Positions 1-64,000 of a stretch of 64,000 nucleotides of DNA are shown here, one piece after another. How positions within the stretch are numbered: the first letter of the stretch is position 1; each line of letters begins with the position of its first letter. The notes beneath the pieces are model-generated. The model was not told the origin of the DNA and searched no databases. It saw only the letters and a list, made by a program, of their open reading frames with translations. Origin of the DNA: Corynebacterium propinquum DSM 44285 (GTDB taxonomy: Bacteria; Actinomycetota; Actinomycetes; Mycobacteriales; Mycobacteriaceae); contig NZ_AQXC01000001.1 of the NCBI RefSeq assembly GCF_000375525.1, positions 62,001 through 126,000 on the forward strand. Reading direction: 5' to 3'. The position numbers and the translations under genes are program-made.

Positions 1-288
1 ATCGCCCTCGATGAGAATCTGAGCAGCATCTTTCGGGTAAATTACCTGGGCGCCGCGCGGCATCGACAGCACATGGTCCACCATCAAATGACGGAACATC
101 AAAAACTGGCCACCCATCGTCGAGGTGATCACCGAGCCTTCATCCATGCCGACGATATCGTCGTGCTCGACGATGCCTTGGTGCGAGTGAAACTTATTGC
201 CCTCTTTGAGATACAGGGTGAAGTGTCGACGTTTCGCATCGGTGAGCTGCACGCGATCACCGTATTTAAACGGACCAGAATATGCCAT
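1..288 (-). CDS. trmI: tRNA (adenine-58-N1)-methyltransferase, N-terminal part
   Basis: Only the first 96 codons are in the window; the gene runs off the left edge. The protein starts MAYSGPFKYGDRVQLTDAKR and continues with a small beta-rich region (roughly residues 1-70) typical of actinobacterial TrmI, which methylates A58 in the T-loop of tRNAs using S-adenosylmethionine. The Rossmann-fold catalytic domain lies outside the window. The next gene on the same strand is an M18 aminopeptidase 30 bases upstream, an arrangement conserved in Corynebacterium and consistent with co-transcription. The assignment rests on N-terminal sequence and gene order. Confidence 0.85.
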   Translation of the reverse strand, partial: MAYSGPFKYGDRVQLTDAKRRHFTLYLKEGNKFHSHQGIVEHDDIVGMDEGSVITSTMGGQFLMFRHLMVDHVLSMPRGAQVIYPKDAAQILIEGD

Positions 289-318
289 TAAGCAGCCTTT
301 CTTTTAGATTGTTCAGCG

Positions 319-1605
319 CTAGTTAATCAGGTAGGCCTCGAGTGCTTGTGACAGCCACAATTGATCTTGCACGCCAATCATCTCCCGCGCCGAGTGCATC
401 GACAACATGGGCACCCCCACATCGACGGTATCGATACCCAACGCAGTCGCCGTAGCTGGGCCAATCGTAGAACCACACGGTACGGCGTTGTTGCTGACAT
501 AATTTTGGATCGGGACCATCGCAGCCCGGCACGCATTTTCCCACAATGCAATCGTGCGAGCGTTTGAAGCATAGCGCTGCTTCGAGTTGATTTTGGTGAC
601 CGGACCGCCACCTATAATCGGTGGATTATGTGGATCATGCTTGTCGGCATAATTCGGGTGGATCGAATGCGCTGCATCTGCAGACACGCACGACGAACGA
701 CGTAGCATTTGTAAATAGCTTTCACGGTCTGCTCCCAATGCCGTCGCGGTGCGCTCTAGGACCTCCGACAAAATGGGGCCTTGTGCACCCGTCGTCGAGG
801 CAGAACCGACTTCTTCATGGTCGAAAGCTGCCAAGACTGCAATATCCGAGCCGAAATCACCAGAAGCAACGGCACGTTGCAGCGCAGTCAAGCTAGCAAA
901 CACGCTGGAAAGATTATCCATGCGGGAAGAAGCCAGCAGATCCGCCTGCGCCCCAAATAATCCGGCCGGCTGCGATGGGGCTGTGATCAGGCTCCAGGAC
1001 GCAATATCTGATTCGGCAATCCCCAATTGATCCGCCAACACTTCCGCGATACCAGTGCGGCCGGCTTGGTCCTGGATAGCGCCACTGGCGGCGTCGGCAA
1101 GCCCCATAATGGGGTGCAGGTGTTTTTGCTTGTCGACACTAAACTCCTTCGAGCCATCGAGGTGAATCGCCAAATGCGGAATCCGCAACAGCGGTCCGGT
1201 ATTCACCAACCGCTCGGAACCGTCGGTCAGAATTACCTGGCCTGCCAGGGTGAGCTCCCGGTCAAACCAGGAAGAAATAATCGGCCCACCGTAGACTTCT
1301 ACACCCAGCTGGTGCCAGCCATGCTGCGTACTATCAGGCTGTGGTTTCAGGGTGAATCCTGGAGAATCAGTATGCGAACCGATAATTCGGAAACCGGAGT
1401 TCGTTCCCGCATCCTCCGGTACATACCAGGCCATGACCGCGCCATCACGCACGATTACATGCCCTCCCGGGCTAGCATCCCACGGCTGATCTTCCTCATG
1501 TTTGTGGAATCCAGATGCTACTAGCTGCTCAGCCACCCGATGTGCCGCATGAAACGAACTCGGCGCAGCATCCAGAAACTCCATGAACTGGTTAATCTCA
1601 TTCAT
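319..1605 (-). CDS. apeB: M18 family aminopeptidase
   Basis: A 428-residue zinc metallo-aminopeptidase of family M18 (aspartyl aminopeptidase-like), at full length for the family. Visible metal and catalytic motifs are GSHTDSPGF (residues 76-84, with the metal-binding His and Asp), FDHEEVGS (261-268, catalytic and metal-binding acids) and a C-terminal HSAREM (about 404). No signal peptide is seen, so it is probably cytosolic and works in peptide turnover. It lies just upstream of trmI on the same strand and is divergent from the RecB-like gene. The symbol is by family; substrate preference cannot be read from the sequence. Confidence 0.92.
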   Translation of the reverse strand: MNEINQFMEFLDAAPSSFHAAHRVAEQLVASGFHKHEEDQPWDASPGGHVIVRDGAVMAWYVPEDAGTNSGFRIIGSHTDSPGFTLKPQPDSTQHGWHQLGVEVYGGPIISSWFDRELTLAGQVILTDGSERLVNTGPLLRIPHLAIHLDGSKEFSVDKQKHLHPIMGLADAASGAIQDQAGRTGIAEVLADQLGIAESDIASWSLITAPSQPAGLFGAQADLLASSRMDNLSSVFASLTALQRAVASGDFGSDIAVLAAFDHEEVGSASTTGAQGPILSEVLERTATALGADRESYLQMLRRSSCVSADAAHSIHPNYADKHDPHNPPIIGGGPVTKINSKQRYASNARTIALWENACRAAMVPIQNYVSNNAVPCGSTIGPATATALGIDTVDVGVPMLSMHSAREMIGVQDQLWLSQALEAYLIN

Positions 1606-1699
1606 TATTACTCACACACTTTCGGTTCAAACGCGCTCATCTTTCCGTCTCACCCAGCTTAGTGGTAACCCAGGTGCACCGTTTAAGCTGGATTACATT

Positions 1700-2548
1700 A
1701 TGAGCACCACGAGCACACCGAAAAATTCCCAGAGTTCTCGAAAACCGAAACCACTAGCGTTGTCACCATCGCGGGCTGGCGACTATCAACAGTGCCCGTT
1801 GTTGTACCGTTTGCGCGCGATTGATAGATTGCCGGAACCCAAAACTTTGGCCCAGGTCAAAGGTACTTTGGTGCACGCAGTTTTAGAGGATATGCACAAG
1901 CTGCCCGCTCATGAGCGCACTTACCCCTCCGCGGTGAAAATGCTCAAACCGAATTGGGACAAGATGTGTTCTGCCGACGATGAGCTTATAGATTTAGTAC
2001 CAGACGCAGAAACCTATGATTTCTTGGTGGAATGCCGCAGCCTGGTAAAAGGCTATTTTCAGATGGAAAACCCGCAAGGTTTCGATGCGGAATCGGTGGA
2101 GATGTATGTCGATACCGTGCTGCCTAATGGTGTTCCGGTGCGTGGGTTCATTGACCGCGTGGATAAAGCGCCAACGGGTGAAGTTCGCGTGGTCGACTAC
2201 AAAACCGGCAAGAAGCCAATCCCCCGGTTTTCCCACAACGCGCGATTTCAAATGCTGTTTTACGCGCTGGTGTACTGGCGCCTGCGAGAGACCATCCCGC
2301 ACCAATTACGGCTGATGTATATCAAGGTTATCGACGATATGGTGCTTGCGCCTTCCCAAGAAGAACTCGAATTTTTCGAGCGGGACTTGGGAGAATTATG
2401 GGCCAAGATTGAAAGAGATGGCCGTAGCGGACACTTCCGCACCAAGACCTCAAAGCTATGCGGATGGTGCCCGCACCAAAAACTTTGCCCGGAGTTCGGG
2501 GGAACTCCTCCCCCGTATCCCGGCTGGCCTGGATCAACCGCCGATTAA
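1700..2548 (+). CDS. RecB-like PD-(D/E)XK exonuclease with Fe-S cluster motif
   Basis: A 282-residue Cas4/RecB-type nuclease. The core motif is split as GFIDRVD (residues 149-155), VVDYKTGK (164-171) and the following QMLFYA helix. One cysteine near the N-terminus (C32, in QQCPLLY) and three at the C-terminus (C254, C257, C263, in CGWCPHQKLC) form the 1+3 pattern that holds a 4Fe-4S cluster in AddB/Cas4-like nucleases. ATG 1700 is preferred to in-frame starts from 1583, which would run over the divergent aminopeptidase start. It is probably a DNA-repair nuclease. There are no cas genes nearby, so it should not be read as Cas4. Confidence 0.88.
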   Translation: MSTTSTPKNSQSSRKPKPLALSPSRAGDYQQCPLLYRLRAIDRLPEPKTLAQVKGTLVHAVLEDMHKLPAHERTYPSAVKMLKPNWDKMCSADDELIDLVPDAETYDFLVECRSLVKGYFQMENPQGFDAESVEMYVDTVLPNGVPVRGFIDRVDKAPTGEVRVVDYKTGKKPIPRFSHNARFQMLFYALVYWRLRETIPHQLRLMYIKVIDDMVLAPSQEELEFFERDLGELWAKIERDGRSGHFRTKTSKLCGWCPHQKLCPEFGGTPPPYPGWPGSTAD

Positions 2549-2603
2549 TCCACGGGCTGCTGACTTACCCCCGGCGCATCCGCAGGCCGTGAATTTGTTG
2601 AGG

Positions 2604-4268
2604 TTACGACAAACCGCTGATGACGCCGTCGTCACTGATATCGATGGCTTCTGCCGCCGGGCGCTTCGGCAGTCCAGGCATGGTCATCACCTCACCAGTC
2701 AGAGCCAGGACAAATCCGGCACCGGTACGCGGCAATAACTTGCGCACGTGCAGCGTATGCCCTTTCGGTGCACCAAGCTGGGAAGGATCATCGCTGAAGG
2801 AATACTGCGTTTTCGAGATACAGACCGGCAATTGATCCCAGCCGCATTCACGCAAATAGTTTAAGTCTTTGCGCGCATTAACTGAATACTCGACGTTGCT
2901 TGCTCCGTAGACTTGTTGTGCGATGGTTGCGATTGATTCCTCCACACCCTTCGCAGGGTCATACAGCGTAGTGCTCTGACCAGTGAGGTTTGCCAACACC
3001 TTTTCTGCAAGGTCCTTCGCACCGGCACCGCCATGAGCGAATACGGTGGATTCAGCCAGATCCACATCGAACTTCTGCGCCCAGTCATGCATAAACGCAA
3101 TTTCTTCAGCGGAGTCCGAACCAAAGATATTCAGCGCCACTACCGGGCTTACGCCGAATTGACGCACGTTATTGACATGTTGTTCTAGGTTGGCCACGCC
3201 TTTTGCCAGAGCGTCCACATTAGACTCTTCGAGGTCAGCTTTCGCTACGCCACCGTTGAATTTCAGTGAGCGAATCGTAGCGACGACAACGGCAGCATCG
3301 ACATTCAAATCAGCGTGGCGGGCCTTGATATCGAAGAATTTTTCGGCGCCCAAGTCAGATCCGAACCCGGCCTCTGTCAGCACGATGTCGGCTTGGTTCA
3401 GCGCGACTTTTGTCGCGAGAACGCTATTACAGCCGTGGGCAATATTACCGAACGGGCCGGTGTGCACCAGTGCTGGGACTCCTCCGAGCGTCTGTACCAA
3501 GTTAGGTTGCAGTGCGTCTTTCAGCAGCACCGTCAGTGCACCATCTGCGCCGAGTTCCCGCGCAGTCACCGGTTTTTTGTCATAGCTGTAGCCGACGGTG
3601 ATATCGCCGAGACGCTTACGCAAATCGGCCAAGTCAGTGGACAGACCAACGATGGCCATGATCTCTGAGGCCGCGGTAATGGTGAATCCAGATTCCCGCG
3701 GGGATCCATTGCCTGGGCCACCCAGCCCGGTGACGACGGAACGCAGCGAGCGGTCATTGACGTCTTCACAGCGCTGCCACGTGACGCGGCGTGGATCAAT
3801 GCCTAGCTCATTTCCTTGGTGAATATGGTTATCGATCAAGGCAGCCAGCGTGTTGTTGGCGGAGGTGATCGCGTGAAAGTCACCGTTGAAGTGCAGGTTG
3901 ATCTCGTCCATGGGCACGATCTGGGAATAACCACCCCCGGCAGCCCCGCCTTTAATACCCATGACAGGCCCCAGCGACGGTTCGCGGATGGCTACCATGG
4001 CATTCTTACCGGCTTGGGACAGCGCGTCGGTGAGACCGATCAGCGTGGTCGATTTCCCTTCGCCGGCTGGTGTAGGCGAGACACCGGTGACCAGCACAAG
4101 CTTGCCGTTTTCCCGGCTCCAATCGAGCTTGCTGGTATCGATCTTGGCTTTCTTTTCGCCATACGGAACTAGGGCCTCAGCAGGAATGCCTGCCTTGTGT
4201 GCAATGTCCGTGATTGGCTCTAACTGATGATTATTCGCGATTTCAACATCGGTTGGGATAGAACTCAT
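2604..4268 (-). CDS. fhs: Formate-tetrahydrofolate ligase
   Basis: A 554-residue enzyme that makes 10-formyl-tetrahydrofolate from formate, THF and ATP, feeding purine and one-carbon metabolism. The ATP-binding loop TPAGEGKST lies at residues 66-74, followed by the family-typical stretch with REPSLGPVMGIKGGAAGGG. Length matches the family (about 555). The start is set at ATG 4268; an in-frame GTG three codons upstream (4277) is possible but no better placed. It is convergent with the RecB-like gene, with 55 bases between. Confidence 0.96.
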   Translation of the reverse strand: MSSIPTDVEIANNHQLEPITDIAHKAGIPAEALVPYGEKKAKIDTSKLDWSRENGKLVLVTGVSPTPAGEGKSTTLIGLTDALSQAGKNAMVAIREPSLGPVMGIKGGAAGGGYSQIVPMDEINLHFNGDFHAITSANNTLAALIDNHIHQGNELGIDPRRVTWQRCEDVNDRSLRSVVTGLGGPGNGSPRESGFTITAASEIMAIVGLSTDLADLRKRLGDITVGYSYDKKPVTARELGADGALTVLLKDALQPNLVQTLGGVPALVHTGPFGNIAHGCNSVLATKVALNQADIVLTEAGFGSDLGAEKFFDIKARHADLNVDAAVVVATIRSLKFNGGVAKADLEESNVDALAKGVANLEQHVNNVRQFGVSPVVALNIFGSDSAEEIAFMHDWAQKFDVDLAESTVFAHGGAGAKDLAEKVLANLTGQSTTLYDPAKGVEESIATIAQQVYGASNVEYSVNARKDLNYLRECGWDQLPVCISKTQYSFSDDPSQLGAPKGHTLHVRKLLPRTGAGFVLALTGEVMTMPGLPKRPAAEAIDISDDGVISGLS

Positions 4269-4348
4269 GCCCACCACTGTAGCCGCTGTGGGCCTCAGTG
4301 ATGGGCATTCTATTCGTGGTACGACTCGCTGGTCTCAGCCTGGTGTTT

Positions 4349-5890
4349 TTAGTCGTCCAAATAGAGTTTGCCGCGGAATTCTGGGTGCATCAGATTTTCC
4401 TTGGACAAAACGCGGTCGACGGTTTCTTCGTCCAACAGCCCTTTCTCCAGCACCAATTCGCGGACGGACTTGCCGGTCTTCGCTGCTTCTTTACCGATGA
4501 GATCACCCTGGTGGTGGCCGATCAGCGGGTTCAGGTACGTGACGATACCGATGGAGTTTTCTACGTACTCACGGCACACATCCGCATTTGCGGTGATACC
4601 CTCGACACATTTTTCGCGCAAAGCATCCACGGCGTTGCCCAAGATACGTACGGACTGGAACAGTGCCTCACCCATGACTGGTTCCATGACGTTGAGCTGC
4701 AACTGACCTGCTTCAGAAGCCATCGATACAGTGAGATCGTTACCGAATACCTTGAAGACGGTTTGGTTGACAACTTCCGGAATCACCGGGTTGACCTTCG
4801 CAGGCATAATTGATGAACCAGCCTGACGTTCCGGCAAATTGATCTCATTCAAGCCAGTACGAGGACCCGAGGACAGCAAGCGCAAGTCATTACTAATCTT
4901 TCCCAGCTTGGAGGCCGCACGCTTGACTGCTGAATGCGCCAGCACGTAGGCGCCGGTGTCCGAGGTTGCTTCGATGAGGTCACGGGCCGTCTTCAATTCC
5001 AGGCCAGAAACCTCCGACAGTGCGGCGGTGACTTGGTGCCGGTATCCCGCAGGAGTGTTGACCCCAGTTCCGATTGCCGTGGCGCCCAAGTTGATTTCCA
5101 ACAGGCGCTCCTGAGCCTCGCGTAATACCGATTGCTCTTCTGCCAAGTTGGCACCGAAAGCGCGGAACTCGTCGCCAAGGGTCATAGGAACGGCATCCTG
5201 CAGCTGGGTACGGCCCATCTTCAGAATGTCAGAAAATTCATGCGCCTTCTTGGTAAACGACTGTTCCAATTTACCAATCTGGTCGATCAAGCGATCCAGA
5301 ACCGCAATCAGGCCCAAACGGAAACCGGTTGGGTATGCGTCGTTAGTGGACTGTGACATGTTGACGTCGTCGTTGGGGTTGATGACATCGTAGGCACCTT
5401 TGTCTTCGCCCAGGTACTCCAGAGCCAAGTTGGTAACAACCTCGTTGGTGTTCATATTGAGCGAGGTTCCGGCGCCGCCTTGGAAAACATCGAGCGGGAA
5501 TTGGTCCATACACCGGCCTTCTTCCAAGATCTGGTCACAGGCCCAGATGATGGCTTCTGCTTTTTTCTTCGGCAGCGTATGCAGACGACGGTTGGCCATA
5601 GCCGCGGCTTTTTTCACCATGACCATGCCGCGAATGAACTCGGGAACATTGTTGATGGTTACCCATGAGATCTGGAAGTTATCGATTGCGCGCATTGTGT
5701 GCACGCCATAATAAACATCGTTGGGAACTTCCATCTCGCCTAGCAGATCGTGTTCAATACGAGTTTTCTTCTTCGAGGTCGCTGATTGTGAACCCGACGA
5801 ACTAGTTGATTTCGTATCCGCTTTGTTAGCTGCGTTAGCGTCGTTTTTCGTCTTGCTGCTTTCTGTGCTTTCGTCCGACTTCTTCGCCAT
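4349..5890 (-). CDS. aspA: Aspartate ammonia-lyase
   Basis: A 513-residue member of the fumarase/aspartase superfamily, converting aspartate to fumarate and ammonia. The mobile catalytic loop [11 protein letters not shown] is at residues 358-368, and [13 protein letters not shown] (138-150) and [12 protein letters not shown] (178-189) are further active-site regions. The first ~40 residues are a Lys/Ser/Asp/Thr-rich low-complexity extension before the core starts at [13 protein letters not shown]. Extended N-termini are also known in corynebacterial AspA. It lies downstream of hisG on the same strand, the order seen in C. glutamicum. Fumarase is the alternative within the superfamily, but the whole protein looks like AspA. 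Confidence 0.93.
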
Positions 5891-6005
5891 CTGAGAGTCA
5901 CTCCTTTTGCGCGTGTTTACGCCATAATTCGTGCTGTAATTAGTGAGGACAACAATTACTAAGGGCGGCTTTGTGCCCGTTGCCTCCCCCAGAGTACCTG
6001 CGGAA

Positions 6006-6851
6006 CTACATACGCGCGATGCGTAAATCGGAAGCCAGAATAGCTTCGGCGCCCACCGCAGAAATTTGATCCATAAGGTTATTTGCTTGCTTGCGTGGAA
6101 CCAGCGCGCGCACCGCTACCCAGTTCTCGCGTGCCAGCGGAGATACCGTTGGGCCAGTCAAACCCGGGGTATATTTCGCAGCTTCGTCCAGGTTGTCACG
6201 CGAGATGTTGTAATCAATCATCACGTAATTCTGTGCATGCAAAATTCCCTGAATCCGGGAGAGCAAAATCTGCTGTTCGGCGGTTATCTCTGCCCCGCGG
6301 CGTGCAATGACCACTGCCTCGGATTCGATAATCGGCTCCCCGAATGCCTGCAGGCCCTGCTGGCGCAAGGTATTACCCGTCGAAACCACATCGGCGATGG
6401 CATCGGCAACGCCCAATTTAATCGAAATTTCTACCGCACCATCCAAGCGGATAACTTCCGCGTCGATACCGCGCTGCGCCAGGTAATCGCGCACCAAGTT
6501 CGGATAAGACGTCGCAATGCGCTTTCCAGCGAGCTGCTCAACCTTCCAGTCTTCGTTATTTGGCGCAGCGAAGAAAAAACGAGAATCACCGAACCCCAGC
6601 GGCAATACCTCGTCGACTGCTGCCCGTGAATCCGCAGCTAGGTCACGTCCGGTAATTCCTAGATCCAGCTGGCCGTTAGCGACATAGATGGCGATGTCTT
6701 TCGGGCGCAGAAAGAAAAATTCGATGTCGTGCTCGGTATCGGCGACCGCCAATGCCTTGCTATAACCGCGGGTTTTGTACCCTGCTTCTTTCAAAATGGA
6801 TTGTGCAGCGTCGGAAAGCGATCCTTTATTGGGAACAGCGATTTTGATCAT
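6006..6851 (-). CDS. hisG: ATP phosphoribosyltransferase (long form)
   Basis: A 281-residue HisG, first step of histidine biosynthesis: ATP plus PRPP gives phosphoribosyl-ATP. It begins [14 protein letters not shown] and has the type-I transferase pattern (LGITGRDL around residue 84, then [19 protein letters not shown]). The C-terminal ~70 residues form the ACT-like regulatory domain of the long form, which binds histidine for feedback inhibition and does not need HisZ. It is directly downstream of hisE on the same strand (37 bases apart), so hisE-hisG is probably an operon separate from the other his genes. Confidence 0.97.
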
Positions 6852-6888
6852 GAGAGTTTATTAGCCTCGGAGTTGTGCAAAATGTTGA

Positions 6889-7161
6889 CTAGAGATAGCG
6901 GTAAATATCGTTTGGATTAAGACCGCGGGCGACCATCATGACCTGTGTCCAGTAGAGCAACTGGGAAATTTCTTCCGACAGTTCCTCATCTGATTGGTAT
7001 TCCGCGGCAATCCAGACTTCGCCGGCTTCTTCAATGACTTTTTTGCCGATGTGATGCACGCCAGCATCAAGGGCTTGGACAGTCCCCGATCCTTCGGGGC
7101 GCTGCTGTGCTTTCTGGGCAAGTTCTGCATGCAACTCGTCAAAATTCTTCACGACGGCCAT
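6889..7161 (-). CDS. hisE: Phosphoribosyl-ATP pyrophosphatase
   Basis: A 90-residue stand-alone HisE, second step of histidine biosynthesis, hydrolysing PR-ATP to PR-AMP. The MazG-like metal-binding helices are visible in [15 protein letters not shown] (about residues 40-54) and [13 protein letters not shown]. It precedes hisG and follows mshC by 18 bases, all on the minus strand, so transcription may continue from mshC. Length is normal for single-domain HisE. Confidence 0.96.
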
Positions 7162-7179
7162 TCTAGGGCATAACCTGTG

Positions 7180-8436
7180 TTACCGGAGTGAAATACCAAA
7201 CAGTGCATCGAGCGCGGAGACAACAAGTTCGGCGGCCTGCGGATCATTGTCACCGCCGCGGGTATTTTCTGCCCAGGCGTCAACAGCCCGCAATGCGCCA
7301 GGTGAATCGAGATCATCCGCGATGCGCTCACGAATTGTGCGCACCAGGCCTTCTGCGTGCTTCAAATCGCCAGGCTGTTGCACAGCGTCCCGCCAAGAAG
7401 CAAGACGCTGCTCGCTTTCTGCCAACACCTCATCGGACCAATCCCGGTCACTCCGGTAATGCTGGGAATACACGCCCACGCGGATCGCAGATGGCTCGTG
7501 TCCATTGGCAGTGAGTTTGTGAATAAAGACTAAGTTGCCCAACGACTTCGACATCTTGGTGCCATCCAACCCGATCATTCCGGCGTGGACATAATGGCCT
7601 GCCATACGATCGACGTCGTATGCTGCTTCGATGTGGGCTGCGGAAAATTCATGGTGTGGGAAAACCAGGTCCGAACCGCCTCCCTGGATATCGAAGCGCG
7701 CCCCCAAACGGTTCGCAGCGATAGCCGCACATTCGATATGCCAACCCGGGCGGCCGCGACCAAATGGCGCCTCCCAGGACGGTTCGCCCTCCCGCTCGGC
7801 CTTCCAAATCAGGGCATCGAGTTCATCACGTTTACCGGGGCGTTCCGGATCCCCACCGCGCTCTGCAAAGACTTCCATCATGTCCTCGCGGTTAAAGTTC
7901 GATTCATAGCCGAATTGCTCAGTAGCGGTGATCGGAGCATAAATATCCGGGTATTCACCATCGATGACATAAGCCTTGCCCTGGTCAAGCAGGCGTCCGA
8001 CGATATCGATAATCTCATTGACGGTTTCCGAGACTGACATGAAATCGTGCGGTGGGATAATTCCTAGCTGTTCCATGTCCGAGCGGAACAAATTAGTTTG
8101 CTCTTCGCCCAGTTCGCGCCAGTCCTGGTTGTCACGTTCGGCACGCTCGAAGAGAGGATCGTCGACATCCGTGACGTTTTGTACAAAATGTACTGAACGC
8201 CCGTTGTCTAATAGCGCGCGATACACCAGGTCGAAAGTCAGATAGGTTGCTGCGTGCCCTAAATGCGTTGAATCATAAGGGGTAATACCGCAGACATACA
8301 TTCCGGCAGGCCCCTCGGGGTTGTGGAAGCTGACCTCGCGGATGCGTTGATCCGCGGTGTCATAAAGCTTGAGCGGCACAGGGTTGCCGTGACGTGCTGG
8401 AATGGTCGGGACAGTCGGAAAAGGCCAAGATTTCAT
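7180..8436 (-). CDS. mshC: Cysteine:GlcN-Ins ligase (mycothiol biosynthesis)
   Basis: A 418-residue class-I aminoacyl-tRNA-synthetase-like enzyme that couples cysteine to GlcN-inositol in an ATP-dependent step of mycothiol synthesis. The start MKSWPFPTVP is typical of MshC, not CysS. The zinc Cys is in YVCG (about residue 49), the HIGH-like motif is THLGHA (57-62), GWHIECAA (231-238) carries another zinc ligand, and the KMSKS motif is at 294-298. CysRS is excluded by the N-terminus and the short C-terminus without a tRNA-binding domain. Mycothiol genes restrict the host to Actinobacteria. Confidence 0.96.
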   Translation of the reverse strand: MKSWPFPTVPTIPARHGNPVPLKLYDTADQRIREVSFHNPEGPAGMYVCGITPYDSTHLGHAATYLTFDLVYRALLDNGRSVHFVQNVTDVDDPLFERAERDNQDWRELGEEQTNLFRSDMEQLGIIPPHDFMSVSETVNEIIDIVGRLLDQGKAYVIDGEYPDIYAPITATEQFGYESNFNREDMMEVFAERGGDPERPGKRDELDALIWKAEREGEPSWEAPFGRGRPGWHIECAAIAANRLGARFDIQGGGSDLVFPHHEFSAAHIEAAYDVDRMAGHYVHAGMIGLDGTKMSKSLGNLVFIHKLTANGHEPSAIRVGVYSQHYRSDRDWSDEVLAESEQRLASWRDAVQQPGDLKHAEGLVRTIRERIADDLDSPGALRAVDAWAENTRGGDNDPQAAELVVSALDALFGISLR

Positions 8437-8457
8437 AAGCCTCTACTGTAATGCTGT

Positions 8458-9360
8458 TTAGACTGGTTGCAGAACTCCCAACCCCAATAACAGCATGACC
8501 AGCAATCCCAGTGGAATACGATAGGCGGCAAACCATGCAAACGAGTGGTTGGCGACGAACTTCAGCAGCCAAGCAATCGCGGCATAACCAACCAAGCCAG
8601 CCACTAATGTGCCGACGGCTAGCTGCACGCCACTCGCGGCTTGCCCGGAGGACGGGCCGAAGGCGTCGGGAAGCGAAAATAGCCCGGATGCCATGACAGC
8701 GGGAATCGCCAGCAGGAAGCTAAAGCGAGTGGCTACTTCCCGGTCCAGGTTCAAAAACAGACCGGCGGAAATCGTGCCGCCGGAACGCGAAACCCCGGGG
8801 ATCAGCGCGAGACATTGCGCCACACCCATGATGATGGCATCACGGAAGTTTAGCTCACCACTGCCACGAGTCTTTTTACCCCAACGCTCCGCCGCGATAA
8901 ACACAAACGAGAACAGAATCAGCACGGCTGCGGTAATCCACAAGTTGCGCAGGGAATCGCGAATGAAATCTTTCGCAAGGTAGCCGATGACGCCAATCGG
9001 AATGGAGCCGACGATGATCATCCACCCCATTTTCCAGTCCGCAGCACGGGAGCTCTTGTCGACGAGCCCGCGCAACCAACCGCGCACAATCTGGACAATT
9101 TCGCGCCAGAAAAAGATCACGACGGCGATCTCCGTGCCCAATTGAATGACGGCAGTAAAAGACGCACCTGCGTCGGCGCCCCAGAAGAACTCGGAGAAGA
9201 TCCGCAGATGGCCGGACGATGATACGGGGAGAAATTCAGTTAAGCCTTGGACGATGGCTAAGACAATGACCTGGATCCACGTCATATCTACCGCGTCGGC
9301 TGCTGCTGTGGCCTCAGCCGCGTGGCTGGCAGTACCGGTGGCTAAATCGCTCGTAATCAC
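8458..9360 (-). CDS. uppP: Undecaprenyl-diphosphatase UppP/BacA
   Basis: An integral membrane enzyme that recycles the cell-wall lipid carrier by dephosphorylating undecaprenyl pyrophosphate; it can confer bacitracin tolerance. Signature motifs [13 protein letters not shown] and [14 protein letters not shown] are present, with about eight hydrophobic segments. The start is set at GTG 9360 (300 residues) because a TATAGT box (9375-9370 on the minus strand) sits 9 nt upstream, as for a leaderless mRNA. ATG 9285, just before [14 protein letters not shown], is the alternative but has no Shine-Dalgarno sequence. It is followed by mshC 21 bases downstream. Confidence 0.92.
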
Positions 9361-9446
9361 GGCTACCAGACTATACCCGTCGGCAACCCCTCCCCTCGTG
9401 CCGTAGCGTTCGGTGGCACTAGCCTGCGCTGATAGACTAAGCAGCT

Positions 9447-10544
9447 GTGAATATTCGATTTCGGTCGGCGCATTTTCGTCCCTATGCATTTTCTGCTTGT
9501 GCCGTAGTAACCAGCGCAATTCTGGTTGCTTGTGTGGATAATCCGGCGTTACCGGGTGCAGACGTCCCAGACATGGGAAAGGCCACCCCGGTGCCAAGCT
9601 CGGATCAGGCGGATGCCACAGAACTCGCTGGTGAGGCCATTACGCGGCCCGAGTTCGCTGCGGTTTCGGATATGGCAGTCGTCGGCAAGAATCTGGCCCT
9701 GCGCACGGATGATTCGCTGTGGCTGGGAACGGTTGATGAGCTTGCCGACGCCGGCACCACCGTCGATATTGCCGCAGAATGTGGTGAGCTTACAGCTACT
9801 GAACAACACTTCATTCTGGCTTGTGGTGATTCTGTGCACGTTTTCTCCGCCGGTGAGCCAGACGGCGAGGAGATTACGCCCGAGGTTGAATTTCCAGTTA
9901 CTGCCGCAACGCGGATGAACAATGGCGATCTCGTGGTTGCTTCCGACGAATCAGCAGAGGTAGCAATCGTTTCACCGCGTGGTGAGGTCATGTCTACATT
10001 TACCGCGGCTGCCCCTACTGATGAACTGGTGCATGTGGAGTCAGCATCACACGGCGAACAGTTGGTACGTACGTGGCGTGAGGACACCACAATCCAAAAC
10101 CTGGACTGGCGTAATGAGCGCGGCGGCGGCACCCTCCGCGTGGGGCTTGGAGTCGGCGACATCGCAGTCGGTGATGAGGGGCTTGTTTTGGCAGCAGATA
10201 CCCGGGGTGATCAACTGGCAGTGTATACCGCGCTAGATGTCATCCGTTTGCACCAGACCACGCCTGTACCAGCAGGCCCGTGGTCTGTTGCCTGGGATAG
10301 CGAACGGGATCTGGCGTGGGCGGCATCCACTAAGCACAACCTGTTGACTGCCTTCCGTATTTCTAGCGGTATCCCGCAGCAAGCCGCCCAACTGAAAACT
10401 CTTGCCGACGCGCAGTCGCTGGTGGTCACCGATGATGGGACGCTCGTGCTGGCCTCAGCGACCGGGCACGGTATCCAAGTCATCACCCAGCCTGAGGTGG
10501 CACAACCAGAGTTATCCGAACAACCTGAGGAGAACGCACAGTAA
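9447..10544 (+). CDS. Secreted lipoprotein with beta-propeller-like repeats
   Basis: A 365-residue protein with a lipoprotein signal peptide: basic N-terminus, hydrophobic core, and lipobox ILVAC followed by VDNPALPG. After a Pro/Asp-rich linker the mature part shows repeated beta-strand units (for instance [42 protein letters not shown]), suggestive of a propeller fold. Function is unknown. GTG 9447 lies 8 nt after a TAGACT box (9433-9438), so the mRNA is probably leaderless. The stop overlaps the pyrD start by one base, so it is probably co-transcribed with pyrD. Confidence 0.85.
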
Positions 10545-11719
10545 TGGCTCCACAATTTGGGCAAGCACGTACAACGATGCGCTCGGCGGCCACCAGCCTT
10601 CGCTCGGCGACTTACAACGTGGCTTATAGCGCAGCGTTGCGTGCGATGTTCCGCATAGATCCGGAACGTATACATCACGGTGCCAACACCGTGATGGCCG
10701 TGGTGAATTCTTCCCGATTGCTCCGGAAAGGGCTGGCGACGGTATTCAGCACTACTGACCCCCGCCTTGCTCAAGAGGTATTCGGCGTGCACTTCCCCCG
10801 CCCCCTCGGATTAGCTGCAGGGTTTGATAAACACGCGCGTGCCGCCAAAGCGTGGTCGGCTATCGGTTTTGGCTATGCGGAATTAGGCACTGTCACTGCT
10901 GCCGCGCAGCCGGGAAACCCACAGCCGCGTTTGTTCCGTTTGAAAAAGGATCGCGCGATCCTCAACCGCATGGGTTTTAATAACGAAGGCGCAGCCCAAG
11001 CAGCGCAGAATCTGCGTGGACATGTTACTAGTGGCGAGACTGCACAGCGCGGTGTCATTGGTATCAATATCGGGAAAACGAAAAAGACTCCGGTGGAAAA
11101 CGCCGCCGATGATTACCGACGCTCCGCTTCTGTCCTGGGATCGGCTGCGGACTATTTGGTGGTTAACGTGTCCTCGCCGAACACGCCTGGGCTGCGTGAT
11201 TTGCAGGCAGTAGAATCATTGCGACCGATTTTACAAGCCGTAAAAGAAGTGTGCACCAGCCCAGTGCTGTTGAAGATTGCCCCTGATCTTTCCGACGCTG
11301 ATGTCGATGCGTGTGCAGACCTCGCGGTGGAATTAGGTCTGGCGGGCATTATCGCGACAAATACTACGATTTCGCGTGACGGCCTACACACTTCCGCTGC
11401 TGAGGTTGCGGCCGCGGGTAACGGTGGAATCTCTGGCCCGCCCGTCGCGAAGCGTTCCCTCGAAATCTTGCATAGGCTGCATAATCGCGTTGGCGACAAG
11501 CTCGTCCTGATTTCGGTTGGTGGCATCACCACGCCACAACAAGCCTGGGAGCGCATCACGGCAGGCGCGAGTCTCCTACAAGGGTATACCGGTCTGATTT
11601 ATGGTGGTCCGGGCTGGATCTCCAATATCCACCGTGGGCTGCTACGCCAACTTGATGTGCATGGCCTGGACAATATCTCTGCGGCTGTCGGATCTGGGCT
11701 GGAATGGCGTGATAATTAA
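10544..11719 (+). CDS. pyrD: Dihydroorotate dehydrogenase (quinone), class 2
   Basis: A 391-residue FMN enzyme that oxidises dihydroorotate to orotate in pyrimidine synthesis, passing electrons to menaquinone at the membrane. Class-2 features are the N-terminal extension and the catalytic-loop stretch [14 protein letters not shown], where Ser replaces the class-1 Cys. GFNNEGA and the C-terminal [11 protein letters not shown] (phosphate/FMN binding) are also present. The N-terminus is about 25 residues longer than usual. The first ATG overlaps the previous stop (TAATG), which supports translational coupling. Confidence 0.96.
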
Positions 11720-12132
11720 GCCTTCGGCATGATCGAACGGCGCAAAACCAGTGCGCACACGAGGGCCAACACTGCGTACATGAATAACCAATGCTGCCCC
11801 ATAAAACCCAGTGCCGTATTTGCTAAGAACTGGCTAGCGATGATGAGTGCTACTGCGACAGAAAGTGCGACGACCTGAGCCACACTGGGTTTTTGCGCGC
11901 GATTGACGGTGGCAAAAGCTCCGAATAATACGGCTGCCGCACAAATTCCTAAAAAGGCTGGGGTGACAGCAAACGGAACCGCCCAGCCATCGGAAAGCCA
12001 CGCGATGACACCAAAAATCGCGAGCGTCACCGCAAGCGCAAGAAAAGCGCCGCCAGCCCGCAAAGCCAGCGGCACAGTAACTTCGCGTTCAGCGGGTTGA
12101 GGGTTTTTCGAAGAAGAGTTTTTCGCTGCCAT
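11716..12132 (-). CDS. Small four-helix membrane protein, function unknown
   Basis: A 138-residue protein starting [18 protein letters not shown] with a short charged N-terminus followed by four hydrophobic segments (roughly residues 25-45, 52-72, 82-100, 110-130). No catalytic motif is recognised; it resembles the small DUF3017-type actinobacterial membrane proteins, though this is not certain. ATG 12132 is favoured because a TATGCT box (12146-12141, minus strand) ends 8 nt upstream, consistent with a leaderless mRNA. It overlaps the 3' end of the convergent pyrD by four bases. Confidence 0.75.
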
Positions 12133-12155
12133 AATCCAACAGCATAGTGGTCTTC

Positions 12156-12695
12156 TTACTTGGTTTCGGCCCAACCCCACAGGATTGCGCGGCCAATTGC
12201 ATGGAAATGCAGGTTGAAGCCCAACACGGTAGGTGTTGCATCGGCAGGAATATCCAATTCTTCAGTGTCTACCGCATGCACCGCGTACAAATAACGGTGT
12301 GGGCCGTGACCTTCTGGTGGTTGCGCTCCGAAGTGGGTGCGCTCGCCGGAATCGTTGGTCAGCGACTTGACGCCGTCGATACCCAAGTTTTCTGCGGCAC
12401 CAGCATTAGTGGGCAACTCGGCGACGTCAGCCGGAATGTTGAAGGCGGCCCAGTGCCAGAAACCGGACGCCGTGGGTGCATCTGGGTCAAAGCAGGTAAC
12501 TGCCAAAGACTTGGTGCCCTCCGGCAGATTGGACCACGCAAGTTGCGGTGATTCGCTGCTCGGTGCACGAAACTTCTCGGGAATCTCGTCGCCGTCGACA
12601 AGATCGGTAGACGTCAGCGTGAATGAAGGAAGATCATTCAGTGGCGCGTATGGATCGGGTCCAGGGAAACGGGAATCGTTTGCATAATCGCTCAT
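12156..12695 (-). CDS. YbhB/YbcL family PEBP-like protein
   Basis: A 179-residue member of the phosphatidylethanolamine-binding / Raf-kinase-inhibitor-like family. The anion-binding pocket is visible as DPDAPTASGFWHWAAFNIPADV (about residues 70-91; Asp-Pro-Asp-Ala-Pro and the HW pair) and the later GPHRYLYAVHAVD. No signal peptide is seen, so it is probably cytosolic. The bacterial role is not established. A GGAG sequence precedes the ATG at a good distance. The downstream membrane-protein gene begins 24 bases after the stop. Confidence 0.9.
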   Translation of the reverse strand: MSDYANDSRFPGPDPYAPLNDLPSFTLTSTDLVDGDEIPEKFRAPSSESPQLAWSNLPEGTKSLAVTCFDPDAPTASGFWHWAAFNIPADVAELPTNAGAAENLGIDGVKSLTNDSGERTHFGAQPPEGHGPHRYLYAVHAVDTEELDIPADATPTVLGFNLHFHAIGRAILWGWAETK

Positions 12696-12770
12696 AACTC
12701 CATTTGTACCTGAATGCAGCAGAATTCTCTGGTTTATAACACCAGAAACTAAACCAACCCGGTTCCGTTG

Positions 12771-12833
12771 GGCGAGGATAATAAACGAGATTTAGCTTAT
12801 CGACCTGCAGGTTTGCGATTATTTATCCTCGCC
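12771..12833. repeat. 11-bp inverted repeat flanking an internal palindrome
   Basis: GGCGAGGATAA at 12771-12781 is exactly reverse-complemented at 12823-12833, with a 41-nt interior that contains the perfect palindrome ACCTGCAGGT (12803-12812). It lies between the divergent ybhB-like gene and tRNA-Leu, in an otherwise gene-free stretch (12696-12924). A regulatory site or a folded transcript are both possible. Confidence 0.5.
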
Positions 12834-12924
12834 TATTATAGTAAGTCAGCGTTGCCAAGTTAAAAGTTAAGCAGACGGGCCTTCTTTGGAAGTTAAGTCT
12901 TGCGGATACTTTTTATTGCACCCT

Positions 12925-13010
12925 GCCCGGGTGGCGGAATGGCAGACGCGCTGGCTTGAGGTGTCAGTGTCCTATTAACGGACGTGCGGGTTCAAGTCCC
13001 GCTCCGGGCA
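12925..13010 (+). tRNA. tRNA-Leu (anticodon GAG)
   Basis: An 86-nt type-II tRNA. The acceptor arm GCCCGGG pairs with TCCGGGC (one G-U pair), discriminator A at 13010; CCA is not encoded. The anticodon stem CTGGC/GTCAG encloses loop TTGAGGT, giving anticodon GAG. The long variable arm and the TTCAAGTC T-loop are clear. A GATACT box at 12905-12910 is a plausible -10 element. Confidence 0.96.
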
Positions 13011-13020
13011 CACTGTGTTG

Positions 13021-13070
13021 TCTCGAGACATCGTTCTAATCTTTAGATGATGTCTCGAGATTTTTCTTTT
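13021..13070 (+). terminator. Rho-independent terminator after tRNA-Leu
   Basis: Perfect 12-bp stem TCTCGAGACATC (13021-13032) with GATGTCTCGAGA (13049-13060), followed directly by a T-rich run (13061-13070). It starts 10 bases after the tRNA. Confidence 0.9.
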
Positions 13071-13129
13071 TGCTCAGTGCGATAGCTGCCCAGCTTGGGC
13101 ATTAGTTCGCGATCTTTCGATCGTAATCG

Positions 13130-13942
13130 CTATCTGCGCACAGCATGTAATGGCGCTACCAGCGGAACATCATTGTGCAGCACAATATCTGCCTCCACGT
13201 GGTATACAGCTTCAACTAACTCGCGGTTGAGAACATCTTTCGGATGCCCCTGGGCACGAATACAGCCGTCTTTGAGCACCACCAGGGTGTCGCACATTCG
13301 TGCAGCCAGGTTAATGTCGTGAATGGCGATGAGACCCAAGCTACCCTCCTGCCGCGATTTCGCACGTACTTGAGACAGCACAAACAGTTGATGGTGCAGA
13401 TCCAAAGCAGAAGTCGGCTCATCCAATAGCATCAAACCGGGCCGACCAACCAGCATTTGTGCCAGAGCTACCAGTTGGCGTTGCCCTCCCGACAACTCGT
13501 TGAGATACCGAGACGCGATGCCATCAAGACCGAGTTCGTGCATCACCTCACCGGTCCGGAGCACCGGGTCTTCGCAGGTTTCACGTCGTGCAGCGATAAG
13601 TACGGCTTCAAACGCGCGTAAAGCCGCAGTACTTGGCAGATCTTGTGGCACATAGCCGGTCAGCTGCCGCTTTTTCTTTCCCCGAGGCGTGACCCCATCG
13701 ACCTGAAAGTCAACGTGCCCGGTATAGCCGCGGTGGACGTCGGCAAGCGTTTTGATCAGCGTCGTCTTGCCAGAGGCATTCGGGCCGAGAAGTCCAACGA
13801 TTTGCCCTCCGGTCAAGCGTGCAACATTGACATTATGCAGTACTCGATGCGAGCCATATGAGGCGCTCAATCCGGAAATTTCTAGCGATACTTCCTGAGG
13901 AACGGGTTCAGTAGCGGCTGGTTGTGCAGTTGTTAGCTCCAC
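13130..13942 (-). CDS. ABC transporter ATPase, iron-siderophore/heme type
   Basis: A 270-residue FecE/FhuC-type ATPase. Walker A is GLLGPNASGKTT, the signature motif is LSGGQRQLVALAQ and Walker B is LMLLDEPTSALD, followed by the switch His in AIHDINLAA. It powers import of an iron complex. GTG 13942 is preceded by AGAAGGAGG at 6-nt spacing, inside the 3' end of the permease gene (10-base overlap), so translation is coupled. It is the last gene of a substrate-binding/permease/ATPase operon on the minus strand. Confidence 0.93.
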   Translation of the reverse strand: MELTTAQPAATEPVPQEVSLEISGLSASYGSHRVLHNVNVARLTGGQIVGLLGPNASGKTTLIKTLADVHRGYTGHVDFQVDGVTPRGKKKRQLTGYVPQDLPSTAALRAFEAVLIAARRETCEDPVLRTGEVMHELGLDGIASRYLNELSGGQRQLVALAQMLVGRPGLMLLDEPTSALDLHHQLFVLSQVRAKSRQEGSLGLIAIHDINLAARMCDTLVVLKDGCIRAQGHPKDVLNRELVEAVYHVEADIVLHNDVPLVAPLHAVRR

Positions 13943-15036
13943 AGTGCCCTCCTTCTAGCCATGACGATCGCGATAAAGAATGGCACACCAAGCAGCGAGG
14001 TTACGATCCCGATCGGAATAGCCAGCCCTGGCTTCACGATCAGGCTCAACGCGTGCGCAGTACACATCACCGCTGCTCCAGCAGCCATAGATGCAGGCAG
14101 AAAATACCGTTGATCTTCCCCCACCAGCATGCGTGCGATATGGGGCCCCACTAGACCAATAAAGCCGATGATGCCGGCAAAGGCGACCGTGGTTGCTGCC
14201 ACTAGGGAGACGACGACCAACACAATCACGCGCAAGGCAGAGGTGTTCACGCCCATTGCCGCTGCACGGGCATCCCCCAATCGGAGCGCCGTCAATTGCC
14301 AGGACAACACCCAAAGAATGGGAAGCGCGACCACCAATACCCCGGCTAACACAGCATTTCCAGTCCAACTTGCGCGAGTCAATGATCCCATCGACCAAAA
14401 CACGATCTGTTGTAAAGCTTCTGCTGATGAGCGGTATTGAATCAACGCCAACATAGCTTGGAAGAAGAACACCAAGCCGATCCCGAGCAGCACCATTGTT
14501 TCTGCACGCACACCCCGCACAACTGCGGCTATGACGATGATGCCGGTAGCGATCACAGACGACAACCATGCAACCAGCGCGAGATTTAGCTGCGGCTGCG
14601 CGATAATCTGCCACTGCAACACGATCGCGCTAGCACCACCGAACGCGGCGGCAGCGGAAATACCTAGCGTAAATGGCTCTGCGAGTGGGTTGTTAAGAAT
14701 CGTCTGCATTTCAGCGCCCGCCAAAGACAGACTCACCCCGATCAACAACGCCATGACTGCCATCGGCAGTCGTAACCGCCACAGGACGGTATGCGTTTGC
14801 TCATCTAAACTCGACGGGTTGATGATCCCCGTGATCACTTCGCCGGGGCTGATATTGATCGCGCCAACAAAATTGCTCGTCACAAAGGCCGCGAGCGCGA
14901 TGAAGCACAAACCAGACACAATACCGATGCGTTGCCAGGTCAGTTTTTTATGTTGCCTGCCCAGCTCTACAACCGCACGGTCTGATGTTGCTGAAGTATC
15001 GTTCTCCGCGGCTGGATTTTTCGCGTTTATCATCAT
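13933..15036 (-). CDS. ABC transporter permease, FecCD family
   Basis: A 367-residue membrane permease with a ~45-residue hydrophilic N-terminus and about nine to ten hydrophobic segments. FecCD hallmarks include LRLPMAVMALLIGVSLSLAG near residue 95-115, NPLAEPFTLGISAAAAFG, and the C-terminal GFIGLVGPHIARMLVG coupling-helix region. It forms the channel for an iron-siderophore or heme importer with its two neighbours. Start and stop codons overlap the flanking genes. Confidence 0.93.
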   Translation of the reverse strand: MMINAKNPAAENDTSATSDRAVVELGRQHKKLTWQRIGIVSGLCFIALAAFVTSNFVGAINISPGEVITGIINPSSLDEQTHTVLWRLRLPMAVMALLIGVSLSLAGAEMQTILNNPLAEPFTLGISAAAAFGGASAIVLQWQIIAQPQLNLALVAWLSSVIATGIIVIAAVVRGVRAETMVLLGIGLVFFFQAMLALIQYRSSAEALQQIVFWSMGSLTRASWTGNAVLAGVLVVALPILWVLSWQLTALRLGDARAAAMGVNTSALRVIVLVVVSLVAATTVAFAGIIGFIGLVGPHIARMLVGEDQRYFLPASMAAGAAVMCTAHALSLIVKPGLAIPIGIVTSLLGVPFFIAIVMARRRALWS

Positions 15037-16238
15037 TAATTAGTGATAAACAGGGTGCCTTCGCCAGAAATTGGCGAGTATTTCTTTTGCGATTCCAGCC
15101 ATTCCTGCTCAACATCGATGTCTTCGTAGGCGTCTGGATTGATCCACTGTGCGATCTGCAATAGTGCCAGATAGTTGAACGGAGAGTTATAGAACTGGTG
15201 CCACAAAGCGTGCAATTGATTGTCTTGGACGGCGCGCAGGTTGTCAAAGCCAGGCTGTACTTCCGGCAATTTTGCGATGCTGGCCTGTGCCTCAGATTCC
15301 TCGATACCGTAGCCGACGGCCGCATAGCCTACGGGATTGCCTTCATCATCTTTCTTTTCGGACCAGTCACCGCCGGTAGCGATAATCATGTCTGGATCGG
15401 ATTCCAGGACTTTTTCCGGTGTCAGTGCACCGGATTCACCCTCGATGACGTGATCTCCAACGTTGTCTCCGCCAGCGGTATTAACCAGTTGTGAGATATT
15501 CGAATCATTCCACGAGCCACAGCAATCCAGCACGCCGGCTGCGCGCCATACAAAGGTCTTTGGCTTTTCTTCAACTTTTTCCGCGCGTTCCTGTACCAAA
15601 TCGACGGTTTCTTGCCAGTCCTTATTGAATTCAGCCGCGCGCTCTTCTTGGTTAAAGATTTGGCCGAACAATTCCATCGATTTCGTGGTGTTCTGCAATG
15701 GTTTTGCACGGAAGTCTGTGACGACGTACTCGATTCCCGCTTCATCCATTTTTGTGGTCAAACCGGCTTTTTCGGAGGCCTCATACGTGTCCATTGATAA
15801 AATGACCAAATCTGGTGCCATGCTCAACAGGTTTTCTACGGTGACATCTCCCTTGGCCAATCCACCGATTTCTGGGATCTCACTGACTTCTGGAAGCTTT
15901 TCTTCTAGGCGCTCATAGTAGTCTGGAACATTTTGCTTCAGGTCGGTGCCAATGCCGACAATCTTGTCCAATGGATTTTCGGTGTTCACAATGCCGGTTG
16001 CAAACAGCGAGCGACCTTCACCCAGGATGATGCGCTCTGGTTCTTCTTCCAGGGTCACTTCACGGCCGGCGATATCTGTCAGCGTCAGAGCACCTTTGTT
16101 GGCGTCATCGTTGCCATTACCGTTGGCGGAATCGCCATTTGCTTGGCTAGCTTGCTCGGTACTGCAGGCTACAAGAACGGTTGCGGAAACAACACCAGCC
16201 GCCAGCGTCGTCAAGATTCTTTTCGTTTTCAGGGACAT
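15036..16238 (-). CDS. Iron-complex ABC transporter substrate-binding lipoprotein
   Basis: A 400-residue lipoprotein: signal peptide ending in lipobox VLVAC (Cys25), an Asn/Asp/Gly-rich linker to about residue 50, then a FecB/BtuF-type bilobal fold beginning LTDIAGREVTLEEEPERII. It catches an extracellular iron chelate or heme for the permease and ATPase downstream. An adjacent Cys-Cys pair occurs in the mature protein (VLDCCGSWND, about residue 240). AAGGAG precedes ATG 16238. Upstream are a promoter and a DtxR-like box, so iron repression is likely. The substrate itself cannot be read from sequence. Confidence 0.9.
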   Translation of the reverse strand: MSLKTKRILTTLAAGVVSATVLVACSTEQASQANGDSANGNGNDDANKGALTLTDIAGREVTLEEEPERIILGEGRSLFATGIVNTENPLDKIVGIGTDLKQNVPDYYERLEEKLPEVSEIPEIGGLAKGDVTVENLLSMAPDLVILSMDTYEASEKAGLTTKMDEAGIEYVVTDFRAKPLQNTTKSMELFGQIFNQEERAAEFNKDWQETVDLVQERAEKVEEKPKTFVWRAAGVLDCCGSWNDSNISQLVNTAGGDNVGDHVIEGESGALTPEKVLESDPDMIIATGGDWSEKKDDEGNPVGYAAVGYGIEESEAQASIAKLPEVQPGFDNLRAVQDNQLHALWHQFYNSPFNYLALLQIAQWINPDAYEDIDVEQEWLESQKKYSPISGEGTLFITN

Positions 16239-16289
16239 AATTCTCCTTGGGAATGGCTCATCAACCAGAAGTTATATAAGGACAGGCAA

Positions 16290-16319
16290 ATATTAACCAT
16301 TTAGGCAAGGTTGAACAAT
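16290..16319 (-). promoter_or_regulatory. Iron-uptake promoter with DtxR-like box
   Basis: Minus-strand -35 TTGTTC (16318-16313) and -10 TAATAT (16295-16290), 17-bp spacing, upstream of the substrate-binding lipoprotein. The plus-strand 16301-16319 sequence TTAGGCAAGGTTGAACAAT matches the DtxR 19-mer consensus at about 12 of 19 positions and covers the -35 and spacer. Binding is inferred. Confidence 0.6.
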
Positions 16320-16407
16320 TCTTTGAAGCTTGTTTTTACACACATGAGCTAAGTCACGCGACCGGTATTGCTTCGACGATCACGGACAGCAACTAGACTG
16401 AATACCC

Positions 16408-17220
16408 ATGGATTCAGAACGAACCCACTCAGAACAAACCCACTCAGCACAGCAGCCGCGAACAAATAAAGCCACAGGCTCTCGACGGCGCACCCCATGG
16501 CTCAGAAGTTTTGTGCATTTCTGCGCCACCATTCGTCGTGATGCCTGGGATTCAATTCGCCGCTGGTCGCTCGCGCGCATGCTTACCGTCGGTGTGGTTG
16601 CCATCGGGTTGGTTGTGTTGTTCGTCGTCATTGACTTTCCCACGTTGAGCTCCTTGCGTGAATCAGCCGAATCCGCAGGTAGCGGCTTCATGATTCTGTT
16701 CTGGCTGGGTTATGTCTTTTTCACACAATTCCCCTTACCTCGGACGGTATGGACGGTAGCGTCAGGAATTTTGTATGGTCCGTGGGTTGGACTCATCATT
16801 GCGCTTACCGCGTTGACTGCTTCGGCGGCAATTTCACTGCTGCTCGTCCGTTGGCTGCTCGGCGACTGGATGGCTCCCCGACTCAAACACCCCGCTGTTG
16901 CCGGGATCAATTATCGGTTGCGCAAACGTGGCTGGCTGGCGGTCGCTTCCTTACGTCTTATTGCAGGCGTACCTTTTTCGCTAGTCAATTACACTGCAGC
17001 ACTAACGTCGATCCCCTTTTTCCCCTTTGTGGTGGCCACACTCGTTGGGTCCGCACCAGGAACCGTCGTCGGAGTGTTGTTCGGGGACACCTTGATTGCC
17101 GGAACCAACCCACTCGTCATCGTTCTATTGGCTGCTATCGCGGTGGTTGGCATTGGCGGTTTGATTCTCGATGCTCGTATGCCCGTACAGACTCGCACAG
17201 TAATCAAGTCTGAGGTATAG
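16408..17220 (+). CDS. TVP38/TMEM64 (VTT-domain) membrane protein
   Basis: A 270-residue DedA-like membrane protein. The first ~45 residues are polar and basic; then come five or six hydrophobic segments. The VTT core is seen in FTQFPLPRTVWTVASGILYG, the re-entrant segment, and the arginine-containing LRLIAGVPFSLVNYTAALTS followed by GSAPGTVVGVLFGD. Family members move or scramble lipids (for example the undecaprenyl-phosphate carrier), but no substrate can be assigned here. It is divergent from the iron importer. Confidence 0.88.
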   Translation: MDSERTHSEQTHSAQQPRTNKATGSRRRTPWLRSFVHFCATIRRDAWDSIRRWSLARMLTVGVVAIGLVVLFVVIDFPTLSSLRESAESAGSGFMILFWLGYVFFTQFPLPRTVWTVASGILYGPWVGLIIALTALTASAAISLLLVRWLLGDWMAPRLKHPAVAGINYRLRKRGWLAVASLRLIAGVPFSLVNYTAALTSIPFFPFVVATLVGSAPGTVVGVLFGDTLIAGTNPLVIVLLAAIAVVGIGGLILDARMPVQTRTVIKSEV

Positions 17221-17257
17221 ACTGGCCCCGGGATTCATTGATTTTTCAGGAGGATTC

Positions 17258-17830
17258 ATGCTTGCCGTCCATGCCCGTTACCGCGGCAGCGCACCCCGAC
17301 GCGCTGATTTAGTCCAGCGCTCTGCCGCAGCATTATCGAGCCTGGACGGGGTCGACGGATTCGAGGTCATTCGCGTAGAAGACATCGCTTCCACCATGGC
17401 AGAGCCTTCCACCGTGTGTGATATCACGATGGCTTTGCTTGCCGACGGCGAATGGGCCGTAGGAATTGGGATTGCGCGCAGTGGCGATGAGGCACTGTCT
17501 GCTGCACGGCGCGCACTGCCGAGAAATACTCGCGCCGGAATCGTGCGCGCTGACGTTGTTTCGGCACCACCTGCGACCGCCGAAGACATCGCGGCCTGCT
17601 TCGCCTTACTGGGACAAGTGTTGAACAAGCGCACGTACGAAGGTAGAGAAGCCACCGCATTGGTCCGGAGCGGATTGAGCCAGAATGAGGCCGCTGAACA
17701 ACTCGGAATTTCCAAGCAGGCCATTTCGCAGCGCCTGCAAGCAGCCGGCTGGGCTGCGGAATCCGCCGGTTGGCGCTTGGCGGTCAACTTATTATCTACA
17801 GCAAATCAGATTTCTGCAGATCAGGGTTAG
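17258..17830 (+). CDS. Conserved actinobacterial protein with C-terminal HTH
   Basis: A 190-residue protein of unknown function. Residues 1-125 have an alpha/beta pattern without recognised motifs (VCDITMALLADGEWAVGIGI). A clear helix-turn-helix occupies about residues 145-172 (LSQNEAAEQLGISKQAISQRLQAAGW), so DNA binding is likely. TTCAGGAGG upstream of ATG 17258 is a strong ribosome-binding site. The 3' end overlaps the convergent DUF3097 gene by 35 bases. Confidence 0.82.
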   Translation: MLAVHARYRGSAPRRADLVQRSAAALSSLDGVDGFEVIRVEDIASTMAEPSTVCDITMALLADGEWAVGIGIARSGDEALSAARRALPRNTRAGIVRADVVSAPPATAEDIAACFALLGQVLNKRTYEGREATALVRSGLSQNEAAEQLGISKQAISQRLQAAGWAAESAGWRLAVNLLSTANQISADQG

Positions 17831-18644
17831 TCACGAAGTCCACCAATCGTTCAACGGCACCGATCAGCGAGATGTCGATATCGCGAAACGAATGTACAGA
17901 GTTATAGATCCGGTGCCACGCTTCTTTCGGGTCAGACCAACCCACGGCCTTGCACACGCCGGTTTTCCAGTCTTGCCCTCGGGGAACCTGCGGCCACTTC
18001 TGCAATCCCACGCGCTCAGGCTTGACCGCTTCCCAAATATCGACATAGGGGTGGCCGGTAACCAAAACGTGCGGACCGACGTCCTCTGTTAACCGCGCCT
18101 CCTTCGTGCCGGCGATTAAGTGGTCGGCTAGCACGCCGATACGGCGCTGCGCGGACGGTTGAAATTCCGCAAGCCGTTCTGCAAGGTTATCGAGCCCTTC
18201 TAGGTATTCCACCACGACGCCTTCGACGCGTAAATCATGCCCCCAAATCTTTTCGACGAGCGCTGCGTCGTGGACGCCCTCTACCCAGATACGAGATGGA
18301 GCTGCGATTTTTGCACTGACATTCTGTACCCGGCGAGACCCAGAATTCGAATGAGTTGGTGTCTGGACGGCAGGTTGATGCATGGCTTTCGATAGGTTTA
18401 CCCGCCGACCGTCAAACATGAATCCCCCTGGAATAATGGGAAACACTCGTCGGTTTCCGTGGCGATCTTCGAGTCGCGCGAGGTGCCCGGAAAATGTTTT
18501 GTCGATATCAATAAGCGCGCCCACAAAATCTTCTCCAACAACCTCAAGAACCATCCCCTGTTGTGCTGGCAGGTCCGGAAAAGTGGGTGTCTGCCTGCGC
18601 TTGTGACCTTGCAAGATATCGCCGCTATAACGCTTACTGCTCAT
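17796..18644 (-). CDS. DUF3097 family protein
   Basis: A 282-residue protein starting MSSKRYSGDILQGHKRRQTP, matching the actinobacterial DUF3097 family in length and in motifs such as WVEGVHDAALVEKIWGHDLR (about residues 120-139) and LIAGTKEARL followed by VLVTGHPYVDIWEAVKP. The WVEGVHDA...VTGHPYVDIW pattern recalls Toprim-like acidic metal sites, but function is not established. No signal peptide. Divergent from the hypothetical gene at 18678. Confidence 0.88.
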   Translation of the reverse strand: MSSKRYSGDILQGHKRRQTPTFPDLPAQQGMVLEVVGEDFVGALIDIDKTFSGHLARLEDRHGNRRVFPIIPGGFMFDGRRVNLSKAMHQPAVQTPTHSNSGSRRVQNVSAKIAAPSRIWVEGVHDAALVEKIWGHDLRVEGVVVEYLEGLDNLAERLAEFQPSAQRRIGVLADHLIAGTKEARLTEDVGPHVLVTGHPYVDIWEAVKPERVGLQKWPQVPRGQDWKTGVCKAVGWSDPKEAWHRIYNSVHSFRDIDISLIGAVERLVDFVTNPDLQKSDLL

Positions 18645-18677
18645 AGTTTGCCAGTGTATCTATTACTATGGCCGACG

Positions 18678-19442
18678 ATGTCTATCCGCGCCGAAGTCTA
18701 TTCCCCCGTACAAAACGCTGCAGTGTGGCTCGCAGCCTGGTTATATGGCTACGAATCAAGCGATGCAACCATTGATGCATTGCAGGAACTTGGCGGCAAG
18801 AACACTGTAGAAGGTACCGCCATTATCGAGTTATTGTCCGGGCTGCGTGCAGCAACCACGGACATACTGACAAACCCCGAACCTGTACTCAAGCTCGTGC
18901 TAGCAGGCCCTGGTGAACCACCGGCACTCCCCATCGCTGGAGAATCGGCCCAGAATTTCACGCAAGATCCTGCCCCCGGAGCGATTGTGGTCAAAGACAA
19001 TGACCCAGCGTTGCACCATGTACTTATTCCACGGTATGTCAACGGGCGCACTGACTGGACCTGGGTTCGAGAAACCCAACCGCTTCCGGCCAGTTCAGGG
19101 TTACTTGCTGGTGATGCGGATTATTATCTCAGCCAGGCAACCAATGCAGCGGCTGAATTGATTGAGCAATCGGGACATATCCCGGCAGACCTGCCGAATG
19201 CCCGCATGACCGTGGGAACTCTTGCAGATTTCTACGATATCCCGGGTTTACCCGGGTCTGTACCGCCCCGGGTCGCGAAGTTATTTGCGCGTGCCGATAC
19301 GGTTGCCGCAACTATCGAAATGCTGACAGACAAACTAGGCGATCACAGCCTCGATCCCTACCTCTTCGGGCTTTTCCGCCATCTACGGCAAGCCCGCATG
19401 GCTGGGGTGGAACGTGCATGCGCGGAATTCGCGCGCGGCTAG
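18678..19442 (+). CDS. Conserved corynebacterial protein of unknown function
   Basis: A 254-residue protein starting MSIRAEVYSPVQNAAVWLAAWLYGYESSDA. Composition is acidic and largely helical, without membrane segments or recognisable catalytic motifs. The frame is open from 18459 over the divergent DUF3097 gene, but ATG 18678 is the natural start: a TACTAT box (18664-18669) ends 8 nt upstream, as for a leaderless mRNA. It ends one base before the convergent ferrochelatase stop. Confidence 0.8.
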   Translation: MSIRAEVYSPVQNAAVWLAAWLYGYESSDATIDALQELGGKNTVEGTAIIELLSGLRAATTDILTNPEPVLKLVLAGPGEPPALPIAGESAQNFTQDPAPGAIVVKDNDPALHHVLIPRYVNGRTDWTWVRETQPLPASSGLLAGDADYYLSQATNAAAELIEQSGHIPADLPNARMTVGTLADFYDIPGLPGSVPPRVAKLFARADTVAATIEMLTDKLGDHSLDPYLFGLFRHLRQARMAGVERACAEFARG

Positions 19443-19443
19443 C

Positions 19444-20514
19444 TTATTTGCTCCAAATATCGCAACAACCAGGAGCGCATGGCGCGCCATTATTCGTGTT
19501 GCCCTGTACCGTGACGTTGCCGAGCTTTTCGACGATTTCTCCAGCTGCAGACTCTGCAGCAATGTCGACAACCATTTCGGCAAATTGCTGCGTCAGTCCT
19601 GCGGTGCGTGCACGCTCAACGTGCACGTCTTTGTCTCGCGCCGCTTCGACAAGCTCGGTATCGAGATCCCACATGACCTCCATGTGGTCGGTAATAAAGC
19701 CAATCGCGCACACCACGACAGCTTTGATGCCCCGGTTATCTGCCAGATACTCGGTGTGGTCGACAATATCTGGTTCTAGCCATGGCACGCGCGGATCACC
19801 AGAGCGCGATTGCCACACCAGATCGTAATCCGCAATACCGGCTTCGGCAGCCGCCAACCGAGCAGCTTCTGCTACTTGTCGTGAGTACAGGTTTTTATCG
19901 CCGTCAGCACCACCAACGTCGTCATGACGGTTGGGAACTGAGTGCGCAGTAAACAGCATGCGGGTGTGTTCACGGCGCTCGGCTGGGATATTGGCATAGG
20001 CTTCTGTGATCGCAGCTGCGGTTTCAGAAATGAAGGCTGGGTGGGAGAAGAATTGACGAATCTTAGTGAAGTGAACCGCAGGTAGATTCTGTTCCGCTAA
20101 GTGTTCGCGAATACGTTTAATATCTTCGTTGTATTGTCGACAGGCAGAGTACCCGCCCCATGCGGAGGTGGCTAACACCAACACTTTTCGGTGACCGTCA
20201 CGAGCGATCTGCTCAGCGGTGTCCTCGCCAAATGGGTGCCAGTTACGGTTGCCGAAGTATACCGGCAAGTTAATTTCGCGCCGGGAAAGAACGTTTTCGA
20301 GGTTTGCGATGAGCTCACGATTTTGCGCATTGATGGGACTAATTCCATCGAAATTAAAGTAGTGTTCGCCGACTTCTTCTAGACGCTCACGTGGAATTCC
20401 GCGTCCCCGAGTCACGTTCTCTAGAAATGGCACAACCTCGTCGTTTCCTTCAGGGCCGCCAAAGGAAAGGACGAGGAGTGCATCATAGTCAGTCAAAGGG
20501 TGCAAATCAGTCAT
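19444..20514 (-). CDS. hemH: Ferrochelatase (coproporphyrin type)
   Basis: A 356-residue class of ferrochelatase that inserts Fe2+ into the porphyrin ring; in Actinobacteria the enzyme (also called CpfC) acts on coproporphyrin III in the coproporphyrin-dependent heme pathway. Motifs include LVLSFGGPEGNDEVVPFLENV at the N-terminus, the catalytic-His region LFTAHSVPNRH (about residues 187-197) and the metal-site Glu region CAIGFITDHMEVMWDLD. The C-terminal GAPCAPGCCDIW carries three Cys that may bind a 2Fe-2S cluster, as in other actinobacterial ferrochelatases. A TAGTCT box lies 6 nt before ATG. Confidence 0.95.
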   Translation of the reverse strand: MTDLHPLTDYDALLVLSFGGPEGNDEVVPFLENVTRGRGIPRERLEEVGEHYFNFDGISPINAQNRELIANLENVLSRREINLPVYFGNRNWHPFGEDTAEQIARDGHRKVLVLATSAWGGYSACRQYNEDIKRIREHLAEQNLPAVHFTKIRQFFSHPAFISETAAAITEAYANIPAERREHTRMLFTAHSVPNRHDDVGGADGDKNLYSRQVAEAARLAAAEAGIADYDLVWQSRSGDPRVPWLEPDIVDHTEYLADNRGIKAVVVCAIGFITDHMEVMWDLDTELVEAARDKDVHVERARTAGLTQQFAEMVVDIAAESAAGEIVEKLGNVTVQGNTNNGAPCAPGCCDIWSK

Positions 20515-20561
20515 ACCTTTAGACTAGCAAGGCAGATTTTGGTGGTGGTCGTCTTGCACGA

Positions 20562-22340
20562 CTAGCCCAACAACCGCACCGCGTTTTCGGTCATACCGGT
20601 GTGGCGCACCGGAACTTCGCGAACGTGTGAGCCGGAATGTGGAGCCTCGATCATCATGCCGTTGCCGGAATAAATCGCGACATGCTGTGAACCGCCTGGT
20701 CCATAGAAGATCAGGTCACCTGGTTGCAGATTCGATGTAGATACGTGAGTACCGTGGCGGTACTGACCACCGCTATAGTGCGGCAGCGAAATACCCGCAC
20801 CTGCGAAGGCGTACTGCACCAATCCGGAACAATCGAAGCCTACTTTGCCGTAATCACCATTGACGTCTGCATGTCCGCCATCGCGGATACCTGCAGTTGG
20901 TCCTTGCGCATTGCCACCGCCCCAGGCGTAATCTACTCCCAGCTGGGAGCGTGCGCGGGACAATATCGCTTGTGCCTGCTGTGATGGAGCTACCTCCGCA
21001 AAACCTGCAGAAGCATCCTCTGTCACGGACTCATTGGTGCTGAGTTCTTCTAGTACGCCACTGAGTTCTTCAGCGACATCGGTACCGCTATCTGCTGAGT
21101 GTGTTGTGGTACCGGTCGCAGAATCAGCGGTGTGCTGCGAGCTTTGTTCCCCAGCGGCTTGCTGTTCTGGGCTCTCAGCTGAAACGGCTTCCCCTTCCGT
21201 TTCAGCGTCAGCGCCGGTGGTCGTCTCCGCTGTTGATGTCTCTTGAGTTGTTGGTGGTGATTGTCTCTCGGAGCCACCTACCGTTTGCAATGCAGGTATC
21301 GGCGACGGTGGATCCTGTATGTTGTCTGCAATTCTGGTGTTGTCCTGCGGGACTGAATCTAAAGCTGTGTGCTCCGGTAGATATTCACTGACAGTCTCGG
21401 CAGCTTGGTTGATTAGTTCATGCAATTCAGCTGAAACGTCATCATTCTGCTCTGATTGTCCGGCTTGCCGTGTTTCAGCAGGTGATTCGTCGTTACCGTT
21501 GTCGCTTGCGTCTACGGTGAGATCAAGTGCACTGTCCGCAGCAGAACGAGAAGCTGTGCTAGCAGAAGCATCCTCTGAAGATGCGTCTACTGCACCCGTG
21601 TTCCCACGTGCGTGGCTGTTGCTGGCACCTCGCGCTGATGCGAGTTCTTCCCGGGCTTGCTCTCGTTCTTGCGCGACCTGTTCGCGCTCTTGTTGCGCTT
21701 GCTCGATTTTGGCCCTGGTTTGCTCCAACAGTTCTCGCGCTTGTGATTCTGCAGTAGTAGCTTGTTCTGCACGGGCTTCGGCTAGCTCATGCGTTTTCCG
21801 CAGCTGGGATTCCTTATTGGCTTTCTCAGTACGTACCCGGTCAAGCTCATCGATAGTCGTAAGCTTTTCTTCGCTCTGTGCGCGTAGCATCGATTTGCGG
21901 TAAAGCTCATTATCGCGACGATCGCTCCCGCTGATCTCGTGCAACCCGGCAGAACCAGCCGCGCGCCGATATTTGGCGCGTGAAAGCTCATCTAAATCTT
22001 CCTGTGCACTTGCAATCTCAGACTGGGCGTCGGCAAGCTCTTCTTGCGCAGCTGAGACCCCCCGCTGTGCTTGAGCGGCTTCGGATCGAGAATCTTGCAA
22101 AATAGCGAGTGCTTCATTGACGGATTCGCCCAAAGCACCAATTCTAAGATCCAAGTTGTTGAGGTCTGCTTCGGCCTCAGTGATTGTGGAAATCAGTTCA
22201 GAGACCGCAGGCTGCAACTGATCTTTCGGCGTTGCCTGAGCAAAAGCTGAGGACCCGAACAAGGAAAGCGATGCGGTGCATGCGATAGCTGCACTAAAAC
22301 TGCGTACGCGAAAGGCACGCCGGTGAGACGATGAAGGCAC
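20562..22340 (-). CDS. Secreted NlpC/P60 peptidoglycan endopeptidase (RipA-like)
   Basis: A 592-residue exported wall hydrolase. It has a Sec signal peptide (about residues 1-35, ending SSAFAQA), a long coiled coil (about 40-240, rich in Glu/Gln/Ala/Arg), a Ser/Thr/Glu-rich linker (about 240-460), and a C-terminal NlpC/P60 domain starting at SRARSQLGVDYAWGG. Catalytic Cys is in FDCSGLVQYAF and His in GSQHVAIYSG. It should cut D-Glu/meso-DAP bonds for daughter-cell separation, with the coiled coil controlling activity as in RipA. GTG 22340 has AGGAG 8 nt upstream. Its DUF6676 and acn neighbours match the Rv1475c-Rv1477 order. Confidence 0.93.
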   Translation of the reverse strand: MPSSSHRRAFRVRSFSAAIACTASLSLFGSSAFAQATPKDQLQPAVSELISTITEAEADLNNLDLRIGALGESVNEALAILQDSRSEAAQAQRGVSAAQEELADAQSEIASAQEDLDELSRAKYRRAAGSAGLHEISGSDRRDNELYRKSMLRAQSEEKLTTIDELDRVRTEKANKESQLRKTHELAEARAEQATTAESQARELLEQTRAKIEQAQQEREQVAQEREQAREELASARGASNSHARGNTGAVDASSEDASASTASRSAADSALDLTVDASDNGNDESPAETRQAGQSEQNDDVSAELHELINQAAETVSEYLPEHTALDSVPQDNTRIADNIQDPPSPIPALQTVGGSERQSPPTTQETSTAETTTGADAETEGEAVSAESPEQQAAGEQSSQHTADSATGTTTHSADSGTDVAEELSGVLEELSTNESVTEDASAGFAEVAPSQQAQAILSRARSQLGVDYAWGGGNAQGPTAGIRDGGHADVNGDYGKVGFDCSGLVQYAFAGAGISLPHYSGGQYRHGTHVSTSNLQPGDLIFYGPGGSQHVAIYSGNGMMIEAPHSGSHVREVPVRHTGMTENAVRLLG

Positions 22341-22816
22341 GACACACTCCTGACAGGCATAGTCAAGTTTTGAAACCTGACTCTGCGTGGAAATCTACGA
22401 CAGTGGGTACCGACACACGGACATAGCGAAGCGAGAATCCGGCAGAAACTCACCGCTGGCAAAAACTCACCGTTGCAAACAACGGTGCATGAAAGACTGA
22501 ATCAGCCCCATCCCTCTGGCCATCGTTGCTCCTGGCGTGCTTCCCCACATGCCCGTGCTGACGATCAGTAAAGGATCAAGACTGTATTCAGAATTTCCGG
22601 TGTGTCTCCACCATGAGTTCAAAGCTTGATGCTATGGCTCGTGAGCCAATAGCCAAACCATATGCCACACGACGCAACAGGGGCACATGTATTCACAATT
22701 CTCCCGCGCGTTACGTCAAGTTTTGAGGCCGGATTAACCTCATAGCCTGCAGAAAGGCACAGCAATTTTTTTCATGTGTCTTTCATCACAATATCAGCGA
22801 CACGCACGAAATGAAC
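22341..22816. other. Gene-free region upstream of the NlpC/P60 gene with a repeated 12-mer
   Basis: No convincing gene in 476 bases. The 12-mer GTCAAGTTTTGA occurs exactly twice, at 22362-22373 (close to the NlpC/P60 start) and 22715-22726; its ends TCAA...TTGA are palindromic. An imperfect hairpin (GCTATGGCT with AGCCAATAGC) lies at 22631-22653. These look like regulatory sites, but no regulator can be named. Confidence 0.5.
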
Positions 22817-23317
22817 TCAATTGCGTAACGATTTGGTTACTAACAACCACGATGTAGTCAAGGCTGTAGCTATGACTACCGCGAGCACAATTGCGATGAT
22901 GCCCCATGGGATTGGAGTGCCCGAAAGCTCATCGACAAAGTTTTGGAACCCAGTACTGGTCTGCACATGAGCAAAAGCTGATTCCGCTGCTTCCAATTCA
23001 GCACGCGAATGAAGATCGCTCACTGCTGCACCAACGGTCGGAGTGCGCACCACTATCGTCTCAATTTCAGTATTTAACTGCAGTTCCTGAGCTACGTCGC
23101 GCAAGTCCGCAGCCTTGCCAACCGGAACGTCGATAAGAGCAAGCCCAAAATCCGCTCCACCATAAACACCTGAGCCGCTTTCTTGATTACTCACGCTCAG
23201 GACATCCAGTAATTCCGATTCCTGCATCCGCCCAAATTCAGCATTCGGACCAATAGCTAACTGATCTTCGCGCAACTGTGCAGAGAGGTCAGCTATGTCA
23301 ACACCGGCAGGGATCAT
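22817..23317 (-). CDS. DUF6676-type membrane protein (Rv1476-like)
   Basis: A 166-residue protein with an extracytoplasmic-looking N-terminal domain (about 1-125) and one C-terminal membrane segment (GIIAIVLAVVIATALTTSWL, about 139-158) ending in a short basic tail. It resembles mycobacterial Rv1476, which likewise sits between the RipA-type hydrolase and aconitase genes. A role in wall-hydrolase control is an inference from position only. No signal peptide is seen, so its topology (tail anchor) is uncertain. Confidence 0.82.
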   Translation of the reverse strand: MIPAGVDIADLSAQLREDQLAIGPNAEFGRMQESELLDVLSVSNQESGSGVYGGADFGLALIDVPVGKAADLRDVAQELQLNTEIETIVVRTPTVGAAVSDLHSRAELEAAESAFAHVQTSTGFQNFVDELSGTPIPWGIIAIVLAVVIATALTTSWLLVTKSLRN

Positions 23318-23437
23318 GATGAATACTTTCTACTTAATCTTTCTGGGGGTAATAAGGGGTGCTTCGGGCAGGCAGTGATGACGAATTTTCCCTCACTAAC
23401 TGTCATATTGCCATGGCGCAGTACAACAGACTAAAAA

Positions 23438-23453
23438 CAGAACAGCTGTACTG
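23438..23453 (+). promoter_or_regulatory. AcnR operator in the acn promoter
   Basis: CAGAACAGCTGTACTG at 23438-23453 matches the corynebacterial AcnR site CAGNAC-N4-GTACTG, differing only in the final spacer base. It lies directly before the -10 hexamer TATACT (23455-23460), where a bound repressor would block RNA polymerase. The acnR gene itself follows acn. Confidence 0.8.
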
Positions 23454-23563
23454 TTATACTTTTGGCAGGACGAGGGATCGTCAACCTACACTGGGTCAAT
23501 GAACCCTGAGTTCTGGACCTTTGAGGTCTGACAGATTTGCACAACAAGGAAATGGAGCTCCCC

Positions 23564-26383
23564 GTGACTGAAAGCTTGAACTCCTTCGACGCTAAGAAGA
23601 AGCTCGAGGTCGGAGATAAGTCTTATGACTATTTCTCACTCGACGCAGTAGACGGACTGAAAAAGTTGCCATACGCACTCAAGGTGCTGGCAGAAAACCT
23701 TCTTCGTACCGAAGACGGTAAGAACGTCAATAAAGATCACATCAAGGCTATCGCCAACTGGGATCCAAAGTCGGAACCAGACACAGAAATCCAGTTCACC
23801 CCTGCTCGCGTGCTGATGCAGGACTTTACTGGTGTTCCGTGTGTCGTTGACTTGGCTACCATGCGTGAGGCCGTATCGAACTTGGGCGGCAGCGCAGACC
23901 AAGTTAACCCACTGAACCCAGCTGAAATGGTTATTGACCACTCCGTTATTACCGAAGCATTCGGTGATGCGGATGCACTGACCAAAAACGTTGCCATCGA
24001 GTATGAGCGCAACGAAGAGCGCTACCAGTTCCTACGCTGGGGTGCAGAGAACTTCTCGAACTTCCGCGTTGTTCCTCCAGGAACCGGTATTGTCCACCAG
24101 GTCAACATCGAGTACCTGGGTCGCGTAGTCTTCGACAATGACGGACTGGCATACCCAGATACCTGTATCGGTACTGACTCCCACACCACCATGGAAAACG
24201 GCCTGGGCATCTTGGGTTGGGGCGTAGGCGGTATCGAGGCCGAGGCTGCAATGCTGGGACAGCCAGTATCGATGCTGATTCCAAAGGTCGTTGGTTTCAA
24301 GCTGACCGGCGAAATTCCAGTCGGCGTTACCGCTACCGACGTTGTTCTTACCATCACTGACATGTTGCGTGAGCACGGCGTCGTCCAGAAGATCGTCGAA
24401 TTCTACGGCAATGGCGTGAAATCCATCCCACTGGCTAACCGCGCAACCATCGGTAACATGTCGCCAGAATTCGGCTCCACCGCTGCGATCTTCCCGATCG
24501 ACGAAGAGACCACCAAGTACATGGAGCTGACCGGTCGCCCGCAGGAGCAGATCGACCGCGTTGAAGCTTATGCCAAGGCCCAGGGCATGTGGTTGGAAGA
24601 AGACGACGAAGAAGCCGAGTACTCCGAGTACATCGAGCTGGATCTGTCTACTGTTAAGCCTTCCATTGCCGGGCCGAAGCGTCCACAGGATCGCATCGAG
24701 TTGGACAAGGCAAAAGAGCAGTTCCGCAAGGATCTGGTCAACTACACTGACGACGAAGTCTTGGAAGAAGGCAAGAAGCCTGAGGTTCGTCGCATGGTCG
24801 CCGAAGGCGGCGTGCAAAGCTATGTCGATGCCGACATCACCGACGGTCACAATGTTTCCCGTAAGGGTCAGGGTGAAGACGCATCTGCTGGAGGCGAAGG
24901 CCGTCCGTCCCACCCAACGGTTGTCACCTCGCCAGCTGGCGGTGAATACACCCTGGACCACGGTATGGTCGCCATCGCTTCCATTACCTCGTGTACCAAC
25001 ACTTCCAACCCATCGGTCATGATCGGTGCTGGTTTGATCGCCCGCAAGGCCAACGAACTGGGTCTGACCTCCAAGCCATGGGTGAAGACCATTTGTGCTC
25101 CTGGTTCCCAGGTTGTTGATGGCTATTACAAGCGCGCAGACCTCTGGAAGGACTTGGAAGCTCTCGGTTTCTACCTGTCTGGATTCGGTTGCACCTCGTG
25201 TATTGGTAACTCCGGCCCATTGCCAGAAGAAATCTCCGATGCCATTAACTCCGAAGACCTGGCTGCCACCGCAGTCCTGTCCGGTAACCGCAACTTCGAA
25301 GGCCGTATCTCGCCAGACGTCAAGATGAACTACCTGGCTTCGCCAATGATGGTCATCGCATACGCCATCGCCGGCACCATGGACTTCGACTTCGACGAGC
25401 AGCCACTGGGCCAAGATAAAGAAGGCAACGATGTCTTCCTGAAGGACATCTGGCCTTCTCCAGAAGAAATCGAAGAGACCATCGAGGCCTCCATCTCTCG
25501 CGAAATGTACGAGGCTGACTACGCTGACGTCTTCAAGGGCGACGAACAGTGGCAGAACCTGGACATCCCGAAGGGCGAGACCTTCGAGTGGGATGATGCT
25601 TCGACTTATATCCGCAAGGCTCCATACTTCGACGATATGCCGACCGAGCCTGCCGATGTCGAAGACATTAAGGGCGCCCGCGTGTTGGTCAAGCTCGGCG
25701 ATTCGGTCACCACTGACCACATCTCCCCTGCTTCTGCCATCAAGCCAGGCACCCCTGCCGCGCAATACCTGGAAGAAAATGGTGTTGCGCGCCAGGACTT
25801 TAACTCGCTCGGTTCCCGTCGTGGTAACCACGAGGTTATGGTTCGCGGTACCTTCGCAAATATCCGTATGCGCAACCAGCTGGTTGAAGAATCCGGTGGC
25901 TACACCTTGGACTTCACCAAGGAAGACAAGCCACAAGCCTTCATCTACGATGCAGCTCAGAACTATAAGGAAGAGGACACCCCTCTGGTCGTTCTGGGTG
26001 GTAAGGAATACGGCACCGGTTCTTCCCGTGACTGGGCAGCGAAGGGTACCTTGCTGCTGGGCGTGCGCGCCGTCATTACCGAATCCTTCGAGCGTATCCA
26101 CCGCTCGAACCTGATCGGTATGGGTGTTGCGCCACTGCAGTTCCCAGATGGTGAATCCCACGAGTCGCTGGGTCTAACCGGTCACGAGACCTTCGACATC
26201 GAAGGCTTGACCGAGTTCAACAGCGGCTCGATTCCGAAGACCGTCAAGGTTACCGCTCACAAGGAAGACGGTGAGACCGTCGAGTTCGATGCCAATGTAC
26301 GCATCGACACCCCAGGTGAGGCCGAGTACTACCGCCACGGAGGAATCCTGCAGTACGTACTCCGTCAGATGGTTAAATCCTAA
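23564..26383 (+). CDS. acn: Aconitate hydratase
   Basis: A 939-residue AcnA-type aconitase, interconverting citrate and isocitrate in the TCA cycle. The 4Fe-4S cluster cysteines are in [12 protein letters not shown] and in [35 protein letters not shown] is the conserved substrate-site region, split here by position around residue 205. An acidic insert ([15 protein letters not shown]) is normal for actinobacterial AcnA. GTG 23564 is chosen because GGAG lies 6 nt upstream and the protein then begins like the C. glutamicum enzyme; ATG 23552 and a start at 23537 are less likely. Repression by AcnR is strongly suggested by the operator upstream. Confidence 0.97.
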
Positions 26384-26396
26384 TCATCACGCTTCG

Positions 26397-26476
26397 CGGG
26401 GCTGCATGAAGTCTCGCTGCGAGTAGTACATCCCTTTTCGGAGGCACTCGCAGCCAGGCCCTGCAGCCCCGTTTTT
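26397..26476 (+). terminator. Two-tier terminator after acn
   Basis: Outer stem CGGGGCTGCA (26397-26406) with TGCAGCCCCG (26462-26471), followed by TTTTT; inner stem GCTGCGAGT (26416-26424) with ACTCGCAGC (26446-26454). It lies between acn and acnR and could attenuate read-through into acnR. Confidence 0.8.
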
Positions 26477-26506
26477 GCATTCCCGGTCAGAAAGGTTGCT
26501 TCCTCT

Positions 26507-27076
26507 ATGCCAGTCATGAGTGAAAATGAGCTTAATCGTCGTCGCCAAGAAATCCTCGTGGGTGCGCGTAAGTGTTTTGCCGAATACGGCTACGAGGGAG
26601 CAACTGTGCGCCGTCTAGAACAAGCGACCGGGAAATCCCGGGGCGCAATCTTCCACCACTTTTCTGATAAAGAAAATTTGTTTCTTGCCCTAGCCAGAGA
26701 AGACGCTGCACGACAAGCCGAAGTCGTTGCCCGGGAAGGACTCGTGGAAGTTATGCGCGATATCGTGCGGCACCCAGAAAAATATGACTGGCTGGCTACG
26801 CGTCTAGAGATTTCTAAGATGCTGCGGACCGATGCATCGTTTCGCACGCGCTGGCAAGAACATCAGGCAGTCCTCGACCAAGCCGTGCATGATCGTTTGG
26901 CGAAAAATGCAGCTGAGGGACGTATGCGTATCGACGTCCCCATTGATACGTTGAAATATTTTCTAGAAATGGTCATGGACGGGTTGATCACCCGCAACGC
27001 GATGGGAATGTCCACCGATGAAGCTGTTTTAGACATCGCAGAACAGGCTATCCGACGCGATGCTAACGAGCATTAA
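26507..27076 (+). CDS. acnR: Aconitase repressor, TetR family
   Basis: A 189-residue TetR regulator directly downstream of acn. The N-terminal HTH is clear: RRQEILVGARKCFAEYGYEG, then ATVRRLEQATGKSRGAIFHH. The closest remembered homologue is C. glutamicum AcnR, which represses acn and responds to citrate-type ligands. An internal ATG (26516, MSENELNRRR) is an alternative start. Its likely target, an AcnR-type palindrome, is present in the acn promoter. Confidence 0.94.
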   Translation: MPVMSENELNRRRQEILVGARKCFAEYGYEGATVRRLEQATGKSRGAIFHHFSDKENLFLALAREDAARQAEVVAREGLVEVMRDIVRHPEKYDWLATRLEISKMLRTDASFRTRWQEHQAVLDQAVHDRLAKNAAEGRMRIDVPIDTLKYFLEMVMDGLITRNAMGMSTDEAVLDIAEQAIRRDANEH

Positions 27077-27101
27077 GCCATAAGGTATAACAGTAGCCAC
27101 T

Positions 27102-27845
27102 ATGGTTAATCTTCTCTTGGTCTCATTACGTTATGGAGAGACCGCCCCGGCGGTTGCCGCTGCTGAATATCGTGACATCTGTGAATCCACTGGGCTTAGT
27201 CAAGAACAAACCTCGCACCTGGTTATTGATTCCACAAACGTGGAACTCCCCGACTTAGCTAATTTCGATGGAGTTATCGTTGGTGGCAGTTCGCTCAATA
27301 TCACCAACGAAACCTGGGACGAGTGGCAACTGCATATTCACCGACAACTAGAGATTCTTACAGAAGCAGACATTCCGGTCTTTTTGATTTGCTTTGGTGC
27401 TTCCTGGCTAGCGCACCACGTCGGCGGAACCGTGGGACATTCGCACGCTGAAACGTCTGGAAAGACCGTCGTGCAGCTTACACATGACGCTGCCAGAGAC
27501 GTTCTCGCACGACACCTACCGCAGAGTTTTACCTCTCTGACCGGTCATACCGAAGCCGTCGAAAACCTGCCTGCGGCGGATAATATTACGATTCTTGCTG
27601 ACGGCCCGACGTGCCCGGTGCAGTTAATTCGCGTCGGTGATTCGACCTGGGCAAGCCAATTCCACGCTGAAATGGATGCGGTAGCCATGAAAAACCGAAT
27701 GGATTTTTTCTACGACTACGGCTATTTCTCCCCCGAAGATTACCTGGATATTGTCAACAGCTTGCCGTCAATTGACACGAAATGGAGCAATGAGTTGCTC
27801 GCTATCTTCGTGCGGTACTGCGCAACACGCGCAGCTACCAGTTAA
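27102..27845 (+). CDS. Class I glutamine amidotransferase-like protein
   Basis: A 247-residue GATase1-domain protein. The nucleophile elbow is FLICFGASWLAHHVGG (Cys about residue 103) and the catalytic His-Glu pair is in SQFHAEMD, so the hydrolase triad looks intact. The synthase partner that would use the ammonia is not encoded nearby, and the substrate is unknown. A TATAAC box (27086-27091) ends 10 nt before ATG, so the leader is very short. It follows acn-acnR in other corynebacteria too. Confidence 0.88.
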   Translation: MVNLLLVSLRYGETAPAVAAAEYRDICESTGLSQEQTSHLVIDSTNVELPDLANFDGVIVGGSSLNITNETWDEWQLHIHRQLEILTEADIPVFLICFGASWLAHHVGGTVGHSHAETSGKTVVQLTHDAARDVLARHLPQSFTSLTGHTEAVENLPAADNITILADGPTCPVQLIRVGDSTWASQFHAEMDAVAMKNRMDFFYDYGYFSPEDYLDIVNSLPSIDTKWSNELLAIFVRYCATRAATS

Positions 27846-28546
27846 ATAGAGCTCACTGGATCGTTGCCATCGTGGAAGGCAATGAAATCCTGATTTGGTA
27901 GCTCGGCCCGCCCAGCCAGCTCGAAGATGACCTGACCGACCAGCTCACGGGACGTTTTTTCCCCGGCTTTTTCTGGTGTGTTTTCGGTGACGGTAATGCC
28001 CTGCGCCGGATCCAGGGTCAGCAACGTCGGCGCCAGGATGATGTAGTTTAAATCAGAATCTAACAGGCGTTTGTCGACGGTCTTTTTCGATTCCACGTAT
28101 GCCAGCCATGCGCCTTGATCGTCGGTTTCGTTGTCCAGCGACCCCATGTAGGACACCATGATGAGCCGAGGCGCGCGATCTTTACCAACCTCATTCTGGA
28201 GTTGCTCCAAGCCTTTAATGCATTCCAAGGCAGCATCGCGGTCTACGGCATAGGTGACGTCGGCACCGGCACGCCCGCCGTTACCTGCGGTCCACACCAC
28301 AACATCAAAATCACGGACCAACGCTGCCCACTGATCCGCAGACAGAGTAGTCACGTCTTGGACCAACGGCGTTGCGCCGTTATCCCGCGCTTCTTCTGCT
28401 TTTTCTTCCCGACGCAGCATCGCGGTGATCTCGTAATCGTTCGAGTATTGGGGAATGGCAATGCTGGCAACTTTGCCAGATCCTCCGATGACCAATACTC
28501 GTGTGTTTGTGGTAGTTACGTTCTCTTGCGACTGATTTGCTGTCAT
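27842..28546 (-). CDS. NAD(P)-binding Rossmann-fold reductase-like protein
   Basis: A 234-residue atypical short-chain dehydrogenase / NAD(P)H-binding protein. The dinucleotide motif is RVLVIGGSGKVAS near the N-terminus, with VVWTAGNGG and a YMGS/YVESK stretch (Tyr and Lys in YVESKKTVDKRLL) further on. Related proteins are sugar epimerase or flavin-reductase-like; the substrate is unknown. ATG 28546 lies 7 nt after a TAGGAT box (28559-28554, minus strand), indicating a leaderless mRNA; an in-frame GTG two codons upstream would lie inside the expected untranscribed region. The stop overlaps the convergent amidotransferase by 4 bases. Confidence 0.86.
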   Translation of the reverse strand: MTANQSQENVTTTNTRVLVIGGSGKVASIAIPQYSNDYEITAMLRREEKAEEARDNGATPLVQDVTTLSADQWAALVRDFDVVVWTAGNGGRAGADVTYAVDRDAALECIKGLEQLQNEVGKDRAPRLIMVSYMGSLDNETDDQGAWLAYVESKKTVDKRLLDSDLNYIILAPTLLTLDPAQGITVTENTPEKAGEKTSRELVGQVIFELAGRAELPNQDFIAFHDGNDPVSSI

Positions 28547-28624
28547 GTACACAATCCTACGCTTCGTCGTGAGCTTTGTGCCCCGGCTAAAGAGAATGCT
28601 GGATAGGCAGTTAAGATGAGTAGC

Positions 28625-28894
28625 ATGTATGCCATCATGACCGTGACCGGCGCGGACAACACCGGAATTATCGCCTCTGTCAGTACTGCTCTCGCGGAGT
28701 TAAACGTTAATATTGTCGACGTTTCACAAACCCTTATGTCTGGTTATTTCACGATGATTCTGCGCGTGGAATTCGATGATGAAGCCCTATCAATCCCTGA
28801 AATTCAACAGCGCATGGAAGCCGTCGAAAAAGAGACCCACCAGGTTATTCGCATCCAGGCCGAGTCGCTGTTTACCGCAATCAACGAAATTTAG
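28625..28894 (+). CDS. ACT-domain protein, UPF0237 family
   Basis: An 89-residue single ACT domain (MYAIMTVTGADNTGIIASVS...). ACT domains bind amino acids or small ligands and often act in regulation; this family is frequently paired, as here, with a UPF0210 gene. ATG 28625 is preferred over 28616 because a TAAGAT box (28612-28617) ends 7 nt before it and overlaps the upstream ATG, so translation must begin at 28625 on a leaderless mRNA. Confidence 0.93.
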   Translation: MYAIMTVTGADNTGIIASVSTALAELNVNIVDVSQTLMSGYFTMILRVEFDDEALSIPEIQQRMEAVEKETHQVIRIQAESLFTAINEI

Positions 28895-28922
28895 CACCAC
28901 CTAGCGCAGGGAAAATTCCACT

Positions 28923-30287
28923 ATGCCTTTTTCTTTTAAGAACGCCCAGATCGTCGACACGATCGAGATGATCGAAAAATATCGTCTCGATATTCGTACC
29001 GTGACCATGGGCATTTCCCTACTCGGTTGCACTCGCCCGTCGATGTCCGCCACCTGTGATGCTGTGTATGACCGAATCGTTACTCGCGCATCACGCTTGG
29101 TCGAAGTGTGCGAAGGTATCGAAGCCGAGCTGGGAATTCCGATCGTCAATAAGCGCATTTCGGTTACTCCGATTTCGTTGATAGCCGCCGGTGTTGAAGG
29201 CAATCCCGCCGATATAGCCCACGCACTCAACAAAGCTGCCAATGAAGTCGGCGTGAACTTTATCGGTGGTTACTCCGCGCTTGTCGAAAAAGGAACCACC
29301 GAAGCTGACCGCCGACTCATCGAGTCCATTCCGGAAGCTCTGTCGCAATCGGAAGTGGTATGCGGCTCAGTGAACATCGCATCCTCCCGCGCCGGCATCA
29401 ATATGGATGCTGCCCGACACATGGGTCAGGTCATTAAATCCGCCGCCGAATTAAGCAAGGACGATTCTGCGATTGCCTGCGCCAAATTGGTGGTGTTCGC
29501 CAACGCGGTCGGCGATAACCCGTTTATGGCCGGTGCTTTTCACGGTGTCGAAGAACCAGATTGTGTGGTCTCTGTTGGCGTTTCCGGACCAGGTGTCGTC
29601 GATCGTGCTCTGGGCAACCTTGAAGGCGCCAGCTTGGACCAGGTAGCAGAAGAAATCAAAAAAGCTGCCTTCAAAATTACCCGCGCCGGCCAACTAGTCG
29701 GCAATTTGGCTTCGCAACGTTTAGGCGTTCCGTTTGGCATCGTTGACCTGTCATTGGCGCCGACGGCTGAGCTTGGTGACAGCGTCGCTCACATTCTGGA
29801 ACACATGGGCCTGGAACAAGTTGGGACCCACGGCACAACCGCTGCTCTGGCATTGCTGAACGACGCGGTGAAGAAAGGCGGCATGATGGCGTGCTCGCGT
29901 GTCGGCGGCTTGTCAGGTTCGTTCATTCCTGTCTCTGAGGACAAAGGAATGATTGATGCTGTGCGTGCTGGCAGCATCAGCATGGACAAATTGGAAGCAA
30001 TGACTGCAATTTGTTCGGTCGGTTTCGACATGATTGCACTTCCTGGTGCCACATCTGCAGAAACTATCGCAGGCATGATCGCAGATGAGGCCGCAATTGG
30101 CGTGATGAATCATAAGACCACGGCGGTGCGTGTTATTCCTGTGCCTGGTGCCGCGGTAGGCGACGAAGTCGATTTTGGTGGTCTACTCGGCTACGCACCG
30201 ATCATTCCGGTCAACACCGTCGGCAATCGTGAATTCATCCACCGCGGTGGGTTCATCCCGGCCCCGGTACACGGATTCCGCAACTAG
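28923..30287 (+). CDS. UPF0210 (DUF711) family protein
   Basis: A 454-residue protein of the UPF0210 family, full length. The fold is related to pyruvate-formate-lyase-like / PFL barrels, but the reaction is unknown. Conserved features include [17 protein letters not shown] near residue 40 and a C-terminal Gly-rich [20 protein letters not shown]. It follows the ACT-domain gene by 28 bases and is probably in the same operon, suggesting that the ACT protein senses a ligand relevant to this enzyme. Confidence 0.93.
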
Positions 30288-30300
30288 AAGCTGGTTTATC

Positions 30301-30324
30301 GGGCCTGTCAGATTGGCAGGCCCT
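30301..30324 (+). terminator. Hairpin after UPF0210 gene
   Basis: GGGCCTG (30301-30307) pairs with CAGGCCC (30317-30323) just after the stop codon. The trailing T run is short, so termination efficiency is uncertain; it may serve the convergent DUF2786 gene too. Confidence 0.6.
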
Positions 30325-30347
30325 TGCGTCACCGCAGAACTAGCCAA

Positions 30348-31082
30348 CTATGCAGACAGTTCCTTGCGTTGTGGAAGCCGGGAGTTGCCGAGGTCGACGC
30401 GGCGACCTTCTTCACTACCGGCGTGCATTGCTTCTGGGTCTATTGTCCGCGAATTCTGTCGGCCGTTTCGCAGTACCAAACCCGCCTCGTGGACATAGTC
30501 TTGCATGAGTTTTTCTGCAGCGCTGGCGTCATCAAGCAAGGCGACCTCTGCTCCCTGGCCGACTTGGGACGCGGTGTCCTGGTCAGCCTGCTCAAGCAAA
30601 TCAAAGACGCTGCTTGAAAACCCCATCATCCAGGACGTTTTCAAGCGTTTCGTATGCGCGGCATCGCGCGCACCGTGATGCGCAGCGTATTTTGTTGACC
30701 CCGCAGCCATATGCAAGTTAAGCATTGGAAAGAGCATTTTTACCCTCTCGAGATGCCGGGGCACACCAAAAACTAACCCGAAAGAGTTGTGCCGCCCGGT
30801 GCCGCTACGCTCATAAAGGACCCGGCAATGCAGGGCACTAGCGATATGTGCAAGCAGTTCTCGCTGCTGCGGCTTATAGCTACCGGTTAATTCCCATTCC
30901 CACGCGGTCTGTCCTGCCGAGTCCGCATCTGCTTGCTTGCGCACATCATCGGGATCTAAGGCGTATTTTGCCGCCAGCTCAAAAGCTTTCACCCGGCACA
31001 AATCGCCTTCCGGTGTGCCTTCGCAGGCAGCAGCACGGTCGAGCAAGTTCTTAATGCGGTTCCGATATTTATCGAGGCTCAA
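30348..31082 (-). CDS. DUF2786 domain protein
   Basis: A 244-residue protein whose N-terminus (LDKYRNRIKNLLDRAAAC...EGDLCRVKAFELAAKYALDPDDV, about residues 3-50) fits the DUF2786 domain found in phage and bacterial proteins of unknown function. The central part (about 70-170) has the HNSFGLVFGVPRHLERVKMLF motif shared by longer family members. No catalytic site is recognised. Isolated, on the minus strand between a convergent UPF0210 gene and the ABC-F gene. Confidence 0.82.
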   Translation of the reverse strand: MSLDKYRNRIKNLLDRAAACEGTPEGDLCRVKAFELAAKYALDPDDVRKQADADSAGQTAWEWELTGSYKPQQRELLAHIASALHCRVLYERSGTGRHNSFGLVFGVPRHLERVKMLFPMLNLHMAAGSTKYAAHHGARDAAHTKRLKTSWMMGFSSSVFDLLEQADQDTASQVGQGAEVALLDDASAAEKLMQDYVHEAGLVLRNGRQNSRTIDPEAMHAGSEEGRRVDLGNSRLPQRKELSA

Positions 31083-31183
31083 TGGATAGTCCTTTCTCGT
31101 GTCCTATCCCAATAGACTGTGCGCAGCAGGCTGTGGTTCCATGACCACAAAATCACGCACATATCCCGCGCGGTTGTGCAAGC

Positions 31184-32815
31184 TTAAGCCAATTCCACGA
31201 TCTCCATATACTCATCACTCCACATATCTTCATCACCGTCTGGCATGATGATGACCCGCTCCGGTTCCAGTGCTTTCACCGCGCCAGGGTCGTGGGTAAC
31301 CAAGACGACGGCACCAGTATAAGTCGCCAAAGCATCCAATACCTGTTCCCGCGATATCGGATCTAGGTTGTTGGTGGGCTCATCCAACAACAAAACATTC
31401 GCCCGGGAAGAAACTAAGGTAGCAAGCGATAAACGCGTTTTCTCACCGCCGGAAAGTGTACCTGCGGGTTGTTCCAGTTTGTCACCCGAGAACATGAACG
31501 CACCAAGCAGACTGCGAAGCTCCTGTTCATGGGCGTCAGGGCAGGCAGAAATTGTGTTTTCCCAGACTGTCCGATCAGGATCGATGGTGTCATGTTCTTG
31601 GGCGAAATAGCCAATGCGCAAGCCATGGCCGGTGACGATTCCGCCTTCGCCGTCGGTGCGTTCCTCGCCAGCAAGCAATTTCAATAATGTAGTTTTACCG
31701 GCGCCGTTGTACCCAAGAACGACGACGCGGGAGCCTTTATCGATAGCCAGATCGACACCAGCGAAAACTTCCAACGAACCATACATTTTGGTCAGTCCCG
31801 TCGCATGCATTGGGGTCTTGCCGCACGGAGCCGGCTCCGGGAACTTAATGGATGCGACCTTATCATCTTGACGGACCTCATCCAGATTGCCCATCATTCG
31901 CTCTGCACGAGCAAGCATTTGTTTCGCAGCAGCCGCTTTCGTGGCTTTGGCACCCAATTTCGCCGCCTGCTTTTGCAGCGCCGACGCTTTCTTTTCGGCA
32001 TTCGCCCGCTCGCGTCGACGACGTGCTTCATCGGTGGCACGCGCGTCGAGGTATTTCTCATAGCCCATGTTGTACACATCGGCTTCCGCGCGCACGGCAT
32101 CCAAAAACCACACTTTGTTGCAGACGTCGCGAAGCAGCTCAACGTCGTGACTAATCATAACCAAGCCGCCTTCGTGCTTCGCCAAAAACGAACGCAACCA
32201 GGAAATGGAGTCAGCATCCAAGTGGTTGGTTGGCTCATCGAGCAACAACGTGGTTTGTGACTTTCCTGCCCCGCTGGTGGCAGCAAACAAAATCTGTGCC
32301 AGCTCTACACGACGACGCTGACCACCCGACAAAGTCTTGAGTGGCTGATCCAAAATTCGTTGTTCGAGCCCTAAGTTGTCGCAGATCGTGGCTGCTTCCG
32401 AATCCGCTTCATAACCACCAAGGCTGTGGTATCGCTCCTCCAATTTGGAGAACTTGGTGATGGCTTTGTCTCGCTTGTCATCATCCAAGGTGGTTTCCAT
32501 GATCTGCTGTTGCTTATCCAAGGACTTACGCAGCTCATCGAGACCACGCGCTGACAGGACGCGGTCGCGAGCAGTTTGTTCTATGTTTCCCTCACGAGAA
32601 TCCTGCGGAAGGTAGCCGATATCACCGGAAATGCGTACTTCACCAGCATAGGGTTGGGTTTCGCCAGAAAGAATGCGCATAGTGGTGGTTTTTCCCGCAC
32701 CATTGCGGCCGATCAATCCGATGCGATCCCCCGGCTGCACCCGAAGATGCTGGCCAGGAGCATGCAATAAGGTACGGGCACCGGCGCGGACTTCGAGGTC
32801 TTGGCTAACAATCAC
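31184..32815 (-). CDS. ABC-F family ATPase (ribosome-associated)
   Basis: A 543-residue protein with two ABC ATPase domains and no membrane segment. Walker A motifs are GLIGRNGAGKTT and VLGYNGAGKTT; signatures are LSGGQRRRVELAQ and LSGGEKTRLSLAT; Walker B regions are TTLLLDEPTNHLD and VLLLDEPTNNLD. The Lys/Arg/Ala-rich linker (about residues 235-300) is the P-site tRNA interaction motif region. Such proteins act on ribosomes in translation or antibiotic protection. GTG 32815 (VIVSQDLEVRAGARTL) is chosen because a TAAACT box (32829-32824, minus strand) lies 8 nt upstream; the frame stays open further upstream to 33004 across the tRNA-Pro gene, which is not coding. Confidence 0.93.
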   Translation of the reverse strand: MIVSQDLEVRAGARTLLHAPGQHLRVQPGDRIGLIGRNGAGKTTTMRILSGETQPYAGEVRISGDIGYLPQDSREGNIEQTARDRVLSARGLDELRKSLDKQQQIMETTLDDDKRDKAITKFSKLEERYHSLGGYEADSEAATICDNLGLEQRILDQPLKTLSGGQRRRVELAQILFAATSGAGKSQTTLLLDEPTNHLDADSISWLRSFLAKHEGGLVMISHDVELLRDVCNKVWFLDAVRAEADVYNMGYEKYLDARATDEARRRRERANAEKKASALQKQAAKLGAKATKAAAAKQMLARAERMMGNLDEVRQDDKVASIKFPEPAPCGKTPMHATGLTKMYGSLEVFAGVDLAIDKGSRVVVLGYNGAGKTTLLKLLAGEERTDGEGGIVTGHGLRIGYFAQEHDTIDPDRTVWENTISACPDAHEQELRSLLGAFMFSGDKLEQPAGTLSGGEKTRLSLATLVSSRANVLLLDEPTNNLDPISREQVLDALATYTGAVVLVTHDPGAVKALEPERVIIMPDGDEDMWSDEYMEIVELA

Positions 32816-32945
32816 GACCAGCCAGTTTAGCAGTCGCCACGGTTTATTAATAACCGTAGTGAGCTGGAAGTTTGGCGCGATATATCGAGTAAACGCTATA
32901 GTGAAAACGTTACTGCAGAGCCCTGATTGAATTCCTGGGCAGCAA

Positions 32946-33019
32946 CGGGCTGTAGCGCAGTTTGGTAGCGCACCACACTGGGGGTGTGGGGGTCGCAGGT
33001 TCAAATCCTGTCAGCCCGA
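32946..33019 (+). tRNA. tRNA-Pro (anticodon GGG), integration target
   Basis: 74 nt. Acceptor arm CGGGCTG pairs perfectly with CAGCCCG (33012-33018), discriminator A at 33019, CCA not encoded. Anticodon stem CCACA/TGTGG encloses CTGGGGG, giving GGG. The T arm GCAGGTTCAAATCCTGT is intact. The 3' half from 32990 is part of the 41-bp repeat left by integration of the element; the element supplies the 3' end of this functional gene. Confidence 0.95.
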
Positions 33020-33030
33020 CAAAAGCCCTG
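32990..33030 (+). repeat. attL: 41-bp direct repeat (tRNA 3' end)
   Basis: Starts GGGTCGCAGG and ends AAAAGCCCTG; repeated at 40576-40616 with one mismatch (C at 33015 versus T at 40601). It covers the T arm, acceptor 3' strand and 11 bases beyond tRNA-Pro, the standard core for tyrosine-integrase insertion. Confidence 0.92.
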
Positions 33031-33046
33031 CTCAGAGCAGGTTTTT
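33027..33046 (+). terminator. Element-supplied terminator of tRNA-Pro
   Basis: CCTGCT (33027-33032) and AGCAGG (33036-33041) with loop CAG, then TTTTT. It begins in the repeat and continues into element DNA, so the element replaces the terminator that was separated from the tRNA by integration. Confidence 0.8.
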
Positions 33047-33168
33047 AGGGTAGACTAACACCCTGTTTTTCAGTTGTTTAACCCGGTGGCAAGGCGAAAA
33101 CACCTTACGGGAAAAATTTACCACACCACCAAGCGCCGGGTGTGGTTTGAACCCGTTTCTGCACCGGA

Positions 33169-33187
33169 TTGGGCACAAATTGGGCAC
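33169..33187 (+). promoter_or_regulatory. Left integrase arm-site candidates
   Basis: TTGGGCAC occurs at 33169-33176 and 33180-33187, 11 bp apart. The same pair with the same spacing recurs near the right end (40479-40497). Paired short repeats at one-helical-turn spacing near both att sites are typical arm-type binding sites of tyrosine integrases. Confidence 0.6.
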
Positions 33188-33203
33188 AAAAAACACGGGA
33201 AAC

Positions 33204-34343
33204 GTGAGACAACTATCCTCCGGCAACTGGCAAGCCAGATACACCGGACCGGATGGGCTGCGCTACACAGCCCCAAACACTTTTGCGAGCAAAGCGCTAG
33301 CCCTGGACTACGTGGAAACCCAACAGGCCAAAATCAGGTTGGGCCTGTGGGAACCACCGGCACCTGTCAAACAGCCAACCGACGACCTCAGCGTTGCGCA
33401 ATGGTGCCAACAGTGGCTAGACAGTCACAGGCCACAGCTACGGGATTCATCGCACACCACGTACCAAACGGTTATGAAAACCCGAATAGCGGGGTATCCC
33501 CCGTTCCACAAGCTCAGGATCAGCAAACTATCCAAAGACCACGTACGCACGTGGTGGCAGGCGATGGTGGCACTCACCCCGGAAACAGGCAACCGAAACA
33601 ACAAGGCCTACAAGCTGCTCAGAACAGCCGTAGACGCGGCTGTGGAAGCCGGGGTATTGGAAACCAACCCGGTGGTTATCAAAGCCTCACACAGGCGTAC
33701 AGCGCCGCTAAAACACAAGCAGCTGCCCACCGATCAGGAACTGTTGGCGATACTCAACAACACCCCGGCGCGCTACCGGCTTGCCGTGGCTTTGTGCCTG
33801 TTCCACGGGTTGCGCGTGGGTGAATGTTTGGCGTTGCAGCGTCGCCACGTGGTGCGGGTGGCACACGGTTGGGTTGTCAGGGTTGAAGCAACCCTGGTTC
33901 GTGTTCCCGATCACACCGGGCGCATGGTGATGAAACGGCAACCACCCAAAACACGGGCAGGCTACCGTGATGTTCCGATACTCAAAGAACACCGGAGCCT
34001 GGTTGTCAAGCACCTGGCAGAATACGTTGAACCCCGCCCTGAGGCTCTGGTAACCACCACAGCCACCGGTGGCACCGTGATGGACACAAGTTTCAGGTCA
34101 GTGTTTCACCGTGCCAAAAGCAAAGCCGGGGTTAGCAGCGAAATCACCCCGCACTACGGACGCAATTGGCTTATCGCCCGGTTGGCAGAACAACAGGCAA
34201 CACCCACCGAAATAGGCAGAATCCTTGGTCAATCGGATCTGTCCACCATTTTGCACACGTACATGCGTGTGCGAGAACACAGGCCCGGTGAGCTTATGGC
34301 TGCTGTGAGCATAGAATCCACAGACCACCACCGCGCCGGGTAG
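33204..34343 (+). CDS. int: Tyrosine recombinase / phage-type integrase
   Basis: An integrase of 379 codons from GTG 33204. It has an AP2-like N-terminal DNA-binding domain (RQLSSGNWQARYTGPDG), a SAM-like core-binding domain (DDLSVAQWCQQWLDSH) and a C-terminal catalytic domain. Catalytic motifs: first Arg in LFHGLRVGECLALQ, the H-x-x-R region as TPHYGRNW, and nucleophile Tyr in LHTYMRV. The frame is open from TTG 33147, and homology to other integrases reaches back a few residues before GTG, so the TTG start remains possible; it would place coding sequence over the arm-site candidates. It sits 184 bases from tRNA-Pro, pointing into the element. Confidence 0.93.
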   Translation: MRQLSSGNWQARYTGPDGLRYTAPNTFASKALALDYVETQQAKIRLGLWEPPAPVKQPTDDLSVAQWCQQWLDSHRPQLRDSSHTTYQTVMKTRIAGYPPFHKLRISKLSKDHVRTWWQAMVALTPETGNRNNKAYKLLRTAVDAAVEAGVLETNPVVIKASHRRTAPLKHKQLPTDQELLAILNNTPARYRLAVALCLFHGLRVGECLALQRRHVVRVAHGWVVRVEATLVRVPDHTGRMVMKRQPPKTRAGYRDVPILKEHRSLVVKHLAEYVEPRPEALVTTTATGGTVMDTSFRSVFHRAKSKAGVSSEITPHYGRNWLIARLAEQQATPTEIGRILGQSDLSTILHTYMRVREHRPGELMAAVSIESTDHHRAG

Positions 34344-35243
34344 CTAGCGTACCCGTCGAAAACCTAAAGCTAAGCCCCGTGGCTTGTGCACGGGGCAACC
34401 ATCAACAACCCCGGTGGTGTTATCCACCGGGCTGTTAGTCAGGAACCTTCTCAAAAATGAGAAGGTAGTCCGTCAGTGATACAAAACACACGGGGCTACG
34501 GTGGCAGCCGTAGCACACGGTTGGTGTTGGACACTGTTGGCTTCGGCAACGGTGGACAACCAATGTTGTGTAACGCGGGCCTGTTTGGCCCGCTGTTAAC
34601 CTTTAGACACAGGGGTTTAGATCCCCTGTGGACCAAAACAACCGTAAGCCCTACGCTCTTGTGGCTTCGGGCTAACCATAAACAACCACAGGCCGTGTTG
34701 GTCCACGGCCGTAGAAAAACTGTTTACACAGCGAACCACAGGGTTCGCTTGTTGGTTACCCCATCGGCAACCCCTCCGGTTGCCTCCAACATGGTTCAAC
34801 CCCTTTGTTGGGGTTTCACCTAAACCAATCCACCTACCGGCCGTTGCTACGGCCTTACGGTGGTCGTATCACCACAGCCCAACGGCTGTGATGCTACTCA
34901 CTTTAGAAATGGTTTAGGCGGCCTCCGAAGGCCGCCATAACAACAGTTGGTTGTTCACCTGCGAACACGCCTGTTGGTTCAGGCGTATTCTTCGGTTCAA
35001 CAGCTCAGACGTTTAGCAGCCCGCCGGGGCTGCCAAAGTCTTTCGCTTGGTATCGTTCACCCCTCCGGAGAATCGGCGCGAAGCCGCCGTAGGGGTTCAC
35101 TCAGTGGGGGATACATAAGGGGGGTGCAGGTTGCAGGTGCATCGCTGTGACCTGCATAAACGCTGGAGAGTGCAACCGCGCCGGGTTGCACCCAAAAGCC
35201 TGTGACCTGCACGTTTACAAAACAGTGCACATTATGAGGTGCA
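34344..35243. other. Non-coding, hairpin-dense region of the element
   Basis: 900 bases without a convincing gene, between int (+) and the RepA-like gene (-). From 34374 to 35032 there are about 20 consecutive hairpins with 5-9 bp stems and mostly 4-7 nt loops. Examples: 34374-34396, 34410-34431, 34445-34466, 34495-34514, 34532-34554, 34575-34593, 34608-34630, 34691-34710, 34731-34748, 34766-34784, 34798-34815, 34873-34890, 34917-34936, 34968-34985 and 35017-35032. Stem sequences differ from one another. It may be a large structured RNA (the sequence is compatible in either strand) or a DNA recognition array. Confidence 0.75.
35125..35211. repeat. Iteron-like repeats beside the RepA-like gene
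   Basis: The 12-mer CTGTGACCTGCA occurs at 35145-35156 and 35200-35211. Two inverted TGCAGGT copies lie at 35125-35138, and an 8-bp hairpin GTGCAACC/GGTTGCAC lies between them (about 35170-35191). Position just downstream of a replication-type ATPase makes an origin or operator plausible. Confidence 0.5.
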
Positions 35244-36311
35244 TCACATTCTAAGCTTGTCGCCTGCCTCGTAGCAGCCGTTAGCCCGTGGGTTACTGGA
35301 CTTAACCAACAGGCCAGACTTAACCAGTTCAGGCAACCTTTTGCCACTCAACGTTTTAGCACTTAGCCCTGCGTCTGTAGCAATATCCTTAGCCACCCCG
35401 GCAACGGTGGTTGCTTTGGAATCTACGGCCAGCCGCGCTATTGCAGCATTCTTGTCAAGGGTTTGGATATCCCTTTGCCTGCCAGCCTCCGGCTTATCGT
35501 CGCTGTCATCAACCAGCGTCAACCCCTCCGGGGCAAGCATCGCCTGCAACCGTTCGTCTTCACCGTAGTTGCCCAACACCACAATCTCACGCAACGGGTT
35601 GGACCGGTTGCGCTCATCCGGCCTGTGCACCTCAACACGGGTACGTGCGAACTGTGTGGCAGCACTGTTTCCGGCGGGCCGGTGGATGGGTTTCCCCTCG
35701 AATTTGGAATCCGACGAGTGACCAACCAGCACCACCGGAACACCCAACGAATCCAAAAGTTCCCACAAGTTACCCCACGGCTCACGCGTGTTTATGTTCT
35801 GATCCGTGGGTATAAGCCCGGTGGCGTGGTCGAACACTGCGAACCCGTAGTCACCGTTAGCGAAAAAGTTTGCAACCTGTGCAAGCCGTTCCGGCTTTGG
35901 GTTAATGCCAACCGGAACCAGCAACACCCGGTCATCATCGGCAACACCCAAATTTTTCAGGCGGTCAGCGTACGCGTAGCCGTCACCCGCATCGGTTGTG
36001 ACGATAACCACACCCTCGACTGTTGCTAGCGGCTTGCGCCCCAAAAACGGCTTGCCGTCCAACACGCTGGCCACAATATTGGCCACAACAAACGATTTAC
36101 CCACTTTTGACTGTCCGTACAGGTACGTCAACGAACTGGACACAAGCCCGGGGATCAGAAAAAACCGCGCCGGGTCATCCGGTTCATCAGCCAATTCTGC
36201 CAATGTTTTAGCGCTAAACTCATGTTTAGTCAGTGAGACTAGACCGGCGTTGGTGAGTTCGCCGGTGGAATCGTCAAAGTAGACACAAGACTGCTTTTCA
36301 GTGGTTAACAC
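35244..36311 (-). CDS. RepA/RecA-like AAA ATPase
   Basis: A 355-residue P-loop ATPase of the AAA_25/RSF1010 RepA type. Walker A is YGQSKVGKSFV (about residue 60), the Walker B region is YGFAVFDHATGL, and a later GHSSDSKFEGKPIHRPAGNSA resembles the RepA hexamer motif. The C-terminal ~80 residues (AGVAKDIATDAGLSAKTLSGKRLPELVKSGLL) form a winged-helix-like DNA-binding region. Family members are replicative helicases or helicase-primase partners of plasmids, phages and satellites. GTG 36311 is chosen since AAAGGA lies 5 nt upstream. It suggests that the element can replicate or copy itself after excision. Confidence 0.85.
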   Translation of the reverse strand: MLTTEKQSCVYFDDSTGELTNAGLVSLTKHEFSAKTLAELADEPDDPARFFLIPGLVSSSLTYLYGQSKVGKSFVVANIVASVLDGKPFLGRKPLATVEGVVIVTTDAGDGYAYADRLKNLGVADDDRVLLVPVGINPKPERLAQVANFFANGDYGFAVFDHATGLIPTDQNINTREPWGNLWELLDSLGVPVVLVGHSSDSKFEGKPIHRPAGNSAATQFARTRVEVHRPDERNRSNPLREIVVLGNYGEDERLQAMLAPEGLTLVDDSDDKPEAGRQRDIQTLDKNAAIARLAVDSKATTVAGVAKDIATDAGLSAKTLSGKRLPELVKSGLLVKSSNPRANGCYEAGDKLRM

Positions 36312-36377
36312 AAAAATCCTTTCACACAACAACAACGGACACAGCACCCCGAAGCAGCCTCACTGGTCAGAGTCTTT

Positions 36378-36393
36378 CGCTCAAAATTGAGCG
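36378..36393. promoter_or_regulatory. AT-centred palindrome upstream of the RepA-like gene
   Basis: CGCTCAA-AA-TTGAGCG, 67 bases before the GTG of the ATPase gene. The inner CTCAAAATTGAG recurs exactly in the palindrome at 38880-38901, which suggests a shared DNA-binding regulator. Confidence 0.5.
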
Positions 36394-36447
36394 TAAATCC
36401 TAACCTGCAACAAGCCACCCCGGGGGTTGGGTACAGCTCAGACGGGC

Positions 36448-37104
36448 CTAACCGACTGCCTCAAACTCTGGTTCACGCATGAACGTGTGCATGTACTCAC
36501 AAAACAGCATCTCAACCGGTTCACCCACCGGTGCAGACTGTTTGACTGGTTGTGCCCAGCACGCTTTTGTGAGCTGTTCCACCGTCACCGGGTCAGCCGG
36601 GTGTTCACGGCTGGCCAGGAATTGAACAAGGTGTTTGCTGTGTTTTTGCTTGTTGCAGCTGGCACAGCACGGGATCAGGTTTGCTTTGGCGTGGCCTTTG
36701 GACCCTTTCAGACACAACGGTTCCAAATGGTCAATGTTGAAAAACTCAGGTGCTTCTTTGTCCATGCTCAGGACAACGTCACAGTATGCGCAACGGTTCG
36801 GATCCAAGCCCCGGCGCGTCCACTCTTTCAACACCTGTTCCTGTGTCACCCGGTAGGCGCGACGGCCACACTGTTTAGCCTGTTTTGCACCGTTGTACAG
36901 GCGGCTTTGCAGCGGGGTTCGGTCTTTGCCACCTGAACGGTTGGCTGCCAGCTTGCAATCGCGGCAACGGTTTTCGTAGCCGCGGTAGTTGGACTTGTTG
37001 GGTGCCATCTGTGTTTCGGGTTTGACCTCGTTGCACGTTCTGCACCGGCGTTTACCCTGTTGTGCGAGCTGTTCGCGTTCGGTGTTGTAGTCAAGCTTGT
37101 GCAA
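36448..37104 (-). CDS. HNH endonuclease
   Basis: A 218-residue HNH nuclease. An N-terminal zinc-finger-like region has CRTC (about residue 21) and CRDC (about 47). The HNH core runs from CAYCDVVLSM through FNIDHLEPLCLKGSKGHAKANLIPCCASCNKQKHS (split: DHLEPL with the catalytic His, then ANLIPCCASC with Asn, then the K/H end), about residues 105-155. The start is TTG 37104, with AGAGG 7 nt upstream; the same leader type (AAGGAAAGAGG) precedes the 71-residue gene at 40310. HNH enzymes in such elements cut DNA for packaging, homing or defence; nothing selects among these. Confidence 0.87.
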   Translation of the reverse strand: MHKLDYNTEREQLAQQGKRRCRTCNEVKPETQMAPNKSNYRGYENRCRDCKLAANRSGGKDRTPLQSRLYNGAKQAKQCGRRAYRVTQEQVLKEWTRRGLDPNRCAYCDVVLSMDKEAPEFFNIDHLEPLCLKGSKGHAKANLIPCCASCNKQKHSKHLVQFLASREHPADPVTVEQLTKACWAQPVKQSAPVGEPVEMLFCEYMHTFMREPEFEAVG

Positions 37105-38055
37105 GTGTTAACCTCTTCCTTGGTTGTGGAGCGGTTTTGTTTTTCCACGGGCTTGCACCCCGTGAACACCGCTGTTGTTTGAACAATCGTCACAGCCTGT
37201 TGGCTGTTGTTTGCTGCCCTGGTCCATCTGATCCGTTTGCTGCGTTGCACGACCGTGGACAAGGCTAGCCCTTCCAAGTTACTCTTAGCCGAAGGCTAAA
37301 GCAACATAAACGTTTGTGGTGTTTGTCACCTTAGAAACCTGTACAAGACCGGACACCCGCATTACCTGGCGGTCTGGAACCCGGGGCGAGGGTATACCCC
37401 GTGGGGTACACCAACAGCACCCGCTACAAGCCCGTCTGAGGCGTTAAACCACCGTGGCAAGGCATTCACCCCAACCGCTTGCCTAAAATCGCTTAAACGA
37501 GCGTACAGCCAAAACGGCTTTGTAAAACACCTGGTCACAGCCTCGCAAAAACAGCTAAAAACGGCTGGCCCAACCGATACACCCACCAACCGGTAACCCT
37601 GTACCTGTACCCGGTAGCCGGGGCTGCACCCCGGCGGTAGCGCCTGCCTACCCAACCGGACCACGCCGGTGCCCTGCACCCGGCAACCCCGAAGCCTGTG
37701 CACGCCACAGCCCAACCGAGGCCACCGGAGCGTGTACCCTGCCTAATACCCCAGCACCGGCTAGCACCCGGTGCACCGGAGGCCACAGCACCCCGCGTGT
37801 ATCCGGCAACCGGTAGCCGCGCAACAAACGAGGCCTCTAGCCTTGCAACCCCGGCGCGCCGGGGAACCAGCCGAACCACGGTTGTCCAGTGTCTAGCCGT
37901 GTGTCAATTCAGGGTATACCCAGAATGCACACGCACCGGCTAAACAAAACACCGTAAAAACAGGGTGGTTAACAACCCGTTTTGACACCTGTATACCCGG
38001 GTCTTAGACTTTGTTTATACACACAGCGTCGGAACAAGCAAAGGAACCCACCGCT
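37105..38055. other. Long divergent non-coding region of the element
   Basis: 951 bases between the HNH gene (-) and the serine recombinase (+). Open frames of 114-117 codons on the minus strand at 37362-37879 overlap each other in different frames and have no recognisable content or ribosome-binding site. The stretch is rich in short palindromes and in ACCGG/CCGGT words, with a strong palindrome CCCCGGCGCGCCGGGG around 37849-37864. The promoter of the serine recombinase must lie at its right end (TTTATAC near 38006). Confidence 0.6.
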
Positions 38056-38607
38056 ATGGCCATCGTTGGATACAAACGAGTTTCAACGGTTGAACAAAAC
38101 ACCAACCGACAGTTGGACGGTGAGCACCTTGACAAGGTGTTCGTGGACAAGGCCAGTGGCAAAAACAGCCACAGGCCACAGCTGCAAGCGGCTTTGGACT
38201 ACGTGCGAGACGGTGACACGCTGGTTGTGCACAGCATGGACCGGTTGGCCAGAAACCTTGACGATTTGCGCAGCATCGTAAAACAGCTCACCACCGGCGG
38301 GGTTCGTGTCCGTTTCGTCAAAGAATCACTAACGTTCACGGGCGAAGACTCACCCATGAACACCATGCTGTTGTCTATGCTTGGTGCGGTTGCAGAGTTT
38401 GAACGGTCCATGATCCTGGAACGTCAACGTGAGGGCATAAAAATTGCCCAACAACAGGGCAAATACAAAGGGGGTAAACCGAAACTCAGTGACCAACAGG
38501 TCACAGAGCTTAGGGTACGCAAAACCGGAGGGGAAACGGTGACAGCGCTAGCCAAAGAATACGGCGTGACACGCGCCACCGTCTACAATTATTTGGGCAA
38601 CCGGTAA
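38056..38607 (+). CDS. Serine recombinase (resolvase/invertase)
   Basis: A 183-residue small serine recombinase. Nucleophile Ser is in YKRVSTVEQNTNRQLDG (Ser10 or so); the catalytic Arg region is VVHSMDRLARNLDDL; the dimer helix is MLGAVAEFERSMILERQREG; the C-terminal HTH is ALAKEYGVTRATVYNYLGNR. Hin/Tn3-resolvase architecture, full length. ATG 38056 has AAAGGA 10 nt upstream; an earlier in-frame ATG (38011) is less likely. It stands directly before a periodic hairpin array, which could be its recombination substrate or an unrelated RNA. Function in the element (resolution, inversion) is not determined. Confidence 0.93.
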   Translation: MAIVGYKRVSTVEQNTNRQLDGEHLDKVFVDKASGKNSHRPQLQAALDYVRDGDTLVVHSMDRLARNLDDLRSIVKQLTTGGVRVRFVKESLTFTGEDSPMNTMLLSMLGAVAEFERSMILERQREGIKIAQQQGKYKGGKPKLSDQQVTELRVRKTGGETVTALAKEYGVTRATVYNYLGNR

Positions 38608-38618
38608 CCAAACATGCA

Positions 38619-38826
38619 GGCCAGGACTTCACTAACATTTTTGTTAGTGAACAAGACAACCCGGACAAAAATGTCCGTGAACAGGTCAGGACTTTTTCCG
38701 AGAAAACGGAAAAACCTCCGGCAAGGCTTTAGTCCAAAAACCAGCGGAACCAACGAACAGGACTTTACGCCAAAATTGGTGAAAACCTCAGGCAAGACTT
38801 TTTCGGAAAAATCCGAGAAACTCCGG
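38619..38826. repeat. Six-unit array of hairpins at ~35-nt period
   Basis: Units begin with a degenerate (C/A)AGGACTT-like box whose GAC sits at 38625, 38655, 38690, 38725 (as GGC), 38761 and 38796: spacings 30, 35, 35, 36 and 35. Within each unit a stem with a different sequence surrounds an A- or T-rich loop: CACTAACA/TGTTAGTG, CGGACA/TGTCCG, TTTTTCCG/CGGAAAAA, a weak fourth, CGCCAA/TTGGTG and TCGGA/TCCGA. The period is not a multiple of three, so coding is unlikely. Confidence 0.7.
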
Positions 38827-39351
38827 CGATACTGTGGGGCTTGTCGCTCTCAGCTGTGAAACCCAACAAGGTACAGACCAGGTGCTCAAAATTGAGCACC
38901 TACTCAGGGGTTAACAACTGAACCCACCACAGCCCCGGCGCGCCGGGGCATCAACACACCCTTTCGGATTTCAAATCCGAGTGGGCCGAAGTCGAACACT
39001 GTGCAAACACCGTTGGTGCGTTCGTCTCAACGGGTGCAACGATCGTGAACCCACCACAGCTGCCACCAACGGAACGCCACGGTCTAAGCGACGGGTATCC
39101 TCACCCGTGGTTGTTTGCCCTCTGCACAAGGCTGTTAGACGGGTTTAAACCCCGTTGGGATACCTCTGACACCTGTGACCGGTTCTAAGCCGTCTACGGG
39201 GCTTGTGGCAGCCCCAAACCGTTGGAGCAACCGACTTAGACCATGAATAACCCCTGGTCGTACCAGCTCGCCAAATTTGGCGAGCACTCGTCATAACCAC
39301 ATTGTGTCCCTGGACACTGCTTGGAACCGGGCCAAAAACTTTAGCTCATTC
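38827..39351. other. Non-coding region with perfect palindromes
   Basis: No credible gene. Notable sites: AGGTGCTCAA-AA-TTGAGCACCT (38880-38901); GCCCCGGCGCGCCGGGGC (about 38932-38949); CGGATTT-C-AAATCCG (38965-38979); and the perfect 20-mer GCTCGCCAAATTTGGCGAGC (39266-39285). They resemble the palindromes at 34445-34466 and 36378-36393 and are probably protein-binding sites or hairpin RNAs. Confidence 0.6.
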
Positions 39352-39891
39352 TTAAGCAAAACCCCGGGGCCGTCTGGAACGGCTCCGGGGATCGATGCAT
39401 TGCCCGAGCTTGTCTCGGGTGGAGAGTGCTTGGTTCAAGTCTTTGTAGAAGGACACCACCATAATAACTGGTTTTAGCCGTATGGTCAAATAAGGCTTTG
39501 AGCAGGGTAAAGCTTTAGCCATTAACTGCTCGGGGGTTAGCTCCGGCTGGAGCTGTTTCATGCGGCGCTCGCACTCGATGAAATACTGACGAGCCTGTTT
39601 GCCGCGCTCGGTGCGCTGGATCATACTGATCTCTTTAGCCATGTCCAACGAAATGATGTGGTCCTGTTGTGGTCGGCCACGGCCATTAATTTCTTCCTTT
39701 TTGGGAAGAAAATCCTGACCTGCGGAAAAGCCGTATTCAGCCATGCTCATAAACCAGGTTGTGTAAGCTTTCTTCACTTCCAGGAACTCGTGTAGGTCAC
39801 GGCCCATGACGACGTTACCCCCCGTGACTTCCCTCCAATCTTGCTCGCGTTTGAAACGCGAACAAGCCAAACTCCTCAAAGTCAGTGGCAT
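39352..39891 (-). pseudogene. Broken AntA-type antirepressor
   Basis: The middle of this 179-codon frame is a clear AntA/AntB antirepressor domain: MGRDLHEFLEVKKAYTTWF, then MAEYGFSAGQDF and HIISLDMAKEISMIQRTERG (about residues 29-110). After PEQLMAKAL the family continues with an AQ-rich helix and a C-terminal DNA-binding domain; here the sequence turns unrelated, and the +1 frame reads AQSLI before a stop, suggesting a frameshift. The last codons run through two hairpins (39403-39419 and 39362-39390 with T run), the second a normal terminator, so the present stop is not the original one. The N-terminal 28 residues also look foreign to the family. Confidence 0.7.
39358..39390 (-). terminator. 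Terminator inside the antirepressor frame
   Basis: CCCCGGGGCCGT (39362-39373) pairs with ACGGCTCCGGGG (39379-39390) with one bulge per arm; on the minus strand TTTT follows (39361-39358). It lies before the present stop codon, which supports the view that the gene is truncated. Confidence 0.75.
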
Positions 39892-40035
39892 TTTTCCGAA
39901 CCAGCTTGATAGCGCTGGACACGGTCGTCCGAAGCAAAACTACACGCCGAAAAATCGGCGGGTACAAGGCAACCTCACCAAAAATAGCGTGGTTACGGTG
40001 GCAACCACACCCCCGAAGCCTGTTCTACGGCAACA

Positions 40036-40066
40036 ACAAAACCCGGCGCGATAGCCACGCGCCGGG
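40036..40066 (-). terminator. Terminator of the 71-residue gene
   Basis: CCCGGCGCG (40042-40050) and CGCGCCGGG (40058-40066), followed on the minus strand by TTTTG. It starts 29 bases after the stop of the small gene. Confidence 0.85.
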
Positions 40067-40094
40067 CCTGTACAGTCACAGCCACCGGAGACTG

Positions 40095-40310
40095 TCAGAC
40101 GCTGTGAACCTCAGACATAGGCAAATACCTACCAACCAAGACAACGGACCCAACAAACTCTGCACAGGACATAAAAAACTTTGACGCATCAACCCGTTCA
40201 CCGAACCTGGTGCTGCCAGCCTTAAACCCGTCTCTGTCCTCTGCAACCAACGTGAACCCTCCTTCGGGGTCCGATAGCAGCAAAAACTTGTCACCCTTGT
40301 CAACGATCAT
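40095..40310 (-). CDS. Small element-encoded protein, unknown
   Basis: A 71-residue protein (MIVDKGDKFLLLSDPEGGFT...) without recognised motifs; it looks like a small beta-rich fold (KFLLLSDPEGGFTLVAE). Support for being real: a purine-rich ribosome-binding site (GGAAAGAGG) about 10 nt before ATG, similar to the leader of the HNH gene, and a strong terminator directly downstream. It would be the first gene leftward from the right end of the element. Function is unknown. Confidence 0.6.
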   Translation of the reverse strand: MIVDKGDKFLLLSDPEGGFTLVAEDRDGFKAGSTRFGERVDASKFFMSCAEFVGSVVLVGRYLPMSEVHSV

Positions 40311-40575
40311 GTGACCTAAACCTCTTTCCTTGTTGCGACAGCGTTTACAGCAACCAACACCGGGGTCACCAAAGCCGTGTTCGATCGGTCTTGTTGCTGT
40401 GCACAGCGCCGGGAAAACCGGCGACCGTAAAACACAGCCGCAAAACCAACCGAAAACAGCCGCAACCGTGCCACGATTTTGGGCACGAATTGGGCACGCG
40501 CCGGGTGTAAGCTGGTTTTACCGGGAAAATTCAACGCAAAAACAGGGTTTAACCAGCGGTTTTAAAAACCGTTGC
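40311..40575. other. Right end of the element, non-coding
   Basis: 265 bases from the small gene to attR. It holds a GCCGG-GAAAA-CCGGC hairpin near 40413-40427 and the right pair of TTGGGCAC repeats. No gene is supported; a 102-codon plus frame crossing attR is not credible. Confidence 0.6.
40479..40497 (+). promoter_or_regulatory. Right integrase arm-site candidates
   Basis: TTGGGCAC at 40479-40486 and 40490-40497, with the same 11-bp step and orientation as the pair near attL. They end 79 bases before attR. Confidence 0.6.
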
Positions 40576-40616
40576 GGGTCGCAGGTTCAAATCCTGTCAG
40601 TCCGACAAAAGCCCTG
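40576..40616 (+). repeat. attR: displaced tRNA-Pro 3' end
   Basis: Second copy of the 41-bp repeat with T at 40601 instead of C. It is followed by GGCAGGGC, completing a GCCCTG-G-CAGGGC hairpin (40611-40623) that was probably part of the original tRNA terminator. No 5' tRNA half precedes it. Confidence 0.92.
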
Positions 40617-40629
40617 GCAGGGCAATGTT

Positions 40630-40648
40630 TCAGGTTAGCCTTAATCGC
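40630..40648. promoter_or_regulatory. DtxR-like box next to attR
   Basis: TCAGGTTAGCCTTAATCGC contains AGGTTAGCCT, a contiguous 10-bp match to the centre of the DtxR consensus, about 12 of 19 overall. The nearest gene is the exporter ABC ATPase 250 bases away, so relevance is uncertain. Confidence 0.35.
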
Positions 40649-40821
40649 TTCTTCCCTGTTCTGGGCGAGACATACTCACTATTCGAATCCCGGCAATCCT
40701 TCCGGAATCCGCTAAAGCTCTCTGCCGATAGGTGTGATTCTGGTTTGATAAGGCACGCTAGTGTCCAGCTGCTCATTGGTTCGTAATAAATAGAGACTTG
40801 GAAGTGCGGACGTTTTGTACC

Positions 40822-40841
40822 CCCATGACAAATATCATGGG
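40822..40841. promoter_or_regulatory. Inverted repeat upstream of the ABC/two-component operon
   Basis: CCCATGA-CAAATA-TCATGGG, 7-bp arms with a 6-bp spacer, 58 bases before ATG 40899. A suitable site for the operon's own NarL-type response regulator dimer. Confidence 0.5.
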
Positions 40842-40898
40842 TGATTTCATGACGATTTCCATACGGTCACGAATCCCCAGTTCATTAGCGTTGTCCGT

Positions 40899-41816
40899 AT
40901 GAAAGCAATGCAGCAAACACAAGCCATTGAAGTTTCGGGAGTGAGTAAAACCTTCAACGCACACTCTCGTTCACCGGTGCACGCATTAAAGAACGTGGAC
41001 CTTTCCGTCCAACGTGGTGAGATCATCGCGTTGCTCGGAACTAACGGAGCAGGCAAGACTACCTTAGTGGACCTCATCTTAGGGCTTAGCAGACCGACGG
41101 CCGGAACCGTCGAAGTCCTGAACAACTCCCCCAAACTCGCAATTTATAGGCAGAACATCGGTGCGCTAATGCAAACCGGTGGGTTACTGCACGAAATGAC
41201 GGTGCAGGACACTGTAAAGATGATCGCCGCTACCTTCCCCCGTCACCTACCGCTGGACGACGTTGTCAAGCAAGCCAACCTGGAGCCAATCTACACCCGC
41301 CGCGTCGGCAAATGCTCCGGCGGTGAGCAACAACGCATACGCTTCGCATTGGCCATTCTGGGTAACCCGGACATCCTCATCCTGGACGAGCCCACCGCGG
41401 GAATGGACGCAGGCGCGCGCAGCCAGTTTTGGCAATCGATGAGGCGCCAGTCTGAACAGGGCCGCACGATCATCTTCGCCACCCATTACCTGAAAGAAGC
41501 TGAGGAGTTCGCCGAGCGCATCGTACTGATGCACGAAGGCGAAATCATCGCCGACGGCACCACCTATGAGCTGCAGAATATGAGCTCTGAGCGCATCGTC
41601 ACCGCTGAGTTCCCAGGCGAAATCCCGGAACTCGCGGACATACCGGGCGTGACTGCTAATGAAATTCATGGCCATCATCTGCGTCTGGTGAGTCAGGACT
41701 CTGATGCTCTGGCCCGCTACCTGTTATCGGAAACTGATGCCCGCAATCTCAGCATCACCAATCCCAGCCTAGAAAACATGTTCCTTGAGCTGACAAACCA
41801 AAACCAGGAAATCTAA
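40899..41816 (+). CDS. ABC-2 exporter ATPase
   Basis: A 305-residue DrrA/CcmA-type ATPase: Walker A LLGTNGAGKTT, signature KCSGGEQQRIRFALA, Walker B ILILDEPTAGMD, switch His in ATHYLKEAEE, then a C-terminal regulatory extension. Partner of the permease that follows after four bases. The four-gene set (ATPase, permease, histidine kinase, response regulator) resembles antibiotic- or lipid-responsive exporters such as YvfRSTU/LnrLMN with LnrJK in Bacillus; the substrate is unknown. A TAGCGT box (40886-40891) ends 7 nt before the ATG, so a leaderless start is possible. Confidence 0.92.
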   Translation: MKAMQQTQAIEVSGVSKTFNAHSRSPVHALKNVDLSVQRGEIIALLGTNGAGKTTLVDLILGLSRPTAGTVEVLNNSPKLAIYRQNIGALMQTGGLLHEMTVQDTVKMIAATFPRHLPLDDVVKQANLEPIYTRRVGKCSGGEQQRIRFALAILGNPDILILDEPTAGMDAGARSQFWQSMRRQSEQGRTIIFATHYLKEAEEFAERIVLMHEGEIIADGTTYELQNMSSERIVTAEFPGEIPELADIPGVTANEIHGHHLRLVSQDSDALARYLLSETDARNLSITNPSLENMFLELTNQNQEI

Positions 41817-41820
41817 CCCC

Positions 41821-42582
41821 ATGAGCACTACACTAAAATTCACCGGCCAGGAATTGCTGCGACTGCGCCGGGACATGACCACCTTGTTTTTCAGCGTTGT
41901 TTTGCCGGTCTTCTTTTATCTCGTTTTTGGCGCATCTCAGTCCTACGGCGCTCAGGAAATGAATGGCGGAAACGTCTCCGCCTTTGTCATGCTGGCCATG
42001 GCTTTGTACGCGGGCGTCGTTGGAGCGGTCGGTGCGGCTGGTTCGGCGCTCACTGATGATCGCAGTGGCTGGGGGCGGCAATTGGCTCTTACTCCACTGC
42101 GTAGTTGGCAACTCGCTTTCGCTAATACACTCAGCATCACGGTGCGTGCGGTGCTTCCTATCGCAGCGGTATTCATCGCCGGCGCTTTCACCAACGCACA
42201 CTTGCAAGCAATTCAGTGGGCAATAAGTTTCTTCGCTTGTGTTATCTGTGCCATTCCCTTCGGATTTTACGGCTTAGCTTGGGTCTTGGTGGTTCCGAAA
42301 GAAAACACAGTGGCGATCGCCACGGCCTCCATCGTGATCCTTGCCTTCGCGGGAAACGTGTTCATCGGCCTCAGCGGCACCCTGCTGCAAATCGCTCGAT
42401 TTACCCCAATGTACGGTGCAGTCACACTGGTGCGCTGGCCTCTGGCCGAAGGTGCACAGCTACAGGCAACGGGCGTGATCTTTGATCCTATGTGGTACTC
42501 CTGGGCTAACATCACGATATGGACGGCCGTATTCGTGACTTTCTGCCTGTTGATGCGCAACCGCGACAAGGAGCGCAACTAA
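41821..42582 (+). CDS. ABC-2 type exporter permease
   Basis: A 253-residue membrane protein with six hydrophobic segments (about residues 20-40, 55-75, 100-125, 135-160, 165-190, 225-245), matching the ABC-2 permease family. It works with the preceding ATPase to export an unknown drug or lipid. The stop is immediately followed by the ATG of the kinase gene, indicating one operon. Confidence 0.9.
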   Translation: MSTTLKFTGQELLRLRRDMTTLFFSVVLPVFFYLVFGASQSYGAQEMNGGNVSAFVMLAMALYAGVVGAVGAAGSALTDDRSGWGRQLALTPLRSWQLAFANTLSITVRAVLPIAAVFIAGAFTNAHLQAIQWAISFFACVICAIPFGFYGLAWVLVVPKENTVAIATASIVILAFAGNVFIGLSGTLLQIARFTPMYGAVTLVRWPLAEGAQLQATGVIFDPMWYSWANITIWTAVFVTFCLLMRNRDKERN

Positions 42583-43710
42583 ATGAACCGTAGTGACAGT
42601 TTTCGACGAACTGACTTCATCTCTGCTTCGGTATCGCTCCTATTTTTGGCACCACTCATGGTGTGGGTGTATACCGCTCCACAGCTCAGTACCGGGGACA
42701 AGGCATGGGTCACCGTCTGCGTGGGGTCTTTTGCTGCCTTCTATAGCTTCGCCTTTGGCTCGCTGGATTATTTTCCGCGAGGTTGGGATCGGCAGCCGCG
42801 AGTGCTTCTCCGATGGAGCGTTCTGCTTGCAATTGCCCTGACCACCGCACCGGTGATCAGCATAGGAGTAGCGAATTTCGCCCCATTTCTGGCCGCGATG
42901 TTGGGTTTCACCTTGCCGCTGAAGAAATCCCTGCCCATCGTAGTCGCGACCGGAGTAATCGGTGCCTCGGCAGTGTGGCTCTGGGCACCGCAAAACCCGA
43001 TCTGGCCCGCCGTATTCCTTTTCGGCATACCGTTGGTGCTGGTGGTGTTGGGCGCATTTATCCAATACGAAGAATCTCGCGACGAACTTCGACACAAGCT
43101 AGATCTAGCGCAGCAACGCGAAGATATCGCCACCGACGTCCACGACCTGTTAGGGCACTCCCTGACGGTTATCAACTTGAAATCCGAGGTCGCACGACGA
43201 GCTATCGATTCTAATCCTGAGCAGGCACGGCAGGAACTGAACGAGATCAGCGAGCTATCGCGCACGGGGCTAGCCGAAGTTCGCTCCACCGTGACCCGCA
43301 TGCGCACCCCCACCTTCGCTGGCGAACTGCAAGCAGCACGCCGGGCTTTGGAAACTAAAGAAATTACTGCGCACCTACCCGAGCCGTTAACGACACCGAG
43401 CGCTCACGATTCGGTGTTTTCCTGGGCTCTACGAGAGCTCACGACGAACGTGCTACGACATTCGGGAGCGACTGAGTGCTGGATAAGTATCACAAACACT
43501 AAGCTGCAGGTAAAAGATAACGGCTGTGGTTTTCAATGCCAGTGGACGCATACGAAGGGCGGGCTGTCAGGCTTACGCGACAGAATTGAAGCCGCCGGCG
43601 GACGGCTGATCATACAACGCAAAGAGGGACTTAGCACCGTGCTAGTTTCCATGAGCGATGACAACACACTGATCGATAACGGCGCTGTGACAGAGGAATC
43701 TACCCCATGA
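42583..43710 (+). CDS. Sensor histidine kinase, DesK/NarX type
   Basis: A 375-residue kinase. About five membrane segments fill residues 15-155 with little extracytoplasmic sequence, so it probably senses within the membrane. The HisKA_3 dimerisation motif is DIATDVHDLLGHSLTVINLK (phosphorylated His about residue 187) and the HATPase domain includes TTNVLRHSGATECWI, VKDNGCGF and GGLSGLRDRIEAAGG. It overlaps the response-regulator gene by four bases (ATGA). Confidence 0.92.
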   Translation: MNRSDSFRRTDFISASVSLLFLAPLMVWVYTAPQLSTGDKAWVTVCVGSFAAFYSFAFGSLDYFPRGWDRQPRVLLRWSVLLAIALTTAPVISIGVANFAPFLAAMLGFTLPLKKSLPIVVATGVIGASAVWLWAPQNPIWPAVFLFGIPLVLVVLGAFIQYEESRDELRHKLDLAQQREDIATDVHDLLGHSLTVINLKSEVARRAIDSNPEQARQELNEISELSRTGLAEVRSTVTRMRTPTFAGELQAARRALETKEITAHLPEPLTTPSAHDSVFSWALRELTTNVLRHSGATECWISITNTKLQVKDNGCGFQCQWTHTKGGLSGLRDRIEAAGGRLIIQRKEGLSTVLVSMSDDNTLIDNGAVTEESTP

Positions 43711-44315
43711 CCCCACCGATCCGAGTACTAATCGCCGAAGACCAATCGCTGGTACGCGGCGCGCTGGTCGCGCTGGTAAACGCGGAATCAGATATCGAGG
43801 TTGTGGCCGAATGCTCCACTGGCACAGAGGCTGTGCGCCTCGTGCGGGAAAAATCGATTGATGTAGCCCTGTTAGATATCGAAATGCCTGGGCTCAACGG
43901 GTTGGATGCAGCAGCGGAGCTTTCTGGCGAGTCCTGCCGTTGCATAATCGTCACAACTTTCGGCAGAGCCGGGTACGTCAAACGTGCAATGGAAGTCGGG
44001 GTGGGTGGGTTCGTCGTCAAGGACACCCCACCAGAACAGCTTGCCGACGCTATCCGCCGGGTCCAGGCCGGCATGCGCGTGATAGACCCAACGCTTGCAC
44101 AAGAAAGTTTATTGACGCCCGATAATCCCCTGAGCAAGCGCGAAATTGAGGTATGCCAACAGCTATTCGAGGGCAAAAGTTCGGCCGCTATAGGTAAAAA
44201 ACTGTTCCTCTCACCGGGAACCGTGCGTAACCATATTTCCAGCATCATGGCGAAAACGGGAGCGGGTAACCGTTACGAAGCGGCATACCTGGCGAAGAAG
44301 AACGGCTGGATCTAA
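43707..44315 (+). CDS. NarL/FixJ-family response regulator
   Basis: A 202-residue regulator with receiver domain (acidic EDQ near residue 11, phospho-acceptor Asp in VALLDIEMPGLNGLD about residue 55, Lys in FVVKDTPPEQL) and LuxR-type HTH (LSKREIEVCQQLFEGKSSAAIGKKLFLSPGTVRNHISS, about 140-178, split across the helix pair). It is partnered with the preceding kinase and probably controls the exporter operon; the inverted repeat at 40822-40841 is a candidate target. Confidence 0.93.
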   Translation: MTPPIRVLIAEDQSLVRGALVALVNAESDIEVVAECSTGTEAVRLVREKSIDVALLDIEMPGLNGLDAAAELSGESCRCIIVTTFGRAGYVKRAMEVGVGGFVVKDTPPEQLADAIRRVQAGMRVIDPTLAQESLLTPDNPLSKREIEVCQQLFEGKSSAAIGKKLFLSPGTVRNHISSIMAKTGAGNRYEAAYLAKKNGWI

Positions 44316-44355
44316 AAATTGGATTGATCAGTGCCCGACATAATGGGGTATACAG

Positions 44356-44398
44356 TTCGACACCCCGCCACTAGTAGAACTAGCAACGGGGCGTCGAA
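44356..44398. terminator. Long hairpin between the two-component and suf operons
   Basis: TTCGAC-A-CCCCG...CTAG...CTAG...CGGGG-C-GTCGAA forms a 43-nt stem-loop between the convergent response regulator and sufT. It probably terminates transcription from both sides, although no long T run is present. Confidence 0.5.
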
Positions 44399-44435
44399 TG
44401 CTTCTGCTGATCAGACCAGTAGCTGAGCGCGGCGG

Positions 44436-44870
44436 CTATACTGCGAAGCCAAGAGCACGCAATTGTTCACGACCTTCGTCTGTGATCATCTGTGGGCCCC
44501 ATGGCGGCATCCATACCCAGTTAAGCTCGAGCTCATCACACTTGGTGTTAGCTACTACGGCTTGCTCAGCCTGTTCAGCGATGACATCGGTCAATGGGCA
44601 GGCTGGCGACGTCAGCGTCATGTTAATGACGCAACGTGTCTTTTCGTCCTTTTCTTCAATCCAAAGGTCATATACCAAGCCCAGATCAACAACGTTGATG
44701 CCCAGCTCCGGGTCAATGACGTCGCGAAGAAATTCTTCGCAGTCATACGCCAAGCTCAGTTGTTCTTCTGTCTGTTCTGGTTTTTCGCGTGCACCATCAA
44801 ATGAGGAATTCTCATTCTGGTACGGATCAACCGGCTGATCAGAAGATTGTGTTTGAGTATTCTCAGACAT
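44436..44870 (-). CDS. sufT: SufT-like DUF59 Fe-S assembly protein
   Basis: A 144-residue MIP18/DUF59 protein. The first ~40 residues are an acidic, Gln/Glu-rich extension; the domain follows with DVIDPELGINVVDLGLVYDL and LTSPACPLTDVIAEQ, the conserved Cys included. SufT proteins help maturation of Fe-S enzymes. Last gene of the suf operon; ATG overlaps the sufU stop (TAATG). Confidence 0.9.
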   Translation of the reverse strand: MSENTQTQSSDQPVDPYQNENSSFDGAREKPEQTEEQLSLAYDCEEFLRDVIDPELGINVVDLGLVYDLWIEEKDEKTRCVINMTLTSPACPLTDVIAEQAEQAVVANTKCDELELNWVWMPPWGPQMITDEGREQLRALGFAV

Positions 44871-45322
44871 TATTTCTCCAATTCATTCAGCGCATCCGCG
44901 GTCGCGGATTGGAACGCTTTCCAACCCAACAGAGCGCACTTCACGCGGGCTGGGTACTTCGAGACACCAGAAAACGCGACTCCATCTCCGATGATGTCTT
45001 CGTCTCCTTCGGCTTTGCCTCGCGAGGTGATCATCCGCTCAAACTCAGCGAGCTTTTCCATCGCGCGATCACGAGACATACCGATGATCTCTTCCGCCAT
45101 CACGGAGGTCGACGCTTGCGAGATTGAGCATCCGACAGCGTCGTACGACACGTCCTCGACGGTCTGCCCGTCATCGGACAACTGCACCCGCAGCGTGAGT
45201 TCATCGCCGCACGATGGGTTCACGTGGTGTACTTCTGCCTGGTACGGCTCACGTAATCCACGGTGTTGCGGGTTTTTATAGTGATCTAGAATCACTTCTT
45301 GATACATCGATTCGAGATTCAT
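44870..45322 (-). CDS. sufU: SufU Fe-S scaffold / sulphur-transfer protein
   Basis: A 150-residue IscU/NifU-like protein of the SufU type. Zinc/cluster cysteines appear in NPSCGDELTL, AVGCSISQAS and VKCALLGW, with the conserved Asp after the first. In the SUF system it accepts sulphur from SufS. It begins 5 bases after the sufS stop. Confidence 0.94.
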   Translation of the reverse strand: MNLESMYQEVILDHYKNPQHRGLREPYQAEVHHVNPSCGDELTLRVQLSDDGQTVEDVSYDAVGCSISQASTSVMAEEIIGMSRDRAMEKLAEFERMITSRGKAEGDEDIIGDGVAFSGVSKYPARVKCALLGWKAFQSATADALNELEK

Positions 45323-45327
45323 CTAGA

Positions 45328-46575
<1,248 letters not shown>

Positions 46576-46640
46576 TTAAAACCTAGTTTCTTCGTATCAG
46601 CTCGTAGGTGGCCAGCCGTAGATTACGTGCAGCGTGTGCT

Positions 46641-47396
46641 TTACATGAACTGGTCGTAGCCGCTGGCCTCGAGCGTGTCAGCCAAGTCAGCACCGCCAGT
46701 TTCGACGATCCGTCCCTTGGCAAACACGTGGACGTAGTCAGGGTTGACGTAGTTCAAAATGCGCTTGTAGTGGGTGATCATCATGATGCCACCGTTGGTC
46801 TCTTCCTGGTAACGGTTGATGCCGTCAGAGACAATGCGCAGGGCGTCGACGTCCAGGCCAGAGTCGGTCTCGTCCATGATGGCAAACTTTGGTTTCAGCA
46901 GCCCCAACTGCAAAACCTCGTGGCGCTTTTTCTCACCGCCGGAGAATCCCTCGTTGACGGAACGCTCACCGAAAGACTTGTCGATGGACAAAGCTTCACG
47001 CGCCTCGTTAACTTCCTTAACCCATTCACGCAGCTTTGGAGCCTCGCCACGAACAGCAGACACAGCCGAACGCATGAAGTTGGAGGAAGAAACGCCAGGA
47101 ACCTCAGTTGGGTACTGCATGGCCAGGAACAAACCGGCCTGAGCGCGCTCGTCTACTTCCATTTCTAGAATGTTCTCACCATCGAGCAAAACCTCACCCT
47201 CGGTGATTTCGTAGCGTGGGTGGCCAGACAATGCATAAGCCAACGTGGACTTACCCGAGCCGTTTGGGCCCATGATGGCGTGGGTCTCACCAGACTTAAT
47301 GGTCAGATTCACACCTTTGAGGATTGGTTTTGGTTCTGCGGTCTCGTCTGAAGGCAATACCTGAGCGTGCAGGTTCTTAATTTCCAAGGTAGACAT
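46641..47396 (-). CDS. sufC: Fe-S assembly ATPase SufC
   Basis: A 251-residue cytosolic ABC-type ATPase: Walker A IMGPNGSGKST, signature FSGGEKKRHEVLQ, Walker B FAIMDETDSGLD (the D-E-T variant specific to SufC), and switch His in MITHYKRIL. It forms the SufBC2D complex with the neighbouring gene products. Confidence 0.97.
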   Translation of the reverse strand: MSTLEIKNLHAQVLPSDETAEPKPILKGVNLTIKSGETHAIMGPNGSGKSTLAYALSGHPRYEITEGEVLLDGENILEMEVDERAQAGLFLAMQYPTEVPGVSSSNFMRSAVSAVRGEAPKLREWVKEVNEAREALSIDKSFGERSVNEGFSGGEKKRHEVLQLGLLKPKFAIMDETDSGLDVDALRIVSDGINRYQEETNGGIMMITHYKRILNYVNPDYVHVFAKGRIVETGGADLADTLEASGYDQFM

Positions 47397-47473
47397 AGCT
47401 CACTCTTTCCGTGGTTGTGGTCGTGCGTAGCTAGCGCGTGGTCTGCCCACACCTAGCAATGTCGATTCGTCTG

Positions 47474-48640
47474 TTATGCCGAAATGGTCGCGAGTTCGTC
47501 GTCGACTCGCTTCGCCAAATCTTCACGCAGGCTCTGCACAGGGATGCGGTTGATGATCTCCAGGAAGAAGCCACGGATGATCAAACGGCGGGCTTCGCCT
47601 TCTGGGATACCGCGCGACATCAAGTAGTACACCTGCTCGTCATCAAAACGGCCCACAGTAGCAGCGTGGCCAGCCCCGGCGATTTCACCAGTTTCGATTT
47701 CCAAGTTAGGAATTGCGTCAGCACGAGCACCGTCGGTCAACAGCAGGTTGCGGTTGACTTCGTAGGTGTCGGTGTTCTCGGCGTTGGATCGGATCAGAAT
47801 ATCGCCAACCCAGCAAGAGCGGGCATCCGGCTTGGAAGAGCCCGGTGCGCCTTGGATAGCGCCCTTGTACATGACGTTGGAACGGCAGGACGGCTGCGAG
47901 TGATCCATCAACAAACGGTTTTCGAAGTACTGCCCTTCCGACGCGTAATAGACACCCAGCAGCTCAGCGTCGCCTCCTGGCGCAGTGAAGCTTACGCGAG
48001 GAACCATGCGGACAATTTCTCCACCAAAAATAGCTGCATTGTGGCGCAGTGTGGCATCGCGGCCGAGCGAAGCAATCTGGTGCGACAGATGTACAGCGTC
48101 GTCTTCCCAGTCGGCATCCACAACAACGTTGACGTTGGCCCCATCGCCGATGACGAACTCGACGTTGTCAGCGTGGGTGCCGGAGCCCTGGTAGTTCAGC
48201 ACAATGGTGACTTCTGCGTGCTTACCTACTTCGACGGACGTGGCACCGAATGAGGTGACGTCTTCGCCGGCACCGGTAATGGTGATGACTACCGCGTCCT
48301 CATACTGTTTATCACCGTCAATGGTGACAACTTGACCGGAAGGCATCGATGTCCAAGCCTGCGCAGCGACACGGTCGGCAGGTGCGCCAGCGCGCCCCAG
48401 GCGGGAATCGTCTGGGTTTACCTTTTCGCTGGAAACACCCGGCTGCTCACTAACAGAAATCTTCTGTTCCACCACATCCGAGAAAGTGCCATCATGCAGG
48501 CCACGGAGGCTACGCAACGAAATATAACGCCATACCTCATCGCGCCCGCTAGGCACCTGGAAGTCATCCACGTTGAACGACGTGAACTGGTCGCCCTTCG
48601 TTGCTGCTTTCGTGGTGTTGAATTCGTTGGAATTAACCAA
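47474..48640 (-). CDS. sufD: Fe-S assembly protein SufD
   Basis: A 388-residue SufD with the right-handed beta-helix core (about 100-310) and C-terminal helical SufC-binding part (YLMSRGIPEGEARRLIIRGFF). The conserved His used at the SufB-SufD interface lies in the late core (GAGHAATVGRFDDEQ). It starts one base after the sufB stop. Confidence 0.96.
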   Translation of the reverse strand: MVNSNEFNTTKAATKGDQFTSFNVDDFQVPSGRDEVWRYISLRSLRGLHDGTFSDVVEQKISVSEQPGVSSEKVNPDDSRLGRAGAPADRVAAQAWTSMPSGQVVTIDGDKQYEDAVVITITGAGEDVTSFGATSVEVGKHAEVTIVLNYQGSGTHADNVEFVIGDGANVNVVVDADWEDDAVHLSHQIASLGRDATLRHNAAIFGGEIVRMVPRVSFTAPGGDAELLGVYYASEGQYFENRLLMDHSQPSCRSNVMYKGAIQGAPGSSKPDARSCWVGDILIRSNAENTDTYEVNRNLLLTDGARADAIPNLEIETGEIAGAGHAATVGRFDDEQVYYLMSRGIPEGEARRLIIRGFFLEIINRIPVQSLREDLAKRVDDELATISA

Positions 48641-48641
48641 T

Positions 48642-50084
48642 TTAGCCCACGGATCCTTCCATTTGTAGTTCGATCAGACGGTTCAATTCGAGTGCGTATT
48701 CCATCGGCAGTTCCTTGGCAATCGGCTCAACGAAGCCACGCACGATCATTGCCATCGCTTCTTCTTCCGCGATACCGCGCGACATCAGGTAGAACAACTG
48801 CTCTTCAGAAACCTGCGACACCGTAGCTTCATGGCCGAGAGTCACGTACTCGTTTCGAATGTCGTTGTACGGGTAAGTGTCCGTGCGCGAGATCGAATCA
48901 ACCAGCAACGCGTCGCACTCAATATTCGACGTCGAGTGCTTGGCATTCTTGTTGACCTGCACCAAACCGCGGTACGAAGCACGACCGCCAGCACGGGCAA
49001 CGGACTTCGAAACGACATTGGACGAGGTACGTGGTGCCATGTGCACCATCTTGGCGCCGGTGTCCTGGAACTGGTTCTCGCCAGCGAATGCTACGGACAG
49101 CACTTCGCCCTTGGCGCCTTCACCGGTCATCCACACTGCGGGGTATTTCATGGTGACCTTGGATCCGATATTGCCATCGACCCATTCCATGGTGGCGCCT
49201 TCTTCGGCCTTCGCACGCTTGGTCACCAGGTTGTAGACGTTTTGCGACCAGTTCTGGATGGTCGTGTAACGGCAACGGGCGTTCTTCTTCACGACGATTT
49301 CGACGACAGCCGAGTGCAGCGAATCCGACTTGTAAATCGGTGCGGTGCAACCTTCGACATAGTGGACGTACGCGCCTTCGTCAACGATGATCAGGGTGCG
49401 CTCAAACTGGCCCATGTTTTCCGTGTTGATACGAAAATATGCCTGCAGCGGAATATCGACGTGGACACCCTTTGGTACGTAAATAAAGGAGCCACCTGAC
49501 CACACGGAAGTGTTCAACGCAGAGAACTTATTGTCACCGGCTGGGATAACCGAGCCAAAGTACTCTTTAAAGATATCTTCGTACTCACGCAGGCCAGTAT
49601 CAGTGTCCACGAAGATAACGCCCTTTTCCTCCAGGTCCTCACGGATCTGGTGGTAGACAACCTCAGATTCGTACTGGGCTGCGACGCCAGCAACAAGGCG
49701 CTGTTTCTCTGCCTCTGGAATGCCCAACTTGTCATAGGTGGACTTAATATCTTCCGGCAAGTCCTCCCAGGAAGCAGCCTGGCCTTCAGTGGAAGAAACG
49801 TAGTACTTAATCTGATCGAAGTCGATGTCAGAGAGGTCAGCACCCCAAGTTGGCATCGGCTTCTTATCGAAAATGCGATAAGCCTTCAAACGAGCTTCGA
49901 GCATCCACTCTGGCTCGTTTTTCCGGCGGGAGATATCGCGGACAACGTCTTCGCTAATTCCGCGTTGCGCAGAGGCGCCCGCGGTGTCAGAGTCATGCCA
50001 GCCGTATTCATAAGCACCGATCGAATCGATAATCTCATCATCGGTCATCTGCGGTGTCTCTGGCTTAGATTGTGCCTGAGTCAT
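48642..50084 (-). CDS. sufB: Fe-S assembly protein SufB
   Basis: A 480-residue SufB, scaffold component of SufBCD. Typical regions are [20 protein letters not shown] (about 212-231), [20 protein letters not shown] and the C-terminal [23 protein letters not shown] 50084 with upstream AAAGGAG lies inside the 3' end of sufR (20-base overlap), so sufR and sufB translation is coupled. Confidence 0.97.
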
Positions 50085-50850
50085 GACCAGCTCCTTTCGT
50101 GATGGTATGTGCTTGCGTCAAGGGAATATTTGTGGTGCAGATCCCGTGGCCTTCCGCGATGGTAGCCAAAGGTTGCACATGTTGGCTGAGAAGCGAGGTA
50201 ATGACCTCATGCTCGGCTTCGCATAATTCGGGATGCTCTGCTGCCACGTGTGCGATCGGGCAATGGTGTTGGCACACCTGAATGCCGGATTCTGACGGGC
50301 GCACCGTCGACACGTAGCCGTGTGCATTCAACACGTCTGCCAGTTGCTGGGCAGTGTGTTCAACTGCTTGTTCATCAACCTCCTCGTCGGCGTCGGCAAG
50401 AGATGACGCCGGTGTTATTGTATCGAGAAGTTTTCGAACACGCTGTCGCGCGAACGCACGAACGGCATCGGAGCCCCCTGCTTCACGCAGTGCATCGAGA
50501 GCATCGGATGCCAGACAATCGTAGGAGTGTCCGAAATACGCACGTCCCCGATCTGTCAGGCGGAAATGCTTCGCTGGTCGACCGCGCGATTGTCCCTGCG
50601 GACGACGCTGCACGGTTTCAGTCAGCCCATCTTCTACCAAAATGTCCAGGTGCCTGCGCACACCCGCGGCCGAGAGGCCGAGATGATCACCGAGCGTACT
50701 GGCCGTCACAGGCCCAAGCGTGAGTAACAAGTGCATTACTTGGCGACGAGTCTCGCCTTCAGTGGTTCGTGTTTCTTTTCCGGAAACCCCAGCAGCCGTG
50801 CTGGAGCCACTTCCACCTTCGGTGTGTTTATTGGACTGAGTCACCCTCAT
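50065..50850 (-). CDS. sufR: SufR, Fe-S-sensing repressor of the suf operon
   Basis: A 261-residue ArsR/DeoR-like regulator. The winged helix occupies about residues 35-110 ([27 protein letters not shown]). Cluster ligands are probably the Cys in [18 protein letters not shown] (about 192-209) and later GICTT. It should repress suf genes when its Fe-S cluster is intact. ATG 50850 follows AAAGGAGG at short spacing. First gene of the operon. Confidence 0.94.
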
Positions 50851-50889
50851 GCACCTCCTTTACCCTTCATCGGCGGTAAATCATTTGAC

Positions 50890-50901
50890 AACACTAGTGT
50901 T
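50890..50901. promoter_or_regulatory. Palindrome in sufR promoter, candidate SufR operator
   Basis: AACACTAGTGTT is a perfect 12-bp palindrome 40 bases before sufR. It lies in the 17-bp spacer of a possible minus-strand promoter (-35 TTTAAG, -10 AATGAT), an effective place for a repressor. Confidence 0.55.
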
Positions 50902-51043
50902 CCTTAAATGACGTGCAGTGTCCAGCTGGGGCCACAGTGGGCCATCCGAACATCAAAAACGCACACACAACGAGTGAGATGTATTCATTCGGTCCCACCG
51001 GTGCTCACCAGAAGGCACACCAGTATGACTAAAATGAATCTTC

Positions 51044-52705
51044 GTGAATTTGCGCACGCTCAACCCATGGCCTTCTATTCGCGCGGTTGCCCCGCGGGTA
51101 GGCACTGCTGGTTCACGCTCTGCGCAATTGCACGATGACAACGTAGCGCCACCCGAACGCGATACGCCGACCATCCGCGAATCCCGCATTTTTCATTCCT
51201 GGCAGTGGCTAGGCACCGTTGCCACGCTGCTTATTGGCCTCGGCGGCTTGGGGGCAGGAGCGCTACCAGTCGTCAATAACCCATATTCGGATTTCCCCTT
51301 GGGGTCGATCATGGCCCGTATGCTGCAAACCTCCTCGGCATTAGTCATGCTCGGCATCGGCATACTCGTCGTTGCCTGGCTCGGCATGGCGCGGTTCGTT
51401 GGAATCAGCCTCAGGTTTGGTCACCAGCAGCGGCTGACCATCACGACTCGCGAATTAAAACTCACGCTCGTTGCGTGGTCGTTGCCGTTGCTGTTTACTG
51501 CACCGCTATTTACGCAAGATATCTACTCTTATCTGGCAAATGGCTCGATTGTTGCGCAAGGCATGAGTCCGTACGAGGCTGGGCCGGTCGAACTTCTTGG
51601 CACAGAACACCCTTTGGCTCGCTCGGTTCCTTTCATCTGGGCACAATCACCGTCGCCATATGGCCCAGTCGCATTGGGTATTGCCGGTGCTATTAGTCAG
51701 CTCACCGGAGACGGCATTGTATTCGGCGTGCTGGCGCACCGCATCATCTCACTTCTTGGAATTACCGCAATGGCCTGGGGATTAGCCAAACTTTCGCGAC
51801 GCTGCGGACTCGCGCCGGAAAGCGCACTGTGGCTTGGCGTGCTCAACCCAGTGGTGATGCTGCATCTTTTGGGCGGCATCCACAATGAAGCAATTTTATT
51901 AGGGTTTTTGCTTGTCGGAATTGAATTAGCGTTACGTGGAATGGACCATCCGCACGCGTTTCAACGCTGGGGATTACTGTGCGCCAGCGGATTTTTCATC
52001 TCATGCGCCGGGATGGTCAAGGTTACTGGCTTTATTGCCTTAGGTTTTGTGGGTATGGCTCTAGCACGGTGGCTGGTCGGTTTCGGAATGCGGCGCGGAT
52101 TGGCTGTCGTGGTTGCAGCTTCTTTCTACTTTCTTATTCTTACCGCCAGCATCATCGTCGTCACGCTTCTTACTGGCATCGATCTTGGTTGGATCAGTGC
52201 ACAAGGCGGTGCGGCCACAATCCGCAGTTGGCTGTCTCTGACAACGGCATTAGGGGTCATTAGCGGTTTCGTCGGCACGCTTTTGGGCCTAGGAGATCAC
52301 ACAGAATCCATCCTGGTACTCACTCGAACTTTAGGTGTGGTGGTTTCTGGAGTATTCCTGCTCCGCATGCTGTTTGCCACATTTCGCGGTGCTATCCACC
52401 CAGTAGGTGGTCTGGGCATGGCGACGTTAGTGTTGGTGATCTTTTTCCCGGTGGTACACCCCTGGTACCTACTGTGGGCGATCGTGCCACTGGCTGCATG
52501 GGCAAATCGTGCCGTATTCCACCTGTTGGTCACCATCTACTGTGTGATCGTCAGTTTTCTGACTCTACCCCGAGGAATGGCGTTGCCACCGGAGGTTGTC
52601 ACCGGCATTTACCTCCAAGCATTGCTTACTGCCCTGGTGCTTTGTGCTGTTTTCTGGGTTATTCATTACCTGCTTCGGCATCGCAAAGCATCTGCCCTAG
52701 AATGA
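51044..52705 (+). CDS. mptB: Alpha-(1,6)-mannopyranosyltransferase MptB
   Basis: A 553-residue GT-C type membrane glycosyltransferase with about 13 hydrophobic segments. It starts the alpha-1,6-mannan backbone of lipomannan/lipoarabinomannan using polyprenyl-phosphomannose. The extracytoplasmic catalytic loop after the first segments contains FTQDIYSYLANGSIVAQGMS (about residues 158-177, with the GT-C acidic residue). GTG 51044 lies 8 nt after a TAAAAT box (51030-51035), indicating a leaderless mRNA. An ATG at 51034 in another frame is not used. The stop overlaps the next gene's ATG. Confidence 0.92.
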   Translation: MNLRTLNPWPSIRAVAPRVGTAGSRSAQLHDDNVAPPERDTPTIRESRIFHSWQWLGTVATLLIGLGGLGAGALPVVNNPYSDFPLGSIMARMLQTSSALVMLGIGILVVAWLGMARFVGISLRFGHQQRLTITTRELKLTLVAWSLPLLFTAPLFTQDIYSYLANGSIVAQGMSPYEAGPVELLGTEHPLARSVPFIWAQSPSPYGPVALGIAGAISQLTGDGIVFGVLAHRIISLLGITAMAWGLAKLSRRCGLAPESALWLGVLNPVVMLHLLGGIHNEAILLGFLLVGIELALRGMDHPHAFQRWGLLCASGFFISCAGMVKVTGFIALGFVGMALARWLVGFGMRRGLAVVVAASFYFLILTASIIVVTLLTGIDLGWISAQGGAATIRSWLSLTTALGVISGFVGTLLGLGDHTESILVLTRTLGVVVSGVFLLRMLFATFRGAIHPVGGLGMATLVLVIFFPVVHPWYLLWAIVPLAAWANRAVFHLLVTIYCVIVSFLTLPRGMALPPEVVTGIYLQALLTALVLCAVFWVIHYLLRHRKASALE

Positions 52706-53664
52706 AGACCGTGCATACAACTTTCGATGGCTCCGATGGATCCGACGCGAACAACGCGCCCGCCGTGGTAATCGACAACGTCAGCAAGAAATTCGGTGAC
52801 ACAATCGCAGTCGATGAACTAAGTCTGACAGTTCCACGCGGGTGCATTGTTTCTTTGCTTGGCCCCAATGGAGCGGGAAAAACCACCACCATCGAAATGT
52901 GCGAAGGCTTCACGCAACCCACTTCCGGCCAGATCTCCGTGTTGGGAATGGATCCCGCAACGCAACCGGATAAGGTGCGCCAACGCATCGGCATGATGCT
53001 GCAAGGCGGCGGCGGATATTCTGGCGCCACCGTGGCCGAACAACTCACCCTTGCCGCTAAATACTATAAAAACCCACATGATCCGGAATGGCTCATCGAT
53101 ATCGTCGGACTTTCCCAGCACCGCTCTACGACGTATCGGCGTTTATCCGGCGGCCAACAGCAGCGTCTTTCGCTTGCCCTGGCGCTGCTACCCCGACCAG
53201 AATTAATCTTTCTCGATGAACCAACTGCTGGAATGGATGCCCAAGCGCGTAGGTTAACCTGGGAGCTCATCGAGGCCCTGCGTCGTGACGGCGTGACCGT
53301 GGTACTCACCACCCATTTGCTTGATGAAGCCGAAAAATTGTCCGACTATGTCTACATCATCAACCACGGGAAGTTGCAGGTTGCGGGCACGCCGCACGAG
53401 CTACTCACACAAACCGCGGGGGAAAGTCTGACGTTTGCTACCGACGTTGAGCTTGCCGACGATCTCTTCCCCGCCGAGTGGACGGTGACTGCAGTCGGAC
53501 ACCACCGCTATCGCTTACACTCAGCCCCTACCCCAAAGCTGCTCGCTCAGCTGACCGCCACCTTGGCCGAGCACAATATCTTATTGCGCGAATGTAATGT
53601 CACTGCCCGTAGCCTAGAAGATGTCTTCCTAGCAGTAACCGAAAACGTTGATCACAGTGCATAG
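52702..53664 (+). CDS. ABC-2 exporter ATPase
   Basis: A 320-residue ATPase (Walker A LLGPNGAGKTT, signature LSGGQQQRLSLALA, Walker B LIFLDEPTAGMD, switch His in TTHLLDEAEKL) with a C-terminal regulatory extension. ATG 52702 overlaps the mptB stop by four bases (ATGA); the frame stays open upstream inside mptB, which is not coding for this gene. Substrate unknown; in C. glutamicum a similar pair also lies between mptB and ctaA. Confidence 0.92.
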   Translation: MKTVHTTFDGSDGSDANNAPAVVIDNVSKKFGDTIAVDELSLTVPRGCIVSLLGPNGAGKTTTIEMCEGFTQPTSGQISVLGMDPATQPDKVRQRIGMMLQGGGGYSGATVAEQLTLAAKYYKNPHDPEWLIDIVGLSQHRSTTYRRLSGGQQQRLSLALALLPRPELIFLDEPTAGMDAQARRLTWELIEALRRDGVTVVLTTHLLDEAEKLSDYVYIINHGKLQVAGTPHELLTQTAGESLTFATDVELADDLFPAEWTVTAVGHHRYRLHSAPTPKLLAQLTATLAEHNILLRECNVTARSLEDVFLAVTENVDHSA

Positions 53665-54418
53665 TTTTAGTACCGACACTTTCCGTCCAGCGCCGAACCC
53701 GGCCTCATTCGCCAGAATCGCCGCCGCACAAACGCGAATGGAAACTGCGCTGATTATGCGCCACGGCGAACAGTTACTTTTGAATATTGTTGTTCCACTC
53801 GCCATTTTAATCGGGGCTTCTGTGGTACCGGTATTAGGCGAAGACCGCGGCATTGATGAAATTTTTCCTATGGTCCTAGCCGTGGCTGCCATGGGTTCTG
53901 GTTTTACCGGACAAGCCATCGCGGTAGCCTTTGACCGCCGCTATGGTGCCTTAAAGCGCTTGGGAGCTTCCGGTGTCCCCCGTCGGGCAATAATCGTCGG
54001 CAAGATCGCCGCGATCGCCATCGTCACCTTGTTGCAAGCGATCCTGCTGGCTATTGCAGCAGCAGCGCTCGGTTTTAGTACCGGTATCGTCGCATACCTC
54101 CTGTCGGCCGTAGTACTGCTGCTATCCGCTGCCAGCTTTACTGCTTTTGGGCTCTTATTGGGCGGTACTCTCGCGGCCGAAAAAGTTCTGGGCTTGGGGA
54201 ATTTCTTCTGGCTTGTGTTGCTCGGCGTTGTCGGCTGGGTGCTGTATTCGCAAGGCCTGTCCAGTAACGGAGCATGGACGATAGTGCCGTCGGTCGCTGT
54301 GGCCTCGGGGCTAACGGAAAGTTTGCGCGGCACCATCCCCATCACCGAATTGGCCGTGATCTTAGCCTGGGGATTAGGTGCAGCAGGGTTAGCAAGTAAG
54401 AAATTCAGGTTCTCCTAA
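53657..54418 (+). CDS. ABC-2 type exporter permease
   Basis: A 253-residue permease with six hydrophobic segments, partner of the preceding ATPase. GTG 53657 overlaps the ATPase stop by 8 bases; an in-frame TTG at 53648 is a weaker alternative. The position before ctaA suggests, but does not show, a link with respiratory-chain biogenesis. Confidence 0.9.
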   Translation: MHSFSTDTFRPAPNPASFARIAAAQTRMETALIMRHGEQLLLNIVVPLAILIGASVVPVLGEDRGIDEIFPMVLAVAAMGSGFTGQAIAVAFDRRYGALKRLGASGVPRRAIIVGKIAAIAIVTLLQAILLAIAAAALGFSTGIVAYLLSAVVLLLSAASFTAFGLLLGGTLAAEKVLGLGNFFWLVLLGVVGWVLYSQGLSSNGAWTIVPSVAVASGLTESLRGTIPITELAVILAWGLGAAGLASKKFRFS

Positions 54419-54505
54419 AACTTCGAACCTGCTGTGGGCAATCCCTCAGGCTACTCGCCGCGTAAGCGTTCGGAACCCGAGTTTGTGCAGAGTAGGATGA
54501 GCGAT

Positions 54506-55459
54506 GTGAGTAGCGTAAATCAGCAGACACACCAAAGCCTGAAATGGCAGCGACGGCTCGCCCTAATCCTGCTTATTTCGCAAGCCGGAATTACGGTATC
54601 TGGCTCGATCGTTCGGGTCACAGGCTCCGGGCTAGGCTGTGATACTTGGCCGAATTGCCACGAAGGCTCCCTCGTGCCCGTCGCTGGCGCACAGCCGTGG
54701 GTGCATCAACTCATCGAATTCGGTAATCGCCTACTGACCTTCGTCGTTGCCGCAGCCGCCATCGCCGTACTCGTAGTCGTCATGAAAGCTGGCCGACGCC
54801 GCGAACTCGTCGTCTACGGCACACTCTCAATCATCGGCATCGGCGTGCAAGCTGTGATCGGCGGCATCTCTGTGCATATGGACCTGCACTGGTGGTTCGT
54901 CGCATTGCACTTCTTGCCTTCGATGGCACTCGTGTGGATCGCCGCACTGCTGTACGCGCGGATCCCAGAAGACGACCAGCAAGCACCACACCGGGTCTTT
55001 GGTGCGCATACGCGTCGATTCGCACTCGCGGGCGCCATCGCCTTGGCAGTCGTGTTGATGACCGGCACGATGGTTACCGGTTCCGGACCACATTCTGGTG
55101 ATGCAGATGCTGGAATGGAAGGCCGTTTAGAGCTCGATACCGAAGTTCTAGCAGTCGTGCACGCGGTATGCATGTACGCCTACTTGCTGCTTACTCTGCT
55201 GGTGCTGTGGCAGTTGTACAAACAAAAAGCTCCACAGCGAGCCAAACGCACCGCGTGGGTGCTAGTCGTAGTCATCATCATCCAGTGGGCAATTGGCGTC
55301 GCACAGTTTTACCTCGGCGTCCCCCGGTGGACCGTGCCGTTCCACATTGCGATGAGCTCAGTGGTCGTGGCGTTTACCGCTGTTCTCTGGGCTCGGGGCT
55401 ACGCCCGACCGCACTATGACATTCAGCGGTCAGAGGATCGGCAACTCCAGACCAACTAA
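54506..55459 (+). CDS. ctaA: Heme A synthase
   Basis: A 317-residue membrane enzyme that oxidises heme O to heme A for cytochrome aa3 oxidase. Eight hydrophobic segments are visible, with VRVTGSGLGCDTWPNCHEG carrying the conserved Cys pair, the helix-associated His in HQLIEFGNRLLTF and HWWFVALHFL, and the second half His in VVHAVCMYAY and VPFHIAMSS. A TAGGAT box (54493-54498) is 7 nt before GTG 54506 and overlaps ATG 54497, so GTG is preferred as a leaderless start; ATG 54497 would add three residues. Confidence 0.93.
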   Translation: MSSVNQQTHQSLKWQRRLALILLISQAGITVSGSIVRVTGSGLGCDTWPNCHEGSLVPVAGAQPWVHQLIEFGNRLLTFVVAAAAIAVLVVVMKAGRRRELVVYGTLSIIGIGVQAVIGGISVHMDLHWWFVALHFLPSMALVWIAALLYARIPEDDQQAPHRVFGAHTRRFALAGAIALAVVLMTGTMVTGSGPHSGDADAGMEGRLELDTEVLAVVHAVCMYAYLLLTLLVLWQLYKQKAPQRAKRTAWVLVVVIIIQWAIGVAQFYLGVPRWTVPFHIAMSSVVVAFTAVLWARGYARPHYDIQRSEDRQLQTN

Positions 55460-55495
55460 CTCACGACGCTGCCGCAGTCTGTAACCTCGGTAACC

Positions 55496-56473
55496 ATGAA
55501 GGCAATACAGATTGAACAAACCGGCGGGCCGGAAGTCCTTCAGCTCGCTGAGGTTGCAGCACCTGAACCATCCGACGGACAAATCCTCGTCGATGTCCTC
55601 GTCGCTGGTGTGAACTACATCGATACCTATTATCGCGAGGGCATTTACGACGCCGAACCACCGTTTACTCCCGGATTTGAAGGCGTCGGGCGGGTCCGCC
55701 ATGATCCACAAGGCGAAATCGCTCAGGGCACCATGGTCGCCTGGAACACCGCATTCGGATCCTACGCAGAACAAGTCTGTGTAGATCGTGACAAGGTGGT
55801 GGCAGTACCTAATGATTTTGACCTACCAACTGCCGCTTCCATGCTGCTGCAGGGCATCACCGCGCATTATTTAACCCACGGAGTCTACGAACTTGGTGAA
55901 GGCGATAGCTGTGTCATCACCGCTGGTGCAGGCGGGGTTGGCTTGGTAGCCACCCAGCTCGCAGCGGCAGCTGGTGCCACTGTCTACACAGTGGTCTCAT
56001 CCGCAGAAAAAGAACAGCTATCGTATGACGCCGGGGCAACCCGTGTTCTCCGCTATGGGCCGGACCTAGTTGAACAGGTTCGCGACCTCACAGACGGTCG
56101 TGGTGTTGATGTGGTGTATGACGGCGTCGGCAAGGATACTTTTGCGCAATCGCTCGATATGGTCCGCGAGCGCGGTGTCGTCTGCTTGTTCGGTGCTGCG
56201 TCTGGCCCGGTGGATCCCATTGACCCGCAAGTCCTCAACCAAAAGGGCTCCATCTTTCTTACGCGACCATCCGTGGCCGGTTGGACGAGCCGCGAAGGTG
56301 AATTCCAAATGCGCGCCCAAGCCGTCGTACAGGCTGTCGTCGACGGAGACTTGCGGTTTCGGGTCAGCAACTCCTATGCCCTGGAAGACGCTGCCCAAGC
56401 CCACCGTGACCTACAAGACCGCAAAACTACCGGCTCCATCGTCTTGCGCGTGCAGGAAGACGAATACGCCTAA
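55496..56473 (+). CDS. NADPH:quinone oxidoreductase-like (zinc-free MDR)
   Basis: A 325-residue medium-chain reductase of the QorA type: N-terminal catalytic domain without structural zinc Cys cluster, then NADPH-binding motif AGAGGVGLVATQLAAAAGA (about residues 143-161). It starts MKAIQIEQTGGPEVLQL. A TAACCT box (55482-55487) lies 8 nt before ATG, so the mRNA is probably leaderless. Located between ctaA and ctaB. Confidence 0.93.
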   Translation: MKAIQIEQTGGPEVLQLAEVAAPEPSDGQILVDVLVAGVNYIDTYYREGIYDAEPPFTPGFEGVGRVRHDPQGEIAQGTMVAWNTAFGSYAEQVCVDRDKVVAVPNDFDLPTAASMLLQGITAHYLTHGVYELGEGDSCVITAGAGGVGLVATQLAAAAGATVYTVVSSAEKEQLSYDAGATRVLRYGPDLVEQVRDLTDGRGVDVVYDGVGKDTFAQSLDMVRERGVVCLFGAASGPVDPIDPQVLNQKGSIFLTRPSVAGWTSREGEFQMRAQAVVQAVVDGDLRFRVSNSYALEDAAQAHRDLQDRKTTGSIVLRVQEDEYA

Positions 56474-56498
56474 GCAGCGTTGCTAGTGGTGCTAGGCC

Positions 56499-57416
56499 TT
56501 AAGCCATGAACGGTGTCCAGCCGATAACAGCATCGACGGACAAGGTGAGGAATAAAATCGCCAAATAATTATTTGACCAGATGAACAGCGCCATGGGTTG
56601 CACCTTGGCGCCTTTTTTCACGCCTTGGTGTAAACGATTGGCCATGTATAAGAACACCGCCGCCGTGCTGACAGCACCGACGAGATAGATCCACGACGCA
56701 GCTGGGATCAGCACAAAAGAGGTAATAACCATGGCGACTGAGTACAGCAGAATCTGGCGGGTAACTTCGGATTCCTTGGCGACGACGGGCAACATTGGAA
56801 TACCCGCTCGCTTGTAATCGTCCTTGTACTTCATAGCCAGGGCCCACGTGTGTGGTGGCGTCCAGAAGAAGATAATCAAAAACAACGCGATTGCTTGCCA
56901 CCACTGTGCAGGCTCGCCCGCAGGCGCATTATCGGTGATGACAGCCCAACCAACCATGACTGGCATACATCCAGCAAGGCCACCCCACACGATGTTTTGC
57001 GAAGTACGACGCTTAAGAAACTTGGTATAGACCAGGATGTAATGCACGTTGGTCAGAATCACGAACAGCGCGGCAAGCCAGGAATGTGCGAGTAGGCCCA
57101 ACCACAGCACAGAGATAATCAGCAACACTGAGCCAAATACCGCGGCTTCGCGTTTCGACACGGCGTCGTTCACCAACGGCCTGCCGCGGGTGCGCTTCAT
57201 TTTTTGGTCGAGTTCATAGTCAGCGACCATGTTGAAGGTGTGCGCGGCAGAAGCACCCATCCAGCCACCCAATAATGTGAGGATGATCAAGCCGAAGTTA
57301 TTGGCTATCGCTTCCGTGCCGCGTTCTGCTTGCAATATGGCAGGAAGCGCGGCCACCAAGAGCAGTTCAATGATCCGCGGCTTGGTTAATGCGAAATATG
57401 CCTTGATCTTCCCCAA
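56499..57416 (-). CDS. ctaB: Protoheme IX farnesyltransferase (heme O synthase)
   Basis: A UbiA-family membrane prenyltransferase of ~305 residues adding farnesyl to heme B, the step before CtaA. The Asp-rich motif is in [20 protein letters not shown] and the second in [17 protein letters not shown]; about eight to nine hydrophobic segments. No ATG starts the protein: TTG 57416 is chosen because GGAGG lies 8 nt upstream and the protein then begins [14 protein letters not shown], as in relatives. TTG 57434 is the other option. Confidence 0.93.
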
Positions 57417-57434
57417 GGAAAAATCCTCCAACAA

Positions 57435-57722
57435 CGTGCCAATTAATTCTCTCCACGCCCATTATTGCTAGCAATCGGGCGCCTTAAGAGATAGTCGTTT
57501 ACAAAGGGCGGAAAGTTCCCACCTACTTTCGGCGGATAAGAACTCACTGTCTCGAACCACCATAGCCTACACGCATCCTCGGGTGTCGCTCATAATCGCA
57601 TGCAAGTACGCAAACTTAGACAGCTACCTTTAGACTATGGGCAGACCATCGTCGTCACAGTGATAGAACGTCACCGTGATAAGCCATCACCGTTGTAAAC
57701 AGATTGATGCGAGGAACCTGCT
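57435..57722. promoter_or_regulatory. Divergent ctaB / tkt-tal promoter region
   Basis: 288 bases without a gene. A TAGACT -10 candidate for the pentose-phosphate genes lies near 57631. The region just before tkt (57650-57720) has GTCAC/GTGAT direct repeats (GTCACAGTGATAG, GTCACCGTGATAA) that could bind a regulator. Confidence 0.5.
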
Positions 57723-60700
57723 GTGTCACTGTCCCCCAAATTAAAAGCTAAGACCGTACGTCGCTACCCAAGTGACTGGAGCGAGACCGATACCCGCGCA
57801 GTAGATACCGTGCGTTTATTAGCCGCCGATGCCGTGCAGAACTGCGGTTCTGGCCACCCTGGCACCGCCATGTCTCTCGCGCCTTTGGCTTATACGCTCT
57901 ACCAGCGTGTGCTCAACCACAACCCTGCCGATCCACAGTGGGCTGGGCGTGACCGTTTTGTACTTTCCGTGGGCCACTCATCCCTGACGCAATATATTCA
58001 GCTTTTCCTTGGTGGTTTCGGCTTGGAACTCGAGGATTTGCAGAAGCTGCGCACCTGGGGTTCATTGACTCCAGGGCACCCAGAATACGGCCACACTGCT
58101 GGCGTCGAAATCACGACTGGCCCATTGGGACAAGGCTTGGCGTCATCGGTGGGCATGGCTATGGCTGCCCGCAAAGAACGTGGTCTATTTGACCCGGACG
58201 CACCTGCCGGTGAATCCCCATTCGATCATTACGTCTACACCATTTGCTCGGATGGCGACGTACAGGAGGGTGTAACCGCCGAAGCGTGCTCACTGGCGGG
58301 TACGCAACAGCTCGGAAACTTGATTGTCTTCTGGGACGACAACAACATCTCCATTGAAGATGACACCGATATTGCATTCTCGGAGTCCGTCGCTAAGCGC
58401 TACGAAGCTTACGGTTGGCAAGTTCTCGAAGTAGGTTCCGGCGAAGACGTCGCCGCCTTGGAACAAGCAATCAAGCTTGCGAAACAAGACACGTCACGGC
58501 CGACCTTTATTCGCGTACAAACTGTTATCGCTTACCCCGCACCCAACGCTATGAACACGGGCGCATCGCACGGTGCCGCACTCGGAGAAGAAGAAATCCG
58601 TGCGACAAAGAAGTTCCTCGGTTTTGATCCGGATCAACATTTCCATGTCGATGACAAGGTGTTGTCACACACGCGTGAGCTGGTCAACCGCGGCACCGAA
58701 GCACAACAGGCATGGCAGAGGCGTTTCGATGCGTGGGCAGAAAAAAACCCTGAGCGCAAACAGCTATTCGACCGCATGACGGCCTACGAGCTACCGGAGA
58801 ACTTCGGCGAGAATATGCCAGTCTGGGAACCTGATGCCAAAGGCATTGCCACCCGAAAGGCGTCGGCGGAAGCCATCCAGGTATTAGCTGCCCAGCTGCC
58901 GGAACTATGGGGCGGATCGGCAGACCTTGCCGGCTCTAACAACACGGTAATCAAGGGCGCACCGTCGTTCGGTCCACAGTCGATTTCGACGGATATGTGG
59001 CAGGCCGATCCCTTGCAGGGACGTAACTTGCACTTCGGTATCCGTGAACACGGAATGGCCGCAATCATGAACGGCATCGCGTTGCACGGACACACTCGCG
59101 TGTACGGCGGCACGTTCTTGATTTTCTCGGAATACATGTACCCAGCTGTACGTCTGGGCGCGTTGATGGGCACTGACACCTATTACGTATGGACACACGA
59201 CTCCATCGGCCTGGGCGAAGATGGCCCAACCCACCAACCCGTGGAAACCCTGGCTGCGTTGCGTGCGATCCCGAACTTGTCGGTAATCCGCCCTGCCGAT
59301 GCCAACGAAACTACCCAAGCGTGGGTTGCCGCAATGCGGAAGGAGAAAGGCCCCAAGGGGCTGGCGTTAACCCGACAGAATGTTCCAGTATTGGACGGCA
59401 CCGCCGAAAAAGCCGCAGAGGGCGTCGCCAAGGGCGCTTATGTCTTGGTGGAAGCCTCCGCCTCGCCAGAATTGATCCTGATTGCGACCGGCTCCGAGGT
59501 GCACCTGGCAGTAGCTGCAGCACAGCGCTTGGAAGCCGAAGGAACCCCAACGCGAGTGGTATCGGCTCCGTGTCTGGAATGGTTTGAGCAACAGGATGAG
59601 GCTTACCGGGAATCGGTATTGCCACGCGAAGTTCCTGCACGCGTCTCCATCGAAGCTGGTCTGGCGATGCCATGGCACAAATACACCGCACCTTATGGAC
59701 GCCAAGTTTCTTTGGAGCACTACGGAGCTTCTGCCCCGGCGGAAGAACTCTTCGAAAAATTCGGCTTTAGCGTCGACAATGTGGTCGCTGAGGCGAAGAA
59801 GGCTCTGGATCAAGCACCGGCCGCCTCGAAGGTTTCTGGGTGGGGTGAAAAAACCACCTCCGGCACCGCTTCTGAATCGCTGGCCCCAGCACATGCCGTG
59901 GATTCTGCAGACGCCGATTCTGCACTCGCGGAACTAGCCGCGGTCGGCACCGCTACTTGGCTGGATGATCTCTCCCGCGAGCGCATTACTTCCGGCAACC
60001 TCAAGGAACTCATTGAAACCAAATCGGTTTTGGGTGTGACCACGAACCCATCAATTTTTTCTGCTGCGATGAGTAAAGGTGATTCTTACGACGCTGATAT
60101 CGCGGAGCTAGCACAGAAGAACCCAGCTGCCGACGAAGCAGTCTATGAATTAGCAATTGCCGACGTGCAAGATGCGTGCGACGTTTTGTCGTCGGTGTAT
60201 GAACGCACTGGTGGTGCCGACGGTCGCGTCTCCATCGAGGTTGACCCGCGAATTTCTGCCGATACTGACAAGACCTTGGAGCAAGCTCGCAGCCTGTGGC
60301 AGAAAGTCGGCCGCGAAAACGCAATGATCAAGATTCCGGCCACCCCAGAAGGCTTGTCGGCGATCACCGCGACCCTAGCAGAAGGAATCTCTGTCAACGT
60401 CACCTTGATTTTCTCCGTAGAGCGCTACCGCGAGGTCATCCAAGCCTATAAGGAAGGCATCAAACAAGCCCGCGACAACGGCCATGACCTGTCCAAGATT
60501 CACTCGGTTGCGTCTTTCTTCGTTTCCCGGATCGATACCGAAGTCGATAACCGTCTCGACGAGATTGGCACGGATGAAGCACGCAGCCTGCGCGGACAGG
60601 CTGGTATCGCTAACGCTCGACGTGCATACGCTCTGTTTATTGATGAGTTCCAGGACTTTGACATTCCAGGCGCCAACAAACAGCGGCCGCTGTGGGCGTC

Positions 60701-60995
60701 GACTGGTGTCAAAAACCCACACTATCCTGCCGACATGTACGTAACGGAACTGGCTGGTCCGGACACCGTAAACACTATGCCGGAAGCAACGCTGGAGGCC
60801 GTACTCGAAAGCGGTATTATCAAGGGTGACACGTTGACTGGTGCTGGTGACAAAGCTGGCGCAATCTTTAGTCAGCTGGAATCCGTAGGCATCGATTTCG
60901 CCGAGGTCTATGCCAAACTCGAGCTTGAAGGCATTGACAAGTTCGTTAAGGCATGGGAAGAACTGCTGGAATCTATGTCGCAGCGTTTGCGCTAA
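57723..60995 (+). CDS. Transketolase-transaldolase fusion
   Basis: One 1090-codon frame. Residues 1-~697 are a complete transketolase: [17 protein letters not shown]/Mg motif [18 protein letters not shown]...WDDNNIS, and a C-terminal domain to [12 protein letters not shown] ~35-residue Ala/Ser/Thr-rich linker follows. Residues ~733-1090 are a complete transaldolase ([20 protein letters not shown]..., Schiff-base Lys870 in [26 protein letters not shown]). In other corynebacteria known to me, tkt and tal are separate adjacent genes. An in-frame GTG in the linker (about 59901) could allow internal initiation of Tal. GTG 57723 has AGGA 8 nt upstream. A run of six A at about 59850 is the one place where a sequencing indel could mimic fusion. 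Confidence 0.93.
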
Positions 60996-61076
60996 AGTAC
61001 CCCTGCCAGTTCCCCATCTAACTTTCCATAGCATGACACCGCCCATGGTTATGGGCTGAGAAAGGACCATTCGCCT

Positions 61077-62603
61077 GTGACGTCGAATCCTTGGCATAAT
61101 CCCCTGCGCAATCCGCACGATTCCCGACTGCCGAGGATCGCCGGCCCTTCGGGCATGGTGATTTTCGGAGTCACAGGCGATTTGGCCTATAAGAAGCTCC
61201 TGCCAGCTATTTATGATTTGGCCAACCGCGGCCTGTTATCCTCAGCATTCGTTCTGGTTGGCTTTGGCCGCAGGGAGTGGTCCAACGACGATTTCGTGGA
61301 TTACGTCAAAGCCGCCGTACAAGACGGAGCGCGCACTCCGTTCCGGGAAAATGTCTGGCGCCAGCTGGCTGCCGGCATGGAATTTGTCACCGGGGGCTTT
61401 GATAACGACGGTTTCGACCAGCTCGCCGCACGAATCGCTGAGGTAGATCAACACCGCGGTACCGCTGGCAACTGGGCTTACTATCTGTCCATTCCCCCCA
61501 GCTTTTTCTCCGAAGTATGCCACCAGCTCGAGCGCACCAATATGGTCAGCACCGAGCCCGGTGCTTGGCGTCGGGTGATCATTGAGAAACCGTTTGGCCA
61601 CGACGAAAGCTCAGCTCGCGAGCTCAACGAGATCGTCAACCAGGTATTCCCTGAGGATTCGGTCTATCGCATTGATCATTACCTTGGCAAAGAGACCGTT
61701 CAAAACATCCTGGCGCTGCGTTTTGCCAACTCGATTTTTGAGCCGATCTGGAATGCCCGCCACATCGACCACGTCCAAATCACCATGGCCGAAGACATCG
61801 GGCTCGGAGGGCGCGCCGGGTACTACGATGGTATTGGGGCTGCACGCGATGTCATGCAAAACCACCTCTTGCAGCTTTTGGCGTTGGTCGCGATGGAAGA
61901 ACCCATTTCGTTCACCCCCGATGCGCTGCGCGCTGAGAAGGTGAAAATTCTGCAAGCAACCTCGCTGGCCACCCCGCTGGAGCATACTACCGCGCGTGGG
62001 CAATATTCCGCGGGCTGGCAGGGCTCTCAACAAGTCCAAGGCCTGCGTGAAGAAGAAGGCTTCGATCCCGAATCGACCACCGAAACCTATGCAGCCTGCA
62101 CGCTGGAAATTAATTCACGTCGATGGGCTGGGGTGCCGTTCTACCTGCGCACTGGCAAACGCTTGGGGCGCCGCGTGACCGAGATCGCGCTGGTTTTCAA
62201 GCACGCTCCCCACCAACCCTTTGCGAAAAACGGTGCCCAGCATGGACAAAATACCGTGGTTATCCGTGTGCAGCCGGATGAAGGCGTGCTGATGCGCTTC
62301 GGATCCAAGGTTCCCGGCTCTGGTATGGAAGTTCGCGACGTGAATATGGATTTCTCCTACGCAGAGGCATTTACCGAGGAATCCCCCGCCGCCTACGAGC
62401 GCCTGATCCTCGATGCGCTGCTAGACGAGTCAAGTTTGTTCCCGACGAACAAAGAAGTGGAACTAAGCTGGGCGATTTTAGACCCGATGCTGGAATACTG
62501 GCAGCATGCAGACCAACCAGAAAGCTATCCCGCGGGTAGCTGGGGGCCTGCCAGCGCTGATGCGATGTTGGCACGACGCGGCCATGCCTGGCGGCGCCCG
62601 TAG
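61077..62603 (+). CDS. zwf: Glucose-6-phosphate dehydrogenase
   Basis: A 508-residue G6PDH, first oxidative pentose-phosphate step, making NADPH. NADP-binding VIFGVTGDLAYKKLLPA (about 22-38), substrate/active-site RIDHYLGKETVQN (about 199-211), and KPFGHD are present. GTG 61077 follows AAAGGA by 12 nt. It lies 81 bases after tkt-tal and before opcA; a short GCCCAT/ATGGGC hairpin (61041-61056) stands in the gap. Confidence 0.97.
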   Translation: MTSNPWHNPLRNPHDSRLPRIAGPSGMVIFGVTGDLAYKKLLPAIYDLANRGLLSSAFVLVGFGRREWSNDDFVDYVKAAVQDGARTPFRENVWRQLAAGMEFVTGGFDNDGFDQLAARIAEVDQHRGTAGNWAYYLSIPPSFFSEVCHQLERTNMVSTEPGAWRRVIIEKPFGHDESSARELNEIVNQVFPEDSVYRIDHYLGKETVQNILALRFANSIFEPIWNARHIDHVQITMAEDIGLGGRAGYYDGIGAARDVMQNHLLQLLALVAMEEPISFTPDALRAEKVKILQATSLATPLEHTTARGQYSAGWQGSQQVQGLREEEGFDPESTTETYAACTLEINSRRWAGVPFYLRTGKRLGRRVTEIALVFKHAPHQPFAKNGAQHGQNTVVIRVQPDEGVLMRFGSKVPGSGMEVRDVNMDFSYAEAFTEESPAAYERLILDALLDESSLFPTNKEVELSWAILDPMLEYWQHADQPESYPAGSWGPASADAMLARRGHAWRRP

Positions 62604-62645
62604 ACCGTGTCCGTGACTGACCTGCACAAGGAGTAATTAGCAACC

Positions 62646-63551
62646 ATGATTCATTTCCTCACGGATACGACCACCACCGATATTGCCCGCGAGCTTAATC
62701 TGGCGCAAGAGCATTACACGCTGACCACTGGCCGAGTGTTGACGCTCATCATCATCGCTTCAGCGAGTGACGACGTTGAGGCCATCTTGCGCGCCAACCG
62801 CGATGCATCGCACGAGCACCCGGCCCGGGTACTGATTTTGTTGACGGCTGACTCTAACGATGACACCTACCTCGATGCTGAGCTGCGCGTTGGTGGTGAA
62901 GCCGGGGCATCTGAGATCGTCGTCATGACGCTCAACGGCGCGATGGCACACCACCCGTCGTCGATCGTCACCCCGTTGTTGCTGCCGGATACACCTATCG
63001 TCGCGTGGTGGCCTAATGTGCATCCTGATAACCCAGCTGCGGACCCAATAGGAAAGATCGCGCAACGTCGCATCACAAGCGCCCAGGACTTTTCGCAACT
63101 AGCCCGCAACTATGCGCCCGGTGACTCGGATACCGCGTGGTCGGCGATCACCGCGTGGCGTGGCATCGTTGCCTCAGCTCTGGATCGTTACCCACACCAC
63201 GACGTGCACTCAGTGACCATCATCGGGAATCAAGGTCCCGAGCACGCCATTGCAGCAGGCTGGCTTGCCGACGCTTTAGGAATCCCTGTAACCCGTACGG
63301 CCGTGAGCCATGAGGATTCACCGCATGCTATCGATGCACTGCACTTAACGATGGATGATGGTGAAACTCTGAGCATCTCCCGCGCTGATAACCACACTGT
63401 CAGCGTCCACGTCCCAGGGGCTGCGCGTAGCCTCGTCGCGCTCAACGTCCGTAGCTGGGCAGAACGACTATCTGAAGAATTGCGGCATCTGGAACCAGAC
63501 GATACATACGCACGTGCCCTTCGTGCAGCCAACGACGTGAAAGGACAATAA
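62646..63551 (+). CDS. opcA: OpcA, G6PDH assembly/allosteric subunit
   Basis: A 301-residue OpcA that associates with Zwf and is needed for full G6PDH activity in corynebacteria. Regions LLPDTPIVAWWPNVHPDNPA (about 116-135) and the N-terminal TTTTDIARELNLAQ are typical. AGGAG precedes ATG 62646. The stop overlaps the pgl start (TAATG). Confidence 0.95.
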   Translation: MIHFLTDTTTTDIARELNLAQEHYTLTTGRVLTLIIIASASDDVEAILRANRDASHEHPARVLILLTADSNDDTYLDAELRVGGEAGASEIVVMTLNGAMAHHPSSIVTPLLLPDTPIVAWWPNVHPDNPAADPIGKIAQRRITSAQDFSQLARNYAPGDSDTAWSAITAWRGIVASALDRYPHHDVHSVTIIGNQGPEHAIAAGWLADALGIPVTRTAVSHEDSPHAIDALHLTMDDGETLSISRADNHTVSVHVPGAARSLVALNVRSWAERLSEELRHLEPDDTYARALRAANDVKGQ

Positions 63552-64000
63552 TGACCACAGTCTTTCCTGCAACCGACAAACAGGACATGGCGCACAAGGT
63601 GGCACAGCGATTCGTTGATTTAGTCACCGAAATTCACGCAACCGGAGGTGGGGCACACGACGACGGCACTGTGCGCGTGGTGTTGACCGGTGGCTCTTCA
63701 GGAGCCGCGGTGCTCGAAGCTCTAGCTAGCAAAGGTACGGAGCTGGATTGGTCCCGTATCAGGATCTTTTTCGGGGATGAACGCAACCTGGCCGTCGACG
63801 ATCCAGAATCCAACGAAGGGCTGGCACGCCGTGTCTTGCTTGACCAGCTGAATATTCCCGAAGACAATATTCACGGTTATGGCCTGGCTGGCAACGATGA
63901 CCTTACAGATCGTGCCCGAGACTACGCCGCGGTGCTAGCGGATTTTGCGCCCGCGGGTTTTGACCTCCACCTCGTAGGCATCGGTGACGATGGGCATATC
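63551..64000 (+). CDS. pgl: 6-phosphogluconolactonase, N-terminal part
   Basis: The first 150 codons; the gene runs off the right edge. VVLTGGSSGAAVLEAL (about 36-51), IFFGDERNLAVDDPESNEGL (about 65-84) and DLHLVGIGDDGHI (about 138-150) are the sugar-phosphate isomerase-like motifs of Pgl/DevB. It hydrolyses 6-phosphogluconolactone made by Zwf-OpcA. Translation is coupled to opcA by the one-base stop/start overlap. Confidence 0.94.
   Translation, partial: MTTVFPATDKQDMAHKVAQRFVDLVTEIHATGGGAHDDGTVRVVLTGGSSGAAVLEALASKGTELDWSRIRIFFGDERNLAVDDPESNEGLARRVLLDQLNIPEDNIHGYGLAGNDDLTDRARDYAAVLADFAPAGFDLHLVGIGDDGHI

Follow-up and report, generated by a model that had tools for sequence, protein, structure and literature searches.

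A predicted transketolase-transaldolase fusion in Corynebacterium propinquum and two related corynebacteria

Transketolase and transaldolase share intermediates in both directions. Transketolase forms sedoheptulose-7-phosphate and glyceraldehyde-3-phosphate, transaldolase turns these into erythrose-4-phosphate and fructose-6-phosphate, and transketolase in turn uses the erythrose-4-phosphate. With transketolase working on either side of the transaldolase step, these two enzymes account for all three reactions in the non-oxidative branch of the pentose phosphate pathway. In the window studied here, a stretch of 64,000 nucleotides from C. propinquum DSM 44285, one long open reading frame was predicted to hold both enzymes. 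The locus therefore raises the questions of whether this frame is a genuine gene for a bifunctional protein, how widely such a gene occurs, and whether the cell also makes either enzyme separately.

Both enzymes lie complete in the frame, with a linker of about 38 residues (697-734) between them, since each half matches a solved structure from end to end by sequence comparison. Residues 7-696 correspond to 7-699 of 3rim, a transketolase of 700 residues, and residues 735-1090 to 4-360 of 3r5e, a transaldolase of 360 residues (Table 1). The original prediction had placed a full transketolase at residues 1 to about 697 and a full transaldolase at about 733 to 1090 of a single 1090-residue frame, joined by an Ala/Ser/Thr-rich linker of some 35 residues. 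These boundaries hold to within a few residues (1-696 and 735-1090), and 20 of the 38 linker residues are Ala, Ser or Thr. The product has a predicted mass of 117.8 kDa. Pfam matches above cut-off are Transketolase_N (23-358), Transket_pyr (374-555) and Transketolase_C_1 (571-682), the transketolase matches spanning about 23-687 in all, and TAL_FSA matches at 746-1084. Among the NCBIfam models, TIGR00232 (transketolase) scores 819 bits against a cut-off of 682 and TIGR00876 (mycobacterial-type transaldolase) 426.6 bits against 233.75, over residues 744-1084. Three other transketolase models stay below their cut-offs: NF004558 (563 bits, cut-off 788), NF004559 (256, cut-off 488) and NF004556 (216, cut-off 575).

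Table 1. Features of the tkt-tal locus, in positions of the 64,000-nucleotide window
Feature	Position	Strand	Basis and remarks
Fused tkt-tal gene	57723..60995	+	1090 codons plus TAA stop, GTG start; single open frame (ORF list)
Putative RBS GAGGAA for tkt-tal	57711..57716	+	6 nt 5' of GTG 57723; read from sequence
Transketolase part, residues 1-696	57723..59810	+	Pfam, NCBIfam, full-length match to 3rim, invariant residues
Linker, residues 697-734, Ala/Ser/Thr-rich	59811..59924	+	Between 3rim and 3r5e matches
Transaldolase part, residues 735-1090	59925..60992	+	Pfam, NCBIfam, full-length match to 3r5e
A6 run in linker	59848..59853	+	Sequence; not conserved in relatives
In-frame linker GTG (Val726)	59898..59900	+	Proposed internal start; ATC in C. 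pseudodiphtheriticum
Next gene, putative zwf	61077..62603	+	ORF list; synteny
Following gene, putative opcA	62646..63551	+	ORF list; synteny

The residues expected of working enzymes are present in both halves. In the transketolase part, H45, H85, H119, H283, E442, H504 and R551 are invariant throughout a 30-row alignment; we take these positions to have cofactor-binding and catalytic roles, as in the E. coli and yeast enzymes. The cofactor motif GDVQEG...DDNN is found at residue 178, and the transketolase PROSITE patterns match at residues 31 and 498. The three domains, a score above the curated cut-off and the cofactor and catalytic residues together mark this half, as judged from its sequence, as a transketolase. 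In the transaldolase part, T773, N775 and K870 (within MIKIPAT) are invariant in the 15 alignment rows that include transaldolase; K870 is presumably the Schiff-base lysine, and T773 and N775 are assumed to be catalytic positions. The pattern PS01054 matches at residue 771. PS00958 has no match in the protein, and by eye its last position alone differs. With its full-domain score, its lysine and its signature residues, this half is a predicted transaldolase of the TIGR00876 type.

The two genes downstream are presumably zwf, for glucose-6-phosphate dehydrogenase, and opcA, and the upstream gene, on the opposite strand, we take to be ctaB. The same flanking genes are found in Corynebacterium sp. 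MSK297, in C. pseudodiphtheriticum and in four unfused Corynebacterium loci, with opcA partial in one of the unfused. Outside the fused clade opcA is weakly conserved: in four other Corynebacterium loci it matches at about 40-49% (one match being partial) and the adjoining zwf at 70-78%. Between ctaB and tkt-tal, 5' of the RBS, two near-identical direct repeats, GTCACAGTGATA and GTCACCGTGATAA, lie at 57654-57682, each containing the near-palindrome TCACnGTGA. The repeat pair is present in MSK297 and absent from C. pseudodiphtheriticum, and is possibly an operator. Excerpts of a study of C. glutamicum give its cluster as tkt-tal-zwf-opcA-devB (PMC2230225), with the same gene order and the same enzyme families; there, however, tkt and tal are two genes, whereas the fused clade has one frame lacking a tal start or RBS.

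The same fusion occurs in Corynebacterium sp. MSK297 (G109) and in C. pseudodiphtheriticum DSM 44287 (G221), and the sequence GCGAGGAACC, 5' of the tkt-tal GTG, is identical in both. The linker is 38 residues long in C. propinquum DSM 44285 and MSK297 and longer by 13 codons (39 nt), in frame, in C. pseudodiphtheriticum. Ratios of dN/dS (Nei-Gojobori) were computed for C. propinquum with MSK297, C. propinquum with C. pseudodiphtheriticum, and MSK297 with C. pseudodiphtheriticum. In this order the transketolase part gives 0.053, 0.015 and 0.017, the transaldolase part 0.074, 0.041 and 0.057, and the linker 0.24, 0.34 and 0.26, the values of both pairs with C. pseudodiphtheriticum being rough owing to saturated dS (pS about 0.7). 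The low ratios show purifying selection on each of the two enzyme halves, so both are kept as protein. The fast evolution of the linker means that little in its sequence hints at a specific role; its best-conserved piece is DSADAD, directly before the transaldolase domain. A single frame conserved in three species under selection is what we would expect of a bifunctional fusion.

The fused gene appears to be the only source of both enzymes. In all three fused genomes the transaldolase half is the single match to PF00923, and the transketolase half is the single strong match to PF00456, at 456-459 bits. Each of these genomes has, elsewhere, a second and weaker match to PF00456 (Transketolase_N), of 44-46 bits (cut-off 22), in a frame of 941-976 aa, whose size suggests a candidate pyruvate dehydrogenase E1 subunit. 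A search of the C. propinquum DSM 44285 genome with the whole protein gave one match and did not pick up this second frame. The claim that fusion would fix a 1:1 ratio of the enzymes thus stands for their synthesis, because these genomes have no transaldolase match besides the fusion and, for Transketolase_N, nothing beyond the weak second match. Starts of tal were compared at 62 unfused loci, which are not a random sample, many having been chosen for tkt and tal in one frame or for long frames and one species possibly being included twice. The start taken at each locus, the best-scoring candidate and hence biased toward a Shine-Dalgarno match, is ATG in 58 of the 62 and GTG in four; in 54 it lies 27 nt 5' of the codon that aligns with residue 741, and a Shine-Dalgarno sequence of at least 5 nt precedes tal in 48. 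In all three fused species, no ATG occurs in the 120 nt searched before transaldolase, and no candidate start there has a Shine-Dalgarno sequence of 3 nt or more.

A transaldolase query run over 242 Corynebacterium genomes placed transaldolase in an open frame of more than 1000 aa in only three, C. propinquum, MSK297 and C. pseudodiphtheriticum (1095, 1095 and 1108 aa); in the other 239, by the same query, the two enzymes do not share a frame. This agrees with the expectation that tkt and tal are usually separate neighbouring genes in corynebacteria. The next-longest transaldolase frames, in G095 (967 aa) and G210 (964 aa), have tkt out of frame and are not fusions, nor are the copies at contig edges in G024 and G145, where tkt is again out of frame. 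In G045 and G114 the transaldolase gene is split between contigs, and the frames that hold its N-terminal piece measure 125 and 147 aa. In G013, G076, G122 and G236 transaldolase aligns as two pieces inside one 415-aa frame, so that a small in-frame insertion is likely near query position 240 of transaldolase. In a sample of the phylum (396 genomes, 393 with a match), C. propinquum alone, among the matches listed, has one that runs through both halves uninterrupted by a stop. Fifteen stretches with long frames, again among the matches listed, contain no frame with both enzymes, and six of the 15 have no transaldolase match. A sample of the class comprised 148 genomes, 135 with a match and 13 without at E 1e-60. 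Besides C. propinquum it yielded 11 places with transaldolase frames above 900 aa; at ten of them tkt lies in a different frame, and the stretch around the last lacks tkt. GTDB species contigs were scanned as well. In the 79 loci from the best 80 of the 261 relatives, a set that may omit records close to C. propinquum DSM 44285, the fusion was seen in MSK297 and C. pseudodiphtheriticum only, three of the 79 loci (L065, L071, L094) having no tkt stop inside the locus and so being uninformative. Two further loci, L068 and L090, were rejected as fusions, as a transaldolase-like match lies upstream and transketolase is in its own frame.

In a midpoint-rooted tree of 65 loci, which covers part of the genus and from which three duplicates of fused loci were dropped, the fused sequences of all three species make up a single clade (support 1.0, stem 0.288). 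As the fused sequences cluster with this support, one origin is the simplest reading, and a single origin of the fusion is most likely, as judged from the tree. The step itself seems mechanistically easy, because tal often lies in frame with tkt with one stop between them: matches run over both in one frame in at least 50 of 199 unfused genomes, and a single stop codon separates the two genes in 27 of the 50 listed. Fusion is thus one mutation away in many species, yet it is found in one clade, and a general advantage is therefore not suggested. At four loci from some actinobacteria (L165, L169, L170, L172) the transaldolase frame is open far upstream over an out-of-frame tkt, up to 1539 aa, and so a small frameshift near the end of tkt could also make a fusion.

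The protein was modeled as a monomer with AlphaFold2, from the 30-row alignment of which 15 rows include the transaldolase part. The model consists of two confidently folded halves (mean pLDDT 88.9, pTM 0.66), and pLDDT falls below 50 in residues 700-731 of the linker and in a loop at 211-217. The linker is accordingly predicted to be disordered over 700-731. In its most likely working form, transketolase would be dimeric, with two transaldolases attached by flexible tethers.

Other readings of the locus were weighed against these data. The A6 run in the linker is the one feature that could speak for a sequencing or assembly error that took out a stop or shifted the frame, and the original prediction had named this run as one to check and a frame-breaking indel in the linker as a result that would refute the fusion. 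Nothing else favors an error. A codon substitution leaves A5 at this place in MSK297, C. pseudodiphtheriticum lacks the run, and the frame is intact in both, so a frame error at this run is rejected; moreover, the two additional genomes carry the same fusion with substitutions in the linker and a length difference of 13 codons that preserves the frame. Because both relatives share the fusion with its frame kept, sequencing error is practically excluded. The fusion is real and, in the genomes covered, restricted to this clade. A different reading is that free transaldolase is translated as well, from an internal start at GTG 59898, which is in frame in both C. propinquum and MSK297. This earlier suggestion was not supported: no Shine-Dalgarno sequence of even 3 nt precedes the GTG, and C. 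pseudodiphtheriticum has ATC in its place, with candidate starts (TTG, GTG) that sit elsewhere and are also without one. With the usual tal start and RBS gone, and with ATC in place of this GTG in C. pseudodiphtheriticum, the fused species are unlikely to start transaldolase separately, and initiation at 59898 in particular seems very improbable.

The linker bears on two further readings. It is likely to be open to proteases, because it is predicted to be disordered, evolves fast and varies in length; a precursor cut there would give free transketolase and transaldolase, and the fusion would then matter for translation only. However, no shared cleavage motif is apparent by eye, and the best-kept piece, DSADAD, adjoins the transaldolase domain, so that we regard cleavage as improbable. 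At the other extreme, the active sites might dock and pass on sedoheptulose-7-phosphate, glyceraldehyde-3-phosphate and erythrose-4-phosphate in true channelling. The two enzymes do share successive intermediates in an established pathway, and, in excerpts from one set of calculations, proximity of transketolase and transaldolase is useful when triose-phosphate isomerase competes strongly for glyceraldehyde-3-phosphate (PMC6345930). The same excerpts hold, however, that proximity is unlikely to make an average cascade faster; by calculation, the effect depends on the second enzyme being fast or on the intermediate being strongly competed for (PMC6345930). The disorder and variable length of the linker and the pTM of the model also speak against docking. 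Since the linker is predicted to be disordered, a built tunnel is disfavored and proximity effects are allowed; a rigid channel between the enzymes is not supported, and proximity effects from the tether are possible. True channelling thus seems unlikely. Doubtful, too, is a self-contained transketolase-transaldolase-transketolase relay, in which this clade would have the three steps of the branch together in one particle and erythrose-4-phosphate and sedoheptulose-7-phosphate would mostly be passed on inside the particle rather than released.

The frame most likely encodes one bifunctional transketolase-transaldolase, as its sequence predicts, and we consider it highly probable that the whole account holds, namely one enzyme on a flexible tether, derived from a fusion of single origin and serving as the sole source of both activities. 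The fusion would have arisen once, in the ancestor of the clade, when the stop codon of tkt was lost, or bypassed by a small indel, before the adjacent tal. The start codon and RBS of tal would then have decayed, in an order of steps that we infer, leaving the fused protein as the only source of both activities. The transketolase half probably dimerizes as is usual for its family, and a flexible, disordered tether of about 30-50 residues would attach a whole transaldolase to each subunit. Its function would be that of the standard non-oxidative pentose phosphate pathway, with the enzymes held at 1:1 and two successive hand-overs possible in one particle. The gain, if any, would most likely be equal dosage and a modest proximity effect and not a rigid channel.

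Fusions of pentose-phosphate enzymes are already known. Bifunctional transaldolase/phosphoglucose isomerases are described in excerpts from several sources (NF007080; PMC4062416, PMC4378227, PMC6191907, PMC7920976) and likewise join transaldolase to another sugar-phosphate enzyme, but there the partner is phosphoglucose isomerase and transaldolase comes first, whereas in tkt-tal transaldolase is C-terminal, its partner being transketolase. Assignment of tkt-tal to NF007080 was rejected: the model scores 402 bits against the transaldolase half (cut-off 712) and aligns over positions 3-371 only of its 949. At two loci, L063:9476-12301 and L174:3306-5999 (the latter frame extending to the end of its stretch), transaldolase is N-terminal in frames of about 900-940 aa without transketolase; these are perhaps transaldolase/phosphoglucose isomerase fusions. 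In Thaumarchaeota, ribulose-phosphate 3-epimerase is fused to the N-terminal part of transketolase, as excerpted from PMC11237513. This also combines part of transketolase with another non-oxidative pentose phosphate enzyme, but in archaea, with a split transketolase and an epimerase as partner. Fusions of glucose-6-phosphate dehydrogenase and 6-phosphogluconolactonase, according to parts of PMC3148214, PMC4470864 and PMC10819308, similarly unite successive pentose-phosphate enzymes in restricted clades, but belong to the oxidative branch, to eukaryotes and to unrelated domains; neither "transketolase" nor "transaldolase" occurs in the text of PMC3148214. A natural transketolase-transaldolase fusion was not found in the portions of the open-access literature covered, which included PMC5702140, PMC11237513, PMC9521846 and PMC11651106. 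Excerpts of PMC11651106 credit both C. propinquum and C. pseudodiphtheriticum with a complete pentose phosphate module; the names of the two enzymes and the word fusion are absent from its main text. Automatic annotation may show the fusion.

Transketolase and transaldolase have served as a model pair in proximity-channelling calculations, as excerpted from PMC6345930. A natural fusion that apparently supplies both activities alone, within a genus where the enzymes are otherwise unfused, offers a comparison from which to learn whether tethering enzymes of central metabolism affects flux, dosage or nothing. The fusion can further serve to mark the C. pseudodiphtheriticum group, and it could be why a separate transaldolase would seem "missing" from annotations of that group.
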